DNA from: Dehalobacter restrictus DSM 9455 | Lineage (GTDB): Bacteria > Bacillota > Desulfitobacteriia > Desulfitobacteriales > Syntrophobotulaceae | Assembly: GCF_000512895.1 (NCBI RefSeq) | Contig: NZ_CP007033.1 | Coordinates: 1,351,001 to 1,415,000 of the forward strand | Length of the DNA stretch: 64,000 nucleotides | Direction of reading: 5' to 3' | Shown here: in pieces, positions 1 through 64,000 of the stretch | Numbering within the stretch: position 1 is the first letter of the stretch | How the letters are laid out: each line of letters starts with the position of its first letter | Notes under the pieces: model-generated | Seen by the model: the letters and a program-made list of their open reading frames with translations, nothing else | Told to the model about the DNA's origin: nothing | The model's database searches: none | Translations under genes and position numbers: made by a program

Positions 1-255
1 TGCATCCTGAATACCGATGGCATGACCGATTTAAGAAACGCCAAGAAGAAATTAGGGGATCATATAGCGTTTATGGGAGACGTACCGGCCCAGCTGCTGG
101 CTACAGGCACTCCGGAACAAGTCAGCGACTATGTGAAGAGACTTCTGGATGATATCGGCACTGAGGGGGTTTTTGTGACTCCAGGATGTGATGCCCCGGC
201 CAATGCTAAGTTCGAAAATATGGTAGCAATGTTTAAGGCGGCAGCAGAATTTTAA
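1..255 (+). CDS. Uroporphyrinogen decarboxylase-family methyltransferase, C-terminal part
   Basis: The reading frame is open from the first base, so this is the 3' end of a gene that begins outside the window. The visible 84 codons contain the family's closing pattern: a stretch like 'ATGTPEQVSDYVKRLL', then 'VFVTPGCDAPANAKFENM' and a helix ending in AAAEF. URO-D-like proteins of this kind (MtaA/MtbA/OdmB relatives) move methyl groups to or from corrinoid proteins. The next gene is a methyltetrahydrofolate-type methyltransferase 42 bases downstream, which supports a role in corrinoid-dependent methyl transfer (O-demethylation or methylamine/betaine use) rather than in heme synthesis. The substrate cannot be told from this fragment. 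Confidence 0.8.
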   Translation, partial: CILNTDGMTDLRNAKKKLGDHIAFMGDVPAQLLATGTPEQVSDYVKRLLDDIGTEGVFVTPGCDAPANAKFENMVAMFKAAAEF

Positions 256-297
256 TAAAGCGATGAATTCTAATGATTATATAGGGAGTATATTCGC

Positions 298-1104
298 ATG
301 ATATTTATCGGTGAATCAATCAATGGTACAAGAAGCGCAATCAAAAAAGCAGTATTAGAGAGGGATGCCGAATATATTCAGAGGATTGCCATATCCCAGG
401 CGGAAGCAGGGGCAGATTATCTCGACGTTAATGCCGGGACCGACCCCAATCGGGAGACCGAGGATTTACTCTGGTTGATCGAGACGGTTCAGGCGGTGGT
501 TGACGTCCCCATCTGCATTGACAGTTCAACAGCGTCAGCCATTAAAGCCGCCATGGGGGTTATCCGCGCAACGCCCATGATCAATTCCATCAATGGCGAC
601 AGTAAGAGGTTGGAAAGCTTCCTTCCACTAATTAAAGAAAGAAACTGCCCGGTCATCGCACTGGCTATGGATGAGTCCAAATCCGATATGCCTAAGACCG
701 TGGCAGAGAGAATGGTCGTTCTGGAAAAGATATTTAAGGCAACACGAGAAATGGCGATTCCGGATGAGAAGATTTTTATTGATCCGTTGATTATGGCTGT
801 AGCCACAGACCAGACGGCAGCCAAGACGGTGTTTGAATGTATCCGGACAATCAAGGCTACCTACCCGGAAGCCCATATCAGCGGAGGGCTCAGCAATGTT
901 TCTTTCGGGCTGCCCGAACGCGCCTTGATCAACAGGACCTTTTTGACACTGGCCCTGGAAGCCGGAATGGATTCGGCGGTTGTCAATCCGAGTAATGTGC
1001 AGCTGATTGAGTCATTATATGCCACAGAGCTTCTGCTGGGCAGGGACCGTTTCTGCAGAAACTATACGAAAGCCTCAAAAACGAATTTCAGCAGAAAAAA
1101 CTAG
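298..1104 (+). CDS. Methyltetrahydrofolate:corrinoid methyltransferase (DHPS-like, methyltransferase II)
   Basis: This 268-residue protein has the pterin-binding TIM-barrel pattern of AcsE/MtvA/OdmD-type enzymes: D43-V-N-A-G near strand 2, D75-S-S, and N96-S-I-N-G-D. These residues bind the pterin ring in the family. It would transfer a methyl group between a methylated corrinoid protein and tetrahydrofolate in the cytoplasm. A GGGAG site lies 11 bases before the ATG. Together with the preceding URO-D-type methyltransferase it forms two of the three parts of a methyl-transfer system; the corrinoid protein would lie upstream of the window. It could be annotated as MtgA-like; the methyl donor is unknown. 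Confidence 0.85.
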   Translation: MIFIGESINGTRSAIKKAVLERDAEYIQRIAISQAEAGADYLDVNAGTDPNRETEDLLWLIETVQAVVDVPICIDSSTASAIKAAMGVIRATPMINSINGDSKRLESFLPLIKERNCPVIALAMDESKSDMPKTVAERMVVLEKIFKATREMAIPDEKIFIDPLIMAVATDQTAAKTVFECIRTIKATYPEAHISGGLSNVSFGLPERALINRTFLTLALEAGMDSAVVNPSNVQLIESLYATELLLGRDRFCRNYTKASKTNFSRKN

Positions 1105-1528
1105 AACTGGACTGAAAGAAAAAATGTCTGATTGGTTGATACTTTCAGGTCATTTTTTTTGCTTGCCAATTTCCTTAATCTGGGCTATTTCAACCTGAGT
1201 CTCAGGTGAGAATCTCTTTAAAACTGTGCGGGTGTCTTCTTAACGCAAATATGTGCGCAGTTTTATCTTATTTGGACATTACTTAATATGGCCTGCCGTC
1301 AAGGAGATGCCAGATTCAAACAGCGTCTTTTTTGAATTATTGAGTAAGATTTGGGTTAGAATCAGAGAATTTTTATAAACAAACGAAATGGTCATAAAAA
1401 CATGGAAGTTGGTCACGCACCATGTTATATTAGAAATAAATACCAGTTATAAGTATGCAAGCGAAAAAGACGGATATTTCGCTGAGGAATATCAGAAAGG
1501 ATGAGCTTAAAGCTTTACAGAGAGGTAA
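1105..1528. other. Intergenic region without a recognised gene
   Basis: About 420 AT-rich bases. Apart from the weak terminator, the only clear structure is a small palindrome, ACCTGAG-T-CTCAGGT at 1193-1207, which could be an operator but has no identified regulator. A short open stretch ending in a TGA near 1502 has no recognisable product. Confidence 0.5.
1121..1160 (+). terminator. Possible terminator after the methyltransferase gene
   Basis: An imperfect stem (AAAATGTCTGA with TCAGGTCATTTT) ends in a run of eight T. It sits 17 bases after the stop codon, where a terminator would be expected, but the stem contains mismatches. Confidence 0.4.
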
Positions 1529-2098
1529 ATGATGCTGAAGAGGTTTTTTAAAGTAATAATAATTGCCGGTCTATTATGGTTTCTATCACATACTATTTTG
1601 ATCACGATTGATGGATTAGCCAATAACCTGGGTCAGTGTGATGTTGGGATCGTTTTAGGAAATAAGGTTGAATTGGATGGAACTCCGTCACAAAGATTGC
1701 AGGGTAGATTAGATAAAGCCGCAGAACTCTATAAAGACAAATATTTTCAATATATCATTGTCAGTGGGGGCACAGGTAAGGAAGGGTTTGACGAAGCCAA
1801 AGTAATGAAAAATTACCTGGTAAAAGCAGGAATACCTGAAAATGTGATCATTGAAGACAGCCATGGTGTTGATACATTTATGACCGCTAAGAATTCTAAG
1901 GTTATTATGGATCGGAATAATTTTCAAAGTGCAATGGTTATTACCCAGTACTACCATATAACCAGAACGACATTAGCAATGCACAAGGTTGGTATTAACA
2001 AGGTTTATTCTGCTCATGCAACAACCTTTGAACTACGTGATTTATACTCCTTAACAAGAGAATTTATTGGATATTATATGTATCTTCTAATAAAGTAG
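1529..2098 (+). CDS. SanA/YdcF-like DUF218 membrane-anchored protein
   Basis: The protein has 189 residues with an N-terminal signal anchor (about residues 5-27), followed by a DUF218 domain. Visible family motifs are 'DVGIVLGNKV', 'IIVSGGTGKEG', an acidic 'DEAKVMKNYL' helix and 'ITQYYHITRT'. ElyC/SanA/YdcF proteins act at the envelope; SanA influences vancomycin permeability in Enterobacteria, but the biochemical function is not settled. An AGAGAGG site precedes the ATG. A second, longer family member lies at 29515-30195. Transferring the SanA phenotype to this gene would be inference only. Confidence 0.8.
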   Translation: MMLKRFFKVIIIAGLLWFLSHTILITIDGLANNLGQCDVGIVLGNKVELDGTPSQRLQGRLDKAAELYKDKYFQYIIVSGGTGKEGFDEAKVMKNYLVKAGIPENVIIEDSHGVDTFMTAKNSKVIMDRNNFQSAMVITQYYHITRTTLAMHKVGINKVYSAHATTFELRDLYSLTREFIGYYMYLLIK

Positions 2099-2223
2099 GA
2101 TATTTGCCGACGTGTAAAGTGTTTGATCTTGATGATAATCAAATAGGTGATGATTTTGTCACGGAAAATCATGCAATTATGATGTACGAACCTATGTTGG
2201 CAGAACGTATGAAGATTGTTTAA
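2098..2223 (+). pseudogene. Possible coding remnant of about 41 codons
   Basis: Directly after the DUF218 gene an open frame with coding-like codon use runs 41 codons to a TAA and reads '...KVFDLDDNQIGDD...' and '...MYEPMLAERMKIV'. It has no start codon or ribosome site of its own in a sensible place. It may be the 3' tail of a gene whose front was lost. Product not recognised. Confidence 0.3.
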
Positions 2224-2280
2224 TTTTCTTATTGTTTAGTTTGTTATTTCCGAAAACTGAGCTCTTTGTTTTAAAGAAAT

Positions 2281-2325
2281 AAAGCTGCCAATCGTGGGAT
2301 CATCCCACCGACCGACAGCTTTTTT
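2281..2325. terminator. Bidirectional terminator between converging genes
   Basis: Outer arms AAAGCTG and CAGCTTT and inner arms TGGGAT and ATCCCA form a long hairpin followed by T6 on the plus strand. It lies between the converging DUF218 region and the DUF3102 gene. Confidence 0.7.
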
Positions 2326-2333
2326 AAGAGCGC

Positions 2334-3257
2334 TCATGGGGTGGGAGCTTCAGGAGTTGCCGGAACTTTGGGAGCGGCGAGAACAGCTCTCTCAATTCGC
2401 TTTAATTTCGCCGATGTTTTTAATATAAACTGGTTGGTCTGAATTAAATAAAACTTGAAAGCATTCGGGTCCGCTGCGGCCATTTCTTTGATGGCGATAA
2501 ACAGATCGTCGAATCCTTTGGCTATCAGATCGAAGCGGGCGTCTGCCTGGGTCATGGACAGGTTGAGCTTTAAGATCTTGCTTTCAAGTTCTATCTCGGC
2601 GATGCGCTTGGCTGCTGCATTTCCATTTTCAAGTACGTCAAGCTTCCGCTGCAGCTTCAAAACATTTCCCTGCTCGGCCCATACGGCTTGCAGGTTATCC
2701 GTGGCTTCTTTTTTCGCCTGGCCAAGCTCATTGGATAATTGGGAGATGGCGCTCTTTTGGGCACCACTCTCTTTCTGCAGCGCCTCTTTCTCAGCGAGGG
2801 CCTGTTTCCTGTCATTGACCGCCTGCTGCAGCTCGCGGACGGACATATTCTCAAGATCAAATTGGGTAATGAACTCCGCGCGTTCCTCCGCCGGAAGCCC
2901 CAGGAGAATGATTGCCTGGGTATAACCCATCTTGGCAAACGGCTCTGTTTTCGCGCTGATGCCGGAGGCGGCGGCGCTTGAGTCGGGGATGCCGTGCAGC
3001 TCAGGACCGTATTCTTCCGCTATGCGCATAAGATGATAGGCTGTGCGCTCGGTATACTGCACGGCGTTCTCCAGCCATAAACCATATTTACCATAAGGGA
3101 TCTTTTCTTTGGCCTCCAAAAGGCGTCGGCCTATTTCAATGGCGCTGACTAACATGTATTTTTTGGCCTGTTCTTTGATCATGGTTATTTCAGCGGCGAT
3201 AATGTCCGGCGTCCTTTCGATTATATCGTTTATATCGTTTATATTATTGGCATCCAT
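2334..3257 (-). CDS. DUF3102 domain protein with coiled coil
   Basis: The 307-residue protein opens with a short repetitive stretch (NNINDINDIIER), then a DUF3102-type segment about residues 15-90 ('IGRRLLEAKEKIPYGKYGLWLE...YTERTAYHLMRIAEEYG'). A long Glu/Lys/Gln-rich coiled coil covers roughly residues 140-235, and the tail is Pro/Ala-rich (VPATPEAPTP). Such proteins are found on plasmids, phages and integrated elements of Firmicutes; the first part resembles helix-turn-helix DNA-binding proteins. A strong AGGAGG site precedes the ATG. Function is not known. The decayed fragments just upstream suggest an old mobile-element site. Confidence 0.7.
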   Translation of the reverse strand: MDANNINDINDIIERTPDIIAAEITMIKEQAKKYMLVSAIEIGRRLLEAKEKIPYGKYGLWLENAVQYTERTAYHLMRIAEEYGPELHGIPDSSAAASGISAKTEPFAKMGYTQAIILLGLPAEERAEFITQFDLENMSVRELQQAVNDRKQALAEKEALQKESGAQKSAISQLSNELGQAKKEATDNLQAVWAEQGNVLKLQRKLDVLENGNAAAKRIAEIELESKILKLNLSMTQADARFDLIAKGFDDLFIAIKEMAAADPNAFKFYLIQTNQFILKTSAKLKRIERAVLAAPKVPATPEAPTP

Positions 3258-3360
3258 GGTTAATGATCCTCCTACTGGTTGTACTCTTATTTCGTATGAT
3301 ATGTTGTCAAGCCTTGCGATGTGAATCTTCCATGCGGTAAAATTTCTGAAATCGAAGAAT

Positions 3361-3376
3361 TTGAAAGCGCTTTCAA
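3361..3376. promoter_or_regulatory. Perfect 16-bp palindrome resembling a cre (CcpA) site
   Basis: TTGAAAGCGCTTTCAA is a perfect palindrome and fits the catabolite-responsive-element consensus TGWAANCGNTNWCA. It lies about 100 bases upstream of the DUF3102 gene start and 490 bases before the MFS gene. Whether the organism uses CcpA control here is unknown. Confidence 0.4.
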
Positions 3377-3418
3377 ACGCTTCAGTTATTGAAGGAAGTA
3401 AATAAATACATAAATAAA

Positions 3419-3436
3419 GACGGCCTTGCGGCCGCC
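3419..3436 (-). terminator. GC-rich hairpin after a decayed gene tail
   Basis: On the minus strand GGCGGCC-gcaa-GGCCGTC is followed by a T-rich stretch. It stands just after the stop codon of the histidine-kinase-like remnant, as its original terminator would. Confidence 0.5.
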
Positions 3437-3470
3437 TGTTTTAATTTGGCTGAGGTAACGTTACCCTGGT

Positions 3471-3590
3471 TTAGCTTGTCCTCTCATACAGATCATTGAT
3501 TGTGGTATCAATGATCTTGATATCTTGCTTGCCGGTCAAGTCCGGTTTCGGCGTCGGAATGGTGATGGTGAAGATGGTGCCGATGACGGT
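3471..3590 (-). pseudogene. Remnant of a histidine kinase C-terminus
   Basis: On the minus strand an open frame reads 'GTIFTITIPTPKPDLTG', then about 20 more residues to a stop at 3471-3473. 'GTxFTITIP' is the usual last strand of a sensor-kinase ATPase domain. No ATP-binding boxes or start codon exist upstream, so only the 3' tail of the gene has survived. Assignment rests on this short motif. Confidence 0.45.
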
Positions 3591-3742
3591 TCAAAGCTCT
3601 TTTTAAAAGACTACATGATCCAGCCTGTGGGAAGAATAACCGTATAACTGAGGTGCTGAGCAAGTTTGCTGCCAAGGATCTTGATACGCATGAAGTGTAT
3701 AAAAATTTTTATATTCAAGGCATGTTGAGAGCTGCGTTTTGA
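3587..3742 (+). pseudogene. Unrecognised coding remnant
   Basis: An open frame of 51 codons without a start codon near its beginning ends at TGA 3740-3742 and includes 'HDPACGKNNRITEVLSKFAAKD'-like sequence. It abuts the kinase remnant on the other strand. Product not recognised; most likely a decayed gene end in a recombination-prone interval. Confidence 0.3.
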
Positions 3743-3863
3743 TTTTGATAGAGAAGAAATAGTCAGAAATTAAGCGGTTACGGTGATGTTGTATGTTTTT
3801 GCGAGGTTTTACTTTTAAGAACGCAATTTAAAGATTAGGATTAATAAAAAGGAGATAAGTTAA

Positions 3864-5192
3864 TTGAGTACTGTAAATGTTCCAAAAACCATCGACCAAA
3901 GCAAAATGAATAGATTTTTTGTTATCGTGGCGGTATTAGCTTTCTTGGGTCTATTATTTGATGGATACGCTCAGGGGGTTTACAGTACTTCCCTTCCTTC
4001 GCTGATTCAAGATACTGGTATTGAGCCAACAGTTTTTGGCCTAATTGGTAGTTATACACTATATGGAATGATTGCCGGCGGAATAATATTTGGAATGTTA
4101 GCTGATAAAATAGGTAATAAAAAAGTATTCATGTTAGCTATTGGCTTTTACGCGATGTTCACAGGTCTGATGGGAACTGCAACAACAGTATGGCAGTTTT
4201 CTTTATACCAAGTTTTAACAGGAATGGGTGCTGCCGGAATTGCCCCAGTTACCTTTGCTATGCTTGCTGAATATAGTCCTTTAAAAAATCGTATTCAATT
4301 GATTAACACGACGACTCTGGGAATGCCGCTTGGAAGAATGTTGAGCACTTTGGCAGGTATGGCTATTTTGCCATCGTTTGGGTGGAGACCAATGTTTCTG
4401 ATTGGTTTTATTCCCCTGATTTTAATTGTTTTTTGTATTTTTTACTTACCTGAATCTATGCAAAAATTAATAAAAGACGATAAAAGAGAAAAAATTCAAA
4501 AGATCTTAAAATTAGTTGCCCCTGAATACACTCCTAGCATAGACGAGCAATACGAAACAGAAATCCGACCTTCCGACAAAGGATCATTCCTAAGTCTATT
4601 TAGAAATGGCATGGCTGTGAATACTATTTTATATTGGTTAATCATGGCACTATGTATGTTTATCATTTACGGCTTAGTAACATGGCTGCCTAAAATGATG
4701 ATGGGTGCAGGATATAACTTAGGATCCAGTCTCACGTTCTTTTTCACTTTCATCCTCGGGTCAATACCTGGTATCCTTCTATCGGGTCCGTTAGCCAATA
4801 AAATTGGACTTAAAAATACACTATCCTTATATGCAGCGGTTCCTGCCCTTGTTGTTCTGCTTTTGATGCTGAAACTAGATACAATTCTGGTATCAATTGT
4901 TCTGTTTGTCCTTGGAGCTGGTATGTATGGGTTATTGGGATTGATCTTTACATTCATATCAGTCAGCTATCCACTTGCCTTTCGTGGGACCGGATTAGGA
5001 TGGGCTAATGCAGTGGGGCGTTTCGGCGGATCTTTCGCACCGATGACTGGAGGGATATTGATAGCCCAAGAGGCGTCTTTGATAACGAACTTTATCGTAT
5101 TCGCAACGGTACCGTTTCTTTTGATAGTGATCTGTGTTGTAGTTTCTCAACTAATCGCTAAGAAAGCTGCATCCCCCATTAATAGGGAATAG
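3864..5192 (+). CDS. MFS transporter, aromatic acid:H+ symporter-like
   Basis: The 442-residue protein has 12 predicted membrane segments. The first helix carries 'FLGLLFDGYAQGVYSTSLP', matching the D-G-x-D/Y-type helix-1 motif of the AAHS group, and the loop after helix 2 has 'GMLADKIGNKKVF', the MFS signature GxLaDrxGrkkv. It should import a small organic acid with protons across the cytoplasmic membrane; the substrate is not determinable. Translation starts at TTG, supported by AAGGAGAT eight bases upstream. It stands alone, with decayed sequence in front and a converging permease behind. Confidence 0.8.
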   Translation: MSTVNVPKTIDQSKMNRFFVIVAVLAFLGLLFDGYAQGVYSTSLPSLIQDTGIEPTVFGLIGSYTLYGMIAGGIIFGMLADKIGNKKVFMLAIGFYAMFTGLMGTATTVWQFSLYQVLTGMGAAGIAPVTFAMLAEYSPLKNRIQLINTTTLGMPLGRMLSTLAGMAILPSFGWRPMFLIGFIPLILIVFCIFYLPESMQKLIKDDKREKIQKILKLVAPEYTPSIDEQYETEIRPSDKGSFLSLFRNGMAVNTILYWLIMALCMFIIYGLVTWLPKMMMGAGYNLGSSLTFFFTFILGSIPGILLSGPLANKIGLKNTLSLYAAVPALVVLLLMLKLDTILVSIVLFVLGAGMYGLLGLIFTFISVSYPLAFRGTGLGWANAVGRFGGSFAPMTGGILIAQEASLITNFIVFATVPFLLIVICVVVSQLIAKKAASPINRE

Positions 5193-5318
5193 ATAGTCGA
5201 TTGAAACAGCAATCAATTGTCTGCAAGAATTTCCGGAGTCAGGAAGCATATCTAGATATTCAATTTTAAAAAAGCAGGGATACAGGGTAATAATTGTTGA
5301 GAGGCATCTTGTATTAAA

Positions 5319-6599
5319 CTAAATCAAATAGCGCAGAACAAGGTAAACCGTACTGATGGCGACGGTGATCAGCATTATGGGGAAGCAGACTTTAAAGTAC
5401 TGGCCGAAGGTTATTTTGTATCCCGCTTCCTCGGCCATACCGGAAGCCACGACATTGGCGCTTGCCCCGATAATGGTGCCGTTTCCGCCCAGACAGGCCC
5501 CCAGTGAGAGCGCCCACCATAACGGTGTAATATCCATTCCGGTCAGCACGCCGACTTCCTGAATCAGCGGGATCATGGTCGCGGTAAACGGGATGTTGTC
5601 AACAAAGGCCGAAGCGATCGCGGAAACCCAGAGAACGGCCATTCCGAGTAAAAACATATCACCGTTGGTTTGCTGAACAATACTTTTCGCAAGCACCTCC
5701 AAAACTCCGGCCCGTTCCAGACCGCCCACCAGCATAAAAAGACCGGCAAAGAAGAAGATCGTTTTCCACTCGACTTCTTTAAATACTCTCTCCGGGTTGA
5801 CTCCGGAAATCAGCAGAAGAAGGACTGCTCCGGTCATGGCTACGACCGAAGACGGATAATTTAAAACGCTATGCAAGATAAAGCCCAGGATGGTCAGGCC
5901 CAGTACGATTAGGCATTTAGTAAGGAGCTTTTTATCCTTGATTGCTTCATATTCGTTGAGCAGCAGGACCTTTTTTTTATTCTCTTCTTTTGTATGGAGA
6001 TATTTTTTATAGACCAGCAGAAATGCTCCAATGGTGACGAACAGGATAGGAACAATGATTGGCGCAACATTAATAACAAAATCCATAAAGCTTAAGCCTG
6101 TTTTCGTCCCGATCATGATATTTGGCGGATCGCCGATCAGGGTCGCCGTGCCGCCGATATTCGAAGCAAAGATCTGGCTGATGACGAACGGGATGGGCTT
6201 TATCTTAAGGTCTTTTGTGACATCCAGCGTGATCGGGAGAATCAACAGAATTGTGGTTACATTGTCCAGAAAGGCTGAAGCAATCGCTGTAATGAAGGAA
6301 AGGTACACCAACACTTTCCAGGGTTCTCCTTTGGCCAGCTTGACAACTTTAATGGCCAGAAATTCGAACACACCGGTGCGCTGGGTGATCATAACGATCA
6401 CCATCATGCTGATCAGCAGGGCAAGTGTATTAAAGTCGATGGCTTCGTAAGGATTTTCATGGTCTAATAGCCCCGTAAGCGCCATCAGAACGCCGCCGCC
6501 GAGCGCGATGATCACTCTGTCGATCTTTTCAGTAACGATGAGCAGATAGGCAGCTGCAAAGATAATGACAGACAGTGTCATGGCAGGTGTGAATTCCAT
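5319..6599 (-). CDS. ArsB/NhaD-type (IT superfamily) ion permease
   Basis: About 426 residues with 11-12 membrane segments. The two pseudo-repeated motifs of the ion-transporter superfamily are visible: 'SAFLDNVTTILLILPIT' with 'GGTATLIGDPPNIMIG' in the first half, and 'SAFVDNIPFTATMIPLI' with 'GGNGTIIGASANVV' in the second. Relatives include arsenite pump ArsB, NhaD antiporters and the P-protein. The ion is not predictable. I chose the ATG at 6599 because AAGGAGG lies 10 bases upstream; an in-frame start at 6653 exists but lacks such a site and would add a charged 18-residue head. Confidence 0.8.
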   Translation of the reverse strand: MEFTPAMTLSVIIFAAAYLLIVTEKIDRVIIALGGGVLMALTGLLDHENPYEAIDFNTLALLISMMVIVMITQRTGVFEFLAIKVVKLAKGEPWKVLVYLSFITAIASAFLDNVTTILLILPITLDVTKDLKIKPIPFVISQIFASNIGGTATLIGDPPNIMIGTKTGLSFMDFVINVAPIIVPILFVTIGAFLLVYKKYLHTKEENKKKVLLLNEYEAIKDKKLLTKCLIVLGLTILGFILHSVLNYPSSVVAMTGAVLLLLISGVNPERVFKEVEWKTIFFFAGLFMLVGGLERAGVLEVLAKSIVQQTNGDMFLLGMAVLWVSAIASAFVDNIPFTATMIPLIQEVGVLTGMDITPLWWALSLGACLGGNGTIIGASANVVASGMAEEAGYKITFGQYFKVCFPIMLITVAISTVYLVLRYLI

Positions 6600-6864
6600 T
6601 GCTGAAAGGCCTCCTTCGTCTTTTTCCTTCGTCTTTTCTGCATCGGTATACATAGGGTACGGCTTCGACAGTAAACTTTTTCCTAATACATTATGGCACT
6701 CCTGGCAAATTAATCAACAAGTATCCGGCTAACAGGTTCAATATATTTTTATTTTCCAAATTCTTTATTTTCTTATATAATAGGATAGGAATTAAGATAG
6801 ATAGGGATTAAAATCAAGATCAAAAAGATCGTTTCTATCTGAAGAGGAGATACAGGAGGGTACA

Positions 6865-7212
6865 ATGGACGAAAAAATGGCCAAATTGAAGGAATACCTT
6901 CAAATGGAGACGGAGATTGCATTTGAAGAATTCAAGACGTATTATACCGGTGTGATTGAACAGCTGAACAAAACATATAGCGAGATGGACCAGGCTGCCT
7001 GTTTCCAAGCCAGGTATATCTGCAGTATCGTTCAGGGCAATGCCGAATCTCGTGCCCAGAGAAGTAAAGTGAACGGGAAAGCTTTCAAAAAAATGGCTGC
7101 CAAATGCGGGTTCTGGGTCGATGCGATTGATCATCGGCTGAAAAAAGAAGGTATGACGCAGAATGAAATTGACGCGGCAATGGGTGAGATAAATAAGGAT
7201 GCTGAGCAGTAA
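6865..7212 (+). CDS. Conserved small acidic hypothetical protein
   Basis: A 115-residue, mostly helical protein with no membrane segment, two cysteines near the middle (AACFQARYIC) and one in 'AAKCGFWVDAI'. An AGGAGGG site precedes the ATG and a TATAAT box lies near 6774. It is followed 48 bases later by the DHH-CBS-nucleotidyltransferase gene and may be co-transcribed with it. I do not recognise the family; nothing in the sequence fixes a function. Confidence 0.7.
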   Translation: MDEKMAKLKEYLQMETEIAFEEFKTYYTGVIEQLNKTYSEMDQAACFQARYICSIVQGNAESRAQRSKVNGKAFKKMAAKCGFWVDAIDHRLKKEGMTQNEIDAAMGEINKDAEQ

Positions 7213-7260
7213 AGACGTTCTGGATTTATCGGCGAAAAGGGCATGGATGGAGAATCAGCG

Positions 7261-9846
7261 ATGATCATTATCCTATCACATCAATTTCTTGATTTTGATG
7301 CGCTTGCAGCGATGGCCGCAGCCCAAAAGCTATGTCCGGAAGCCGTATTGGTAATCGACGGCAAATACAGTTCTTATGTACAGGAATTTTTATCGCTGGC
7401 CAAAGAACAATTGCCCTACTACCGCTTCAAAGATATTGACGTGGACAAGGTAGAAAAGATCATTCTCGTGGATACACAGGAAATCGAACGGTCCATCGGC
7501 AATAAAAAGCTTATGGACAGGCTTCGGACCATCCCAATTGAGATCATTGACCATCATCCTGTCGTCGAACCGGATGGTCAGAACCAGATTATTGAAATGG
7601 TCGGAGCCTGTACGACGATTCTGGTCGAACAGATTCAGCAAAGAGGCATAAACCTGACCAGTTTCGATGCGACGTTAATGGCTCTGGGAATTTATGATGA
7701 CACCGGAAGCCTGCTTTTTGCAAACACAACACCGAGGGATCTGCTGGCAGCCGCCTATCTTGTGGAAGAAGGGGCTGAGCTTGCCGTTATGGCGGAGTAT
7801 CTGCAGAGACCGCTTACCTCGGAGCAAAAGGACTTATTCCAGCAGTTACTGGATAACGGCGTGATCGAAAAATATAATGAAATGCCGGTTTTTATCTCTT
7901 ATGCCGAAAGCAGGGAGTATTTTTCAGGGCTGGCTTTGCTTGCTCACCGGATCGGTGAATTTGAGAATGCGGAGATCTTTTTCCTCGTCGTGAAGATGGA
8001 AGACCGGGTCTATCTTGTCGGCAGAGCAAGAGGAGGCAGCAGCCTGCCACTCAATGAAATTGTTCAGGCTTTTGGCGGCGGAGGCCATGAAAAAGCCGCT
8101 TCAGCCGTAATCAAAAATGGCAATATAGACAGCATCATCAGGCTGTTACGAGAAGAGATCAAGCTGAGGGCAGAGAAACCAACGACGATACGCGACATCA
8201 TGAGTTATCCTGTTAAAACGGTTTTCCCGGATACCTCGATCGAAGAGGTAGGCAAGATGCTTCTAAAGTACGGGCATACCGGTCTGCCTGTTGTCCAGGA
8301 TGAAAAACTTGTCGGGATTATCTCGCGCAGGGACGTGGACAAGGCCTTGAAACACGGGCTGCAGCACGCTCCGGTGAAGGGGTTTATGACCCGGGACGTG
8401 ATCACGGTCCAGCCGGATTTAAGTTGGGAAGAAGTCCAGAAGCTGATGGTTTTACATGATATCGGCAGAATCCCGGTGGTGGAAAACGAGATCCTTACCG
8501 GCATTGTGTCGAGATCCGATGTGATGCGGCTCATTTATGGCAGCGTCGTACCGACCTTAAATGAGCTTGCCAGAGACAGAAGCATAGCCAGACGGGAAGA
8601 AATCCTGCGGCATATTGCAGGGCTTCCCCAGTACATTCAGGATGATCTGGCGGTAATTCGGGAAGCCGCTTCGGAAATGGGGAACCAGGTCTATCTGGTT
8701 GGCGGTTTTGTCAGGGATTTACTAATGAATATGCCGAACAATGATCTGGATATTGTTGTCGAAGGCAACGGGATTGAGCTGGGCAGGATTCTGAGTAAAA
8801 AACTGACTTGCGACAAATTGGTCTTGCATGCGTCCTTTGGCACAGCCAGTCTGATTTTCTGCAACGGCACACATTTGGACATTGCTTCAACCCGCCGGGA
8901 GGATTATGATTTTCCCGGAGCTTTGCCGGTTGTGGAGGAGTCAACCCTCAGAGAGGATTTGCTCCGGAGAGATTTCACCATTAATGCCATGGCTTTATGT
9001 TTGAACGAAGACAGCTTTGGCGATATCATTGATTATTATGGCGGTTTTCGTGACCTGCAGCAAAAGGAAATTCGTTTCTTGCATAACCTCAGCTTTATTG
9101 ACGATCCTACCCGGATGCTCAGAGCGATAAAGTTTGCAGTTCGGTATGAGTTCAAGCTTGCCAAGGTGACGGCGGATGCGATGCCAATCGCCTTAAAAGA
9201 GGACGTTTTTGCCAAAATCAGTGCGGAACGCTTTACGGAAGAACTGATCCTGATCTATAAGGAAGCCAAGTTTCAGCGCATGGGCCGCGAATTAATACGG
9301 AACGGTATTTTCAAAGCCTGGTTTAAAGCAGATTATGCCTGGAATTTTGAGGAGGCGGAGTCCGTCGGTGAGCAAAGGTCATTGACCGAACGATGGCTCA
9401 TCAGCCTGAAAAATCTGGACAGTAATGAGATTTCCGCTGTTTTGGACAGACTGACCTTACCTAAATCTCTCAAAAGGATTACGCTGGAATACCTGCGGCT
9501 GAAGCAAGCCTTGAAACTGGAAGATCTTACCGATCTAAAAAACCTTGATGAATTACTTGCAGGAGTTCCGTTATTGTTGTTTAATATTCTTGGCAGTGAT
9601 GATGCCTATACGGACCCTCTGAAAAAATACCGTTTGCTGCGCGAGGGAATCCAAATGAAAACAACCGGAAAAGATCTGCGGCAATCAGGCGTCAGGGAAG
9701 GACCGGAAATCGGCAGCATCCTGAAACAAATTCGGCTGGCCTGGCTCGAAGGAAAAATCCGGACTCCGGATGAAGAAAAAAGGTATCTCGAAATCCTGCT
9801 CGAAAAGAATGATAGAGCTGATTGCATAGATAATAAACCAATATAA
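7261..9846 (+). CDS. DHH-CBS-tRNA nucleotidyltransferase fusion (poly(A) polymerase/CCA-adding family)
   Basis: About 861 residues in three modules. First is a DHH phosphoesterase (about 1-300) with 'EIIDHHPVVEP' and the DHHA1 motif 'GGGGHEKAASA'. Next come two CBS domains (about 310-430), each ending in 'LVGIISRRDV' or 'LTGIVSRSDV'. Last is a class II nucleotidyltransferase with 'VYLVGGFVRDLL', the metal-binding 'DLDIVV', and 'RRDFTINAMA'. In bacteria with separate enzymes this type is often the A-adding tRNA enzyme; specificity is not visible here. The ATG at 7261 has GGAGA seven bases upstream; an in-frame ATG at 7243 is possible but too close to its purine run. trpS follows. Confidence 0.88.
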   Translation: MIIILSHQFLDFDALAAMAAAQKLCPEAVLVIDGKYSSYVQEFLSLAKEQLPYYRFKDIDVDKVEKIILVDTQEIERSIGNKKLMDRLRTIPIEIIDHHPVVEPDGQNQIIEMVGACTTILVEQIQQRGINLTSFDATLMALGIYDDTGSLLFANTTPRDLLAAAYLVEEGAELAVMAEYLQRPLTSEQKDLFQQLLDNGVIEKYNEMPVFISYAESREYFSGLALLAHRIGEFENAEIFFLVVKMEDRVYLVGRARGGSSLPLNEIVQAFGGGGHEKAASAVIKNGNIDSIIRLLREEIKLRAEKPTTIRDIMSYPVKTVFPDTSIEEVGKMLLKYGHTGLPVVQDEKLVGIISRRDVDKALKHGLQHAPVKGFMTRDVITVQPDLSWEEVQKLMVLHDIGRIPVVENEILTGIVSRSDVMRLIYGSVVPTLNELARDRSIARREEILRHIAGLPQYIQDDLAVIREAASEMGNQVYLVGGFVRDLLMNMPNNDLDIVVEGNGIELGRILSKKLTCDKLVLHASFGTASLIFCNGTHLDIASTRREDYDFPGALPVVEESTLREDLLRRDFTINAMALCLNEDSFGDIIDYYGGFRDLQQKEIRFLHNLSFIDDPTRMLRAIKFAVRYEFKLAKVTADAMPIALKEDVFAKISAERFTEELILIYKEAKFQRMGRELIRNGIFKAWFKADYAWNFEEAESVGEQRSLTERWLISLKNLDSNEISAVLDRLTLPKSLKRITLEYLRLKQALKLEDLTDLKNLDELLAGVPLLLFNILGSDDAYTDPLKKYRLLREGIQMKTTGKDLRQSGVREGPEIGSILKQIRLAWLEGKIRTPDEEKRYLEILLEKNDRADCIDNKPI

Positions 9847-9890
9847 AATAGATCTTTATGAATTGTAAAATTCTGAAGGGAGAAATGACT

Positions 9891-10865
9891 TTGAGAAACA
9901 GAATTTTTAGCGGTATGCGGCCGACAGGCTCGCTGCACATAGGACATTTAAGCGTTCTGCAGAACTGGGCTGCGCTCCAGGATGAATATGAATGCTATTT
10001 TGGCATTGTCGACTGGCATGCGCTGACCACTGGTTATGAAGATAAGCTTGACCTTAAGGCTTTAATCAGAGAAATGGCTCTGGACTGGCTGAGTGTCGGA
10101 ATAGATCCTGAAAAGAGCGCCGTGTTCATTCAATCCCAGGTCAAAGAACATGCGGAACTTCACCTTTTGTTCTCCATGTTTACGCCGATTTCGTGGCTGG
10201 AAAGAGTGCCGACGTATAAGGATCAGCTCCAGCAGCTCGGAAATGAAGGCAAAGACCTGCATACGTATGGTTTTCTAGGTTATCCTTTACTGCAGGCGGC
10301 GGATATTCTCGTCTACAAGGCCAAAGCCGTCCCGGTAGGAGAAGACCAAATCCCGCATATCGAACTTTGCAGGGAAGTCGGACGCCGTTTTAATTACCTG
10401 TATGGGAACGTTTTTCCCGAACCGCAGGCCCTTATCGGCAAAGTGCCGCTGCTGCCGGGTGTCGACGGCCGAAAAATGAGCAAAAGCTATAACAACGCAA
10501 TCTCGCTTACAGCCTCAACGGAAGAAATCAATATCAGGGTCAAACAGATGATCACGGATCCCGAGCGCCTCCGCAAGGACGACCCGGGACATCCGGAAGT
10601 CTGTGTGGTTTCCAAGTTTCACCATATTTATACGCCGGATGTAAAGCGGGTCGAAGAAGAATGCTGCGCCGGCAAAATCGGCTGCGTCGCCTGTAAGAAG
10701 TATCTGGCTGAAAACATCGATAAAGTGCTTGCCCCCTATCGGGAAAGAAGATTATTCTGGGATGAAGACGGCAAGGTTGAAAAAGTACTGCAGGAGGGCG
10801 CCGAAAAAGCCAGGATTACCGCTGCAGCAACCATGGCGGAAGTCCGGTCAGCGCTGGGGATCTGA
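9891..10865 (+). CDS. trpS: Tryptophan-tRNA ligase
   Basis: A class I synthetase that charges tRNA-Trp. From a TTG start the protein is 324 residues, the usual length, beginning RNRIFSGMRPTG with the HIGH motif at about residues 16-19 and KMSKS near 195-199. The TTG at 9891 lies eight bases after GGGAG; the upstream ATGs at 9858 and 9885 are either unsupported or too close to that site. The gene is not preceded by a T-box, unlike the trp operon 10 kb away. Its last base overlaps the start of scpA (TGATG), so the two are translationally coupled. Confidence 0.93.
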   Translation: MRNRIFSGMRPTGSLHIGHLSVLQNWAALQDEYECYFGIVDWHALTTGYEDKLDLKALIREMALDWLSVGIDPEKSAVFIQSQVKEHAELHLLFSMFTPISWLERVPTYKDQLQQLGNEGKDLHTYGFLGYPLLQAADILVYKAKAVPVGEDQIPHIELCREVGRRFNYLYGNVFPEPQALIGKVPLLPGVDGRKMSKSYNNAISLTASTEEINIRVKQMITDPERLRKDDPGHPEVCVVSKFHHIYTPDVKRVEEECCAGKIGCVACKKYLAENIDKVLAPYRERRLFWDEDGKVEKVLQEGAEKARITAAATMAEVRSALGI

Positions 10866-11641
10866 TGGATGATGCTCTAAAACGTGCCCCCTATGTTGAA
10901 ATCCCAAATTTTCAAGGCCCTTTGGATTTACTCCTTCATCTGATCCAGGAGCATAAAGTTGATATTTATGATATTCCGATCGCGCTCATTGCCGATCAAT
11001 TCATCGCTACTGTCCGCAGATTAGAAGCGCTGGATATGGAAGTGACTTCGGAATTTCTGGTGCTGGCGGCCCATCTGTTGTATCTGAAATCACGGCAGCT
11101 GCTACCAAAACCGCAAAAGACCGAAGAGGAACTGCTGCTGGAAGAAGAGATGAAACAAGACCTTGTGGAAAGGCTTGTCACCTACAGGGCTTTTAAAAAC
11201 ATTGCCTCGTTTTTGAGTTCGAGGGACGAAACACTGGGCAGCAGGTATTTCCGGGAAATCGATCTTGAAGAGATCCTTTCCAGAATCCCGCCGCCGAACC
11301 CTTTGCAGGGCATTGTCATGGAGGATTTGTTCAAGGCGTTCCAAGCTGTTCTGGAGCGGGTTGAAAAAGGTGAGGATATCCAGTATGTGCAGGTCGAAGA
11401 AATCCCTGTGGAGATGATGACGAGCGACATCATGCGCAGAATGATCCTACATCCCAAAGGGCTGAAGTTCAGTCAGCTTCTAAGATACGGATCGAGGGTA
11501 GAAATTGTGGTAGCCTTTATCGCTTTGCTTGAGCTGCTCAAAGAAGGAAAGGTCAGGGCGGAGCAAAGCAAGGAGGCCAATGAAATATTTTTGGTTCCAA
11601 CCGAAAAAGCTTGGGACTTTCGAAATGAGGAATCGGGATGA
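10865..11641 (+). CDS. scpA: Segregation and condensation protein A
   Basis: The 258-residue kleisin subunit of the SMC-ScpAB condensin, which links SMC heads during chromosome compaction and segregation. The typical N-terminus is present ('FQGPLDLLLHLIQEHKVDIYDIPI', which contacts the SMC neck), followed by an acidic linker and a C-terminal winged-helix region. It overlaps trpS by one base and scpB by four (ATGA), the usual scpAB arrangement. Confidence 0.93.
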   Translation: MDDALKRAPYVEIPNFQGPLDLLLHLIQEHKVDIYDIPIALIADQFIATVRRLEALDMEVTSEFLVLAAHLLYLKSRQLLPKPQKTEEELLLEEEMKQDLVERLVTYRAFKNIASFLSSRDETLGSRYFREIDLEEILSRIPPPNPLQGIVMEDLFKAFQAVLERVEKGEDIQYVQVEEIPVEMMTSDIMRRMILHPKGLKFSQLLRYGSRVEIVVAFIALLELLKEGKVRAEQSKEANEIFLVPTEKAWDFRNEESG

Positions 11642-12174
11642 TGCTGTTTCAGGATACGGAAATTGCTGCCCTGGAAGCTTTGCTTTTTGTGGCCAAGGAA
11701 CCGCTGAGCATGACGAAAATTGCAGAGATACTGGAGATACCGGCCGATCATGTGCCTGAATTTCTGCAGGCACTAAAAGACAGATATGAAGATCCCGCGA
11801 GCGGTTTGGTGCTTATTGAGCTGGAACAGGGTTTCCGGCTCGGAACGAAGCCTGAACTTGCCGGTTACATCGAAGTCTTGTACAAACATCCTTCTCAGAT
11901 ACTATCGAATGCAGCGTTGGAAGTCCTGTCGATTATTGCTTACAAACAGCCGATTACCCGCGGCGAAATTGATTTCATCCGCGGCGTCCAATCCGACCGG
12001 GCGCTGGCTACGCTGGTTGAAAGAGGGCTGGTCAAAGACTTGGGACGGAAGGATGGTCCGGGACGGCCGATCCTTTACGGGACAACCGAAGATTTTCTTA
12101 TCCACTTTGGCCTGAAATCTATTCAGGATCTCCCGCCGCTGGAGCATACGGCAGAAGAGGAAGAGGAAGCTTAA
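11638..12174 (+). CDS. scpB: Segregation and condensation protein B
   Basis: A 178-residue protein of two winged-helix domains that dimerises and binds the ScpA linker in condensin. Hallmarks are 'EALLFVAKEPLS' at the start and 'ALEVLSIIAYKQPITRGEIDFIRGV' with 'GRPILYGTT' in the second domain. The tail is very acidic. Its start codon overlaps the end of scpA; a second ATG three bases on could also serve. Confidence 0.93.
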   Translation: MMLFQDTEIAALEALLFVAKEPLSMTKIAEILEIPADHVPEFLQALKDRYEDPASGLVLIELEQGFRLGTKPELAGYIEVLYKHPSQILSNAALEVLSIIAYKQPITRGEIDFIRGVQSDRALATLVERGLVKDLGRKDGPGRPILYGTTEDFLIHFGLKSIQDLPPLEHTAEEEEEA

Positions 12175-12261
12175 TCGATCAGACAGGAATTATTCTTATC
12201 GGAAGTTGTCCTTTTCTGTCGGATGTGCTAAAATAATTGGGCAAATTGAATATTTTTAGGG

Positions 12262-12421
12262 ATAGAGGCGCAGTGCTTAAGAGTAATGATTCCGAGATGC
12301 CAGTCGATGACGAATAAAGAAAGGAAACACTGCCGAAGCCGGATGATGGCCAAGAGTCGGGCTGGGTTTATACTGAAAGAGTATAAAACTGTCATTCTGA
12401 AACGGAATGAAGCGCTATTCG
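12262..12421 (+). promoter_or_regulatory. Lysine riboswitch (L box)
   Basis: Conserved L-box blocks are present in order: AGAGGCGC paired with GCGCTAT as helix P1, an AGTA loop, GAAAGGAAACACTGCCGAAG, and GGGCTGGG further on. With the terminator at 12474-12502 it should lower lysA transcription when lysine is abundant. Confidence 0.9.
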
Positions 12422-12473
12422 GAACCTTTCAAATTACCGGCGTTTGATATGCCGGGAAAATAGGATTTTTCAG

Positions 12474-12502
12474 GTTTACGGGTAGTATCCGTAAACTTTT
12501 TT
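12474..12502 (+). terminator. Riboswitch-controlled terminator
   Basis: GTTTACGG and CCGTAAAC form a perfect stem followed by T6, about 90 bases upstream of lysA. This is the expression platform of the lysine riboswitch. Confidence 0.9.
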
Positions 12503-12591
12503 CGTGTATTTGAAAATACGGTAAGCGCTTTCTGATACATCGAATTTCAGCTTAGGCTGCCGCCAATTTACCTTAATAGGAGGATGCGACC

Positions 12592-13845
12592 ATGTCGAAT
12601 AAATCATTGCCTTTTTCCAGTCAGGAAATTGAAAGAATTGCCCAGGAGTATGGAACGCCTTTTCATATTTACGATGAAAAAGCAATTCGGGAGAACGTAC
12701 GCAGGCTTCAGGCTGCCTTTGCCTGGAATCCAGGATTTAAGGAGTATTTTGCGGTAAAAGCAACACCAAATCCGTATATTTTAAAAATTCTGGCCGAAGA
12801 GGGAACAGGCGCAGACTGCAGTTCTCTTCCAGAACTTATTTTGGCCGAGAAGGCCGGGTTGAAAGGAGAAAACATCGTATTCTCCTCAAATGATACGCCG
12901 GCAGCCGAATTCTGCAAGGCCAGGGACCTCGGAGCGATCATCAATCTGGACGATATCACCCATATCGATTTTCTGGACAGAGAAGCCGGAATCCCTGAAA
13001 TGATCTCTTTCCGCTATAACCCCGGTCCGCTGCGCGAGGGCAATACGATTATCGGAAAACCCGAAGATGCCAAATACGGACTGACAAGAGAGCAGCTTTT
13101 TGAAGCGTATGCCAAAGTGAGAAGTCTCGGTGCCAAAAGATTAGGTATTCATACCATGGTAATTTCCAATGAACTTGATCCGGAGTTTTTTGTCGAGACG
13201 GCCCGGATGATGTTTGAACTGGCGGTGGAACTGAAAGAAAAGCTCGGTATCCGGATTGAGATCATTAACCTTGGCGGTGGGATCGGAATTCCGTACCGGC
13301 TGGGTCAGGATCCTGTAAATCTGGAATATGTCGGGAAACGGATCAAACAGGTTTACGAACAACTGCTTGTTCCGGCAGGACTGGACCCGTTGAAGGTCGC
13401 CATGGAGTGCGGACGGATGATTACAGGACCTTACGGTTATGTGGTCGCCAGAGTGCTTCATAAAAAAGAAATCTACAAGAACTACATCGGACTCGATGCC
13501 AGCATGGCTGATCTGATGCGTCCGGGGATTTACGGGGCTTATCATCATATCACGGTTGTTGGGAAAGAACAGTTGATACCGGACCATCAGTATGATGTGA
13601 CCGGAGGGCTTTGTGAGAACAACGATAAATTTGCGGTAGACAGGATTTTGCCCAAAATGGATATCGGAGATCTTGTGGTGATTCATGATACGGGTGCCCA
13701 TGGACATGCCATGGGATTCAATTATAACGGCAAGCTCAGGTCAAAAGAACTTCTTCTGAAAACTGACGGCCGGGTTGAGATGATCAGAAGAGCCGAAACC
13801 ATTGAGGATTATTTTGCGACGCTGGATTTTGACGGGCTCAATTAG
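12592..13845 (+). CDS. lysA: Diaminopimelate decarboxylase
   Basis: A PLP enzyme of alanine-racemase fold (type III) that makes L-lysine from meso-diaminopimelate, the last step of lysine synthesis. The 417 residues include the PLP lysine in 'EYFAVKATPNPYIL' (about residue 54), the glycine-rich phosphate loop 'INLGGGIGIPY', and the substrate-binding 'CGRMITGPYG' and 'ENNDKFAVDR'. An AGGAGG site lies before the ATG. Control is by the lysine riboswitch directly upstream. The 3' end overlaps the converging yihY-type gene by eight bases. Confidence 0.92.
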   Translation: MSNKSLPFSSQEIERIAQEYGTPFHIYDEKAIRENVRRLQAAFAWNPGFKEYFAVKATPNPYILKILAEEGTGADCSSLPELILAEKAGLKGENIVFSSNDTPAAEFCKARDLGAIINLDDITHIDFLDREAGIPEMISFRYNPGPLREGNTIIGKPEDAKYGLTREQLFEAYAKVRSLGAKRLGIHTMVISNELDPEFFVETARMMFELAVELKEKLGIRIEIINLGGGIGIPYRLGQDPVNLEYVGKRIKQVYEQLLVPAGLDPLKVAMECGRMITGPYGYVVARVLHKKEIYKNYIGLDASMADLMRPGIYGAYHHITVVGKEQLIPDHQYDVTGGLCENNDKFAVDRILPKMDIGDLVVIHDTGAHGHAMGFNYNGKLRSKELLLKTDGRVEMIRRAETIEDYFATLDFDGLN

Positions 13846-14653
13846 CCCTGTCAATTAACGCAGCATTCAGTGCGCTGCCGAGCAGGAATATAACACAGCT
13901 CCAGTACAGCCACAACAGAAGAATGATGATGCCTGCAATGCTTCCGTAGGCCAGGGTATAGCTGTTGAAATGATTCACGTAATAGGCAAAGGCCAGAGAA
14001 ATAATAATCCATCCGCCTGCGGAAAATAATGAACCAGCAAAGTAACTCCGGATCGGATATTTGTTGTGGGTTGCGATGATATTCAGCAGGATGAAGATCA
14101 TAATCAGAAAAATAAACTGGATAAGCAGGCGAAGGTTCTGCCAGATGAGCGGAAATATGTTGTCCGGCCCTAAAAGATAGACAAAAATATTGGCCAGTTT
14201 TTGACCGAAGATTAATACCAGGAATGAACCAACAATAGCCAGCGCAACGATAACAAAAAAAAGCAAAGCCGAAAGTTTTAAACGAAAAAACGACCAGGTT
14301 TCCTGAAGACCGTAGGCTTTGCCGGCTCCTCTCATCAAGGCATTGATACCATTCAAAGATGCCCACAGAGCGCCAATCATGCTTAAGACAAGCAAAGCAG
14401 GGCTGCTGCGGACGCTGAAGATCTCAATGACAATGGTCTCAACCATTTGGATGGTTTCGGCAGGCAGCAGGAACTTAAAACTGTCGAAGAACTCCACATT
14501 GCTGATGTCCAAAAAACCGACCAAGGTCAGAAGGAAAATAACAAACGGGAAAAAGGACAGGATGATGTAGTAGGCAACCTGTCCGCTAAGCGCAAATAAT
14601 TCATTGATGGAGATAATTCGAACATACTTCCGGAAAAAGCTACGCCAGTTCAT
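13838..14653 (-). CDS. YihY/BrkB-family membrane protein
   Basis: About 271 residues with six predicted membrane helices, starting with 'ALSGQVAYYIILSFFPFVIFLLTL', the conserved AxxaYyxlfSlfP motif of the YihY family. Members were once misnamed RNase BN; their function in the inner membrane is not settled. I prefer the ATG at 14653 to an in-frame TTG at 14680, as it has a GGGG run nine bases upstream. It may lead the minus-strand cluster's end: the DUF4363 and DUF421 genes lie just upstream. Confidence 0.8.
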   Translation of the reverse strand: MNWRSFFRKYVRIISINELFALSGQVAYYIILSFFPFVIFLLTLVGFLDISNVEFFDSFKFLLPAETIQMVETIVIEIFSVRSSPALLVLSMIGALWASLNGINALMRGAGKAYGLQETWSFFRLKLSALLFFVIVALAIVGSFLVLIFGQKLANIFVYLLGPDNIFPLIWQNLRLLIQFIFLIMIFILLNIIATHNKYPIRSYFAGSLFSAGGWIIISLAFAYYVNHFNSYTLAYGSIAGIIILLLWLYWSCVIFLLGSALNAALIDRAN

Positions 14654-14697
14654 ATTTGTTAGCCCCGCAGTTTTGAACAAGTCTGATCGCTTAACTT

Positions 14698-15078
14698 TTA
14701 TAAAATGTTATTTAATTTCAATGTTTCTGATTTCGGGACCTCCTGTAGCAGGAACGTCAGAGTATTCAATTCAGCCATGGAATGGCTTTTTTCTTTGTAC
14801 TTAACGTATTGGGAAAGGCGTTTGTAGGAAATTTCTATATTGTTCAGGATACTGTGATTAAGAAAAATGGACCACCAATCGTGCAGTTTGGTCCAATGAT
14901 CATAGGTTTGCTGTATCGTTAGGGAGGCTTCGTCCCATTTATCAGAGGCGATCAGAAGCTCGACCTGATCCAGATTATCCAGAACAGCGCCGGAAGTAGA
15001 ATCGATCCTGTCGGCCACCCATAAGGTCGATCCGATTAGAATCACGAAACCCAGGATAATGGTGAGCGTCGAACGCAT
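14698..15078 (-). CDS. DUF4363 family protein
   Basis: A 126-residue protein with an N-terminal signal anchor (about residues 3-22) followed by a helical extracytoplasmic domain with 'WDEASLTIQQTYDHWTKLHDWWSIFLNH', matching the DUF4363 pattern. An AAGGAGGAG site lies before the ATG. It sits 39 bases downstream of the DUF421 gene; DUF421-DUF4363 pairs are common in sporulating Firmicutes, so the two probably act together at the membrane. Function is unknown. Confidence 0.8.
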   Translation of the reverse strand: MRSTLTIILGFVILIGSTLWVADRIDSTSGAVLDNLDQVELLIASDKWDEASLTIQQTYDHWTKLHDWWSIFLNHSILNNIEISYKRLSQYVKYKEKSHSMAELNTLTFLLQEVPKSETLKLNNIL

Positions 15079-15117
15079 GCTGTCTCCTCCTTTTCAAAAG
15101 AGAATATTTATTTGGAA

Positions 15118-15801
15118 TTATTTGTTTGGGTCTGCTTTTTGCTGAATATAGAGCTTGCGCTGGGAGTCGATGCTCGCAAAAAACACCTTCTTAATATCCG
15201 GAACATTTGCTTTGGTCAGTTCCTTATTCAGCCATTGAATATTGACACCCGATTTTTCCAGATTCTTTTGCTGGAGCTTACCGTCCATGATCAAGGCTAA
15301 AGGCAGACCTTCAGCTATTACCTGCAGCTTCAAATCCTGCGTATTCACCGGACGTTTGCCTGTTTTGGGGATAACACTAAGCTGACCGTTGGTTTCTAAA
15401 ATCGCATATTCTACATCGGCGATGTTCGGCAGATTTTTCGCCCGGAGCTGTTCAAGCAGATCACTGAGGTTGTAGCGGAGTTTTCTGAGTTCTCCTTCAA
15501 GGATTTGCCCCTTATTGATCAGAATGGTCGGTGTACCGCAGATGATACCGCGGGCTTTTTCACTCTTTAAAGCGATCTCCGAAATGGCTAGACCGAGCAG
15601 AAGCAGGATCAGGACCGGAAATAAGCCCGCCACCAGCGGAATACCGGAATCCTGACTCGGGATAACGGCAAGTTCGGAAATCATCAGAATAATAACAAGC
15701 TCAAAAGGCTGGAGCTGACCAATTTGTCTTTTACCCATGACTCTTAAGACGAGGACAATAATCAAATAGAGGATAATCGTTCGAACAATACCGATCAGCA
15801 A
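15118..15801 (-). CDS. DUF421 (YetF-like) membrane protein
   Basis: About 227 residues with two or three N-terminal membrane helices and the family's 'RVMGKRQIGQLQPFELVIILMISELAVIPSQD' region, then a soluble domain with 'GTPTILINKGQI' and 'NLSDLLEQLRAKNI'-like sequence. YetF/YdfS-type proteins of Bacillus are linked to spore properties in some species. I chose the TTG at 15801 because AAAGGAG lies nine bases upstream; the frame stays open to 15867 but without a ribosome site. Followed by DUF4363. Confidence 0.82.
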   Translation of the reverse strand: MLIGIVRTIILYLIIVLVLRVMGKRQIGQLQPFELVIILMISELAVIPSQDSGIPLVAGLFPVLILLLLGLAISEIALKSEKARGIICGTPTILINKGQILEGELRKLRYNLSDLLEQLRAKNLPNIADVEYAILETNGQLSVIPKTGKRPVNTQDLKLQVIAEGLPLALIMDGKLQQKNLEKSGVNIQWLNKELTKANVPDIKKVFFASIDSQRKLYIQQKADPNK

Positions 15802-16027
15802 TGGCGTGTGCTCCTTTCGGCCAATATCTCTATTAATTTTTTCCCTGTCCGGGCAATTTATTCTCAATTTCCTGAAAGTTATGAGGAAAATGCCATGTGA
15901 TTACCAAAAAAATCAAGAAAATGGAGTGTTTAAAATCTTCCCAAGAACTTTGTTTTGATATACAATGAATAGAATGATAGAATTAATTTGGAAATTCATA
16001 TTTTTTGTAGAATAAGGAGGAAAGCAC

Positions 16028-17134
16028 GTGTTCGAAAACGACATACTGGTTGCTGGTGCAGATCCTGGTTTTGGCGCCATAAAGCTCGATATTGGCGATA
16101 CGAAGATATTATTTCCTGCACTCATCTGTAATGGTAATGAGAGAATTTTCTCAACCTTGGGCAGAACTGAGCTTGAAAAAGGATCGGATCTCGATAAACA
16201 AATCGCTTCTCTTGATGTCATTGTCAGAAATAATTCCAGCGGCGTAGAACGGCATTATTTTATGGGAAGCCTGGCCGAGAGTCTGAATCCCAAAGAAGCT
16301 CATTATTGTTGGGATGAAGATAAATCTATGGACGAAGAAGCGATGTCTTTGCTGATCGTGGGCTTAGCTTTGGCCCAGCCTTATCCTAAGACGAACATCT
16401 ATCTCGGAACCGGGGTTCCTGTCAAATTCTACGCCTCTCTGAAAGACAAATATGAGGCAGAATTAAAGGGTTCTTTTTCTGTGACTTTTCTGTCCGGCAC
16501 ATTCAAAGGACAAACGCGCAGTATGAACATTCTCCGTTCGCGAGTGCTGCCTCAAAGTTACGGCGTATTCATCAAGGAAACACTGACTGAAGACGGCAAA
16601 CCGACCAATCCGAAGCTTTTCGGCGGTTATGTCGTTGTTATAGATCCTGGTTTCAGAACGACGGATATTGCCACATTTTACGATGGCATTATGCTTGATC
16701 CGCCGAATTCATTCAGCATTGAGAAGGGGCTGCAATGGGCCTATGCCGGCGTAGCTGAAAAACTCAAAGAAATGACCATGAACCATACCAACCCGATCGA
16801 GACGGATGACAAGGAACTTGATAAAATTTTCAGAGTGAATAAAGGATTATATCCGTGGAATAACGGAGCAATTGACCTTAATCCTGTCATGAAGAAGATG
16901 CTGGCCCAACTGGCCGCTGATATTTCCAGGGAAATTATGAAGACGCTGAAACCGATGGCCGGCAGGATTCATACAATTCTTGTTGCCGGTAAAGTTGGAG
17001 AGATGATCTTTGAATATCTGAATCTGGAAAATAAGATTCTGATTGACGATCCTCAGTTTGGGAATGCAGCAGGTTTCCGGATTATGGCCGCAAACCTGGT
17101 CAACAATCTTACCAGGAAAGTAAATGTTGAATAA
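16028..17134 (+). CDS. ParM/StbA-like actin-fold ATPase
   Basis: The 368-residue protein shows the actin-fold nucleotide motifs: phosphate-1 'GADPGFGAIKLDIG' (about residues 10-23), phosphate-2 'VIDPGFRTTDIATF' (about 213-226) and an adenosine motif 'ILVAGKVGEMI' near 320. Such proteins (ParM, AlfA, Alp7) polymerise to move plasmids or other cargo. It starts at GTG with AAGGAGG upstream and overlaps the next small gene by one base, like a parM-parR pair. No plasmid replication gene is in view, so its cargo is unknown; chromosomal archaeal-type ParM relatives exist in Firmicutes. Confidence 0.8.
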   Translation: MFENDILVAGADPGFGAIKLDIGDTKILFPALICNGNERIFSTLGRTELEKGSDLDKQIASLDVIVRNNSSGVERHYFMGSLAESLNPKEAHYCWDEDKSMDEEAMSLLIVGLALAQPYPKTNIYLGTGVPVKFYASLKDKYEAELKGSFSVTFLSGTFKGQTRSMNILRSRVLPQSYGVFIKETLTEDGKPTNPKLFGGYVVVIDPGFRTTDIATFYDGIMLDPPNSFSIEKGLQWAYAGVAEKLKEMTMNHTNPIETDDKELDKIFRVNKGLYPWNNGAIDLNPVMKKMLAQLAADISREIMKTLKPMAGRIHTILVAGKVGEMIFEYLNLENKILIDDPQFGNAAGFRIMAANLVNNLTRKVNVE

Positions 17135-17643
17135 TGAAAACAACAGGTCATCTTGTACTCTATATTTCTGAAAATGAAGATTTTGAGCTCTGGAGGGTTC
17201 TTTCGCAGATCCCTCCGGAGGAACGGTCTGCTTTTGTCAAAAATGCCCTGAAAACTGCGATTGTCCAAAACAATGAGTCCAGAAATCCTCAGGATCATTG
17301 GGCAAGGCAAAATAACATTCTGCGGCTTGATAAGAGCGCCGGTCAAAGCCCGGTGATGAATGAGGTGGCCATGGAGGAGCTGGGCTACAACACGATTGCT
17401 GCTGCGGATGAAAAAGCCATGCGGCCGTTAATGAACGGTATTCCTCAGGGCAGGGGAAATCCCAGACCCGAGGTGGATTTCGACCTCGTACGCGTGGAAG
17501 AATTGCTGCAGACCGGTGAGGCAAGGCCCAAGACCTCACTGCCTGGTCTTGACTTTCTGCTTACGAATGTCATCGGTGAAGAAGATGATGAAAAAGTGAT
17601 TGAATTTGTCCGAAAAAGCCAAACTGCCTCCGGAGAGGAATAA
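17134..17643 (+). CDS. Small partner of the actin-like protein, ParR-like candidate
   Basis: A 169-residue soluble protein whose start overlaps the stop of the ParM-like gene by one base. Its N-terminal 45 residues ('VLYISENEDFELWRVLSQIPPEERSAFVKNALKTAI') read like a ribbon-helix-helix unit: a strand, then two helices with 'pppERSaFVKnAL'. ParR adaptors have such a fold and bind centromere repeats. The rest is low in motifs and has an acidic end. I assign ParR only from position, size and this pattern. Confidence 0.55.
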   Translation: MKTTGHLVLYISENEDFELWRVLSQIPPEERSAFVKNALKTAIVQNNESRNPQDHWARQNNILRLDKSAGQSPVMNEVAMEELGYNTIAAADEKAMRPLMNGIPQGRGNPRPEVDFDLVRVEELLQTGEARPKTSLPGLDFLLTNVIGEEDDEKVIEFVRKSQTASGEE

Positions 17644-17714
17644 AGCAAAATGTTCTCCGCGGGGCAGTTTCTCTTTGTTATATTATTTATTTGGGGTTTA
17701 CGCCATGTACCCTA

Positions 17715-17780
17715 ACCGCTCTTCGGCTATTGCGCCCTCCTTGGCGCAAAAAGCCGCGCTTCGCATCGTGCTCCGCTTGG
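17715..17780 (-). repeat. Dispersed repeat, copy A
   Basis: On the minus strand this reads AAGCGGAGCACGATGCGAAG, then a GCGCGGCT-TTTT segment, then GGAGGGCGCAATAGCCGAAG. Both ends match copy B at 48352-48468, which carries extra bases in the middle. The rest of the 17644-17866 gap shows no gene. Confidence 0.6.
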
Positions 17781-17866
17781 CCGCGGATAGACTACATGAC
17801 GTTAAATTTCGCGTGTATTAAGCGATCCTATGCTGAATATGGGATTTGTATAATTTCCTCTGAAGA

Positions 17867-19708
17867 TCAGATGATACTGATCTTATATTTTTTGAACCAG
17901 AAATCCAGCTGCAGCAGAAAGGCAAAAAGTCTGGGTGTGTCCATCAGCTGACCGAACCACGGTCGATTGGCATCGGACGACGGATTGGCCATTAAGTCCA
18001 GAAGTTGTTTTTTATTCACTAAATCATACAGCGGTGAGGCAGAGTCTTCCAGAACAGTACGAAGTCTGCCGGTGACCATCTCCAGGAATTGCGGATGGTG
18101 GGTTTTGGGGTAAGGGCTTTTGCGCCGCCATAGAACATCTTCAGGAAGTATGCCTTCCAGGGCGGTTCGCAAAAGCCCTTTTTCGCGATTTTGCCAGTAC
18201 TTCATTTCCCACGGAATATTCCAGACATATTCAACAATCCGGTGGTCACAGAAAGGCACGCGGACTTCCAGACCGGAAGCCATCGTCATTCTGTCTTTGC
18301 GGTCAAGCAGGGTGGGCATGAATCTGGTCAAAGTCAGGTAACTGATTCGTTTATCTTTGTCTACTTTGGCGTCCCCGGTCCCCGAAACGGGAACTTCTGA
18401 AACGGCTTCCCGGTAGCGCTCTCTTACATAATCTAAAGGTGCGATGATCTGGAGAATTTCCGGTGATAGGATCTGGAGGCGAGTTTGAAGGTCCGTTGAC
18501 CACGGAAAGGTATCTGCATTTTTAAGATCATCCCGGTGAAACCACGGATATCCGCCAAAAACTTCATCTGCGCATTCCCCGGAAAGTCCGACCGTTACCG
18601 ACTCTTTGATTCTCCGGCTGAACAGCAGCAGGGAAGAATCAACATCGGCCATACCCGGCAGGTCTCTGGCTGCGGCAGCGTCTGTCAAAGCTTCGACCAG
18701 TTCTGCAGTATCCAGAAACAGATTATGGTGGTTGGTGTTGAAGCAATTGGCCATTTTACGCACCCATGGAGCATCCGGATCCGGCTGATAGTCATTTGCT
18801 TGAAAATATTTGTCGTTAGCGATGTAGTCAATAGAGAACGTGGGGAGGATTTTCCCTTCAGCCTGATACTTCTTGGCAGCGATAGCCGTTATGATACTGG
18901 AATCCAGACCTCCGGACAATAAAGTCCCTAGGGGAACATCGGAGACAAGCTGACGCGAAATGGCATCGATGACCAGTTCGCGAACATGATCGACCGTTGT
19001 TCGGATATCATCTGTATGCGGTTTGTTTTCAAGCCGCCAGTACGGCCACTGTCTTATTCCCTCATACTTAACCAGCATCGCGTATCCGGGTTTCAGTTCA
19101 CAAATGTTTTTAATAACACCAAAACCCGGAGTCCTGGCCGGGGCAATCATAAAAAGTTCGGCGAGGCCTTCACGGTCAATGACCGCAGGGATATCCGGAT
19201 GGGCAAGTAGCGCTTTAAGTTCTGAAGCAAAAATGAACGACGGGTATTTATGATAATAAAACAGCGGTTTAACGCCCATTCTGTCCCGGGCCAGAAAGAG
19301 AGATTTTTCCCGGCAGTCCCAGATCCCAAACGCGAAAATGCCATTGAGTTTCTGAACGCAATCCACGCCCCATTCCAGATAAGACAGAAGCAGGACTTCC
19401 GTATCAGAATGCCCTTGGAAGGAATACCCTTTCGCTGAGAGAGCCTGGCGGATTTCTTCGGTGTTATACAATTCTCCGTTATAAGTAATCGTATAGGCCC
19501 AGCCGCCGCGCCAGCGGGTCATGGGTTGTTTTCCTCCTTCAATATCTACAACTGCCAGCCTGCTGTGGCCCAAAGCAATTTCGGGATAAAGCCATTTTCC
19601 CCGAGTATCAGGACCGCGGGGAGTAAGGGTGTCGACCATTCTGTCAATGACAGGGCCGGATTCGGACATATCCTGCGTCCAATCCAGCCAGCCTGTAATT
19701 CCGCACAA
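17867..19708 (-). CDS. asnB: Asparagine synthase (glutamine-hydrolysing)
   Basis: The 613-residue enzyme makes asparagine from aspartate, ATP and glutamine. The start MCGITG leaves Cys2 as the glutaminase nucleophile, with the glutamine-binding 'YNGELYNTEEIR'. The synthetase half has the PP-loop 'LLSGGLDSSIITAI' (about residue 260) and 'GLSGECADEVFGGYPWF'. A G/A-rich GGAG site lies before the ATG. It stands alone, on the strand opposite to the trp operon, from which it is divergently separated by about 570 bases that hold the trp T-box. AsnB-type proteins in some firmicutes amidate cell-wall DAP instead, which cannot be excluded. Confidence 0.9.
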   Translation of the reverse strand: MCGITGWLDWTQDMSESGPVIDRMVDTLTPRGPDTRGKWLYPEIALGHSRLAVVDIEGGKQPMTRWRGGWAYTITYNGELYNTEEIRQALSAKGYSFQGHSDTEVLLLSYLEWGVDCVQKLNGIFAFGIWDCREKSLFLARDRMGVKPLFYYHKYPSFIFASELKALLAHPDIPAVIDREGLAELFMIAPARTPGFGVIKNICELKPGYAMLVKYEGIRQWPYWRLENKPHTDDIRTTVDHVRELVIDAISRQLVSDVPLGTLLSGGLDSSIITAIAAKKYQAEGKILPTFSIDYIANDKYFQANDYQPDPDAPWVRKMANCFNTNHHNLFLDTAELVEALTDAAAARDLPGMADVDSSLLLFSRRIKESVTVGLSGECADEVFGGYPWFHRDDLKNADTFPWSTDLQTRLQILSPEILQIIAPLDYVRERYREAVSEVPVSGTGDAKVDKDKRISYLTLTRFMPTLLDRKDRMTMASGLEVRVPFCDHRIVEYVWNIPWEMKYWQNREKGLLRTALEGILPEDVLWRRKSPYPKTHHPQFLEMVTGRLRTVLEDSASPLYDLVNKKQLLDLMANPSSDANRPWFGQLMDTPRLFAFLLQLDFWFKKYKISII

Positions 19709-19865
19709 AGCTGTTCACTCCTTAAATAATAAAATAATGATAACTGGTATCACCTAATACTATATATATGACCGTTATAACCGAATGTTTCAAAATAATT
19801 TCGTGAATTCACTTGCCAAATAAAAAGCATTTGTATATAATGGTTTACAATAACTGCATAGCTTT

Positions 19866-20129
19866 AAAGCGAAGATTGAGAATAGTAACCATGAACGGAA
19901 AATTACAGAGAGTCGCAGGTTGGTGTGATTGCGGCAGGGAAGTTTATGACGAATGGCCTCATGAGTACGACCCGAAATCATCGATAGTAGGCGTCGTCGG
20001 GAATCCTACCCGTTATCATCAGGACGTGTATGATCGTACATGTTTAAGCGGGTATAGTAATATACCAATTTGGGTGGTACCGCAGGAGATATAGCCTCTT
20101 GTCCCTTTCTAGGGATAAGGGGCTTTTTA
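19866..20129 (+). promoter_or_regulatory. Tryptophan T-box leader
   Basis: A typical T-box: an AGAATAGTA S-turn-like segment near 19880, an AGAGAG...GGTTGGTGTGA stretch, the specifier region GAATGGCCTCATGAG in which TGG is the Trp codon, and the T-box proper AATTTGGGTGGTACCGC near 20068. Uncharged tRNA-Trp should favour the antiterminator and switch on the trp operon. A 94-codon open frame across it is incidental. Confidence 0.92.
20092..20129 (+). terminator. T-box-controlled terminator
   Basis: The stem GCCTCTTGTCCCT with AGGGATAAGGGGC is followed by T5. It overlaps the end of the T-box antiterminator region, as the mechanism requires, and lies 150 bases before trpEG. Confidence 0.9.
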
Positions 20130-20153
20130 TATTCACGGAAGACTTGATGCTGA

Positions 20154-20247
20154 ACGGAGACCACGCATCAGCGAGGTACCATGTTTACCCGGGTATCCAA
20201 AGGATGGATTTGGCGCATCGCTTTTACCAGGGATGGCAAAGAGCGGT
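20154..20247 (+). repeat. Dispersed repeat, diverged copy C
   Basis: Between the T-box terminator and trpEG, the stretch holds CGGAG, CAGCGAGG, GGATGGA, GCATCGC and GGGATGGCAAAGAGCG in the same order as copy B at 48352-48468. The match is imperfect. Confidence 0.4.
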
Positions 20248-20280
20248 ATTCTATAGCAAACTTGGGGGAGGCTAAGCAAT

Positions 20281-22467
20281 ATGAATACTTCAATCAAATC
20301 GTATCATACCAGCGGCGGGCTTTTGATTCATTCCGTAACGGAAGAAGTTGATAAGTCCTATCGTGAGAAAATCATTACGGAGCTGAATGATGTTCGGGGC
20401 GCTTACTTTTGCAGCAGCTTTGAATATCCGGGCAGGTATACCCGCTGGGACATCGGATTTATCAATCCTCCGATCGAGATCCAGACATTTGGCCGAAATA
20501 TTGAAATAACGGCGTTGGATCAAAAAGGGCTGATCCTGCTGGAATTTATCTATGACGTTCTGAAGCGGGAAACATATTTGGAAACATTGATCCGCGGGCA
20601 GTACAAAATAACGGGCAGGGTTGCTCCATGTCAGGAAATTTTTCCGGAAGAGCAAAGAAGCAGGCAAAAATCCGTTTTTTCTGTGGTCCGCAGCCTGCTG
20701 GAAGCGTTTTACTCTGATCTGGACGCTTTTCTCGGTCTATATGGAAGCTTCGGCTATGATCTGATCTTTCAGTTTGAAAGCATCCATCTGAAAAGGCCGC
20801 GGGATGAAGTGCAGGCCGATATGATCTTGTTTATCCCCGATGAAATCTTTGTCATTGACCATCAGAAGGATGACTGCTTCCGTATTCGGTATGATTTTGA
20901 ATTCGGCGGTCTTTCCAGTCTGGGTCAGGCCAAAACGATGCTGTCAGCTGCCGGGAGAATAAAAAATGACGGCCGGACTATTCCGGCGCAGGAAATATCA
21001 AACGATACCGAAGGACGATATGCGGAAAAAGTCCGGATTGCTAAAGCGTACTTTAAACGCGGTGACTTTTTCGAGGTCGTTCCGTCTCATACCTTTTACC
21101 GGAGCTGTGAGATCAGGCCTTCGGAAATATTTGAAAACTTGACAAAGATTAATCCGAGTCCTTATGGGTTCCTGATTCATCTTGGCAATGAGCACCTGAT
21201 TGGTTCCTCGCCGGAAATGTTTGTCAGGGTCGAAGGCAGAAGAATCGAGACTTGTCCGATATCCGGTACAATTCCAAGAGGCCGGGACGCGCTTGAAGAT
21301 GCCGAGAGAATCCGTGAGCTGCTGAACTCCCATAAGGATGAGTCCGAACTTACGATGTGCACGGACGTCGACCGCAATGACAAATCCAGGATCTGTATAC
21401 CGGGTACGGTTAAGGTACTGGGACGGCGCCAGATCGAAATGTATTCTCACCTTATTCATACCGTGGACCATGTTGAGGGGATTCTGGCCGATGGGTATGA
21501 CGCCTTGGATGCTTTTATGACCCATATGTGGGCGGTAACAGTGACCGGGGCTCCCAAAAAAGCCGCCGTCCAATGGATTGAAGACCATGAGGAGTCCAAC
21601 CGGATGTGGTACGGCGGGGCAGTCGGAATCCTTGGTTTTGACGGCCGGATGAATACAGGACTCACACTCAGAACCATCCGCTTAAAAGACGGGATCGCTG
21701 GGGTCAGAGTCGGAGCAACGCTGCTGTATGATTCCATTCCCGAAGAGGAAGAAAAAGAAACGATTGTCAAGGCTGAAGCCCTTCTCAAAGTATTGGGTGA
21801 TGCGAAAGCCGGTATGACTGAAAATAGAAACGATCTGCTCACAGCTTGTTCACCACGGCAAGAGAATGCCGCTGATCCTTTTCAAGTGCTGCTGGTTGAT
21901 CATGAAGACTCCTTCGTGCATACACTGGCCAGTTATTTCCGTAAAGCCGGCTGTCAGGTGGTCACGATGCGGCACCATCTGGCCAGAGAAGCCTTAAAGA
22001 AAGAACGGTATGATTTGGTCGTGCTGTCCCCGGGCCCGGGCAAACCGTCTGATTTTAAACTCCGGGAAACAATCGGGCTCTGTCTGGACAAAGGAATTCC
22101 TCTCTTTGGGGTCTGTCTGGGGCTGCAGGGGATTGTCGAATATTTTAACGGAAAGCTCGGCGTATTGGATATACCGGTGCATGGCAAACAATCGGCGTTA
22201 AAAATATCCCCAGAATCAGTAATCTTTAAAAAATTGGCCAATCTAAGAGTAGGCAGATACCATTCGCTGTTTGCTGAAAAAGTACCGCCGGAACTTGAGA
22301 TTACGGCCTGGACTGAAGATGGTGTGGTTATGGCAGTAGAAAGCAAAGATAAAAACATTCTAGCAGTCCAGTTCCACCCTGAATCCATCATGTCGATGGA
22401 TGAGGATCAAGGATTCCGGATCATCACCAATATTTTGTCTATACGAGGAGGTGCCTACGGTGCGTAA
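20281..22467 (+). CDS. trpE(G): Fused anthranilate synthase, components I and II
   Basis: The 728-residue fusion makes anthranilate from chorismate and glutamine. Residues 1 to about 510 are the TrpE part, with 'EYPGRYTRWDIGFINPPI', 'GSSPEMFVRVEGRRIETCPISGTIPRG', 'DVDRNDKSRICIPGTVKV' and 'AVTVTGAPKKAAVQWIE'. From about 535 follows the TrpG glutaminase with 'LLVDHEDSFVHTLASYF', nucleophile Cys in 'FGVCLGLQG' and 'VQFHPESIM'. Fused TrpE(G) proteins with this same N-terminal pattern are best known from rhizobia and some other Proteobacteria; Firmicutes normally have separate trpE and trpG. A GGGGGAGG site precedes the ATG. It is the first gene of the T-box operon and overlaps the aldolase-like gene by eight bases. 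Confidence 0.92.
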   Translation: MNTSIKSYHTSGGLLIHSVTEEVDKSYREKIITELNDVRGAYFCSSFEYPGRYTRWDIGFINPPIEIQTFGRNIEITALDQKGLILLEFIYDVLKRETYLETLIRGQYKITGRVAPCQEIFPEEQRSRQKSVFSVVRSLLEAFYSDLDAFLGLYGSFGYDLIFQFESIHLKRPRDEVQADMILFIPDEIFVIDHQKDDCFRIRYDFEFGGLSSLGQAKTMLSAAGRIKNDGRTIPAQEISNDTEGRYAEKVRIAKAYFKRGDFFEVVPSHTFYRSCEIRPSEIFENLTKINPSPYGFLIHLGNEHLIGSSPEMFVRVEGRRIETCPISGTIPRGRDALEDAERIRELLNSHKDESELTMCTDVDRNDKSRICIPGTVKVLGRRQIEMYSHLIHTVDHVEGILADGYDALDAFMTHMWAVTVTGAPKKAAVQWIEDHEESNRMWYGGAVGILGFDGRMNTGLTLRTIRLKDGIAGVRVGATLLYDSIPEEEEKETIVKAEALLKVLGDAKAGMTENRNDLLTACSPRQENAADPFQVLLVDHEDSFVHTLASYFRKAGCQVVTMRHHLAREALKKERYDLVVLSPGPGKPSDFKLRETIGLCLDKGIPLFGVCLGLQGIVEYFNGKLGVLDIPVHGKQSALKISPESVIFKKLANLRVGRYHSLFAEKVPPELEITAWTEDGVVMAVESKDKNILAVQFHPESIMSMDEDQGFRIITNILSIRGGAYGA

Positions 22468-23392
22468 TCTGACCATTCTGGATTGTACGCTCAGAGACGG
22501 AGGACTGACCAACAACTTCCGGTTCCCGGAAAAATATATCAAAGACCATATTCAAAAGATCTCCGAAGCGAAGGTCGATTATCTTGAACTTGGGTATAAA
22601 GCAGATCCCGCGTATTATGAACGGACAGCCTACGGCAAACTTAAATTCTGTGATGACAGCGAGATACGTGACATCATCAAAGGAATTCCGGGGCTTCCCA
22701 AACTGGCTTTTATGGTGGATGTCGGCAGATTTGACCGGCGATTGGTTGAAAATGCCTCAGTTTCACCGTTCACCATGGGCCGGGTTGCCTGCTATTTAAA
22801 CCAGATTGAAGAGGCCGTCGAAGATGTCCGCTTTCTGCAAAATAAAGGCTATGAAACAACGCTGAATATCATGGCAATTTCCAGAGAAAGAATCCCGGAA
22901 ATTATTTGCGGTTTAAGAAAAATCAAAGCGCAAATCCCTGCAGCAGCAGTCTATGTGGTAGACAGTTACGGGGCGCTTTATCCGGATGATGTCAAAAAGC
23001 TGGTATCGCTGTACAAGGAAGAATTAAACGGTATGAAGGTGGGAATTCACGTGCATAACAATATGCAGCTGGCCTTCTCCAACACCATTACGGCGGTTGA
23101 AAGCGGTGCTGACTTCCTTGATGCGAGTGTCAACGGGATGGGAAGGGGCGCCGGCAACTGTCCGCTGGAATGTCTTTTACCCTATGTCGGTAAGGACAAT
23201 TATGATTTAAAGCCTGTACTGGCGCTGATTAATGATTACTACACCCATGATGCTAACGAACGTTCCTGGGGTTACTGTCCGAAGCAGCTCTTGACGGGGA
23301 TTTTTAATCAGCATCCTGTCTATAGTATCCAGGGGGCTGGCGAAGATCTGATCCGAATCTATGATCATTTTCAAAGTGAGGTGCAGGTATGA
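22460..23392 (+). CDS. DRE-TIM metallolyase/aldolase-like protein in the trp operon
   Basis: A 310-residue TIM-barrel protein of the HMGL-like family. The signature 'LDCTLRDGGLTN' stands at residues 7-18, the catalytic-base region follows, and the metal-binding H-x-H is in 'GIHVHNNMQLAF' near residue 197; 'DASVNGMGRGAGNCPLE' matches the late glycine-rich motif. Relatives are 4-hydroxy-2-oxovalerate aldolases, isopropylmalate synthases and similar C-C bond enzymes. It starts at GTG 22460 (GGAGG eight bases upstream) inside the end of trpE(G), and its own end overlaps trpB by four bases, so it is coupled to tryptophan genes on both sides. No step of the standard pathway needs it. The substrate is unknown. 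Confidence 0.82.
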   Translation: MRNLTILDCTLRDGGLTNNFRFPEKYIKDHIQKISEAKVDYLELGYKADPAYYERTAYGKLKFCDDSEIRDIIKGIPGLPKLAFMVDVGRFDRRLVENASVSPFTMGRVACYLNQIEEAVEDVRFLQNKGYETTLNIMAISRERIPEIICGLRKIKAQIPAAAVYVVDSYGALYPDDVKKLVSLYKEELNGMKVGIHVHNNMQLAFSNTITAVESGADFLDASVNGMGRGAGNCPLECLLPYVGKDNYDLKPVLALINDYYTHDANERSWGYCPKQLLTGIFNQHPVYSIQGAGEDLIRIYDHFQSEVQV

Positions 23393-24642
23393 AGAACAAA
23401 ATGATTAATTATCTAGGACAAAATGGTTATTTTGGCGCCTATGGCGGGAGATTTGTCCCGGAAATCCTGATACCGGCTGTCGACGAACTGAATCAGGCTT
23501 TTCAGGAAATATTACGGGACGAGGACTTTTATAAGCAATACTATAATCTCCTGATGGATTTTTCAGGCAGGCCGACGCCGCTGACGTATGCTGAAGGGCT
23601 TAGTGCGTATTTTGGCAAAGCCAAAATCTATATAAAACGGGAAGATTTGAATCATTCCGGCGCCCATAAAATCAATAACGTGCTCGGACAGGGCTTGCTC
23701 ATGAAAAAGTTGGGCAAGACCAGAGTCATTGCCGAGACCGGCGCAGGCCAGCACGGTGTGGCAACGGCGATCATGGCAGCAAAAATGGGATTTCAGGCGA
23801 CGATCTATATGGGAGCTGAAGACGCTGAACGGCAATATGCCAATGTCTTCTGGATGAAACAGCTCGGAGCTGAAGTTATTCCTGTGACAACCGGGACGGC
23901 AACGCTTAAGGATGCCATTAACGAAGCACTTCGCGACTGGGCAGGGAATTTTGACAACACGCATTATGCGCTTGGCACGGCGTGTGGACCAAGGCCATTC
24001 CCGGAGATGGTCACTTTCTTTCAGTCCGTAATCAGTAAAGAGATGAAAAAACAAATTAATGAGATTTGCGGCAAGAATCCGGACCGGATCTATGCCTGTC
24101 TGGGCGGCGGTTCCAATGCGATGGGCGCTTTTGTGGAATTTCTGCAGGAGCCCGGTGTAGAACTTGTTGCCGTCGAGGCAGGCGGCAAGGGCGAAGCTTC
24201 CGGAAAGCATGCTTCGCGGATCGCTTATGCCAAAGCCAAAACCGGCGTCTCTCAGGGCTACAAGACATTGTTTCTCCAGGATGATGACGGACAGATGCTG
24301 GATACCTGGAGCATTTCCGCCGGACTTGATTATGTCGGCGTATCACCAATCCTGGCTCATCTGGCGGAAACCAAGAGGGTCCGGGTTTTAGCCGCCACAG
24401 ATGCCGAAGTCATTGAGGCCTTTAAACTGATCATCAGCAAGGAAGGGCTGATACCGGCACTTGAATCCACACATGCTTTCGCCGGACTTTTCAGGGAAAT
24501 TGCTGACACCAAACCGGAAGATGTCATCGTTGTCAATATGTCCGGGCGGGGCGACAAAGATATCTTCAATATTGGGGAAGCATTGCAGGATCAGGGCTGG
24601 AAAACATTTGTCACGGAAAGAGGTAAGGCATATGCGGATTGA
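23389..24642 (+). CDS. trpB: Tryptophan synthase beta chain
   Basis: The 417-residue PLP enzyme joins indole and serine to tryptophan. The PLP lysine lies in 'EDLNHSGAHKINNVLGQ' near residue 95, the phosphate loop is 'CLGGGSNAMGAF', and the first residues 'GYFGAYGGRFVPE' match TrpB1-type proteins. It overlaps the aldolase-like gene (ATGA) and its 3' end overlaps the start of trpA by 11 bases. Confidence 0.93.
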   Translation: MKNKMINYLGQNGYFGAYGGRFVPEILIPAVDELNQAFQEILRDEDFYKQYYNLLMDFSGRPTPLTYAEGLSAYFGKAKIYIKREDLNHSGAHKINNVLGQGLLMKKLGKTRVIAETGAGQHGVATAIMAAKMGFQATIYMGAEDAERQYANVFWMKQLGAEVIPVTTGTATLKDAINEALRDWAGNFDNTHYALGTACGPRPFPEMVTFFQSVISKEMKKQINEICGKNPDRIYACLGGGSNAMGAFVEFLQEPGVELVAVEAGGKGEASGKHASRIAYAKAKTGVSQGYKTLFLQDDDGQMLDTWSISAGLDYVGVSPILAHLAETKRVRVLAATDAEVIEAFKLIISKEGLIPALESTHAFAGLFREIADTKPEDVIVVNMSGRGDKDIFNIGEALQDQGWKTFVTERGKAYAD

Positions 24643-25414
24643 AAAACAAATCGAAGCTATGAGAAAAGAGAAGAAAATACTGCTGATGACCCACCAAATT
24701 ATTGGCTATCCTGATTTTGCCGCCAATGAAAAAGTGATTGAATGCTTTTATAACAACGGGGTCGATCTGATTGAACTGCAAATACCTTTTTCTGATCCGA
24801 TTGCCGACGGACCGGTATTCACCAAGTCCAACCAGGCCGTATTAGAGAAGGGGATCAAAGTCAGCGACTGCCTGAAGTTTATTGAGAGAATGGCCAGCAA
24901 ATACCCGATCCCGTTTTTGGTCATGACCTACTACAATATTCTGTACCAATACGGCGTCGAAGCATTTATTGACCGGTGCAAAGAGATTGGCGTCCAGGGA
25001 ACCATCGTGCCGGATGCTCCGCTCGATGAGGCCAGAACCTACTACGATTATTCCTGCCAACAGGGATTGGCTGCAGTAAGTATAGCGACACCTTATTCCG
25101 ATCCGAAGCGGCTGCAGGAAATTGCAGATATCGGGAGCGGATTCATCTATTACGTTCCCCGCAAAGGGGTAACCGGCAGCAAAACAACTTTTGGCTTCGA
25201 AATTCTGGACGGGATTCAAAAAGCAAAGAAAGAGACCGGCAAAACAATCGCCGTAGGTTTTGGGATTCAAGGCCCGGAAGATGTCGCCCGTTTAATTGGA
25301 ACAGCCGATATAGCAATCATCGGCAGTAAGATCCAGCAGGTGCTGGAGACTGAAGGGCTGTCCGGTCTGGATCAGTTTTTAGGCGATATTGCGCGTGTTA
25401 ATAAGGAGGAATGA
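24632..25414 (+). CDS. trpA: Tryptophan synthase alpha chain
   Basis: About 260 residues, the usual size, cleaving indole-3-glycerol phosphate to indole. The two catalytic acids are in 'VDLIELQIPFSDPIADGPV' (Glu near 49, Asp near 60), and 'GFIYYVPRKGVTG' corresponds to the phosphate loop region. Several normally fixed residues differ (ELQ for ELG, YYVPRKG for YYVSRTG), so it is a diverged member. The ATG at 24632 is preceded by AGAGGTAAGG; the frame is open further upstream inside trpB without a better start. trpD follows immediately. Confidence 0.9.
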   Translation: MRIEKQIEAMRKEKKILLMTHQIIGYPDFAANEKVIECFYNNGVDLIELQIPFSDPIADGPVFTKSNQAVLEKGIKVSDCLKFIERMASKYPIPFLVMTYYNILYQYGVEAFIDRCKEIGVQGTIVPDAPLDEARTYYDYSCQQGLAAVSIATPYSDPKRLQEIADIGSGFIYYVPRKGVTGSKTTFGFEILDGIQKAKKETGKTIAVGFGIQGPEDVARLIGTADIAIIGSKIQQVLETEGLSGLDQFLGDIARVNKEE

Positions 25415-26434
25415 ATGATGGGAATGGAGATAGCTTTAAAAAAACTTTCCAATAGAGAGGATCTCAGTGCTCAGCTGGCCTATGATTCCATGACGGAGAT
25501 TATGAGCGGTGAAGCCAGTGAAATCTCCATGGCAGCCTTTTTAACGGCACTCCGCCTGAAAGGAGAGACCATTGAAGAGATTTACGGGACAAGTAAGGTG
25601 ATGCGGGAAAAAGCCCTCAAAGTTGCGTGCGCATCAGAAAATCTGGTGGACACCTGCGGAACAGGCGGGGATGGCGCTCATACGTTCAATATTTCCACAA
25701 CGGCAATGTTCGTTGCTGCCAGTAATGGCGTAAAAATTGCCAAGCATGGCAACCGGAGCATTACCAGCAAGAGCGGGGCTGCCGATGTCCTCGAAGCTTT
25801 AGGGATCGAGATTGCGCTGACACCGGAAGCAATAGGGAAGTGTATCGACCAGGTGGGCCTTGGTTTTATGTTCGCTCCGCATTTCCATGCTTCGATGAAA
25901 TATGCGATGCCGGTGCGTAAAGCACTTGGCTTCAAAACCATCTTTAATATCCTCGGCCCATTGGCCAATCCGGCCGCAGCCCCAAGACAGCTGATCGGCG
26001 TTTACGACAAAAGCCTTGTGCCCGTGGCTGCGGAAGTATTGAACAGACATCAGGCTGTACACGCGCTCATTGTCCACGGCAGTGACGGTCTCGACGAAAT
26101 CACCCTGACAGGGTCGACTTATGCGGCAGAACTCAAGGATGGAAAGGTAACCGAGTTTGTCATTCATCCGGAAGATTATGGTTTTTCCTATTGTACGCTT
26201 CAGGATCTCGTAGGCGGAACGCCACAGGAAAACGCGCAGATCACCCTGGATATTCTTGCAGGAGGTCAGGGCCCCAAAGCAGACACCGTCATCCTAAATG
26301 CCGGAGCGGCAATTTATGTCGGAGGTAAAGCCGGAAGCTTGCAGGAGGGGATCGAGATGGCCAGGGCCACAGTCCGGGAAAAGAAAGCGCTGCCGGTCCT
26401 TAACGAGTTTATCGCTGTGACTAGACAGCATTAG
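25415..26434 (+). CDS. trpD: Anthranilate phosphoribosyltransferase
   Basis: The 339-residue enzyme couples anthranilate to PRPP. Family motifs are 'DTCGTGGDGAHTFNISTT' (PRPP pyrophosphate loop, about residue 80), 'AKHGNRSITSKSGAADVLEALG' and 'VHGSDGLDEITLTG'. The start codon follows the trpA stop directly, with AAGGAGG upstream; an ATG three bases on is an alternative. About 105 bases without a gene separate it from trpC. Confidence 0.93.
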   Translation: MMGMEIALKKLSNREDLSAQLAYDSMTEIMSGEASEISMAAFLTALRLKGETIEEIYGTSKVMREKALKVACASENLVDTCGTGGDGAHTFNISTTAMFVAASNGVKIAKHGNRSITSKSGAADVLEALGIEIALTPEAIGKCIDQVGLGFMFAPHFHASMKYAMPVRKALGFKTIFNILGPLANPAAAPRQLIGVYDKSLVPVAAEVLNRHQAVHALIVHGSDGLDEITLTGSTYAAELKDGKVTEFVIHPEDYGFSYCTLQDLVGGTPQENAQITLDILAGGQGPKADTVILNAGAAIYVGGKAGSLQEGIEMARATVREKKALPVLNEFIAVTRQH

Positions 26435-26540
26435 CATTCGGTAGAAAACGGCTTTATCAAGTCTGAGTTTAAGTACAGATCTCAGTTTAGTGCCATAAAG
26501 GGGCTTGTACCCGTGGAGAGTTTGAAGAAGGGGGATAAAA

Positions 26541-27398
26541 ATGATCCTCGATAAAATTGTAGAGGCCAAATTAAAGCGGCTTTCCGATCAGAAGAAAAAA
26601 ATTTCCGGTGAAGAGCTCATAGAAAAGCTAACAAAAAAACTAAAAATCAATGATGATCGTGATAATCTTAAGCAAGATGTTAACGTGGAGCGGCCTGCAG
26701 GCGTGTTTGCCTCAGCCCTGACTGCGGGACGCCGGAACAAAGACAAAGCAGGGATTTCCATAATTGCGGAAGTCAAGAAGGCTTCTCCATCCAAAGGAAT
26801 TCTAGCTCCGGACTTCGATTATCTGCAAATAGCCAGCATGTATGAGCAGCTGGGGGCTGCGGCAATCTCCGTCTTAACAGAGCAGGATTACTTTCTCGGG
26901 AGTCCGGATTATCTGAGGGAGATTAGAGAATCCGTCAAGATTCCGCTGCTGCGAAAGGATTTTATGATTGACCCCTACCAGATTTACGAAGCAAAGATTT
27001 TGGGGGCGGATGCTATTCTGCTCATCGTAAAAATATTGGATGATAAGCAGTTGAAAGAATTCCTGGGGATAGCTGAACAGATCGGTCTGGATTGTCTTGT
27101 GGAAGTGCATGACGAAGCAGAAGCTGAAAGGGCCATGGCAGCAGGAGCTGGCATCATCGGAATCAATAACCGGAACCTTGAAACGTTTGAGGTGGATTTG
27201 AACCACAGCCGCAGAATCGGCGCTATGATCCCGGATCATCTGATCAAGGTCTCAGAAAGCGGGATTCATACGGGCGAGGATATCCTGACGGTGCAAGCGT
27301 GGGGATTTGATGCTGTTTTGGTCGGAGAGGCTTTCATGAAGGCAGGCAGTCTTGAACAAAAATTTGCAGAGTTCCTTCAGGTACCATCCAGACCCTAA
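26541..27398 (+). CDS. trpC: Indole-3-glycerol phosphate synthase
   Basis: A TIM-barrel enzyme of 285 residues that closes the indole ring. Motifs include 'IIAEVKKASPSKGILAPDFD' (catalytic lysine), 'VLTEQDYFLGS', 'LLRKDFMIDPYQI', 'GINNRNLETFEVDL' and 'VSESGIHTGED'. The N-terminal helix region (about residues 18-60) is longer and more charged than in most TrpC proteins. A GAAGGGGG site precedes the ATG. It is part of the trp operon. Confidence 0.92.
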   Translation: MILDKIVEAKLKRLSDQKKKISGEELIEKLTKKLKINDDRDNLKQDVNVERPAGVFASALTAGRRNKDKAGISIIAEVKKASPSKGILAPDFDYLQIASMYEQLGAAAISVLTEQDYFLGSPDYLREIRESVKIPLLRKDFMIDPYQIYEAKILGADAILLIVKILDDKQLKEFLGIAEQIGLDCLVEVHDEAEAERAMAAGAGIIGINNRNLETFEVDLNHSRRIGAMIPDHLIKVSESGIHTGEDILTVQAWGFDAVLVGEAFMKAGSLEQKFAEFLQVPSRP

Positions 27399-27565
27399 AT
27401 CAAATATATCCTAGCGGCAGATTTCGTTAATACGACGTTGTCTGGCAGTTCCATCCTTCCATGGCATCGTTGTATCAGGCCAGGAGATATTGATATTTTA
27501 GGATTGACAAGGTATAGGGACATACTGACAATCGAATACAGATAACGCGTGATTTAGGAGTTGAT

Positions 27566-28285
27566 ATGGCAAGGATGGAAGAGAACGTAAAAGGCATCTA
27601 TGCTGGGCAGACGCCAAAAGTTAAGATTTGTGGAATTCGTACCCTGGAGGATGTCAGGATCATCAATGAGCTGAAACCGGATTTTGCCGGCTTTGTGCTA
27701 GCTCCGAGCAAAAGACAGGTCTCGCTCAGCGAACTGAAAATATTGATTGCTTCCTTGGACAAAAAGATCATCCCAGTTGGGGTTTTCGTCAATCAGGACC
27801 CGGATCTCTTACTGCGCGTCGTGGAAGCAGGTCTGCAAATACTTCAGATTCACGGTGATGAGCCTTTGGAATATATGCGTCAATTAAAGAATAAAATCCT
27901 GGAAAAATACCAGGATCATCGTCAAGTAATGATCTGGAAAGTTGTCAGGGTAGGTCCGGCAGCGAATCCGATAGTGTTCGATGCCAGTGCATTTCAGGGC
28001 CTGGTTGACGGTTTTGTTTATGATAAATATGATCCTGAGACTTATGGCGGTACCGGAGAAAGTTTTGACTGGAAGCTTCTGCAAAGAAATCAGAGCAGCC
28101 AAATTGAAAAAAACAAAGTCGGGGATATTCCAATGATTTTGGCCGGAGGTTTGAATGAAGAGAATGTTGCGTCCGCAATAACCTTATTACATCCCTATTG
28201 CCTGGACGTCAGCAGCAGTGTAGAGACGGAAGGACGAAAAGACCCGGATAAAATGAAAAGGTTTATTAACCGTGTCCGTGCTTAA
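27566..28285 (+). CDS. trpF: Phosphoribosylanthranilate isomerase
   Basis: The 239-residue TIM barrel catalyses the Amadori rearrangement before TrpC. It shows 'KVKICGIRTLEDV' with the catalytic Cys, 'FVLAPSKRQVS', 'LQIHGDE' and 'LAGGLNEENV', then 'DVSSSVETEGRKDPDKM' at the phosphate site. It is about 30 residues longer than typical, with a 15-residue head and an insertion near 190. It is separated from trpC by 167 bases that contain TTGACA at about 27506, so a second promoter is possible. Confidence 0.9.
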   Translation: MARMEENVKGIYAGQTPKVKICGIRTLEDVRIINELKPDFAGFVLAPSKRQVSLSELKILIASLDKKIIPVGVFVNQDPDLLLRVVEAGLQILQIHGDEPLEYMRQLKNKILEKYQDHRQVMIWKVVRVGPAANPIVFDASAFQGLVDGFVYDKYDPETYGGTGESFDWKLLQRNQSSQIEKNKVGDIPMILAGGLNEENVASAITLLHPYCLDVSSSVETEGRKDPDKMKRFINRVRA

Positions 28286-28293
28286 TGTGCAGA

Positions 28294-28337
28294 CTTGCAC
28301 AAATACTTTGCTCGCACGTTTTCGCATATTGTGCAAG
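28294..28337. other. Inverted repeat after trpF
   Basis: CTTGCACAA and TTGTGCAAG are perfect 9-bp arms around a 26-base loop, directly after the trpF stop. No T run follows, so it may be an operator or an RNA-stabilising hairpin rather than an intrinsic terminator. Confidence 0.45.
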
Positions 28338-28428
28338 ACTACAATATTTGAAGTAATCAGAAGAAATATAGAGAATTTAAGATGTAGTAACTGGATAAAA
28401 AGTTCTAATAAAATTGGGTTAGATAGGT

Positions 28429-28467
28429 AAGGGGACGCCGCGAAACTAAGTTTCGTTACGTCCCCTT
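28429..28467. repeat. Palindrome related to the IS ends at 59.3 and 61.1 kb
   Basis: AAGGGGACG...GAAACTAAGTTTC...CGTCCCCTT is a near-perfect hairpin. Its right arm contains AAGTTTCGTTACG, nearly the same as AAGTTTCGTTACA at 61113-61125. It lies between the converging trpF and yidC-type genes and may also work as a terminator. Confidence 0.55.
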
Positions 28468-28470
28468 TGC

Positions 28471-29121
28471 TTAAAGTCTTTGTACCATCTCTTCCGGAGA
28501 AGGGATATTCAAATATTTTCGCTGGATAGGGCCTAGATGAAAGATCTGGACTTCTACAAACCGAAGGACCGAGTTGGCAATCCAGTAAGCGCTCAGGGCA
28601 ACAGGTGCTTTCCACAGAAAAACGACGCCAATAGCAACCGGGAATATGAACATCAGTAAATTTTTGTTTTCTGCTGTAAATACACTCAGCGTCTGAAGCA
28701 GACCGGCAATAACCGGCAAAATATGAAGATGATCTGCCATATGGAGATCAGATACCCACGGAATAAGAATACTGCCAACTGGTATACTCAGATGCGTAAT
28801 AGCAACGTACAAGGAGAAAAAAACCGGGGCCTGGATAATAAGTGTTGCAAACGTAAACAGTGGATTGATTTTATATTTAGATGCAATTTTCATTGATTCA
28901 GAATTAACTTTTTTAATTTGATTGTGAAATTTTCCAGATAAAATTGTTCTGGCTTTGGTCAGATTTGCGGTTAATAATTGTACTTTTTGCTGTTTTATTG
29001 ACAAAGGAAATAACAAGAGTTTTATCCCTAATGTAATCAGAGCAACCGCAATGAACCAATCGCCCGTAGTACTGACAAGGAATGCTAATAACTGGGAAAG
29101 GACTGTGCTAATCATATTCAT
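28471..29121 (-). CDS. YidC/Oxa1-family membrane insertase, short paralogue
   Basis: About 216 residues with five predicted membrane helices in the YidC core pattern: 'GDWFIAVALITLGIKLLLFPLSIKQQKVQ', a cytoplasmic coiled-coil loop with 'KYKINPL' and 'LIIQAPVFFSLYVAIT', then 'WKAPVALSAYWIANSVL'. YidC proteins insert and fold membrane proteins with or without SecYEG. It lacks the rnpA-rpmH-jag neighbourhood of the housekeeping copy, so this is likely a second paralogue. GGAGG lies eight bases before the ATG at 29121. A small membrane protein gene lies directly upstream. Confidence 0.85.
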   Translation of the reverse strand: MNMISTVLSQLLAFLVSTTGDWFIAVALITLGIKLLLFPLSIKQQKVQLLTANLTKARTILSGKFHNQIKKVNSESMKIASKYKINPLFTFATLIIQAPVFFSLYVAITHLSIPVGSILIPWVSDLHMADHLHILPVIAGLLQTLSVFTAENKNLLMFIFPVAIGVVFLWKAPVALSAYWIANSVLRFVEVQIFHLGPIQRKYLNIPSPEEMVQRL

Positions 29122-29147
29122 TGAAACATCCTCCAAAGTTTTAATTC

Positions 29148-29402
29148 TTATAAAACAAGGAGGTTTGAATAAGGTGAGTCATCATCCTGGTCAGTTTTGA
29201 TCTTTCTTCTAAATATCAAATGCTTTTTCACCTTAATATTTTGGGGAGATGAGGAGCTGATTGGACAACTCGAAAGATAAGTATCAGCAAATCTGATACA
29301 GATGGAAGAAGAATGCACAAGTTTGATACTGGCCCAGGAAACGGCTAAGATCAAAGTCAGGTTAATGATTAGAATAAGCAGTATGCCGGCGTCAAATTGC
29401 AT
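29148..29402 (-). CDS. Small single-span membrane protein
   Basis: An 84-residue product with one N-terminal membrane helix (LLILIINLTLILAVSWASI) and a basic, serine-rich tail. I placed the start at the ATG at 29402 behind GGGGGTGAG; an in-frame start at 29456 lacks a site. It is 26 bases upstream of the YidC-like gene on the same strand, so the two are probably co-transcribed and it may be a client or partner. Family not recognised. Confidence 0.55.
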   Translation of the reverse strand: MQFDAGILLILIINLTLILAVSWASIKLVHSSSICIRFADTYLSSCPISSSSPQNIKVKKHLIFRRKIKTDQDDDSPYSNLLVL

Positions 29403-29514
29403 TTTCTCACCCCCAAAAACTAAATTTATTATATAATTGATATATGGTAATAGCAAGAGACGGACGCATCGTTGATGCTGCCAGTAGAAAATAGGAATAG
29501 GCAGGGTATGAAAA

Positions 29515-30195
29515 ATGAAGAAGCGCTTGAGAATACGTATTCAATATCTGATTGGCTGCCTCCTGGCGATATCGGTTGTTCTGATTATTTCTATGCTGAT
29601 CATTAATCACTATGTGGAACGGGTTGGTACGAAATACATCTGCGATGTGGATCATGTACCTGAGGTTGACGCAGTCCTGGTGTTAGGTGCCTATGTTTTG
29701 CCGGATGGAACTGCTTCATCCATGCTTGCCGACCGCTTGACCGTCGGTTATGAGCTTTACCAGCAAGGCAAGGCTCCCAAAATTCTTGTGAGCGGTGATC
29801 ATGGCCGAACAGATTATGATGAAGTTAATGCTATGAAGAGGTTCCTGAAGGAGAAAGGGGTCGCGGGTCAGAATATCTTTATGGATCACGCGGGCTTTAG
29901 CACATATGAAAGCTTATATCGAGCGAGAGATATATTCCTTGTCAAAAGAGTCATCATCGTGACTCAGGAATATCATTTAAAACGGGCAGTCTTTGTCGCC
30001 AGGTCTTTAGGGCTTGAAGCTTATGGCGTTGCCTCAGACCGGCATGATTACGGACAGGCAATGGCCTACTATCAGCTCAGGGAACTTTTAGCCCGAAATA
30101 AAGACTTCCTATGGGCTAAAATTATTAAGCCCAAGCCGACCTATTTAGGGGATGTAATACCGGTATTTGGAGATGGCGGAGCTACTGACGATTAA
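29515..30195 (+). CDS. SanA/YdcF-like DUF218 protein
   Basis: A 226-residue protein with a signal anchor (about residues 10-32) and an extracytoplasmic DUF218 domain: 'VDAVLVLGAYVLPDGTASSMLADRL', 'KILVSGDHGRTDYDEVNAMK' and 'VIIVTQEYHLKRAVFVARSLG'. It matches the SanA branch more closely than the copy at 1529-2098. Likely envelope function; no defined reaction. It is followed by a strong shared terminator and the converging polysaccharide deacetylase gene. Confidence 0.85.
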   Translation: MKKRLRIRIQYLIGCLLAISVVLIISMLIINHYVERVGTKYICDVDHVPEVDAVLVLGAYVLPDGTASSMLADRLTVGYELYQQGKAPKILVSGDHGRTDYDEVNAMKRFLKEKGVAGQNIFMDHAGFSTYESLYRARDIFLVKRVIIVTQEYHLKRAVFVARSLGLEAYGVASDRHDYGQAMAYYQLRELLARNKDFLWAKIIKPKPTYLGDVIPVFGDGGATDD

Positions 30196-30231
30196 ATAAC
30201 TGGAGAGTGAAGTGAACAGAATTGTTCAATG

Positions 30232-30263
30232 AAAAAAGTCATCCTTGCGTGGATGACTTTTTT
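30232..30263. terminator. Bidirectional terminator
   Basis: AAAAAAGTCATCC and GGATGACTTTTTT form a strong hairpin with A/T flanks on both sides. The stop codon of the minus-strand deacetylase gene lies inside its arm. Confidence 0.9.
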
Positions 30264-31504
30264 GTCAGGTATTTCTCAAGCAGAGCGTCTTTACTGATCC
30301 AGACGACTTTGGGCTTTGTTCCAAGTTTTTCTGTATCTTTTTTCGCGGACGGGTTATAGACTCGGTAAACGATTTTTTGCATGAAACCAATGAATCCGGC
30401 ATTACCATTCGTATATTCAGTAACGTTAAACCCAAGGCCTTTGACACCACGGTTGATGAGTGTAACACCCAGGAAAACCTTGATATCTTTATAACCCGGA
30501 TTCAAAGAGATATAGCTTGCCAGAGCAGGCAGGGAGAGCCGGGCTTGTTTTAAAGCATTATAGCCGATTTTTTGGATATTGGCACCAAAGCTCTGGAAGC
30601 GGGTATTGTCTAAGTGTATTTCCCCGATCATATCACCTGCTGAGGCGATTAATTCACCGTTTTCATTAAACAGTTCAGGGCCATGGTAGCGGGTAAGACC
30701 CAGGCGAAAAATATTGCGTTCATCAATTCTGGTAATTTGTTTACGCCGCCCGTAAAAATGCTCCCATTTCTCCCAAACGCGGAAACCAATCCTTTTCGGC
30801 AGTGACCAGCCGGGAAGCTGAAGCGGAACGAGCGGAAGCTTGAGTTCTTTTTGTATTTTCATGATCAGTGGTTTCAGGGCAGCTAAGGTATTTTGAGGAG
30901 CACCCTCATCGCCGCCACTGTCATGAAGCAGGACAATCGTTCCTTCTTTGGTTCGGCCGGTTATTCTTTGCATAATGTGATTCGGAGTTCTTTCAATGCG
31001 CCAGTCTCTGCCGTCAGCACTCCAACTAATCAGCTTTTTGCCTTTGAAATGGCACCACAATAAAAAGGAAAGGTTAACCCCTCCCCAGGGAGCTCTGACA
31101 TAGACGGGCTCCTGACCGGTCAGACGGCGCATTTCCTCCATCGCTTTATTCCACAAGTCCCAGGTCTTTAGCGGGGGCATCAGCCAAGCGTGCCGGTGAC
31201 GGTAGCCGTGACTGCCGACGGTATGACCGTGGTCTAGGATGCTCTTGACAAGTTCCGGCTGTTTTTCAGCCTTTTCAGCAACCAGAAAAAAACAGGCCCG
31301 AACGTTTTGCTCAGCTAAAACTGTCAGGAATCTTGGAGTGTATCTGGGGTCGGGTCCGTCATCAAATGTTAAGGTGACACCTGGAGAATAATGACGTTTC
31401 CAGGAACCAATACCGAAAAAATGCACAAACAATTCGGGAATAAGGGTATAGACCGCAAAGACTGAAATTGCGACGATGAAGGTATACAGCAAGGTTGTGG
31501 GCAC
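30239..31504 (-). CDS. Polysaccharide deacetylase with extra C-terminal domain
   Basis: The 421-residue protein has an N-terminal membrane helix, then a NodB domain (about residues 40-230): 'VTLTFDDGPDPRYTPRFL' with the catalytic and metal Asp, 'HGHTVGSHGYRHRH' with the metal histidines, 'RAPWG', and 'IVLLHDSGG'. The remaining 190 residues have a basic start (RKQITRIDERNIFRLG) and resemble the YkoP-type extension of Bacillus deacetylases. It would remove acetyl groups from a cell-wall or surface glycan. It starts at GTG with GGAAG ten bases upstream and follows a glycosyltransferase gene, suggesting a two-gene envelope unit. Confidence 0.85.
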   Translation of the reverse strand: MPTTLLYTFIVAISVFAVYTLIPELFVHFFGIGSWKRHYSPGVTLTFDDGPDPRYTPRFLTVLAEQNVRACFFLVAEKAEKQPELVKSILDHGHTVGSHGYRHRHAWLMPPLKTWDLWNKAMEEMRRLTGQEPVYVRAPWGGVNLSFLLWCHFKGKKLISWSADGRDWRIERTPNHIMQRITGRTKEGTIVLLHDSGGDEGAPQNTLAALKPLIMKIQKELKLPLVPLQLPGWSLPKRIGFRVWEKWEHFYGRRKQITRIDERNIFRLGLTRYHGPELFNENGELIASAGDMIGEIHLDNTRFQSFGANIQKIGYNALKQARLSLPALASYISLNPGYKDIKVFLGVTLINRGVKGLGFNVTEYTNGNAGFIGFMQKIVYRVYNPSAKKDTEKLGTKPKVVWISKDALLEKYLTKKSSTQG

Positions 31505-31564
31505 TGCAGATTCACTTCCTTAAGTTGACTTTAAGTTTTATCCGAATCCTTGAGGTCCGCGAAA

Positions 31565-32722
31565 TCAGCTCGGGACTTGGGAAATATTGACCGTTTCTTT
31601 GTAGATCGGGGGCTTTACGGATTGACCTAGGGCTAGTTCCAAAATCTTTTCCCAGGCATGGCACTCTATTTTCGATAAGTAGCTGTCAACGCGGTTTTGC
31701 CAAAGTATTTGTTCGTTTTGATCTTTAAAAAAGGCGTCTAACTGTTTGGCGACCGGATAATTCAAATCTAAATCATAGATTAACTTTTTCTCGCTGAGAT
31801 AATTCTTATTGATTTGTTCCTGTCCCGGAAGTGCGGAATGGACAAAAATCGGCAATTTTTTATGAAGGGTCTCACTGATGGTTACGCCACCGGGTTTGGT
31901 AATAATGGCATCGGCCTCGTCATACAGTGAGTTGAGGGTTTCCCTGGATGAAATATAGGACAGGGGCTTTAAGTTAGGAAGTTTCAGGGAGCGAATATCT
32001 TTATACAATTTCTTGTTTTTGCCGCATAGCAGGGAAAAAGTGTAGGATTTTTCTTTTTTACCCGGCAGGCTGTAAAGCAAATGCTCGATATCACCGAGAC
32101 CGCCGCTTCCGCCGGAAATCAGAATATGGTAAGGAAGCGTTGACTCGGAGGCTGTCCGAGGTAGGAAGCACTCATCAACAGGAATACCCGTCACAAATAT
32201 TTTAGACGGATCAATATTATTCTGGGAGATTAATTGCGCCTTAATATTTTGATCAGGGACAAAATGGTAGTCTATGTATTCTGTTCCCCAAAGCTTATTA
32301 ACAAAGAAATCAGTGTAAACATTGATTACGGGCGCAGTTGCGATACCGGAATTTTTAAGCCTGTCGATTAAGAAGGAAGGGAAAGCCTGGGTACATACGA
32401 TCAAATCAGGCTGTTCCTCTTGCAGCAGGCTATTCATTTTGTCAAGAAATTTATATTCATACCAGTTAAAGTGCTTGGTTGATTTGGTAGGGTACACAAA
32501 GTTTCGGTAAATCCAGACGAAGGTTTGGGGAGAATGGTCGATCCAGGTCAGGTAAGTTAACCGAAATGCTTTCTCCAGCCGTTTGTCCGCATAACTGAAG
32601 AAATCTATCTTTGAGCATTCAAGATTACTGATTCGGTTTCCTAAGGAACGAATCATTGCATCGGCTACGGTATGATGACCCGTAGGGATTTGAAGGAACG
32701 GAAGAAAAAGTATCCGCATCAT
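31565..32722 (-). CDS. MGDG-synthase/UgtP-like glycosyltransferase
   Basis: A 385-residue GT-B enzyme of the GT28 type. The N-terminal 'LFLPFLQIPTGHHTVADAMIRSL' matches the acceptor-side glycine/histidine loop of diacylglycerol glucosyl- and galactosyltransferases, and 'HILISGGSGGLGDIEHLL' and 'ADAIITKPGGVTISETLHKKLPIFVHSALPGQEQINKNYL' form the nucleotide-sugar site. It probably makes a membrane glycolipid. AAAGGGGAAG precedes two tandem ATGs; either could be used. The deacetylase gene follows 60 bases later. Confidence 0.85.
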   Translation of the reverse strand: MMRILFLPFLQIPTGHHTVADAMIRSLGNRISNLECSKIDFFSYADKRLEKAFRLTYLTWIDHSPQTFVWIYRNFVYPTKSTKHFNWYEYKFLDKMNSLLQEEQPDLIVCTQAFPSFLIDRLKNSGIATAPVINVYTDFFVNKLWGTEYIDYHFVPDQNIKAQLISQNNIDPSKIFVTGIPVDECFLPRTASESTLPYHILISGGSGGLGDIEHLLYSLPGKKEKSYTFSLLCGKNKKLYKDIRSLKLPNLKPLSYISSRETLNSLYDEADAIITKPGGVTISETLHKKLPIFVHSALPGQEQINKNYLSEKKLIYDLDLNYPVAKQLDAFFKDQNEQILWQNRVDSYLSKIECHAWEKILELALGQSVKPPIYKETVNISQVPS

Positions 32723-33049
32723 AACTTCCCCTTTCCAGCAACCTATTATTGTCTAAAGATCATTGAAGGTAGCTATACATTTATAATTTTACTTTTTTAC
32801 AGTGGCTTTTGTAAACCTAGTTTTTCCATTTATTTTATATATATTCTTAAACAGAGCGAAGCTAGTACCTAGTCAATCCTAAAATTATAAAGATATAGGG
32901 TTGACATGGTACCGGCCTGTGTAAAATAAAACATATCAACGAAAAGACAATAATATATTAAAATGAAAAAATTGCATTCTGCATTTCGTTTAGATTTCTG
33001 TGAACCTGCAAATAATGATTTTGTTTAACGATAGCTGGGAGTGTGCAAA
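32723..33049. other. AT-rich intergenic region between divergent genes
   Basis: About 330 bases carrying promoters for both sides. TTGACA at about 32902 is followed by TAAAAT 15 bases on, a candidate promoter for the plus-strand gene. No gene, repeat or structured leader was recognised. Confidence 0.5.
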
Positions 33050-33628
33050 TTGTCAAAGAAAAAAAACAAACTAATCAGTTATTCCAATATGATTGCCACT
33101 GTTGGGACAGCCATACTTGCTGTGACGGCACTGATCACCGTCTATATCACCGTATCTGCCTGGAACGAGGAGAGAGAAGCCAACCGTCCGTACTTTACGT
33201 TCAAGGATTCTCCCGAAGTGGTATTGAGAGAGTCACCTGAATTTGAGATGGTTTTTACCAATGTCGGCGAGCATCCGGCTGTTAGTCTTTGGAGCAAGTC
33301 TATAGTTTTTCAGGCCGGCTTAAAGGAAAAACCGGTCACAATTGACGAATATGCGCTCGTCAATGATATTCCCAAAAATGCTTCGGCCACCTTACTGATT
33401 AGTCTCGAAGGCATCAACAAACAAAAGACATTAAAAGATGTGCTTCCGTATTTCTTCGTAATTGTTTTGAGATATGAAGACCCGATCATCAATGAAAGCT
33501 TTGAACAAACGCTGTATATCAAATGGAATGGTATGAAAGGTGGGGAAATCCTCACAACCAACCATGCGGAAGAAGCCGAGAAGGAACAGATTATTCAGTA
33601 TTTTAAGCAAAACAAAATCAATTTGTAA
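33050..33628 (+). CDS. Hypothetical membrane-anchored protein
   Basis: About 192 residues: a lysine-rich start (SKKKNKLISYS), one membrane helix (about residues 13-35, 'ATVGTAILAVTALITVYITVSAW') and a soluble domain with 'ANRPYFTFKDSPEVVLRESPEFEMVFTNVGEHPA', which looks like a beta-sandwich of the kind seen in many poorly described phage or membrane proteins. I prefer the TTG at 33050, eight bases after GGGAG, to the GTG at 33041. Not recognised beyond this. Confidence 0.65.
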   Translation: MSKKKNKLISYSNMIATVGTAILAVTALITVYITVSAWNEEREANRPYFTFKDSPEVVLRESPEFEMVFTNVGEHPAVSLWSKSIVFQAGLKEKPVTIDEYALVNDIPKNASATLLISLEGINKQKTLKDVLPYFFVIVLRYEDPIINESFEQTLYIKWNGMKGGEILTTNHAEEAEKEQIIQYFKQNKINL

Positions 33629-33766
33629 AAAGTACAAATGCAAATTATTTGGATGCGAAGTCATCTTAAAATCTGATAGTTGTTTTTAGAATAAAAGTGT
33701 ATGATAACGGTATAGCCATTAATGGTTCAAACCAAGAAACTATGCGATGATGTATAAGGGGAAAAA

Positions 33767-34687
33767 ATGGAAGATCTCATTTCCAGAGCAAGGGGGGCAA
33801 TGCTCGGGGTGGCAGCTGGGGATGCACTTGGGGCAACCCTTGAATTTATGAACCGCGAAGAAATTGTTCATACCTATGGCCGACACCGGGATATGACCGG
33901 TGGGGGATTCTGGAAATTGGCACCCGGAGAAATTACCGATGATACAGAAATGACCCTTGCAGCGGCCAACGGGATTCTTGAAGACCCTGCAGACCCGGTA
34001 AAGCACGTCGCCCGTCATTTTCGGGAATGGTCCCGGCAAGAGCCCAAATGCATCGGAAATATCTGCCGGATGGTTCTGCAGGAAGGAATCCGGACAGAAG
34101 CGGATAACGAACAGGAATGGCTGCAAATCGCTGAGAATGCCCATCGACTCAGCGGCGGGAGAAGCGGCGGCAATGGTTCGCTGATGAGAACGGTCCCGGT
34201 GGTCATTGCCTATCACAATAACCTGGCGAAAATGACGGATCTGGCGGCAAGATTATCGGCTCTGACCCACTATGATCCACTGGCTGGAGCATGTGTGGTT
34301 TTTTACTGTAAAATTGTCAGGGAATTGCTTTTAGGCGGAGAACTCCGCATCGTGCTGGAAAAGGCCCAGGCGGATGCTCCGTTTGCCCTGCAAATGAACT
34401 TAAGTGCTGATCAAATGAAAACAAGCGGTTACGTTGTCCATACATTGGAAACTGCTTTAAACTGTGTCTTTCAGACCAATTCGCTGGAAGAAGCGCTGGT
34501 GATGGCCGTAAACCTCGGAGGAGACGCGGATACGATCGGCGCAGTAACCGGCGGGATGGCCGGAGCCTGCTATGGCATAGAGAACATACCTTCCAGGTGG
34601 CTGGAGAAGCTCTCGCGAAGAGATGAACTCTTAGCGCTGACGGACAGGCTGCTTGCTATTGGCAGGGGGACGAAAATAGGTATTTGA
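33767..34687 (+). CDS. ADP-ribosylglycohydrolase (DraG-like)
   Basis: The 306-residue protein carries the metal-site motifs of the family: 'RGAMLGVAAGDALGATLEF', 'EITDDTEMTLAAA', 'GGNGSLMRTVPV' and 'NLGGDADTIGAVTGGMAGACYG'. Such enzymes remove ADP-ribose from proteins or nucleic acids; DraG does so from dinitrogenase reductase. No ADP-ribosyltransferase or nitrogenase gene is adjacent, although a PII gene lies 3 kb away. A GGGG site precedes the ATG. It is followed by glnS on the same strand. Confidence 0.85.
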   Translation: MEDLISRARGAMLGVAAGDALGATLEFMNREEIVHTYGRHRDMTGGGFWKLAPGEITDDTEMTLAAANGILEDPADPVKHVARHFREWSRQEPKCIGNICRMVLQEGIRTEADNEQEWLQIAENAHRLSGGRSGGNGSLMRTVPVVIAYHNNLAKMTDLAARLSALTHYDPLAGACVVFYCKIVRELLLGGELRIVLEKAQADAPFALQMNLSADQMKTSGYVVHTLETALNCVFQTNSLEEALVMAVNLGGDADTIGAVTGGMAGACYGIENIPSRWLEKLSRRDELLALTDRLLAIGRGTKIGI

Positions 34688-34748
34688 TATTTTTTAGAAA
34701 TCTACTATACTAAGATAATATAAGTGTTTTTCGTAGGGGGGTACTGCT

Positions 34749-36452
34749 ATTAATACATCAAATACATCGAATTCTTCTTATTCATCGTCCAATTTCATTC
34801 ATAACATTATTCGGGAAGATTTAAAGCTGAATAAAAACAACGGCAGGGTACATACACGTTTTCCGCCTGAACCTAACGGCTATCTTCATATTGGACACGC
34901 CAAATCCATCTGTTTGAATTTTGGCACCGCGCTGGAATTTAACGGATGCTGCAATCTTAGGTTTGACGACACCAACCCGAGCAAAGAGGAAACTGAGTTT
35001 GTCGAGTCGATTCAGGAAGATGTCCAATGGCTGGGGTTTTCCTGGAAGGACAGGATGTACTATGCTTCCGATTACTTTGAAAAGCTATACGCGTTTGCCG
35101 TAGAGCTGATTGAAAAAGGCAAGGCTTTTGTCTGTGATTTGTCGGCAGAGGAAATACGGGAATACCGTGGGACGCTGACCCAGCCTGGAACGAACAGCCC
35201 TTACCGGGGCCGTTCCGCCGAAGAAAGTCTTGACTTGTTCCAAAGAATGAGAGCCGGAGAATTCCCGAACGGCACGAAAGTGCTCAGAGCAAAAATTGAT
35301 ATGAGTTCTCCGAATTTAAATATGCGCGATCCAGTGATTTACCGCATCATGCATGCGTCGCATCATCGGACCGGAGACACCTGGTGTATTTACCCGATGT
35401 ATGACTTTGCTCATCCTTTATCGGATGCGCTTGAACATATTACCCATTCGATCTGCACGATGGAGTTTGAAGACCACCGGCCGCTCTATGACTGGCTGAC
35501 AGAACAGCTGATTGAAGAGGACAGGCCCCGGCAATATGAGTTTGCACGTCTGGATCTGACGAATACAGTCATGAGCAAAAGAAAGCTTCGTCAGCTGGTT
35601 GAAGGCGGCTATGTTCAGGGATGGGATGATCCCCGGATGCCGACGATCTCCGGTTTAAGGCGCAGAGGCTATACGCCGGAAGCGATCAGAGATTTCTGCG
35701 ATCGTATCGGGGTAGCTAAAGCCAACAGCATTGTCGATGTTGCTTTACTGGAACATTGCCTGCGTGAAGATCTGAATTCCAAAGCCAAGAGGGTCATGGC
35801 TGTTTTGGATCCAATCAAGGTTGTCCTGATCAATTATCCGGAAGACCAGGATGAATTCCTGGAAGCAGAGAACAGTCCGGAGCATCCGGAGGCAGGAATC
35901 AGATTGATCCCGTTTTCGCGAACCATTTATATTGAACGCGAGGACTTTATGGAAGAGCCGCCCAAAAAATTTTTCCGTCTTTCCCCCGGTAATGAAGTCC
36001 GGCTAAAACATGCCTATATTATTCAATGTGAAAGAGTCCTGAAAGATGAAGATGGCCAGATTATAGAAATCCATTGTACGTATGATCCGGACACCAAAAG
36101 CGGCGGATCGGCAAGCTCGAGAAAAGTAAAAGGGACGCTTCACTGGGTTTCGGCGGCCCATGCCGAAGATGCCGAGATACGTTTGTATGATTATCTGATC
36201 AGGGATGATCAGTATACGGAGGATGATTCTGCAGAGAGCGACGACTTCCTTGCCAGAATTAATCCGGACTCCCTGCAGATTCTAAAAAGATGCAAAATTG
36301 AACCGGGTTTGAAAGAAGCTGATCCCGGCAGCAAATATCAATTTTTAAGACAGGGTTATTTCTGTGCGGACTTGAAAGACCATTCCAGTGATCATCCGGT
36401 CTTTAACCAGATCGTCGGACTGCGGGACAGCTGGGCAAAGATGAATAAATAA
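34749..36452 (+). CDS. glnS: Glutamine-tRNA ligase, apparent ATT start
   Basis: A class I synthetase of about 567 residues. '[21 protein letters not shown]' holds the HIGH motif at about residues 47-50, and '[11 protein letters not shown]' is the KMSKS equivalent near 275. The frame is closed upstream by TAG at 34734, and no ATG, GTG or TTG occurs between that stop and the HIGH motif; the first is a TTG at 34914, beyond HIGH. The ATT at 34749 lies seven bases after TAGGGGGG and gives an N-terminus of family length, so I infer an AUU start. A base error (ATG read as ATT) is the alternative. The presence of GlnS means direct glutaminylation of tRNA-Gln. Confidence 0.9.
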
Positions 36453-36506
36453 TCTTGGAAATAATCTTGGAAACATGGTGAGAATTTTTTGTTTTTATGA
36501 AAGTAA

Positions 36507-36533
36507 AGAAGCATTCCGATTAAGGAATGCTTC
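36507..36533. terminator. Terminator between glnS and the SASP gene
   Basis: AGAAGCATTCC and GGAATGCTTCT are perfect arms with a short loop, between converging genes. The following T run is short, so strength is uncertain. Confidence 0.6.
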
Positions 36534-36567
36534 TTGTACGTTGCTTCTAAAAGTGAACAAAGAGAAG

Positions 36568-36774
36568 TTAGATTCTCTGTCCGTTTTTCAACTGCTGCTC
36601 AGCAAATTGTATCATGCGTTTGGTCATATTACCGCCGACAGTTCCGTTTTCACGGGAAGTGCGGTCTGCACCCAGCGTAACGTTCATTTCATTAGCGATC
36701 TCGTATTTCAGTTGATCCAATCCTTTTCCTACGCCCTGGACGGCAGGCGTGTTTGAATTTCTTTCACCAGCCAT
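36568..36774 (-). CDS. Alpha/beta-type small acid-soluble spore protein
   Basis: A 68-residue SASP that coats DNA in the forespore. It has 'LDQLKYEIANEMNVTLGADRTSRENGTVGGNMTKRMIQFAE', including the germination-protease site region YEIANE and the C-terminal DNA-binding helix. AAGGAGG lies before the ATG. Expression would be forespore-specific (sigma G); no sigma-G box was verified. A second, shorter SASP gene is at 57291-57440. Confidence 0.92.
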   Translation of the reverse strand: MAGERNSNTPAVQGVGKGLDQLKYEIANEMNVTLGADRTSRENGTVGGNMTKRMIQFAEQQLKNGQRI

Positions 36775-36922
36775 GTCATTTTCCTCCTTAAAATATAAGT
36801 TTTTTTGTTTGGGAGTCGTTCTTATTATTTGTGAATTTGATTTTCTTAAACCCGGTAATTGTTTGCTTATATTTTAGGAAGTTACATATCTGGAAAAGCT
36901 CATTATATAATTTTTTTATATT

Positions 36923-37261
36923 TTAGACGGCTTTTTCTCCCGATTCTCCTGTTCTGATCCGTACGGCATTCAGCACATCATAGACGAAGATTTTTCCGTC
37001 ACCGATTTCTCCCGTTCTGGCAGTCTCGGTAATGATTTCGATAACTTTATCCACAGATTCGTCCGGGACAATAATTTCGATTTTGTATTTGGGCAATAGA
37101 TTGATGGTATAGGCATTTCCACGGTATACTTCTGTTTTTCCCTGCTGCAGTCCGCAGCCGATTACGTTAGTGACCGTCATTCCTTTGATACCAAATTTTC
37201 CGAGGGCTTCTTTCACATTTTCCAATTTGGCTGGACGAATAATACACTCAATTTTTTTCAT
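36923..37261 (-). CDS. glnB: PII-type nitrogen regulatory protein
   Basis: A 112-residue PII trimer subunit that senses 2-oxoglutarate and ATP/ADP. '[29 protein letters not shown]' starts it, the T-loop reads '[15 protein letters not shown]' with Tyr51 conserved at the classical modification site, and '[24 protein letters not shown]' is the C-terminal signature. The ATG at 37261 follows GAGGTGG; an in-frame start seven codons upstream would put that site inside the gene. No amtB or glnA is next to it, so the target is not given by context. A hairpin with a U run lies in its leader. Confidence 0.9.
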
Positions 37262-37306
37262 TTTATCCACCTCTTTGATCAATTATTTTTGATAAACAGT
37301 ATTTGC

Positions 37307-37351
37307 AAAAAAAATAGTCCCCGGGATTAAATCCCGAGGACATCGTTGTCC
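37307..37351 (-). promoter_or_regulatory. Attenuator-like leader of the PII gene
   Basis: On the minus strand GTCC-TC-GGGATT / AATCC(C)-GG-GGAC forms a terminator-like hairpin followed by eight T, 45 bases before the start codon. Just upstream GGACA-acga-TGTCC forms an alternative small hairpin that uses the same GTCC bases, so the two exclude each other. A candidate promoter (TTGCAT, 16 bases, TACGAT) lies upstream. The signal sensed is unknown. Confidence 0.5.
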
Positions 37352-37525
37352 GTGTTTACTATTTATCTGAATCTATCGTAGCAGAATGCCGGCATAATGC
37401 AAGAAATTTAACCAAAGAATTTTGTATTCATTGCCGATCGGCCAATTAAAGTCCGGCGTTTCAAGGATTATGCACATTTTTGGAGAATTAATGGGTGATA
37501 CTTATCCGATACAGGAGTTGACGAT

Positions 37526-38719
37526 ATGCCGGAAAACGAACGAATCACAGCCATTAGCGGACTTATTGCCGAAAGGAACGAAGAAATCATCAATCTGAGG
37601 AGGACCTTTCATCGCTATCCTGAATTATCTTTTCAGGAGTATCATACAGCAGATATGATCTTCGACAGATTGCATGAAGTTCCGGGCATTGAGGTGTCGA
37701 GACCGACAGAGACCAGTGTTCTGGCTGCCATTAAAGGAAGTATGCCGGGGAAAATGGTAGCGCTCAGGAGTGATATTGACGCGCTGCCGATCCAGGAAGA
37801 AAACGATCTGCCTTACCGGTCCCAAAATATTGGAACCATGCATGCCTGCGGTCATGACGGACATGCGGCCATGCTGGTCGGGGCTGCAAAAGTTCTTGCG
37901 GAACTAAGATCCGACATGAAAGGAGAAATCCGCTGCATCTTTCAGCATGCTGAAGAAAAACATCCCGGTGGAGCCAAAGATCTTGTCAAACTTGGTCTCC
38001 TGAACGGAGTCGATGCGATTCTTGCTCTTCATCTCTTTACGTCTTTGCCTGCTGGCAAGATCGGCTTAGCCTCGGGCCCTTTAATGGCTGCCCCGGATAA
38101 CTTTACAATATCGATATGGGGTAAAGGAGGTCATGCCGCGATGCCGGAGGATACCATCGACCCGGTATTAATCAGTGCACAGATCGTTACCGCTCTGCAA
38201 AATATCGTATCCCGTCAGACCAGCGCTCTGAAATCCGTAGTCTTGTCTATTACGAATATTCAAGGGGGCTCGGCCTTTAATATCATACCTGAGCGGGTAG
38301 ACCTGAAAGGAACCGTCAGGACATTTGACAGGGACACCCGTTTGGAAGTTCCGAAACGAATGGAAAATATCATTAAAGGAATCTGTATTGCTTATGGCGC
38401 AAAATACACCTTCGATTACGAGCTCGGTTATGATCCTGTTGTTAACAGCAGTTCCGTTGTCGGCAAAGTAACGGAAATACTAAAAGAAGAATTCGGAGCA
38501 AAAGCATTGGTTAAAGCCAATCCGGTGATGTGGGGCGAAGACTTTTCCGCTTATCTTCATCGCTTACCCGGAATGCTGATATTCATCGGGGCGGGGAATA
38601 AGAAGAAAGGAATCAGCCATCCGCACCATCATCCGTGCTTTAATATTGATGAAGAGGCGCTTAGCATAGGAACCCGGGTTCTGGCATGCTCTGCACTCGG
38701 ACTGCTGGAAAGGATGTAA
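37526..38719 (+). CDS. M20D-family amidohydrolase
   Basis: The 397-residue metallopeptidase-like enzyme removes acyl groups from amino-acid or similar amides. Metal-ligand motifs are visible: 'GTMHACGHDGHAAMLVGAAKVL', 'IFQHAEEKHPGGAKDLV' with the catalytic Glu, and a final 'ISHPHHHPCFNIDEEAL'. The dimerisation domain includes 'GKGGHAAMPEDTIDPV'. Relatives are hippurate hydrolases, N-acyl-amino-acid amidohydrolases and N-acetyl-diaminopimelate deacetylases; the substrate is not determinable. It starts at ATG behind ACAGGAG and is followed closely by the CPBP protease gene. Confidence 0.85.
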   Translation: MPENERITAISGLIAERNEEIINLRRTFHRYPELSFQEYHTADMIFDRLHEVPGIEVSRPTETSVLAAIKGSMPGKMVALRSDIDALPIQEENDLPYRSQNIGTMHACGHDGHAAMLVGAAKVLAELRSDMKGEIRCIFQHAEEKHPGGAKDLVKLGLLNGVDAILALHLFTSLPAGKIGLASGPLMAAPDNFTISIWGKGGHAAMPEDTIDPVLISAQIVTALQNIVSRQTSALKSVVLSITNIQGGSAFNIIPERVDLKGTVRTFDRDTRLEVPKRMENIIKGICIAYGAKYTFDYELGYDPVVNSSSVVGKVTEILKEEFGAKALVKANPVMWGEDFSAYLHRLPGMLIFIGAGNKKKGISHPHHHPCFNIDEEALSIGTRVLACSALGLLERM

Positions 38720-38724
38720 CGGCG

Positions 38725-39288
38725 ATGGAAATATCTAAAAAGATGCTGGGTTTGAATATCCTGTTATCGCAGGTGATCCTGATTGTTATTGCCCTGGGCC
38801 TCTGGGTCATACTGAAATCATTGGACAGAGAAATCGTGCTGGCGGAAATGTTTAAAATGGATAGCTTAAGTAAAGCCATCATTACATTGGCCGTCGGCTC
38901 CGCCGTACTGATTGCGCTTCAATTTTTCTTCTTGAAATATCTGCCGAAGGAAAGCCTGTTTGATGAGATTAACCTTATCCTGATGGACAAATTCTCACTG
39001 AAAGAGCTATTTCCAATATTTTTCCTCGGTGCTTTCAGTGAGGAATTCCTGTTCAGAGGCATGATTCAGCCAATTTTAGGGTTATGGTTGACGGCTGTTG
39101 TCTTTACGCTGATTCACTACAGATATTGGCGCCAGGTGTTTATCCTTGTGGAGGTCTTCTTGATGGGAACCTTTCTCGGAGTTGCCTATGCCGTTTCTTT
39201 GACACTCTGGGTTCCCGTGTTATGTCATTTCATCGTCAACATGACAACAGCTTATTGGATGAAAAAGGGCACTTTTGAATTGATTTAA
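38725..39288 (+). CDS. CPBP intramembrane metalloprotease
   Basis: About 187 residues with five or six membrane helices and the glutamic-protease motifs 'GAFSEEFLFRGMIQP' (EExxxR), 'FTLIHYRYW' (FxxxH) and 'HFIVNMTTAYW' (HxxxN/D). CPBP (Abi/Rce1-like) proteins cleave peptides in the membrane, for example in bacteriocin immunity or maturation. The ATG at 38725 lies five bases after the amidohydrolase stop, with GGAAAGG upstream; an in-frame ATG at 38686 falls inside the previous gene. Client unknown. Confidence 0.85.
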   Translation: MEISKKMLGLNILLSQVILIVIALGLWVILKSLDREIVLAEMFKMDSLSKAIITLAVGSAVLIALQFFFLKYLPKESLFDEINLILMDKFSLKELFPIFFLGAFSEEFLFRGMIQPILGLWLTAVVFTLIHYRYWRQVFILVEVFLMGTFLGVAYAVSLTLWVPVLCHFIVNMTTAYWMKKGTFELI

Positions 39289-39366
39289 AAGACCAAAAAC
39301 GTTTGCTATAATTGAATTGGGTTAAAGCATCATGACAAGATAGGAACAGGAATAGAAGGAGAACAA

Positions 39367-39905
39367 ATGGCAACCGATTTGTGGAATTTGTTTATCGTTT
39401 TTTTTTGGGCGAGCAACTTGTCCTATGGCGGCGGGCCGGCGATGATTCCGTTGATTCAGGCAGAGACCGTTGATAATCATCACTGGCTGACCAATGCGCA
39501 GTTTGCCGATACCATTGCCATGGCAAATGCGCTTCCCGGGCCGCTTGGAACCAAAGTAGCAGCCTATCTCGGCTATCAGGTTGCTTCCTGGCCGGGAGCG
39601 ATTGTCGCCTTACTGGCAACGATCCTGCCTACAGTACTTGTATTGATTGTCTTAGGCGGTATCTTAAAAAATATGCGAATTCCAGTAATCTAAAGGCCGC
39701 ACTGACAGGTGTGAGACCCATTGTTACTGCTTTGCTGATCATCGTAGCCTATGAGATGGCTGTCGATGCTTTTCAGATTCAAGTGCCTCTGGATTATACC
39801 ACTATACTGATCGCGGTCATATCCGCAGCAGCGCTGTATTATTTTAAAATTCATCCGGTATTGCTGATTGCCCTGTCGATGGTCATCGGTTACCTGATCT
39901 ATTGA
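39367..39905 (+). pseudogene. chrA: Chromate transporter half 1, frameshifted in an A6 run
   Basis: The first 100 codons encode 'WASNLSYGGGPAMIPLIQAETV...MANALPGPLGTKVAAYLGYQ', the ChrA domain start. At 39666-39671 (TTAAAAAAT) the frame ends in a TAA after 11 codons, but reading with one extra A continues through 'YANSSNLKAALTGVRPIVTALLIIVAYEMAVDAF' to 39905. The whole would be a normal short ChrA half of about 179 residues. It is either a recent single-base loss, a sequencing error in the A run, or a gene rescued by slippage at A6. The second half follows 45 bases later and is intact. Confidence 0.8.
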
Positions 39906-39950
39906 TTTGCCCGGTTTGAACATTTCAAATTCAGATTTTGGGAGTATGAC

Positions 39951-40508
39951 ATGAAAGTGCTTTGGGATTTATTTATTGCTTTTTTTAGAGCCAGCAATTT
40001 TAGTTTCGGCGGTGGACCGGCCATGATCCCGATCATCCAGAATGAAACGGTGCACAAGTATCAGTGGCTCACCAGTGAAGATTTTACAAACGTTGTGGCC
40101 ATATCCAATTCTTTGCCGGCACCGATCGCGACGAAACTGGCCGGAATGATCGGACATAGAGTCAAGGGTTGGAGCGGGGCGCTGGCTGCAATCATTGGCG
40201 CTGTTCTGCCAACGGCGCTGATCATGATATTTTTGGGTCACCTGCTGATTAACTATGCTGACTCACCTGCACTGCAGGCTATGCTGAAAGGGGTCAGACC
40301 TGTCGTTGTGGTGCTTTTGGCTCAATCGGCACTGCAGATGGGTCAGAGTGCCTTTAAGGATAAAGCGACCTGGGTCCTGGGGATCGCAGCTTTTGCCATG
40401 ATGCTGATTTGGCCCGGACTGAATCCGGCATTTCTGGTTGTCATTTCCATGATTCTGGGGATATTCATTTTTAAGAAAAAGTTTGAATCAGAAAATATTT
40501 CTAAATAA
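39951..40508 (+). CDS. chrA: Chromate transporter half 2
   Basis: A 185-residue short-chain ChrA protein with about six membrane segments: 'FFRASNFSFGGGPAMIPIIQNETV', 'VVAISNSLPAPIATKLAGMIGHRV' and 'GVRPVVVVLLAQSALQMGQSAF'. Short-chain ChrA proteins work as pairs in which the halves have opposite membrane orientation and together export chromate or import a related anion. A GGGAG site precedes the ATG. Its partner directly upstream is frameshifted. Confidence 0.85.
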   Translation: MKVLWDLFIAFFRASNFSFGGGPAMIPIIQNETVHKYQWLTSEDFTNVVAISNSLPAPIATKLAGMIGHRVKGWSGALAAIIGAVLPTALIMIFLGHLLINYADSPALQAMLKGVRPVVVVLLAQSALQMGQSAFKDKATWVLGIAAFAMMLIWPGLNPAFLVVISMILGIFIFKKKFESENISK

Positions 40509-40600
40509 GGAAAATACGAATCAGAAAAACACGGATATTTCCGTCTATACTGTTGCCCGGGTAGAATTCAATGTTTCGGTTTAAGGGGGTGGGTCTGGGT

Positions 40601-41110
40601 ATGAATCAAACCGAGGTATCATTTGATGAAATCTATGAGGAACTATTCCCGTCTGTTTACAGGTTTGTCTGTCTGAGGATTCCTTCATCAGAAATTGAAG
40701 ATGTTACTTCCGAAGTCATGGCTAAGGTCTGGAGATCACTGGCCGGTTTTGAGGGAAGAAGCTCTTTGAAGTGCTGGGCGTTAAAAATTGCTTCGAATTA
40801 TATTGCGGATTTTTACCGGGGCAGGAAACAGGTTAATATGATTCCGATTACAGAAGAGATCCAGGATGCAAATAATAGCAGGGATTATGGGGAGGACCTG
40901 GGTACTGTCCTTTCTGTAAGCAATACCCTTTCTCAGTTGACAGAACATCAAATAGCTGTGATTCAATTACGGCTGATCGATGGATTCAGCGCATCCGAAA
41001 CGGCGACAATTCTCGGTACCACGCAACAGGCGGTAGACAGCCTGCTCTACAGGGCCAAAAAAAGTTTCCGGACAGCCTATCAGGCGGAAGTGGCTGGAGG
41101 TGAATGCTGA
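40601..41110 (+). CDS. ECF-type RNA polymerase sigma factor
   Basis: A 169-residue sigma factor with region 2 ('FVCLRIPSSEIEDVTSEVMAKVWRSLAGFEGRSSLKCWALKIASNYIADFYRG') and region 4 ('LTEHQIAVIQLRLIDGFSASETATILGTTQQAVDSLLYRAKKSFR'). The ATG at 40601 follows a G-rich stretch; the frame also opens at 40571 without a better site. Its stop overlaps the start of the DUF4349 gene (TGATG), the usual link between an ECF factor and its membrane anti-sigma partner. Confidence 0.88.
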   Translation: MNQTEVSFDEIYEELFPSVYRFVCLRIPSSEIEDVTSEVMAKVWRSLAGFEGRSSLKCWALKIASNYIADFYRGRKQVNMIPITEEIQDANNSRDYGEDLGTVLSVSNTLSQLTEHQIAVIQLRLIDGFSASETATILGTTQQAVDSLLYRAKKSFRTAYQAEVAGGEC

Positions 41111-42465
41111 TGTCTGAAGATAAAATAAAAGCCATGTGGGAAGAAGATGGTGATCTCATGCGTCTTAAGAAATTTTTCGGTTATGTCTATCAGGACGATG
41201 GTCTTAAGGAGCGGATCAAAGATAAAACCCGAGGAAAAATTTTGGATTCTGTTAAAAATCAGCCGCTGGAAAACATGACGTTCGTGGCTGCTGAAACAAG
41301 CACGGGAATCAACAATGAAACCAATAAGGAAGCCAGCACCGAAAAGAGTACTCCGGTTCAGCAAGCAGCTTTAAAGGCGAACAGATTTGGAACGTTGGTA
41401 GCCCGGATAAGAAACAAACTTCTCTATGGCAATAAAAAAGCGTTTGTGTTGATCGGCTGTGTCGCTGTTATCGTTCTGGCCGTTGGTCTTGGCTTGAATG
41501 GAATCCTGATGGATGATGGTTGGCATGAACAGGTTAATTGGCAGCAAGCATCTTCATTGAATGCCGCAAAGGACATGGTTGACGAACCTGCAGCGAGCCC
41601 TGATGCTGGTGTTGCGGTTGAATCTGGAGGAGGAGTAGCTGACTCCCGTAACACGCTTTCTCCCTCGTTTGCAGGATCTGCTGCTCAGAAAAAAAGTTCG
41701 GAGAATTCGGTTCCGGGTGGATCTGCAGCCTACGATTTTTCCCGGCAGAAGATCATCTATTCGCTCGATGTTTTTATGAAGGCAGATGATGTCGCCGCTG
41801 CGGCAAAGGCTATCGAGGAGAAAACCGAGGCCCTTGGCGGATATATCGCCGAATCAACCCGTAGTAATTATGACAACAGCGTGACGGCTTTTCTCTCCTT
41901 AAGAATACCGGCCAAACAATTCCAAACGTTTCAAGACAGTATTCCCCACTTCGGCACCATCGTCAATCAACACCAGTATACCGAAGATGTATCCACGGCT
42001 TATTTTGACACCGAAACTCGTTTGAGATCTTGGGAGGCTCAGGAACAACGGTACTTGGAAATTCTCGAAAAGGCGAATTCCGTCGAGGACATTCTGAAAA
42101 TTGAAAATTCCCTGGTTACAGTCCGTCAAGAGATCGAAAGTCTGAAAGGGCAGCTCAAATACTATGACAACCGGGTGGAATACTCAACGGTTACCATCAA
42201 TATTGAGCAAGCCCAGAGTAACTTGACGGTTAAGGATCCCTGGCAGCCCATATCGCTGAATAATACCTTGATTGCCGTAAAGAATGCTTTGATCAAGACC
42301 ATAAGCTTCCTCTGGAATGCGCTCAACTATGTGCTGGTCTTCATCGGCTATGCGCTGCCGGTATTGGCGGTTCTGCTGCTGATCTGGCTGGTCTGCCGGA
42401 TCATTAGAAAACGCAGGATGCTTTCGGAGAAAAGTTTTAGACGAAATAAGGAAGATGAAGAATAA
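41110..42465 (+). CDS. DUF4349 membrane protein, likely anti-sigma partner
   Basis: About 451 residues. A cytoplasmic head of about 110 residues ('MWEEDGDLMRLKKFFGYVYQDDGLKERI') is followed by a membrane helix ('AFVLIGCVAVIVLAVGLGLNGIL') and an Ala/Ser-rich linker. The extracytoplasmic DUF4349 domain follows ('KIIYSLDVFMKADDVAAAAKAIEEKTEALGGYIAES', 'RIPAKQFQTF', a coiled coil with 'LKIENSLVTVRQEIESLKGQLKYYDNRVEYSTV'), then a C-terminal helical hairpin in the membrane. Coupling to an ECF sigma gene suggests the head restrains the sigma factor. GGAGG lies nine bases before the ATG; the ATG at 41104 is too close to it. Confidence 0.82.
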   Translation: MSEDKIKAMWEEDGDLMRLKKFFGYVYQDDGLKERIKDKTRGKILDSVKNQPLENMTFVAAETSTGINNETNKEASTEKSTPVQQAALKANRFGTLVARIRNKLLYGNKKAFVLIGCVAVIVLAVGLGLNGILMDDGWHEQVNWQQASSLNAAKDMVDEPAASPDAGVAVESGGGVADSRNTLSPSFAGSAAQKKSSENSVPGGSAAYDFSRQKIIYSLDVFMKADDVAAAAKAIEEKTEALGGYIAESTRSNYDNSVTAFLSLRIPAKQFQTFQDSIPHFGTIVNQHQYTEDVSTAYFDTETRLRSWEAQEQRYLEILEKANSVEDILKIENSLVTVRQEIESLKGQLKYYDNRVEYSTVTINIEQAQSNLTVKDPWQPISLNNTLIAVKNALIKTISFLWNALNYVLVFIGYALPVLAVLLLIWLVCRIIRKRRMLSEKSFRRNKEDEE

Positions 42466-42499
42466 AACCTTATATTTATAACGAAACGATTGATGAAAA

Positions 42500-42543
42500 A
42501 GCTGGGATGTCGTTGTACGACGCTACATCCCAGCTTATTTTTT
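42500..42543 (+). terminator. Terminator after the sigma/DUF4349 operon
   Basis: AGCTGGGATGT and ACATCCCAGCT form a strong stem, followed by TATTTTTT. It separates this operon from the rdh promoter. Confidence 0.88.
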
Positions 42544-42603
42544 ATCAATTTATTTTAAATAAAAAAGCAGAGAAATTCCTGGAATTAGAAAAATAATCAC
42601 TAA

Positions 42604-42617
42604 TTAGTAGCTACTAA
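42604..42617. promoter_or_regulatory. Dehalobox (CprK-type binding site)
   Basis: TTAGT-AGCT-ACTAA is a perfect palindrome of the dehalobox form (TTAAT-N4-ATTAA, with known G/C variants at the fourth/second arm positions). Its centre (42610.5) is 41.5 bases before the start of transcription expected from the -10 box at 42640. That is the position from which CprK activates known cpr promoters. Confidence 0.85.
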
Positions 42618-42639
42618 GAGATATTACGTATTACAGATA

Positions 42640-42645
42640 TATAAT
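42640..42645 (+). promoter_or_regulatory. -10 box of the rdhBA promoter
   Basis: A perfect TATAAT; transcription should start near 42652. There is no good -35 box, as expected for an activator-dependent promoter. Confidence 0.75.
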
Positions 42646-42707
42646 GCGAGTGACTTGAGTTTATTTTATAGACTCGATGTGAAAAAGTATGGAAAGGGGG
42701 TGTTAAC

Positions 42708-43022
42708 GTGTTGAATGTAGTTCTCATTTTTGTTGTTGGAATGCTCTTTTTAGCAGGTATTTTAGCCCTGAGACCTTACGCAAACAAGACGGACAAAAAG
42801 AAAACTGTGCTTAATTGGTTTCTGTATTTGGTATGGTTTCTGATTACTTGTATCGGGCTATCTTTCATTGTGCTTAATGCTCAGATTGGTCATGTCAAAG
42901 CTACGAGTACCGGAATCTTTCTCTTTTTTGGGCTATCTATCGTCATCGGAATCGTATTAGCAAGATTAGTGGGATTGATAGGTCTAGGTAAGAAACAGAA
43001 AAGTTCTAATTTGACGAGTTAA
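42708..43022 (+). CDS. rdhB: Reductive dehalogenase membrane anchor
   Basis: A 104-residue protein with three membrane helices (about 3-21, 36-56, 69-91), the typical RdhB/CprB/PceB topology that docks the catalytic subunit to the outer face of the membrane. The loop between helices 2 and 3 reads 'VLNAQIGHVKATSTGIFLF'; the E-x-Y or related loop motif of PceB is not seen, as in CprB types. AAAGGGGG lies seven bases before the GTG start. It precedes rdhA by 13 bases, the cprBA order rather than the pceAB order. Confidence 0.9.
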   Translation: MLNVVLIFVVGMLFLAGILALRPYANKTDKKKTVLNWFLYLVWFLITCIGLSFIVLNAQIGHVKATSTGIFLFFGLSIVIGIVLARLVGLIGLGKKQKSSNLTS

Positions 43023-43035
43023 GAGGTGAAAAGTA

Positions 43036-44376
43036 ATGTCGAAATTTCTAGAAGAAAAACAGCAGGAACAAGGATTCCAGATGAACCGACGTAAATTTTT
43101 AAAGGCAGGGGCTGCTTCTGCACTGGCAGTAGGGATTGTTGGCGCAATCGGAGTTTTGCCGTCAGAAGCTATGGCAAGCCAGACAGGTTCTCAAAACGGA
43201 GCCAAATCCAAGCTGCATCCCAATGTAGATTATGGTGGTGCCACTGTCCGATTCGTTGAGAATAACGATCAATGGCTTGGAACTTCAAAGATCGTCGGTT
43301 CTATTAAAAACACCCATGCAGCAGACGCGGGATTCAATTATGCTATTCGTGGTAAACTAACCCCCGAAGCTCGAAAAGAATCCTTCCACTATCACTTTGT
43401 TGGTAAGCATCCTTTTAATGCTGCTCTTATGGGATTTGTCGGTGTTATCGCTCCAGACGCAATGTGCGGTGGAAAACCGGCTCCTGAAAAGCTGCCGATT
43501 CCTGATCCTGAACAAATGTCCCAGCACATTAAGGATTGCGCGTATTATTTACGCGCTGACGAAGTTGGAATCGGCAAGATGCCCTCTTATGCTTATTATA
43601 GTTACAGGTCCCCTTCGCAGGATGATTTGTTTAAGAATGGGGATGATTTGTCTAAGTCAATTCCGGTCACGGAGAGGATGCCTTATGTCATTACGTTTAT
43701 GGTTGACCAGCATTTGGAAACGATGTTGGGTTCGACCGGATATGATGGTATCAGTGCTGGTCAATCCTTCCGTTCATACCATGCGTCCGGTGTTATTGCT
43801 GTCATCTTAGCGAGTTATATTCGTAACCTGGGTTATAATGCCAGGGCAAATCATATTTCCAACTATGAAGCAGTCATGGGTCCCTGCCTGATAGCGTCGG
43901 GATTGGGCGAGTTATCCAGAACAGGAGACTGCGTAGCTCATCCCCGTCTGGGATTCCGCCATAAGTGTGCAGCTGTAACCACGGATTTGCCGCTCGTTCC
44001 CGATAATCCCATTGATTTCGGCTTGCAGGATTTTTGCCGGGTGTGTAAAAAATGCGCGGATAACTGTCCAGGGGGCGCTATTACATTTGATGATGATCCA
44101 GTCGAGCACAACGGATACTTGCGATGGAACACTGACTCTCTAAAATGCACAATATTCCGGTCAACGAACAAAGAAGGTTCTTCCTGCGGCAGGTGTATGA
44201 AAGTATGCCCTTGGGACTCAAAAGAACAATCCTGGTTCCATGAAGCAGGTACTTGGATCGGCAGTAAAGGTGAGACCTCATCCAGATTGCTTAAGACAAT
44301 CGATGATATGTTTGGCTATGGTACGGAACAGATCGAAAAATATAAATGGTGGCTGGAATGGCCCGAGAGGTATTAG
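43036..44376 (+). CDS. rdhA: Reductive dehalogenase catalytic subunit
   Basis: The 446-residue protein is about the size of CprA. It has a Tat signal with R18-R19-K-F-L-K followed by a hydrophobic stretch and a likely cleavage near A35-MA. The corrinoid-binding core is followed by two ferredoxin-type [4Fe-4S] motifs: C334-x2-C337-x2-C340-x3-C344-P and C371-x12-C384-x2-C387-x3-C391-P. It should reduce an organohalide as terminal electron acceptor on the outer face of the membrane, using cobamide and two Fe-S clusters. The order B-A with a CprK-type regulator resembles the ortho-chlorophenol (cpr) group, so a halogenated phenol is a reasonable guess; the substrate is not proven. GAGGTGAAAAG precedes the ATG. 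Confidence 0.93.
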
Positions 44377-44415
44377 CCATCAAACAATAATCGATTCAGT
44401 TTTCTCATTAGGTGT

Positions 44416-44455
44416 ATCTTTAAGCGGCCGGGGCTTTATCTTGCCGCTTAAAGAT
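44416..44455. terminator. Hairpin after rdhA
   Basis: ATCTTTAAGCGGC and GCCGCTTAAAGAT form a perfect 13-bp stem with a 14-base loop, 40 bases after the rdhA stop. No T run follows, so it may be a weak or factor-dependent terminator or an mRNA-stabilising hairpin. The rest of the gap up to rdhK shows nothing further. Confidence 0.55.
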
Positions 44456-44694
44456 ATAAATGTCTATTACTTGCAATCGGTCTTCATCAAAAAATATTGC
44501 AGAGATTTAATCGTCATTTGAAAAGAATCTTCCTTCTTTTTTCTAATGACTTTTTTGGTTTCAGCAAATAGCCAAGGGACTAATAATCTATTAAATTTTA
44601 GAAGACTAGGCTTAAAACAACAAGAAAACTACCATAACGGGTATAATGAGGGTGACCACAGTATTATATTTTTTTTTAAAAGGTGGGGATAACT

Positions 44695-45402
44695 TTGGAA
44701 AACGGGAAACTATCGGATTGTATAATAAAGATGCCTATTATTCCAACATTTGATCCCATTGAAGAGCTAAACATGTATACTTCTCTTGGAAGCCTGCATA
44801 CATTTGCAAGAGGAAGCAAGATCGTTTCGCCCGGCATACCTTTTAGCAATGTTATTTTCTTGATTTCGGGACAACTTGACGTGAGTATGGTATCGCGGAA
44901 TGGTGAGGAAAAGTATCTACTTGAAGTTTTTAAGAACGGTATAGCGGTGGCTTTAAACCAAAATGATGATCATGAATTTCAAATTACTGCAGTAAAAGAT
45001 TGCACTGTTTGTTTTTTTTCTTTGGATATAATGATTGCAATATTATCGCAGAATACCCGTTTATTTAAAAATTTTATCTTGAATCTTATACAAAAAACGC
45101 AATACTTCATGTATCAATCAAGGGACTTATATCAAAGCCGTCCTTCTGCTAGGGTATTCTCTTTTCTATATAACCTCTGTCTGACAAAAGGAAATCGGGT
45201 GAATGACTATTATGAGTTAGCGGTTGAGAATGTGTCTCAAAAGACGATTGCCAAAATAACAGGAACCCATCCTGTGACGGTTTGTAAATTATTTACTTAT
45301 CTTAGTAAAGAAGGCATCATAAAAAAGAATAGAAAAGTCATAAAGGTTTACGATCTCAATAAATTATGTAACCTTATTGCGAATGAGGAATTAACGTATT
45401 AA
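44695..45402 (+). CDS. rdhK: CRP/FNR-family reductive dehalogenase regulator (CprK-like)
   Basis: About 235 residues, as in CprK (232). The N-terminal effector-binding beta-barrel begins near residue 20 and the C-terminal winged helix has 'VSQKTIAKITGTHPVTVCKLFTYLSKEGII' as recognition region. CprK proteins bind a halogenated phenol and then a dehalobox. Cys9 near the N-terminus and a Cys in the recognition helix recall the redox cysteines Cys11 and Cys200 of CprK, though the alignment has not been checked. TTG at 44695 lies six bases after GGTGGGG; a GTG at 44683 would fall inside that site. Its likely target is the dehalobox at 42604. Confidence 0.88.
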   Translation: MENGKLSDCIIKMPIIPTFDPIEELNMYTSLGSLHTFARGSKIVSPGIPFSNVIFLISGQLDVSMVSRNGEEKYLLEVFKNGIAVALNQNDDHEFQITAVKDCTVCFFSLDIMIAILSQNTRLFKNFILNLIQKTQYFMYQSRDLYQSRPSARVFSFLYNLCLTKGNRVNDYYELAVENVSQKTIAKITGTHPVTVCKLFTYLSKEGIIKKNRKVIKVYDLNKLCNLIANEELTY

Positions 45403-45432
45403 ATCACCCGGATAATTAAAAATGCGGCGGGG

Positions 45433-45476
45433 TAATGTAAAATATCAAGGGATCTGTCCCTTGATATTTTACATTA
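45433..45476. repeat. Perfect 20-bp-arm palindrome after rdhK
   Basis: Arms TAATGTAAAATATCAAGGGA and its exact complement are separated by four bases (TCTG). There is no T run on either side, so it is not a standard intrinsic terminator. It ends the rdh module, 30 bases after the rdhK stop. Confidence 0.85.
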
Positions 45477-45524
45477 TGATATGCTTTAATAAAACTTTTT
45501 ATATCTTTTGATTTGTGTAAAATT

Positions 45525-45791
45525 TTATCTCCCTAACTCGCTTTTTCGGGTATTGTATTCTTCCAGATCGATTTCCCCTTTGGCATATCGTTCGCGCAAG
45601 ATGGCCATAGCGTGGTCTTCCGGTTTACCGGAGGTGTTCTGTCTGTCCAGATAATTTCTAATCAGCCTGACTGCAAGAAAAATAATTCCCAGCCAGAAAA
45701 GCAATTGGATGATCATGACTGCAAATCCCATCCAGGAATAATTGCCTCCCATCATCCAGTCTCCACCTGGTCCATACCAGCCTCGCATCAT
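45525..45791 (-). CDS. SHOCT-domain membrane protein
   Basis: An 88-residue protein with a Gly/Trp/Met-rich start (MMRGWYGPGGDWMMGG), one membrane helix (about 22-45) and a C-terminal SHOCT motif 'AMAILRERYAKGEIDLEEYNTRKSEL'. SHOCT domains are short oligomerisation modules of unknown detailed role. AAGGAGG lies before the ATG. It stands alone between the rdh module and the lipid kinase gene. Confidence 0.85.
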   Translation of the reverse strand: MMRGWYGPGGDWMMGGNYSWMGFAVMIIQLLFWLGIIFLAVRLIRNYLDRQNTSGKPEDHAMAILRERYAKGEIDLEEYNTRKSELGR

Positions 45792-46212
45792 TTTTAGTTA
45801 CCTCCTTTTATATTCTCTTGGATTTTCTAGGCCATTAAAAAAGTAAATCCTAGTTTTGAAAACTATTTTTTTGATTAAACCATTGTCATCAATATCTTGT
45901 ACCATTTGTACCTGATTTATGATGGTTGCAAATCTGAGGGAAGGAAATCAAATCAATGAAATAGGTAATGAATATGCTGCAGGTTTTTGGCAAGTATAGT
46001 GACAGAATGAAAGCCTTGCAGTTTGATCCTAGGAATATTTGTGAAGAAAGTACTGCATGAACGATGGCAGGAAAAAATAATTTTTCGCGTGTAAAGGGGA
46101 TTTCTAAAAATTAGCGAAACAATATGTTTAAAACTAAACCATGCCAGTGGATGAACAGAGAAAAATGATCGAGAAAATGACCGAGAAAAACTAAGATGAT
46201 AGGAAGATGAGA
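45792..46212. other. Intergenic region with no recognised gene
   Basis: About 420 AT-rich bases between divergent genes. A 31-codon open frame (45968-46063) has no recognisable product and only a weak site. No repeat or structured RNA was seen. Confidence 0.45.
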
Positions 46213-47157
46213 ATGAGCCAGCAGAAATCGCAGAAATCATGGTTTGCTGTTGTGAATCCCCGGTCAGCAAATGGAAAAACGCAGGGACTTTGGCCAGGGT
46301 ATTACCAGCAGCTTCAGCAGGCGGGAATACAGGTCGATTATGCGCTGACCTCCCGCTCCGGGGGAGGAACAGAAATAACACGTATGGCTCTGGACGAAGG
46401 GTATCGGAGGATGATTGCGGTCGGAGGAGACGGAACTGTCAATGAGGTGCTTAATGGTCTTATTGAGAATGACCGGCTTGTCGCGGACGATATCGAACTG
46501 GCTGTTTTTGAACAGGGAACAGGCGGGGATTTTGTAAGGACAATAAAAACAGGCAAAGAAAAAGGTCTGAACGCCTTGATCAGGATGCTGAAGGAGCCCA
46601 ATATTATTCTTTCTGATCTTGGCCGAGTCGACTTTCTGAATTTTGAAGGGGAAGAACGGACACGTTATTTTCTGAATGCATCCAATGTCGGAGTCGGCGC
46701 GGAAGCGGTCCACAGGACCAATTGCCGGAGTAAAGCGATGGGTAGCAAGCTCTCTTATCTGACCAGTACTTTAGAAGCCGTTCTATCGTACAAGAGCGTC
46801 TGTGTTTCTCTGAAAATGGACCAGGATACATTCTGGGAAGGGAATATCTGGGGGCTTATGGTCTGCAACGGTCAATATATTGGCGGCGGAATGCGTATTG
46901 CGCCTGATGCCCGCCTGGATGATGGTTTGTTCGATCTGGTTGTGATAAAAGAAATGAAGCTGTCCAGACTCTTTTCACGCTTTCCGCTGCTTTATAAAGG
47001 GCAACATATCCATCTTCCTGAAGTCCAAGTGTTCCGCTGTAAGGAAATTGAACTGCATATGCCGGATTCCATACTTTTTGAAACCGACGGGGAGATCCCG
47101 GGGGTATGTCCGAAGGCATACCGGGTAATCCCTAAGTGCTTGAAACTATGGGTATAA
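46213..47157 (+). CDS. Diacylglycerol kinase-family lipid kinase
   Basis: A 314-residue protein of the DagK/YegS/BmrU family. The nucleotide-site motif 'MIAVGGDGTVNEVLNGL' stands near residue 80, with 'WFAVVNPRSANGKTQGLWP' at the start and 'FEQGTGGDFVRTI', 'NASNVGVGAEAV' and 'NGQYIGGGMRIAPDARLDDGLFDLVVI' following. It phosphorylates diacylglycerol or a related lipid at the membrane. I prefer the ATG at 46213, with AGGAAG about seven bases upstream, to one two codons earlier. Lipid specificity is unknown. Confidence 0.88.
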   Translation: MSQQKSQKSWFAVVNPRSANGKTQGLWPGYYQQLQQAGIQVDYALTSRSGGGTEITRMALDEGYRRMIAVGGDGTVNEVLNGLIENDRLVADDIELAVFEQGTGGDFVRTIKTGKEKGLNALIRMLKEPNIILSDLGRVDFLNFEGEERTRYFLNASNVGVGAEAVHRTNCRSKAMGSKLSYLTSTLEAVLSYKSVCVSLKMDQDTFWEGNIWGLMVCNGQYIGGGMRIAPDARLDDGLFDLVVIKEMKLSRLFSRFPLLYKGQHIHLPEVQVFRCKEIELHMPDSILFETDGEIPGVCPKAYRVIPKCLKLWV

Positions 47158-47249
47158 GTTTCCGTTAACGTTAAAACCATACGGATGAATACGCATATAG
47201 ATGAAGATTCTGCAAGGTCAGCTGAAGACAAATATATGTCTGACCAATA

Positions 47250-47278
47250 TTGACCTTTAAAAGGATTTTGCATATAAT
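47250..47278 (+). promoter_or_regulatory. Sigma-A promoter of the dnaJ-like gene
   Basis: TTGACC, 17 bases, TATAAT. Transcription should start near 47285, which argues for the GTG start at 47322 rather than codons before or at that point. Confidence 0.75.
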
Positions 47279-47321
47279 ACAATTAATGGGTAAGGAAAGC
47301 AGTTTTGAGGTGGTGAGGACA

Positions 47322-48311
47322 GTGGATTTTAAAGATTATTATCAAATCTTAGGCGTTTCTCCGGATGCAGACAATAAGGCCATCAAAAAAGCATACCAGG
47401 CACTGGCCAAAAAGTATCATCCTGATTTAAACCAGGGTGATAAAGCCTCAGAAGAGAAATTTAAGGAAATTAATGAAGCCTATCAGGCGATATCCGATCC
47501 TGCCAAAAGAAAAAAATATGATGATTTAAGGGCAAACTACCAGCAATGGCAGTCGCACGGCGGCAGAGGGAATTCTTTTGACTGGTCGGCCTGGCAGGAA
47601 TCACCGGGGAGCAACCGCTATACCCGTACAATGACGCCGGAAGAGTTCGCGGAAACATTTGGGGACAGAGGTTTTGGCTCTAGTGCCGGCAGGGGTATGG
47701 GGGGATTTTCTGATTTCTTTTCCTCTATCTTTGGCATGGGAGCAGACTATGCTGATGAGTCCGATGATTATTATTCGAATAGGATCAGAAGACCGCAGGC
47801 CGGCAGGGACATTGAAGGTGAAATCAGTATTACGCTTGAAGAAGCCTATCATGGAACCAAACGGATGATTGAAGTCGGCGGCCGGAGAATTGAAGCCACT
47901 GTTCCGAAAGGTATTAAGAATAACAATAAAATTAGGCTCAGCGGACAGGGACAAGCAGGAGCGAAAGACGGAAACAAAGGAGACCTTCTGTTAACGGTAA
48001 AAATCGTTCCACATCCTGTCTATACCCGGGACGGAGATGATTTGTCCGCCAACATCGAAATCGATTTCTTCAAGGCTGTACTTGGCGGAGAAGCCCGAGT
48101 CAAAACATTAGGCGAAGAAATATCCATCAAGATTCCTCCGCGCACCCAAACCGGAAAAAGTTTCCGTCTGAGAGGGAAAGGAATGCCTATTCTCAATAAA
48201 TCCGGCCATTTTGGCGATTTTTACGCAAAGATTACGCTTGTCCTGCCCGAAGAGATGTCTGAGAAAGAAATTAGTATGCTTCAGGAATTAAGCCAGGAAA
48301 GAAACAGCTGA
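47322..48311 (+). CDS. CbpA-like DnaJ co-chaperone
   Basis: About 329 residues: a J domain (about 1-70) with the HPD motif in 'KKYHPDLNQGDKASEEKFKEINEAYQ', a Gly/Phe-rich linker (about 75-145), and two DnaJ C-terminal substrate-binding domains ('DIEGEISITLEEAYHGTKRMIEV...TVPKGIKNNNKIRLSGQG'). The four Cys zinc-finger repeats of DnaJ are absent, as in CbpA. It would stimulate DnaK. The GTG start at 47322 suits the promoter position. clpB follows on the same strand after a repeat, forming a chaperone pair. Confidence 0.88.
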   Translation: MDFKDYYQILGVSPDADNKAIKKAYQALAKKYHPDLNQGDKASEEKFKEINEAYQAISDPAKRKKYDDLRANYQQWQSHGGRGNSFDWSAWQESPGSNRYTRTMTPEEFAETFGDRGFGSSAGRGMGGFSDFFSSIFGMGADYADESDDYYSNRIRRPQAGRDIEGEISITLEEAYHGTKRMIEVGGRRIEATVPKGIKNNNKIRLSGQGQAGAKDGNKGDLLLTVKIVPHPVYTRDGDDLSANIEIDFFKAVLGGEARVKTLGEEISIKIPPRTQTGKSFRLRGKGMPILNKSGHFGDFYAKITLVLPEEMSEKEISMLQELSQERNS

Positions 48312-48351
48312 TTACTCCAGAGTTAGGTCTGCATGCCGCAATTACCGGCGT

Positions 48352-48468
48352 CAAGCGGAGCATGGAGTGCGCAGCGCGGCTGTTTGACAGCCACGGATGG
48401 ACTAATGTTGCGATGCCATGGATGGCAAGGAGCGACTCGCCATGGAGGGCGCAACCTGCCGAAAACGG
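48352..48468 (+). repeat. Dispersed repeat, copy B
   Basis: Starts AAGCGGAGCATGG with GCGCAGCGCGGCTGTTTG and ends GGAGGGCGCAACCTGCCGAA, matching both ends of copy A (17715-17780, other strand). Between them are about 50 extra bases with CGGATGGACT and CCATGGATGGCAAGGAGCG, partly shared with copy C at 20154-20247. It lies between dnaJ and clpB. Confidence 0.6.
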
Positions 48469-48527
48469 CTATATATTCCGTTGACCTACCACAAATACCG
48501 GTATGTTAACTCAAAGGAGTGATACGC

Positions 48528-51113
48528 ATGGCTTTTGATACCAACCGTTTTACCCAAAAATCCCAGGAGGCAATCATCGCTGCGCAAAACAACGCAGAAA
48601 GTAACCATAACAGTCAGGTGGAACCCGAACATCTGCTACTAGCCTTATTGGAACAAAATGAAGGCGTTGTGCCTCAAATCCTGAATAAATTAAATATTTC
48701 GCTAGCTAGCGTCAGCGAGAAGACCAAATCCAGCATCGCAAGACTGCCCAGAATGATGGGAGCGGCTTCTCAGTTGAGCATTTCTCCGAGAATGAGAACC
48801 GTTTTGGTTAACGCTCATGATCAAATGGAGCCGTTTGGAGATGATTATGTCAGCACGGAACATCTTTTACTGGCCGTTGCTGATCAGGCCGGCGGAGATG
48901 CCGGAAAGATCCTGAAAGAAGCCGGAGTTACCCGGGAAGCCCTGTTGAAAGTTCTAAAGGAAATCCGCGGATCTCAGCGGGTTACCGGTCAAAATCCGGA
49001 AGGAACCTATGCTGCCCTGGAACAGTACGGCCGAAATCTCGTGACACTGGCCAGAAGAGGAAAACTAGACCCAGTTATCGGCAGGGATGAGGAAATCCGC
49101 AGAGTACTGCAGATTCTGTCCCGCCGGACGAAAAACAACCCGGTTTTGATTGGCGAACCAGGCGTAGGAAAGACGGCTATTGTCGAAGGGCTGGCCCAGC
49201 GAATCGTGCGCGGTGATGTTCCTGAAGCGATTAAGAATAAAGAAGTAATCTCCCTTGATATGGGCGCACTGATTGCCGGGGCCAAATACCGCGGGGAGTT
49301 TGAAGAGCGGCTGAAGGCTGTTTTAAAGGAAGTTGAAAGCCGCGAAAATATTATTTTGTTTATTGATGAACTGCACACCGTCGTCGGGGCAGGAGCTGCC
49401 GAAGGCGCAATGGATGCCGGCAATATGCTGAAACCGATGCTGGCCCGCGGGGAGCTCAGGATGGTTGGGGCAACGACCTTGAACGAATACCGCAAGCACA
49501 TCGAAAAAGATGCGGCGCTGGAAAGACGTTTTCAGACGGTGATCGTTGCACCGCCGACAGTCGAGGATACGATCTCGATCCTGAGGGGCTTGAAAGAACG
49601 TTATGAGACGCATCATGGCGTCAGGATTACCGACAGTGCGATCATCGCAGCGAGTATCCTTTCCGACCGCTATATCAGTGAACGGTTCCTGCCGGACAAG
49701 GCGATCGACCTGATTGATGAGGCAGCAGCCAGGCTGCGGATGGAAATCACCAGTGAGCCGCAGGAACTCGACGATATCAAACGCAGAGTCATGCAGCTCG
49801 AGATTGAAAGGGAAGCTCTGAAAAAAGAAAAAGACAAAGCGAGTCAGGAAAGACTGGCCAATATTGAAAAGGAACTTGGGGACCTGAAGGAAAAAAGAAG
49901 TGCCCTAGAGGCCCAGCTTCAGGAAGAACGCGAAAAATTGGGCAATATTCACAAGCTGAAGGAAGATATTGACCGGACGAGGGTGGAGATTGAAAATGCC
50001 CAGCAAAAATACGACTACAATAAGGCTGCCGAACTTCAGTACGGCGTACTGCCAAAGCTTGAGAAAGAGCTGGCCGAACTTGAACAGCTCGTATCGGGCC
50101 GGGAGAATACGCTGCTGAAGCAGGAAGTCTCAGAAAGCGATATTGCTGAGATCGTTGCCAAATGGACGCATATCCCAGTCTCCAAGCTTCTGGAAAGTGA
50201 AGCCGAAAAACTGATTACGATGGAGGAAAACCTGCATCAACGGGTCATCGGTCAGGACAAAGCTGTCCAAGCGGTAGCTGATGCGGTCCGGAGAGCTCGT
50301 ACCGGTTTGCAGGACCCTAACCGTCCACTGGGTTCATTCCTGTTCCTCGGCCCTACCGGAGTAGGGAAGACAGAGCTGGCCAAAGCCCTGGCAGAATTTC
50401 TGTTTGATAATGAACAAGCCCTGATCCGGATTGACATGTCGGAATATATGGAGAAGCATTCCGTGGCCCGGCTGATTGGGGCCCCTCCCGGCTATGTCGG
50501 CTATGATGAAGGCGGACAGCTGACGGAAGCAGTCCGCAGAAAACCGTACGCCGTCATTTTACTTGACGAGGTTGAAAAAGCGCATGGTGATGTCTTTAAT
50601 GTTCTGCTGCAGCTGCTTGATGACGGCAGACTCACAGACGGCCAGGGCAGGATTGTCAATTTCAAGAATACGGTTGTGATCCTAACCAGCAATATTGCCG
50701 GACAGGAGATCCGGGAAATGAATGAAAACCACAGCAGTCGGGAATTGATTCGTAAAACCATTGAAGCCGAGTTAAGCCGGTATTTCCGGCCGGAATTTAT
50801 CAACAGGCTTGATGAGACGATCATCTTTGATCCGTTAAAGAAAGAAGATCTTGTCCGGATTGTGGAAATTCAGCTTGACCTGCTACGGAAACGGCTGAAA
50901 GAAAGAGGACTTACCCTGACTTTATCCGATAAGGCTTTGTACATGCTCACCGAGGAAGGTTATGATCCCGTATTCGGGGCCAGACCGCTGAAGAGAGTGA
51001 TTCAGCAGCGAATCCAGAATCCGCTGGCTAAACAGATTCTGCAGGGCGAATTTCCAGAAGGCACCAAAATCCTCGTGGATTATGACCAGGACTATCAGTT
51101 TAAGAAGATTTAA
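48528..51113 (+). CDS. clpB: ATP-dependent disaggregase ClpB
   Basis: About 861 residues, full length. The Clp-N repeats cover about 1-145. The first AAA module has Walker A '[18 protein letters not shown]' (near 205) and '[13 protein letters not shown]'. The middle coiled-coil domain spans about 400-525, which distinguishes ClpB from ClpA/C, and the second AAA module has '[18 protein letters not shown]' and 'LLDEVEKAH'. With DnaK/DnaJ it resolubilises aggregated proteins. The ATG at 48528 follows AAAGGAG; no CIRCE element or CtsR box was seen upstream. Confidence 0.95.
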
Positions 51114-51154
51114 CAAAAAAACGATCGAACGAGTCTGAAACATTAATATAAAAA

Positions 51155-51194
51155 AACAACATGGGTTTTATCTGTTAAACCCATGTTGTTTTTA
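51155..51194 (+). terminator. Terminator after clpB
   Basis: AACAACATGGGTTT and AAACCCATGTTGTT form a perfect 14-bp stem followed by TTTATT. Confidence 0.92.
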
Positions 51195-51292
51195 TTATTA
51201 TGACAGGGAATAATGCATAAATTCAGCTCTTTTTGTATATCCTGAAAATACTTAATTCTAAAATACTTAAGAATTTTGGAAGGTGGGATATC

Positions 51293-51502
51293 ATGCAGCA
51301 TAGTCAAAGCGAAATCAAGAAAATTCTCGATCAGGGAATGATAACAAGATCTTTAGTTGAAAGCGAAGTATCGATGAGGAAATGTGAAATGTTCAGTGAA
51401 ATGGCTCACGACAGGGAAGTAAAAGCATTTTTTAAGGATCAGGCAAGCGCACTCGAGGGAGTAACCGGCTTCCTTAAAAGTAAACTTGCTCAAATCATGT
51501 AG
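51293..51502 (+). CDS. Small helical protein, unknown
   Basis: A 69-residue all-helical protein ('SEIKKILDQGMITRSLVESEVSMRKCEMFSEMAHDREVKAFFKDQASALEGVTGFLKSKLAQIM'-type sequence). GGAAGGTGGG precedes the ATG at 51293; the frame is open to 51233 without a site. It pairs with the next tiny gene, 19 bases downstream. The size and helix pattern resemble ferritin-like or CotF-like spore coat fragments, but I do not claim that. Confidence 0.6.
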   Translation: MQHSQSEIKKILDQGMITRSLVESEVSMRKCEMFSEMAHDREVKAFFKDQASALEGVTGFLKSKLAQIM

Positions 51503-51521
51503 GAAGGGGATTATTAAGTTT

Positions 51522-51719
51522 ATGAGTAATTTTTCGGATCTAGATATGATGTATGACTACGAAAAAGATGTCTCGGCAGCGGCTTCCGGGTATATGACAT
51601 TTGCCACCAAAGCCTCGAATGATGAAATCCGGCACCGCTATCTTCAGCTGGCGAATGAAGCAAGCAAAGTCTATGAACGTCTGGGAAAACTTATTGAAAA
51701 ATCCGGAGGATCGATCTAA
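51522..51719 (+). CDS. Small helical protein, CotF-like candidate
   Basis: A 65-residue protein: 'DLDMMYDYEKDVSAAASGYMTFATKASNDEIRHRYLQLANEASKVYERLGKLIEKSGG'-type helices. The 'DEIRHRYLQLANEASKVYERL' part resembles the second half of four-helix CotF-type spore coat proteins. AAGGGG lies upstream of the ATG at 51522. It probably forms a complex with the product of the preceding gene, each giving two helices of a bundle; this is inference. Confidence 0.6.
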   Translation: MSNFSDLDMMYDYEKDVSAAASGYMTFATKASNDEIRHRYLQLANEASKVYERLGKLIEKSGGSI

Positions 51720-51752
51720 GATTATTTGTTAGCAAGTGGAGATCCATGCGTA

Positions 51753-51800
51753 AAAAAGACGGGTAAGGTTATATAGCGGTATATCCTTCCCGTCTTTTAT
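51753..51800. terminator. Bidirectional terminator
   Basis: AAAAAGACGGG(T)AAGG and CCTT(C)CCGTCTTTT form the stem, with A and T runs at its ends, between the tiny genes and the converging rib operon. Confidence 0.8.
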
Positions 51801-51825
51801 TTGCCTTGTTTTAAGAATCGATCTA

Positions 51826-52290
51826 CTACGCAAGCTGCTTAAACAGATTCGCGGTTTCAATCGCGGTTACGGCAGCATCAAAACCTTTATTGCCGGATTT
51901 CGTGCCTGCCCGTTCAATGGCCTGCTCAATCGTGTCGGTGGTCAGAACGCCGAAGATCACAGGAACGCCTGTTTCCAGACCGACATTAGCGACACCTTTG
52001 CTGACTTCGCTGCTGACATAGTCAAAATGCGGCGTAGCCCCCCTGATCACTGCACCAAGGCAGATGACCGCATCAAACCGTTTTTGTTCAGCAATTTTTT
52101 TGGCGGCCAGCGGAATTTCAAAAGCACCGGGGACCCAGACGAGCTCGATATTGTCTTCATCAGCGCCATGTCTTTTCAGCGCATCCAAAGCGCCGCCAAT
52201 AAGTTTATTCGTAATAAACTCATTAAATCTTCCGGCAACAATCGCAAATTTGAGGTTTTCGGCCAACAGTTTTCCTTCAATGGTTTTCAA
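51826..52290 (-). CDS. ribH: Lumazine synthase
   Basis: The 154-residue enzyme joins the pyrimidine and butanone phosphate precursors to 6,7-dimethyl-8-ribityllumazine. It has '[24 protein letters not shown]', '[16 protein letters not shown]', '[17 protein letters not shown]' with the catalytic His, and '[24 protein letters not shown]'. It starts at TTG behind GGAAGGA and is the last gene of the riboflavin operon. Confidence 0.95.
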
Positions 52291-52417
52291 ATGATATCCT
52301 TCCTTTCTTTTACAGCCTGTTTGGTCTTATTTCTTTTATGCTATTTGGTCTCTTTCGTTCTCTATTTTCTTTAATGTCTTTGTCATTCGTCAATTAAGGA
52401 TTGCCGATTATCACTGG

Positions 52418-53635
52418 TCAGCGAATATTGGTCAGAAAATGGCCCATTTTTTCTTTTTTGGTTGTCAGGTAGTATTCATTTTCCGGTTTCGCGGGCATTT
52501 CGATCGGGACGCGTTCGGTGACTTGAATGCCGTAGCCTTCCAGACCTACGATTTTCTTAGGATTATTCGTCATCAGACGGACTTTGGTGATACCGAGATC
52601 AGCTAATATTTGGGCGCCGACGCCATAATCACGCAGATCAGGAGGGAAACCCAGCGCCAGATTTGCTTCGACAGTGTCTTTGCCTTCTTCCTGAAGTTTA
52701 TACGCTTTCAATTTATTCAGAAGTCCGATTCCGCGGCCTTCCTGGCGCATATAGAGAAGTAGGCCGCGCCCTTCGCGTTCGATTTGCTGAATGGCTGCCG
52801 TTAACTGGTCCCGGCAGTCGCATCTTCGCGAGTAGAAAACGTCTCCGGTCAGACATTCGGAGTGGACTCTGACCAAAACGGGTTCCCCGTCGTCGACATT
52901 GCCTTTGACCAGGGCCAGATGTTCCTTGCCGTCAATTTTGCTTTTAAAACCGACTGCTTTAAACGTCCCAAATTCTGTTGGAAAATCAATACTTTCGGCT
53001 CTTTCAATAAGTCTTTCGTTCAGGCGGCGGTAACTGATCAAGTCTTTGATCGTTACCATTTTCAGATTATGTTTCTCCTTGAATTTCAGCAGGTCGTTCA
53101 CCCTGGCCATGGTCCCGTCTTCATTCATGATTTCACAAAGGACACCAGCCGGTTCAAGACCGGCCAGCCGGGCCAGATCGACCGATCCTTCGGTGTGGCC
53201 GGCTCTGACCAGGACACCGCCTTCCCGGGCCTGCAGCGGAAAAATATGACCCGGTCTGCGCAAATCCTGCGGTTTGCTGTCTTTGTTAATCAGAACCTGA
53301 ATCGTATCGGCTCTTTCAAACGCTGAAATCCCGGTGGTACTGGTTGCGGCATCGACGCTTATCGTAAAAGCTGTGCCGTGGGGATCTGTGTTGTTCTGGA
53401 CCATCAGATCCAAATTCAGCTCTTTAAGCCGTGCAGCAGTCAGGGAAGTACAGATCAATCCCCGGCCGTAGGTGGCCATAAAATTGATCCCTTCGGGAGT
53501 CACCTTGGAAGCAGCCATGATAATATCGCCTTCATTTTCCCTGTCTTCATCATCGACGACGATAATCATTTTGCCCTGACGAATATCTTCGATGGCTTCC
53601 GGAATGCTTGCAAAAATATTTTCTTGTTGTGTCAT
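52418..53635 (-). CDS. ribBA: Bifunctional DHBP synthase/GTP cyclohydrolase II
   Basis: The 405-residue fusion opens the two branches of riboflavin synthesis. RibB (about 1-205) has '[29 protein letters not shown]' and '[29 protein letters not shown]'. RibA follows with '[24 protein letters not shown]', the zinc cysteines, and '[23 protein letters not shown]'. AGGAG precedes the ATG. Third gene of the operon. Confidence 0.95.
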
Positions 53636-53676
53636 CTGTTTAAGCTCCTTTCGTTAGATAAAACGTTTGCTAAACG

Positions 53677-54333
53677 TTAGATAAAACCATTTTCAGTTAA
53701 GAATTCAACGGATATATCTTTTTTGGTTTGGGGTGGGCTGTGGTCCTTTTGCAGGAATCTGGCCACATATTTTCCGATGATATCGGTTTCCAGATTCACC
53801 GTAGAACCAATGCGTTTAAAGCCGAGTGTCGTATGCTGAAAGGTGTGGGGGATCAGGGAGACCGTAAAAAAGTCATCCCCGACATCAATGACCGTTAACG
53901 AGATTCCATCGATGGCCACTGACCCTTTCGGCAGCAGGGAGGAGGTTATCTTCGGGGACGTTTGAATTCGATAGGTTTGAGCAATGCCGACTGGAGTCAT
54001 TGCAGTAATTTTTCCGATGCCATCGACATGGCCGCTCACCAGATGGCCGCCCAAACGGCTTTGCAGCTGCAGTGCTCTTTCCAGGTTGACTTTGGTATGC
54101 TGCTTTAATTCTTGAAGGTTTGTTCGCTGGAGCGTTTCGTACATAACATCGACAGAAAAACTTCCGGAACCGATGGCGGTCGCTGTAAGACAGACCCCGT
54201 TGACGGCAATGCTGTCTCCGATTTGGGATCCCTTCAGTACGAAAGAAGCTTCAATCGTTAATCTGGCGGAGTCTTTCAGCAGATCTAGACTCTTTATTAT
54301 GCCCAGTTCTTCAATGATTCCTGTAAACATCAT
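53677..54333 (-). CDS. ribE: Riboflavin synthase alpha chain
   Basis: A 218-residue protein of two similar beta-barrels that dismutates lumazine to riboflavin. 'MFTGIIEELGIIKSL', 'NGVCLTAT', 'GHLVSGHVDGIGKI' mark the first barrel, and 'DGISLTVIDVGDDFF' with 'TVNLETDIIGKYVARFL' the second. Its first ATG overlaps the ribD stop (ATGA); the next ATG could also be used. It is called ribC in some species. Confidence 0.95.
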   Translation of the reverse strand: MMFTGIIEELGIIKSLDLLKDSARLTIEASFVLKGSQIGDSIAVNGVCLTATAIGSGSFSVDVMYETLQRTNLQELKQHTKVNLERALQLQSRLGGHLVSGHVDGIGKITAMTPVGIAQTYRIQTSPKITSSLLPKGSVAIDGISLTVIDVGDDFFTVSLIPHTFQHTTLGFKRIGSTVNLETDIIGKYVARFLQKDHSPPQTKKDISVEFLTENGFI

Positions 54334-55475
54334 TTGTCACTTCCCATTTTGTTGGTATGGTTATAGTCAACTGTCCCGGTAAAACTATAATTTCCTCCCA
54401 GTTCGCAGACCACCAGTTGACTGACAGTTACTGCCTCGGACATGCTGGCGAGGTGCAGGCCTGAGAGCGGGGAGAAGCCGGATCCGGCCAGTTTCGGGGC
54501 CAACATAAACATGATTTGATCAATCAGCCTGGATTCCAGCATTTTACCGGCGAGCGTGCCGCCGCCTTCCAATAAGATGCTGTTTAAGCCTCTGGCCGCG
54601 ATATCTCTCAGCAGGTCCGGCAAGGGAACCTGCCTGGACGTATCATACTGCCAGATCTCAACCTTGTCGGCAGCAAATGTTTCACGCATCCGCAGCAGTT
54701 TATTCTCGTCAGCAGCCTTTGTTGTCGCGATGATGCAGCGGCTGGCGGATTCGTTCCGGAGGATCTGAGCGTTTAAAGGAACAGACAGGGAACCATCGAC
54801 GATCAGCCGGACCGGGTCCCGGCCATTCTCAATATTGCGGCAGGTTAAGAGCGGGTTATCCTGAAGGACTGTTTGACTGCCGACCATAATGACGTCAAAA
54901 GTATTTCTTAACCCATGAACGAAATGTCTGGCCTCTTCCGAAGTGATCCATTTGGAGTCTCCTGATTCTACGGCAGTCCGGCCATCGAGCGTCATTGCAG
55001 CTTTATACAGTACAAAGGGCATTTTTGTGATAATCGCTTTCAGAAAAGGCTCATTAATTTTTCGAGCTTTTTCAGCCAGCAGACCGGTTTCGACAAGAAT
55101 ACCGGCATCCTGCAGCTTTTTCACACCCTGACCGCTGACCAGCGGATTCGGGTCCGTCATCGCGACAATCACTTTCTTTACGCCTGCTGCAATCAGCGCA
55201 TCGGTGCAGGGAGGTGTACGGCCGTAATGGGAGCAGGGTTCCAGTGTGACATAGACATCGGCACCTTCTGCGCTTGATCCTGCAGCATTTAAGGCATGGA
55301 CTTCCGCATGCGGCGTACCGGCTTTCCTATGGCAGCCTTCCCCGACAATCTGCCCATCCCGGACAATGACACAGCCCACAAGCGGATTTGGACTGGTTCT
55401 GCCTGCTGCCAGTAAGGCAAGATTCAGCGCGCGTTCCATGTAGTTTTTATCTTCTGCGGTAAAACGATCAGGCAA
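54330..55475 (-). CDS. ribD: Riboflavin deaminase/reductase
   Basis: The 381-residue enzyme has an N-terminal deaminase (about 1-145) with the zinc motifs 'GTPHAEVHALNAAG' and 'YVTLEPCSHYGRTPPCTDALI'. The C-terminal reductase has 'KAAMTLDGRTAVESGDSKWIT' and 'ILLEGGGTLAGKML'. It starts at TTG behind GGAGGG. It is the first gene of the operon, 190 bases after the FMN riboswitch terminator region, and overlaps ribE. Confidence 0.95.
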   Translation of the reverse strand: MPDRFTAEDKNYMERALNLALLAAGRTSPNPLVGCVIVRDGQIVGEGCHRKAGTPHAEVHALNAAGSSAEGADVYVTLEPCSHYGRTPPCTDALIAAGVKKVIVAMTDPNPLVSGQGVKKLQDAGILVETGLLAEKARKINEPFLKAIITKMPFVLYKAAMTLDGRTAVESGDSKWITSEEARHFVHGLRNTFDVIMVGSQTVLQDNPLLTCRNIENGRDPVRLIVDGSLSVPLNAQILRNESASRCIIATTKAADENKLLRMRETFAADKVEIWQYDTSRQVPLPDLLRDIAARGLNSILLEGGGTLAGKMLESRLIDQIMFMLAPKLAGSGFSPLSGLHLASMSEAVTVSQLVVCELGGNYSFTGTVDYNHTNKMGSDK

Positions 55476-55558
55476 TGGATGTACCCTCCAGTCATTAGCG
55501 TGTCAACGACAAATGAAAATATAAATCATTGATAAATCATAGAAAAAATAATAAAAAT

Positions 55559-55577
55559 GCCCGGAAATACTCCGGGC
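55559..55577 (-). terminator. FMN riboswitch terminator
   Basis: GCCCGGA and TCCGGGC form the stem with a 5-base loop, followed on the minus strand by ATTTTTATT. It lies between the aptamer and ribD and is the expected expression platform. Confidence 0.85.
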
Positions 55578-55667
55578 GTCATCATTCAGATCAACAGTCA
55601 TTCAAAACAAGCAGGTGAGAGGCTACGCGACAAACACGACAAGCACGTGCACGATCACACCATGTTT

Positions 55668-55777
55668 TGCTCTTTCCATCCAGACTTTAACTGTCGGCTT
55701 CGTAATTTCAACGAATCTGCCATAAGGCTCGCGGGCTGTACCGCCGGTAAGGAATTACACCTATCCCCAGAGTAAAG
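55668..55777 (-). promoter_or_regulatory. FMN riboswitch (RFN element)
   Basis: Read on the minus strand the conserved blocks appear in order: CTCTGGGGATAGGTGTAATTCC, ACCGGCGGTACAGCCCGCGAGC, GGCAGATTCG, GAAGCCGACAGTTAAAGTC and GGATGGAAAGAGC. It should shut off the rib operon when FMN is plentiful. Confidence 0.95.
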
Positions 55778-55874
55778 AACGTATTCAGTTTTACTGCATA
55801 GATCGGTCAAGCTGCAATTATCATACTGCAATCCTGTCAAGAATGCAACCATTTTGCACAGAGATCAAGAGAGT

Positions 55875-56408
55875 CTAAAGGCGGACGACCTCGGCATAAT
55901 CTTTTTTTAATAAACCTAAGATGATTGCGTCATAATATTGCCCTTCCACATAATAGGCTTCACGCAGCCTGCCTTCGGCAATGAAGCCGAGCCTTTCATA
56001 GCAGGAGAGAGCTCTGGTGTTATTGACCCAGGTTTCGGCGGTCAGTCTCCGGAAATTCCACTGGCCAAACAGGTAGCGGATAAAAGCAGTCAGCGCATCG
56101 GTCCCATAACCCTTTCCCCAGTAATCTTGGAGACCAATTCCGATATAGATGCGGGCCGATCTGGCCGGAATATTGACCTGATCGAAACCAATTGTACCGA
56201 TAAGGCTGCCTTGTAAATCCGTAATCGCATAGCGGTTGGTATCCTCTTCAAAAAGTTTGCTCTCCAGATCTTCCCGGCGCAGCAAGGTTGCAAGCGGCCA
56301 ATTGCCGCTGATCCAGTAAGAGAAGTCGTGATCATTATACCATTCATACAAGGTGTCCAGATCATCAATTTCGAGCGGACGGATTCGGGTTAATTTGCCG
56401 TTTAACAT
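55875..56408 (-). CDS. GNAT-family acetyltransferase (RimJ/RimL type)
   Basis: About 177 residues. The acetyl-CoA loop region reads 'GIGLQDYWGKGYGTDALTAFIRYLF' and the end 'RALSCYERLGFIAEGRLREAYYVEGQYYDAIILGLLKKDY' is typical of SpeG/RimL-like enzymes. The ATG at 56408 follows GGAAGGTG; an earlier in-frame GTG lies inside that site. Substrate unknown. It lies just upstream of the rib operon leader on the same strand but is transcribed before it, not with it. Confidence 0.85.
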   Translation of the reverse strand: MLNGKLTRIRPLEIDDLDTLYEWYNDHDFSYWISGNWPLATLLRREDLESKLFEEDTNRYAITDLQGSLIGTIGFDQVNIPARSARIYIGIGLQDYWGKGYGTDALTAFIRYLFGQWNFRRLTAETWVNNTRALSCYERLGFIAEGRLREAYYVEGQYYDAIILGLLKKDYAEVVRL

Positions 56409-56604
56409 GGCAGTCACCTTCCAAACAAAAATGCGTTTAAGTAATCATAGTTTAGCATGTAGAGAAATAAGATCAAGTAGAAGGAGAAGCAATTGCAAAA
56501 TTAGGTAAAATATAGCAAAAATGCTTGAATTTTGTTGCTTCTTTCGTTAAGATGAAATTATTCATCTGGAGTCATCATTAATAATTTTGAAAGGGGACTA
56601 GAAA

Positions 56605-57216
56605 ATGCTTGAAAACAAAGAATTAAGAGCCATGGCCCGCATCCAGTTAAAAGGGCACTGGCTGAGACCAATCCTGGCCTGTCTGATTTATGCCGTAATC
56701 GTGTTCATCCTGTCTTGGATCCCGTGTGTTGGTCCGATTATTACGATTTTAATTGCGGGCCCGCTCATGATTGGTCTGGTGACCTTTACCTTAAAGTTCT
56801 GCCGTGCGGAAGACCCGAATGTTGAAGTGGTCCTTTCTGGATTTAAAAATGCCATTAATTGCGCCGGGCTATATCTCTGGTATATGCTGTGGACACTTTT
56901 ATGGTCACTGCTACTGATTATTCCGGGGATCGTTAAAGCATACGGCTATATGATGAGCTTTTATATTTATGCTGATAATCCTGATATGGGTATCAGAAAG
57001 GCCTTTGATCTCAGTAAAAAAATCAGCTATGGCTATCGCGGCAAGCTATTCCTGCTTACGCTCAGCTTCATTGGCTGGGCGATCCTGGCCACGATCCCGT
57101 TCTGTCTTGGCTATATCTGGCTGATGCCTTACATGCAAATTACGTTTACAAATTTCTATCAGGAACTGAAAAAAGAAAGCATCAAAAATGGTGTCTGTAC
57201 TGCGGAAGAGTTTTGA
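56605..57216 (+). CDS. DUF975 membrane protein
   Basis: A 203-residue protein with four or five membrane helices in the DUF975 pattern: 'ELRAMARIQLKGHWLRPILACLIYAVI', 'IIPGIVKAYGYMMSFYIYADNPDMGIRKAFDLSKKISYGYRGKLFLL', and a last helix before 'QITFTNFYQELK'. Function is unknown; such proteins are common in Clostridia. AAAGGGG precedes the ATG. It is followed by a strong terminator. Confidence 0.85.
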   Translation: MLENKELRAMARIQLKGHWLRPILACLIYAVIVFILSWIPCVGPIITILIAGPLMIGLVTFTLKFCRAEDPNVEVVLSGFKNAINCAGLYLWYMLWTLLWSLLLIIPGIVKAYGYMMSFYIYADNPDMGIRKAFDLSKKISYGYRGKLFLLTLSFIGWAILATIPFCLGYIWLMPYMQITFTNFYQELKKESIKNGVCTAEEF

Positions 57217-57235
57217 GTCATATTTTGAGTTATAT

Positions 57236-57278
57236 AATAATTTACTCCGGGCAAAAACCCGGAGTAAATTATTTTTTA
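57236..57278. terminator. Terminator after the DUF975 gene
   Basis: AATAATTTACTCCGGG and CCCGGAGTAAATTATT are perfect 16-bp arms with a T-rich tail, between converging genes. Confidence 0.92.
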
Positions 57279-57290
57279 TTGGCTTGATGA

Positions 57291-57440
57291 CTAGATTCTA
57301 CTGTTAATATATTCAAAAGTTTTCTTAACCATACTGCCCCCAACAGAGCCATTCTGTCTTGCGGAGGTGTCTGGGCCTAGGTTAACATTAAGCTCGCTGG
57401 CAACACTTTGTTTGTTAACCGGCAGTTTATACTTAGCCAT
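57291..57440 (-). CDS. Short alpha/beta-type SASP-like protein
   Basis: A 49-residue protein on the minus strand, starting MAKYKLPVNKQS and containing 'ASELNVNLGPDTSARQNGSVGGSMVKK', the core of alpha/beta-type spore proteins. It is about 15-20 residues shorter than usual at the front. Where the germination-protease site normally has E-I/F-A-S-E, this one has S-V-A-S-E, so the first Glu of the site is missing. AGGAGGG lies before the ATG. Likely a minor DNA-binding spore protein. Confidence 0.85.
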   Translation of the reverse strand: MAKYKLPVNKQSVASELNVNLGPDTSARQNGSVGGSMVKKTFEYINSRI

Positions 57441-57600
57441 TCAATATCCCTCCTTTTTATTTATTATTTATTTATCTGTAGTATCTGCATATAGGAATAA
57501 AATACACAGGTAGTTTATTTTAGTTCAGTAAGTTTTTAACATTTAACCTAAATATGACAATTCATAAAGAGGTTCAAAAGTGGGTCAAATATATAAATAT

Positions 57601-57630
57601 AAAAAATAAGCTCCGGGTAAAAACCCGGAG
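57601..57630 (-). terminator. Terminator of tRNA-Pro
   Basis: On the minus strand CTCCGGG and CCCGGAG form a perfect stem followed by CTTATTTTTT, 18 bases after the tRNA. Confidence 0.85.
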
Positions 57631-57647
57631 TTTCTTTTGAGTTTCAA

Positions 57648-57724
57648 TGGTCGGGGCGACAGGATTCGAACCTGCGGCCTCTTGGTCCCGAACCAAGCAC
57701 GCTACCAAACTGCGCCACGCCCCG
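57648..57724 (-). tRNA. tRNA-Pro (anticodon CGG)
   Basis: A 77-base cloverleaf: acceptor stem CGGGGCG with CGCCCCG, anticodon loop TTCGGGA giving CGG (codon CCG), T-loop GTTCGAATC and an encoded ACCA end. All helices pair well. Confidence 0.96.
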
Positions 57725-58001
57725 ATGTCTCTTTTAAAGAACAAATAAAATCATAACAAAAGGCTGAATTCATGTCAAGGATAAAATGCTTTGAATATTT
57801 GTTATTGAGCGATAGCTAACCTTTGTTTGACAATAACTTTTCTTAAAAGAGGGGACACTTTCGAGGAAAATAAAAGATTGATCAGGTTTTGTGCTGATAA
57901 TTCCAAATAATAATCTGGCTCGTAAAGCGGGATTATTTTTACTTTGTTGAAAAGTTGAATCTATTTTGATATATTTTCTTTATAAACATAGGGGGAATTG
58001 C

Positions 58002-58685
58002 ATGAAACGTTGCCTCATCTGCCTAGAAGAATTGGATCTGTTTCGGGGTCTGGAAAAAGAACAGATTACAAACTTGTGTCAATGTACAAATAAAAAACGG
58101 CTGTCCAAAGGACACTATCTTTTTTATCAAGGGGATATTACAAGTACTATATTTCTTGTGAAATCAGGAAAACTTAAACTTGTGCAAAGTGCTGAAGATG
58201 GACATGAAACAATTCTGGATATCTGTGGTCCCGGTGAGGTACTAGGTGAGTTGTCGCTATATCAAGAACAAAAGGAATGTTCTAGCGCGTTAGCCATGGA
58301 AGAGGCTTGCATCTGTTGCTTTAGTAAAATGCAATTTGAAATGTTAATTAAGAAAGATCCTTCTTTTGCCTTAAGGATAATTGATTACCTTGGGCAAAAG
58401 CGTTATGCCAATATGAATTCAGATAAGGAAACTAGACGAACTGTAAAAGAAAGATTATTAGGTCTATTTTATAACCTTGCCAACCAATATGGGAAAAAGC
58501 TGCCAAACGCGACAATGATCGATTTAATAATTACGCAGCAGGAATTAGCTGATATGATTGGTTCTTCACGGGTAATGGTCATTCAGGCCCTTAATGAGTT
58601 AAAAGAAGCCAAAATAGTCGACCGCACTAACAGATATTACATATTAAAAGATGACCCTTGTCTTAGTACGCACATATTTAAATAA
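58002..58685 (+). CDS. CRP/FNR-family regulator, Cys-rich N-terminus
   Basis: A 227-residue protein with an N-terminal cyclic-nucleotide-type barrel ('LSKGHYLFYQGDITSTIFLVKSGKLKLVQ...GPGEVLGELSLY') and a C-terminal winged helix ('ITQQELADMIGSSRVMVIQALNELKEAKIV'). Cys4, Cys7, Cys26 and Cys28 near the start and a Cys cluster 'ACICCF' further on could bind a metal or Fe-S cluster, as in FNR, although the spacing differs. It could be a redox or effector sensor. The ATG at 58002 follows AGGGGG. Its probable site is the palindrome before the next gene. Confidence 0.85.
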   Translation: MKRCLICLEELDLFRGLEKEQITNLCQCTNKKRLSKGHYLFYQGDITSTIFLVKSGKLKLVQSAEDGHETILDICGPGEVLGELSLYQEQKECSSALAMEEACICCFSKMQFEMLIKKDPSFALRIIDYLGQKRYANMNSDKETRRTVKERLLGLFYNLANQYGKKLPNATMIDLIITQQELADMIGSSRVMVIQALNELKEAKIVDRTNRYYILKDDPCLSTHIFK

Positions 58686-58753
58686 TAGGGTCAAGCAGCT
58701 ACTTCTCTGATTTTTAGGTATGGAAATTCAACTTTTCAAATTTTTTTATTAAT

Positions 58754-58769
58754 TGTTAAATACTTAACA
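58754..58769. promoter_or_regulatory. CRP/FNR-type palindrome, TGTTAA-N4-TTAACA
   Basis: Perfect 6-bp arms around ATAC. The centre is about 42.5 bases before the transcription start expected from TATAAT at 58792-58797, the place for a class II activator. The adjacent CRP/FNR gene is the obvious candidate. Confidence 0.6.
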
Positions 58770-58829
58770 GTATTAGAAACATAAATCACCTTATAATAAA
58801 TCATAATTATATTTTAGGAGGGATTTTCT

Positions 58830-59177
58830 TTGATAGCTTTAGGTCCTATAGAAATAATGAATCATACTCCCTGGCATTTTCTGGCTGCATGTGTGCTCCT
58901 GGTCTTATTTTTTATCGCTACTTTTAGTGATGACCAAAACCTAAAAACAAAACTCCGTAAAATCATGTATGTTGTCTTTGGCTTCGCAGTATTAACAGGA
59001 TGCTATGTTTGGACACTTGTTGATTTTAGCCTTCCATTGTTAATCAAGAGCATTGGAGGTTTCGCACTCTTTTGGGTGATGATCCAACTCACAAAGAACC
59101 GATTCAATAAACTTTATTGGGGGTTATTTATTTTAATTGCCGCTGTAGGTTTGACATTGGCTTTCGTCTACATTTAA
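58830..59177 (+). CDS. YisL-like (DUF1516) membrane protein
   Basis: A 115-residue protein with four membrane helices (about 12-28, 45-63, 68-86, 95-114), the size and topology of the YisL/DUF1516 family ('MNHTPWHFLAACVLLVLFFIATF', 'KIMYVVFGFAVLTGCYV'). Function unknown. It starts at TTG, eight bases after AGGAGG. It is probably controlled by the CRP/FNR protein upstream. Confidence 0.8.
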   Translation: MIALGPIEIMNHTPWHFLAACVLLVLFFIATFSDDQNLKTKLRKIMYVVFGFAVLTGCYVWTLVDFSLPLLIKSIGGFALFWVMIQLTKNRFNKLYWGLFILIAAVGLTLAFVYI

Positions 59178-59379
59178 TTGAATTAATTAACCTGTTATAA
59201 GACTAATTATCCGAAACAATATCAGGCCGCTTCTAACGGAGTAAAGGGTTGAACAAAGGGAAATACAAACGCTGTCAAGTAGTAAAATATACTATAGAAA
59301 TTGATTAAAATGGGGGGCTGTAACGAAACTTAGCCCCAAGCGAAAGACGTCAATTATGGCGTCTATTCTTTTTGGGGTG

Positions 59380-59563
59380 TTGCAGGGTTGCATAGATTTT
59401 CCGCTCCCCCGTTCCCGCAAGCTAAAACCAGAAATCCGCGCTAACCTGCCAAAACCCCGCTGCTTACAGCAAGTTAACCGTTGGCAGGTCTTAACGCTCG
59501 AATTTCTGGTTTCTTACGCTTACTCCCACTAACGTTCGCTTGTAAATCTATGCAACCCTGCAA
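59380..59563. repeat. MITE-like element with 20-bp perfect terminal inverted repeats
   Basis: TTGCAGGGTTGCATAGATTT at 59380-59399 is repeated as an exact complement at 59544-59563. Inside, AACCAGAAAT and CTGCCAA are also mirrored, so most of the 184 bases can fold into one long hairpin. It encodes nothing. It fills the gap between the YisL-like and transposase genes. Confidence 0.75.
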
Positions 59564-59658
59564 TATTTGAAGAAATAATAAGATATATGGAGATATTTTG
59601 GTATGAATGTGGCATAATGTTCATAGATATAAAGATTGCCATATTGGGAGGTATTTGA

Positions 59659-61054
59659 GTGTCTAAGAAAGGACAGAAAGTACATACCAAGAAAGTATTC
59701 AAACCTTATGTGCAGGAACAACAAACCCTGCCTTTAAGCATCGACAGCCTGATCCCACAAAATCATGTCGTCCGCGTTGTGAATCGCGCCATCGATCGCA
59801 TGAATCTTGAACCCTTGTTTGCCAAATATCCTGGAGGCGGCCGTTCCAGCTTTCACCCTGTCATGATGACCAAATTATTGGTTTATGCGTATACAGACAG
59901 GGTTTTTTCATGCCGCAGGATAGCGAAAGCAGCCCGTGAAAATATTATGTATATGTGGCTCTGTGGCGGCAATAAGCCGGATTTTATGGCGATCAACCGC
60001 TTTCGGTCTCAGCGGATGAAAGAGGTTATCCTGGATGTATTTGCGGAAGGATTTAGAAGAACTGGGCAATGGCAAACCAATCGACACAGAGGCGATTGAG
60101 GAAGCCGTCAGAAAGATCGACGAGAGACTGGCCAAAAAATCGGAAGAAGAGAAAACAGACGCTGAAACCAAAAAGTTAAAGAAAACAAGAAATACCCTTA
60201 CGAAAGATTATCTGCCCCGCATGCAAAAATATGAGCAGCAAGAGCATATCTTGGAGGAAAGAAACAGTTATTCCAAGACAGATCATGATGCCACCTTTAT
60301 GCGGATGAAAGAAGACCATATGAAAAATGGCCAGTTAAAGCCGGGTTACAATGTTCAGATCGGGACAGAAAACCAGTTTGTGGTCGGTTACAGTATTCAT
60401 CAGAGGCCAGGCGATACCAGCTGTATGAAAGACCACCTGGAAGAATTAAAATCGATTCTCCATGGCAAATTACCAGAAAACATTATTGCCGATGCCGGGT
60501 ATGGCAGCGAAGAAAACTATGACTATCTGCAGGAGAAAAAGTTAAAGCATTACGTCAAATACAATACCTTCCACAAAGAAGCCAGTAAGAAATGGAAAGA
60601 CGACATAATGAAGCCGCAGAACTTCACCTACGATCATGAAAACGATGAATATATCTGCGGTTATGGGAGAACACTTAATTTCTTATATGAGCGGCACCAA
60701 AAAAGTGATAACGGCTACAGGAGTTTAATCCGAATCTATGAATGCCTGAATTGTTCCGGTTGTCCTCATAAGAACCAGTGCGTGAAGTCGTCGGATCCAC
60801 ACGCCAACAGAAGAATATATGTCAATCGGAGACTGAATGCTTATAGAGAACAGGCTCGCAGGAATTTATGTTCAGAAGAAGGTTTGCGCATGAGGAGCTT
60901 GAGGCCGGTCGAGGTTGAAAGCGTCTTTGGAGACATTAAAGGGAATCACGGTATGCGAAGATTCCTGTTAAAAGGGCTAGAAAAGGTTAAAATCGAGTGG
61001 GGATTACACTGCATCGCTCATAATATGAGGAAGATGGCGCTGAGTACAGAGTAG
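59659..61054 (+). pseudogene. Transposase of the IS1182 family, internal deletion and frame change
   Basis: The first frame (GTG start behind GGGAGG) gives the N-terminal part: 'LPLSIDSLIPQNHVVRVVNRAIDRM...GGRSSFHPVMMTKLLVYAYTDRVFSCRRIAKAARENIMYMWLCGG', until about 60050. The second frame then gives 'RKDLEELGNGKPIDTEAIEEAVRKIDERLAKK' onward to 61054, with 'IIADAGYGSEENYDYL' and 'EVESVFGDIKGNHGMRRF' holding the second Asp and the Glu of the DDE site. The segment with the first Asp (DGTK-type motif) is missing, so the joint is a deletion, not a programmed frameshift. The enzyme must be inactive. Confidence 0.88.
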
Positions 61055-61092
61055 AAACTTACTTTTTAAAAAATTTCTCCATAAAAGTGAGA

Positions 61093-61130
61093 GGGGACGT
61101 AACTGAAACATAAAGTTTCGTTACATCCCC
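61093..61130. terminator. Palindrome at the right IS end, possible terminator
   Basis: GGGGACGTAAC...GAAACATAAAGTTTC...GTTACATCCCC with a following TTTT. It is closely related to the palindrome at 28429-28467. Confidence 0.5.
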
Positions 61131-61255
61131 TTTTATTTATAAAGTATGTGATCATCGTTTAATCTCGACCTTTGCTACTCGCTACAAGTTTCCAGTTCAC
61201 CAGTGCTTTAGGTTTACTTAGGTTTTCTGCGATTTGCCGAATATTTATATACCAT

Positions 61256-61279
61256 AGACATTGACAAGTATCAATGTCT
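61256..61279. promoter_or_regulatory. ArsR-type operator 1
   Basis: AGACATTGA and TCAATGTCT are perfect 9-bp arms, a typical ArsR/SmtB palindrome, 63 bases before the arsR-type gene. Confidence 0.65.
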
Positions 61280-61295
61280 TGACTAATATATAAAC

Positions 61296-61315
61296 ATATT
61301 GATGTTTATCAATAT
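61296..61315. promoter_or_regulatory. ArsR-type operator 2
   Basis: ATATTGAT-GTTT-ATCAATAT is a perfect palindrome 26 bases before the TTG start. The repressor would overlap the promoter and ribosome binding region. Confidence 0.65.
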
Positions 61316-61341
61316 ATAAACCTACAACAGGGGCGGTTGAA

Positions 61342-61623
61342 TTGGAACAAAATTATCAAGCTTATGCCTTAGCGATGAGAGCATTATCTGATGAAACAAG
61401 ATTGAAAATATTTGACATGTTGGGCAATGGGGAACTATGTGCTTGTAAGATACTCGAAGCGTTCAACATAACCCAATCCACGCTTTCTTATCACATGAAG
61501 ATCTTATGTGAAAGCGGTCTGGTGAATGGCAGGCGGGATGGCATCTGGATGCGGTATTCTATCAATGAAAGTAAACTTGAAGTCATTGCCGGCTTTTTAA
61601 TAAGGTTACAAAAATCAATGTAA
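61342..61623 (+). CDS. ArsR-family metalloregulator
   Basis: A 93-residue winged-helix repressor with 'GELCACKILEAFNITQSTLSYHMKILCESGLVNGRRDGIWMRYSI'. The Cys pair in ELCAC corresponds to the ELCVCDL metal site in ArsR of Escherichia coli, which binds As(III). The start is TTG with a G-rich site upstream. Two operator-like palindromes lie just before it. It leads an operon with a permease and a small thioredoxin-like protein, so it should repress them in the absence of metal or metalloid. Confidence 0.88.
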   Translation: MEQNYQAYALAMRALSDETRLKIFDMLGNGELCACKILEAFNITQSTLSYHMKILCESGLVNGRRDGIWMRYSINESKLEVIAGFLIRLQKSM

Positions 61624-61682
61624 CAAAAAGTAAAAAAAATAACTATTGAATTAAACAAATAAACAGCAAGAAGGTGACTTAG

Positions 61683-62684
61683 ATGGTATTTGAATGGCTA
61701 AACAACCAATTGCTCAGGATGGAATGGCTTTCAAATTTGGTAAAGCGCTTGGTTGAGAATGTATTAGGGTTTAGTATCCAGGATCGCTGGGGAGGCGGTC
61801 TCCATTTTTTTATCTATGACGTTCTTAAAATATTTATTTTGCTAGCCGTCCTGATTTTTGTCATTTCTTATGTCCAAAGCTTTTTCCCGCCGGAGAGAAC
61901 AAAAAAAATACTCGGCAGGTTTAACGGTATTTCAGGAAATATTATTGGCGCTTTACTCGGTACGGTAACGCCTTTTTGCTCCTGTTCTTCTATTCCGCTT
62001 TTTATTGGCTTTATTAGTGCGGGGCTTCCCGTCGGTGTTACTTTCTCGTTTTTAATATCATCCCCCCTGGTGGATTTGGCTTCGGTGCTTTTGCTGGCAA
62101 GTATCTTTAATTGGACCATTGCCATTGCCTACGTTGTCGTCGGCTTGATTCTGGCAGTGATCGGCGGAACCGTGATTAGCAAAGCAAAGCTGGAAAAGTA
62201 TGTAGAACCGTTTGTATTCAGCAATAAAATGCCGGAAATAGAACCGGAGCAGTTAACAGCCCGGGAAAGGCTGGACTTTGCTAAAGATCAGGTTCGTGAT
62301 ATTGTGAGAAGAGTGTGGGTCTATATTCTAATAGGTGTCGGTATAGGTGCCGTGATTCACAATTTTATTCCTGAAAACGTGATTTCCTTGCTTCTGGGTC
62401 AGGATAAATGGTATTCGGTATTGCTGGCTACATTGGCAGGGGTTCCAATGTATGCGGATATTTTTGGGACGCTGCCGATTGCGGAAGCGTTAGTGGCCAA
62501 GGGAGTTGGTCTGGGAACTGCTTTATCCTTCATGATGGCTGTAACTGCACTTTCTCTCCCGTCGTTGATCATGCTCAAGAAAGTTGTAAAAATGAAACTG
62601 CTTATCATATTTGCAGGGATTGTAACCATTGGTATTCTTATCATCGGTTATACATTTAATGCCTTCGGATATTTGCTCATATAA
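61683..62684 (+). CDS. ArsP/DUF318-type permease
   Basis: A 333-residue membrane protein with about eight to ten helices. 'GNIIGALLGTVTPFCSCSSIPLFIGFISAGLPVG' contains the conserved TPFCSCSS motif; a second 'GVPMYADIFGTLPIAEALVAKGVGLGTALSFMMAVTALSLPS' matches the later repeat. ArsP members export trivalent organoarsenicals; other members handle other metals or are of unknown specificity. AAGGTGA lies before the ATG. The arsR and thioredoxin-like neighbours support metalloid resistance. Confidence 0.85.
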   Translation: MVFEWLNNQLLRMEWLSNLVKRLVENVLGFSIQDRWGGGLHFFIYDVLKIFILLAVLIFVISYVQSFFPPERTKKILGRFNGISGNIIGALLGTVTPFCSCSSIPLFIGFISAGLPVGVTFSFLISSPLVDLASVLLLASIFNWTIAIAYVVVGLILAVIGGTVISKAKLEKYVEPFVFSNKMPEIEPEQLTARERLDFAKDQVRDIVRRVWVYILIGVGIGAVIHNFIPENVISLLLGQDKWYSVLLATLAGVPMYADIFGTLPIAEALVAKGVGLGTALSFMMAVTALSLPSLIMLKKVVKMKLLIIFAGIVTIGILIIGYTFNAFGYLLI

Positions 62685-62729
62685 GAGGTTATAATATTTG
62701 AATTTTCAAGTAAAAGGAGTGTATTGAAT

Positions 62730-62969
62730 ATGATGATTAAAATTTTAGGAACCGGCTGCAAAAATTGCGTTACCCTTGCTGAAAACACGAAAGCTGCTTT
62801 GGAAGAGACGGGCATTGCTGCCGAAGTAATCAAAGTTACCGATATTAAAGACATCATGGCCTATGGTGTGATGTCCACGCCGGCCCTGGTTATTGACGAA
62901 AAGGTGGTATCTTTTGGGAAAGTTCTAAAACCCAAGGAAATCGTAAAGATTCTAGAAACTGCGAAGTAG
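62730..62969 (+). CDS. Small thioredoxin-fold protein
   Basis: About 79 residues with the redox motif C-K-N-C in 'ILGTGCKNCVTLAENTKAALEETG' and the cis-proline in 'GVMSTPALVIDEK'. It belongs to the small 'redox-active disulfide protein 2' group, often next to ArsP/DUF318 permeases. I placed the start at the ATG at 62730, ten bases after AAGGAG; an in-frame TTG lies two codons upstream. It likely reduces a substrate or metal-site cysteine for the permease. Confidence 0.88.
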   Translation: MMIKILGTGCKNCVTLAENTKAALEETGIAAEVIKVTDIKDIMAYGVMSTPALVIDEKVVSFGKVLKPKEIVKILETAK

Positions 62970-63038
62970 AAAAAAATGAAGCTATCGCTAGCATTTGGCT
63001 TGTAGTGATTGAATAAAATAATTTTGGTATGATTAAAA

Positions 63039-63071
63039 GCGAGTACGATGAAAAAGTACTCGCTCGTTTTT
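63039..63071 (+). terminator. Terminator of the arsR-permease operon
   Basis: GCGAGTAC and GTACTCGC form a perfect stem, followed by TCGTTTTTT. Confidence 0.9.
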
Positions 63072-63183
63072 TGCAGCTTACTGCAGATACTTTCATATTT
63101 CACACGTGTTTAAGTAGGAAATATCAAGAAAATGTCGAATCAAATATAATTAACCCATTCAAAGATTATTGGGGAGTTACGCC

Positions 63184-64000
63184 ATGGATAAATTAACAGT
63201 CATTTTTGAATCAACGCTCAAAGCAATCGAGAACAGTAAAGAAGAAATATTCAATATTTATGAGATGACCCGCAATGAAATACAACGGTTAAAAAAAGAG
63301 CTGGAATTTATGCGCAGGGAAATCGAAGACACCATCAAAATGGTGGATACCCAGTTTATGAAAGAAAAACGCTTCCGTCGGAAGCTGATGGAAGTCAACA
63401 AGAACTTCGATAAGTTCAATGAGAAGCAGATGCTCGAAGCGTATTCGGAAACAAAGGATGCACAGGTAGAGCTGCAACTGCTCCAGGCGAAAGAGCTTCA
63501 GCTGCGTTCCCGCAGGGATGAAATCGAAAGAACGTTAAAAAATTTGGATATCACAGTGATTAAGGCTGAGGACCTGATGAGCCAGGTCAGTCTTGCCCTG
63601 CGGCTTTTAAAAGAAGGAATCAGTGAGATCAGTCAGTTCTATAGCAGTGACCAGAGAAAAGAAACCGCTTTTCAGATCATCAAGGCCCAGGAAGAAGAAC
63701 GCCTGAGGGTCGCCCGTGAAGTTCACGACGGTCCCGCCCAGAGTCTGGCCAACATTGTTCTGCGTCTGGAAATAGCGGAGAAGCTTCTGGAGCTTGATCA
63801 CCGCCAGGTGAAAAAAGAATTGAAAGAACTGAATATGCTGGTCAGGGATAATCTGAAGGATATCCGCAGAATCATTTTCGGACTCAGGCCAATTCCTTTA
63901 AATGGGGCGGGAATTGTTGATACCATCAATCATTATATGAAAAATTTTGAAAAAACGTATGGGCTGACCTGTGAACTTATCGTGGAAGGACAAGAAAGGG
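63184..64000 (+). CDS. degS: DegS-type sensor histidine kinase, N-terminal part
   Basis: The gene runs off the window after 272 codons. There is no membrane segment. A long coiled coil (about residues 20-160) is followed by the HisKA_3 site 'EEERLRVAREVHDGPAQSLANIVLRLEIAEKLLE', where the His after REV is the phosphoacceptor. This is the layout of cytoplasmic DegS kinases, which pass phosphate to a DegU-type regulator expected downstream. GGGAG lies before the ATG. Confidence 0.88.
   Translation, partial: MDKLTVIFESTLKAIENSKEEIFNIYEMTRNEIQRLKKELEFMRREIEDTIKMVDTQFMKEKRFRRKLMEVNKNFDKFNEKQMLEAYSETKDAQVELQLLQAKELQLRSRRDEIERTLKNLDITVIKAEDLMSQVSLALRLLKEGISEISQFYSSDQRKETAFQIIKAQEEERLRVAREVHDGPAQSLANIVLRLEIAEKLLELDHRQVKKELKELNMLVRDNLKDIRRIIFGLRPIPLNGAGIVDTINHYMKNFEKTYGLTCELIVEGQER

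Follow-up and report, generated by a model that had tools for sequence, protein, structure and literature searches.

How is a reductive dehalogenase operon switched on in a bacterium that carries about 25 rdhA genes, yet for which growth is known on PCE and TCE only? Most rdhA genes of Dehalobacter restrictus PER-K23 lie in two clusters, a layout that matches the one published for the strain (PMC3910700), and the one considered here is isolated. It is found in a window of 64,000 bases (bases 1351001-1415000 of the single 2,943,336-bp chromosome), from whose first base positions are counted below unless a genome position is given. Based on its location between the two rdhA clusters and on gene order, we infer that it is Dehre_1408, which has a 99.6% orthologue in strain E1 (PMC3910700).

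The DNA upstream of this gene very probably holds an answer. A palindrome at 42604-42617 has the features of a dehalobox and is predicted to act as the operator for rdhBA, whose promoter would be of class II and depend on an effector, with the linked CprK-like protein RdhK as its most likely regulator. This reading is drawn from sequence, geometry, conservation, enrichment and homology, and from these it predicts binding, activation, a start site and an effector. The rdhBA operon would be a new instance of a conserved on-switch of a type known from a related bacterium. As the set of regulator, operator, and promoter accompanies the isolated rdhA of four Dehalobacter species, it offers a handle on the effector of the operon, and so probably on its substrate. 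The search for this effector would be feasible in a reporter bacterium, which avoids growing or engineering Dehalobacter.

The isolated rdhBA locus and its promoter

The reductive dehalogenase is encoded by rdhA (43036-44376, forward strand; 446 aa). The protein matches TIGR02486 with 250 bits, over the cut-off, and carries a Tat signal and two 4Fe-4S motifs (Fer4 matches). It shares 60.6% identity with the linked CprA-type protein of a Desulfitobacterium dehalogenans-type genome (G028), and only 35% over 221 residues with PceA of its own strain. These identities fit an enzyme of the aryl type better than one of the PCE type, without proving a substrate. The preceding gene, rdhB (42708-43022, forward strand; 104 aa), encodes a putative membrane anchor, an assignment based on its position, the small and hydrophobic nature of the protein, and RdhB relatives found beside cprA-type genes. 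It starts with GTG, which is ATG in one orthologue.

Upstream of the promoter, a terminator-like hairpin followed by ATTTTTTAT (42499-42536, forward strand) was predicted, with a fold of -23.6 kcal/mol and a z-score of -6.5. In three orthologous loci, its stem still pairs through a double change from G-C to A-T. It is probably the terminator of the ECF-sigma-like and DUF4349 genes on its 5' side, from which it would insulate the rdh promoter. A second strong hairpin, which carries no U-tract (44413-44458, forward strand; -26.2 kcal/mol, z -4.4), lies between rdhA and rdhK. Most of its stem is conserved in the four species, and it is possibly an mRNA 3' end or a processing element between the two genes.

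The original prediction had described the palindrome TTAGT-AGCT-ACTAA centred at 42610.5 and a TATAAT hexamer at 42640-42645, and both proved exact to the base. Read directly from the sequence, the forward-strand palindrome is perfect over 14 bp and is made up of TTAGT (42604-42608), AGCT (42609-42612), and ACTAA (42613-42617). It has the 5-bp inverted repeat, the 4-bp spacer, the outer TTA...TAA bases, the purine and pyrimidine at positions 18 and 19, and the T at position 20 of a dehalobox, for which the base requirements come from the CprK-DNA structure (PMC2610375).

The -10 hexamer lies on the forward strand, 22 bases downstream of the dehalobox. It had also been claimed that a -35 box is lacking, which agrees with what we found: by eye, AGAGAT at the 17-bp spacing has 0 of 6 matches to TTGACA (3 of 6 at 16- or 18-bp spacing), and a promoter scan returned no sigma-70 match at the rdhBA promoter. 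With the end of the hexamer at -7, transcription is predicted to start at 42652 on the forward strand, which places the centre of the dehalobox at -41.5. The arithmetic behind these two values in the original prediction was right, while the start is deduced from the -10 position only, by the usual distance between the two; the figure of -41.5 is therefore a restatement of the 22-base gap. With the start placed in this way, the spacing is that of class II CRP/FNR promoters.

Two minor elements surround this core. Directly 5' of the dehalobox, an abutting ACTAA half-site creates an overlapping palindrome ACTAATTAGT (extra half-site listed at 42599-42608, forward strand). One species has a G as the first base here, so that conservation is lower than for the dehalobox itself. 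The predicted 5' leader of rdhBA contains a hairpin (42653-42680, forward strand) that is largely conserved in the 4 species and of weak statistical significance (fold z -1.7).

Comparison with the cpr system and a predicted mechanism

The original prediction took it as known that CprK activates cpr promoters from this same distance, and a positive control shows the matching layout. In the D. dehalogenans-type genome, cprBA is preceded by TTAATACGCACTAA-N22-TACAAT, and the CprK encoded there agrees with the PDB chain 2h6c at every one of the 212 aligned residues. As this cprBA promoter has the same N22 geometry, the layout before rdhBA equals that of the experimentally studied cpr system. The promoter was chosen as a control because no exact match to dehalobox DB7 (TTAATacacATTAA, at -41.5 in D. 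hafniense) adjoined an evident rdh gene: such matches were present in four genomes of the order, and 0 of the 4 examined stretches showed one.

The likeness to cprBA of Desulfitobacterium extends over the 14-bp inverted repeat, the 4-bp spacer, the 22 bases to the -10 hexamer (in G028), the rdhB-rdhA target, and a regulator gene nearby. The locus differs from that system in its half-sites, which read TTAGT/ACTAA and not TTAAT/ATTAA, in the position of rdhK, which follows rdhBA, and in its regulator, which is only about 34-36% identical and has a changed effector pocket. The left half-site TTAGT is shared with DB8 of D. hafniense (TTAGTatacGCTAA), the box of RdhK1; DB8 is an imperfect palindrome, however, whereas the dehalobox of the window is perfect. 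RdhK1 is 89% identical to CprK1 (PMC7062800), while the RdhK encoded here is not close to CprK.

The same gene order was found at rdhBA-rdhK loci of other Firmicutes, namely Candidatus Dichloromethanomonas (L187), a Peptococcaceae MAG (L186), and a third locus (L289), although an unrelated gene separates rdhA and rdhK in L186. Compared with the window, RdhA is 71-77% and RdhK 40-42% identical, and both half-sites and pocket residues differ. In L186 and L187, the box stands 23 bases before a TATAAT-like -10, one base off the 22 seen here, and L289 has a poor -10.

Taken together, the elements suggest the following mechanism. In uninduced cells, RNA polymerase would use the rdhBA promoter poorly, because a -35 box is missing although the -10 is a good one. 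Binding of an organohalide to RdhK would then allow the RdhK dimer to bind the dehalobox 41.5 bp before the start, where it would touch the polymerase beside the -35 position and turn on rdhB and rdhA. The regulator would most likely be the linked RdhK, though a paralogous RdhK could bind too. When D. restrictus grows on PCE, rdh transcripts other than that of pceA are low or absent (PMC3910700), which agrees with an effector-dependent promoter.

RdhK and its paralogues

The gene rdhK (44695-45402, forward strand) encodes a CprK-like CRP/FNR regulator, with an E-value of 4e-34 to CprK 2h6c (about 1e-34 across the CprK structures). The TTG at 44695 fits better as its start than the GTG at 44683, since the latter falls inside the Shine-Dalgarno sequence AAGGTGGGG. 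Assignment to the RdhK subfamily follows from the relationship to CprK, a cNMP-binding-type domain with a Crp-type HTH, and the rdh neighbours; similarity to the solved CprK was judged enough to predict the fold. Orthologues are 96-97% identical, and in each of the four Dehalobacter species the gene is a neighbour of rdhBA.

Unlike several paralogues, rdhK has no dehalobox in its 318-bp upstream gap. A TATAAT at 44642 was considered as its promoter and rejected, as it is not conserved in another Dehalobacter species (G001). Elsewhere in the genome, dehalobox-like palindromes lie 5' of several rdhK genes (G000:C1 999261, 2056275, 2083470, and 818180), which suggests auto- or cross-regulation among RdhKs.

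When aligned to CprK, RdhK retains K133 as well as the features with which CprK reads DNA, namely V192 and T193 in the recognition helix and a C-terminal Tyr. At or near the ligand site, Y76 is replaced by L, G85 by V, N92 by H, and Y130 by L; as the alignment is gapped around 76-92, its assignments there are less secure than those for K133 and the recognition helix. The inter-domain salt bridge is changed at R155 (to S), E159 (to N), and E68 (to R). K133 has been argued to mean phenolic effectors (PMC3638464), and halophenols had been put forward as candidates for this regulator; that suggestion rests on the retained lysine, whereas the other ligand-site and the salt-bridge positions are changed. 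Because of these changes, RdhK is not classed as a CprK proper, that is, an o-chlorophenol sensor. As its pocket differs from that of CprK despite K133, a halophenol of the CprK type is no more than a candidate effector.

In relatives whose genes neighbour similar rdhBA genes, H92 and N159 are found as well, R155 is kept, and K133 is present throughout. We tentatively propose, at somewhat less than even confidence, that the linked RdhK is one member of a sub-group found across several Firmicutes genera. This sub-group would combine the lysine of CprK and the helix that reads the dehalobox with a rebuilt effector pocket, in which F or L stands for Y76, M, L, or V for G85, H for N92, and A, I, or L for Y130. 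Given that pocket, its members may sense an organohalide class other than the hydroxyphenylacetate-type chlorophenols of CprK, and the rdhBA operon that RdhK would control here is one for which no activity is known in D. restrictus.

The original prediction had named the protein at 44695-45402 as the switch of rdhBA. Its reading is supported as to the identity of the dehalobox, the class II spacing, the rdhBA target, and a CprK-type regulator encoded downstream, while its choice of the linked RdhK over some 12 close paralogues is a probable one. The dehalobox could be a real RdhK operator whose physiological regulator is a paralogous RdhK, or several sharing it, with the linked RdhK acting elsewhere or as one of several. 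The genome encodes 12 further close RdhK-like proteins (E < 1e-20), and the same half-site occurs in other boxes, e.g. at 778363 and 999261. Moreover, RdhK6 is documented to cross-bind a box that belongs to a different cluster (PMC7062800), and cross-talk has been proposed from proteomics (PMC9888536). However, the linkage of rdhBA and rdhK is kept in four Dehalobacter species and two more distant relatives, and dehalobox and RdhK are both strongly conserved. We therefore consider control by a paralogue unlikely, if worth keeping in mind, and retain the linked RdhK as the most likely regulator.

Genomic frequency, conservation, and spacing of the box

Pattern searches covered the 2,943,336-bp chromosome (2.94 Mb) and selected stretches. 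The pattern TTAGTN4ACTAA occurs at 3 sites in the genome, each adjoining rdh genes, compared with 10 sites for its reversed control. Relaxing it to TTARTN4AYTAA gave 15 sites, 7 of which fall inside rdh regions (164.5 kb, or 5.6%; the window locus is among the 7), against 0.84 expected. The composite box-N22-TATAAT has a single match without mismatches, the rdhBA promoter of the window, and 4 matches when up to 1 mismatch is allowed, all 4 in rdh regions. Matching of the box alone with 1 mismatch is uninformative genome-wide, as it yields 369 sites versus 749 for the control.

The perfect composite is also present once each in three other Dehalobacter species (G001, G002, and G003), where in every case its position is the orthologous one. 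Across the 4 species, all 14 dehalobox bases and the TATAAT are unchanged, and the 42-base stretch that runs from the box through the -10 varies at one base only; this change, in the spacer, is a T in this strain and a G in the others. Orthologue identity is 84-93% for DNA just upstream of the promoter and 93-98% for rdhA DNA.

Spacing was compared in 41 other, non-redundant rdh promoters from this genome, the genus Dehalobacter, and more distant Firmicutes. Allowing up to 2 mismatches in box and -10, gaps of 22 and 23 bases were found in 4 promoters each, and every other gap between 8 and 39 bases in at most 2. The resulting 8 of 41 compare with a mean of 0.48 for dinucleotide shuffles, none of which (0/300) reached 8. 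Many rdh promoters of the D. restrictus genome carry no clear box at the 22-23-base spacing.

The shape of the palindrome is common to sites of the CRP/FNR superfamily in general, and the box might instead be bound by a different member, such as one that regulates redox or metabolic genes, or by a repressor whose site overlaps the promoter. One observation counts against the operator reading: G001 contains a second exact TTAGTAGCTACTAA (L154:2087-2128) that is not at an rdh locus, the identical 14-mer standing upstream of a GNAT/acetyltransferase-like gene with no evident link to dehalogenation, near a short MarR-like ORF. FNR-type sites, however, need a C where the dehalobox has a T, a difference that the CprK-DNA structure explains by V192 (PMC2610375), which RdhK retains, and the box is enriched at rdh genes. 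As for a repressor, the position matches activation, and there is no -35 box to block. Such a site is thus quite improbable, and an RdhK operator is still the favoured reading. A chance palindrome in A+T-rich DNA before a constitutive or dead promoter is hardly credible: when 3 mismatches are allowed, about 1.6 such 14-mers are expected in each 64-kb window, so that the box on its own is within chance, but the exact composite is unique, invariant in four species, repeated in its spacing at unrelated rdh promoters, and matched by the cprBA control.

Two further repeated sequences were noted in the genome. The motif TTTGTTTACATTAA recurs at G000:C1 819338, 821354, 998152, 2048076, 2059665, and 2082084, about 150-200 bases 5' of several rdhA genes and inside or beside rdhB; it is probably conserved rdhB coding sequence rather than an operator. 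Another TTAGTN4ACTAA box lies at G000:C1:778363-778376 (L001, L111), at rdhBA genes of cluster A, and is conserved in G002. Since its best -10 at N22 (TATACT) points away from these genes, this box may serve a divergent transcript.
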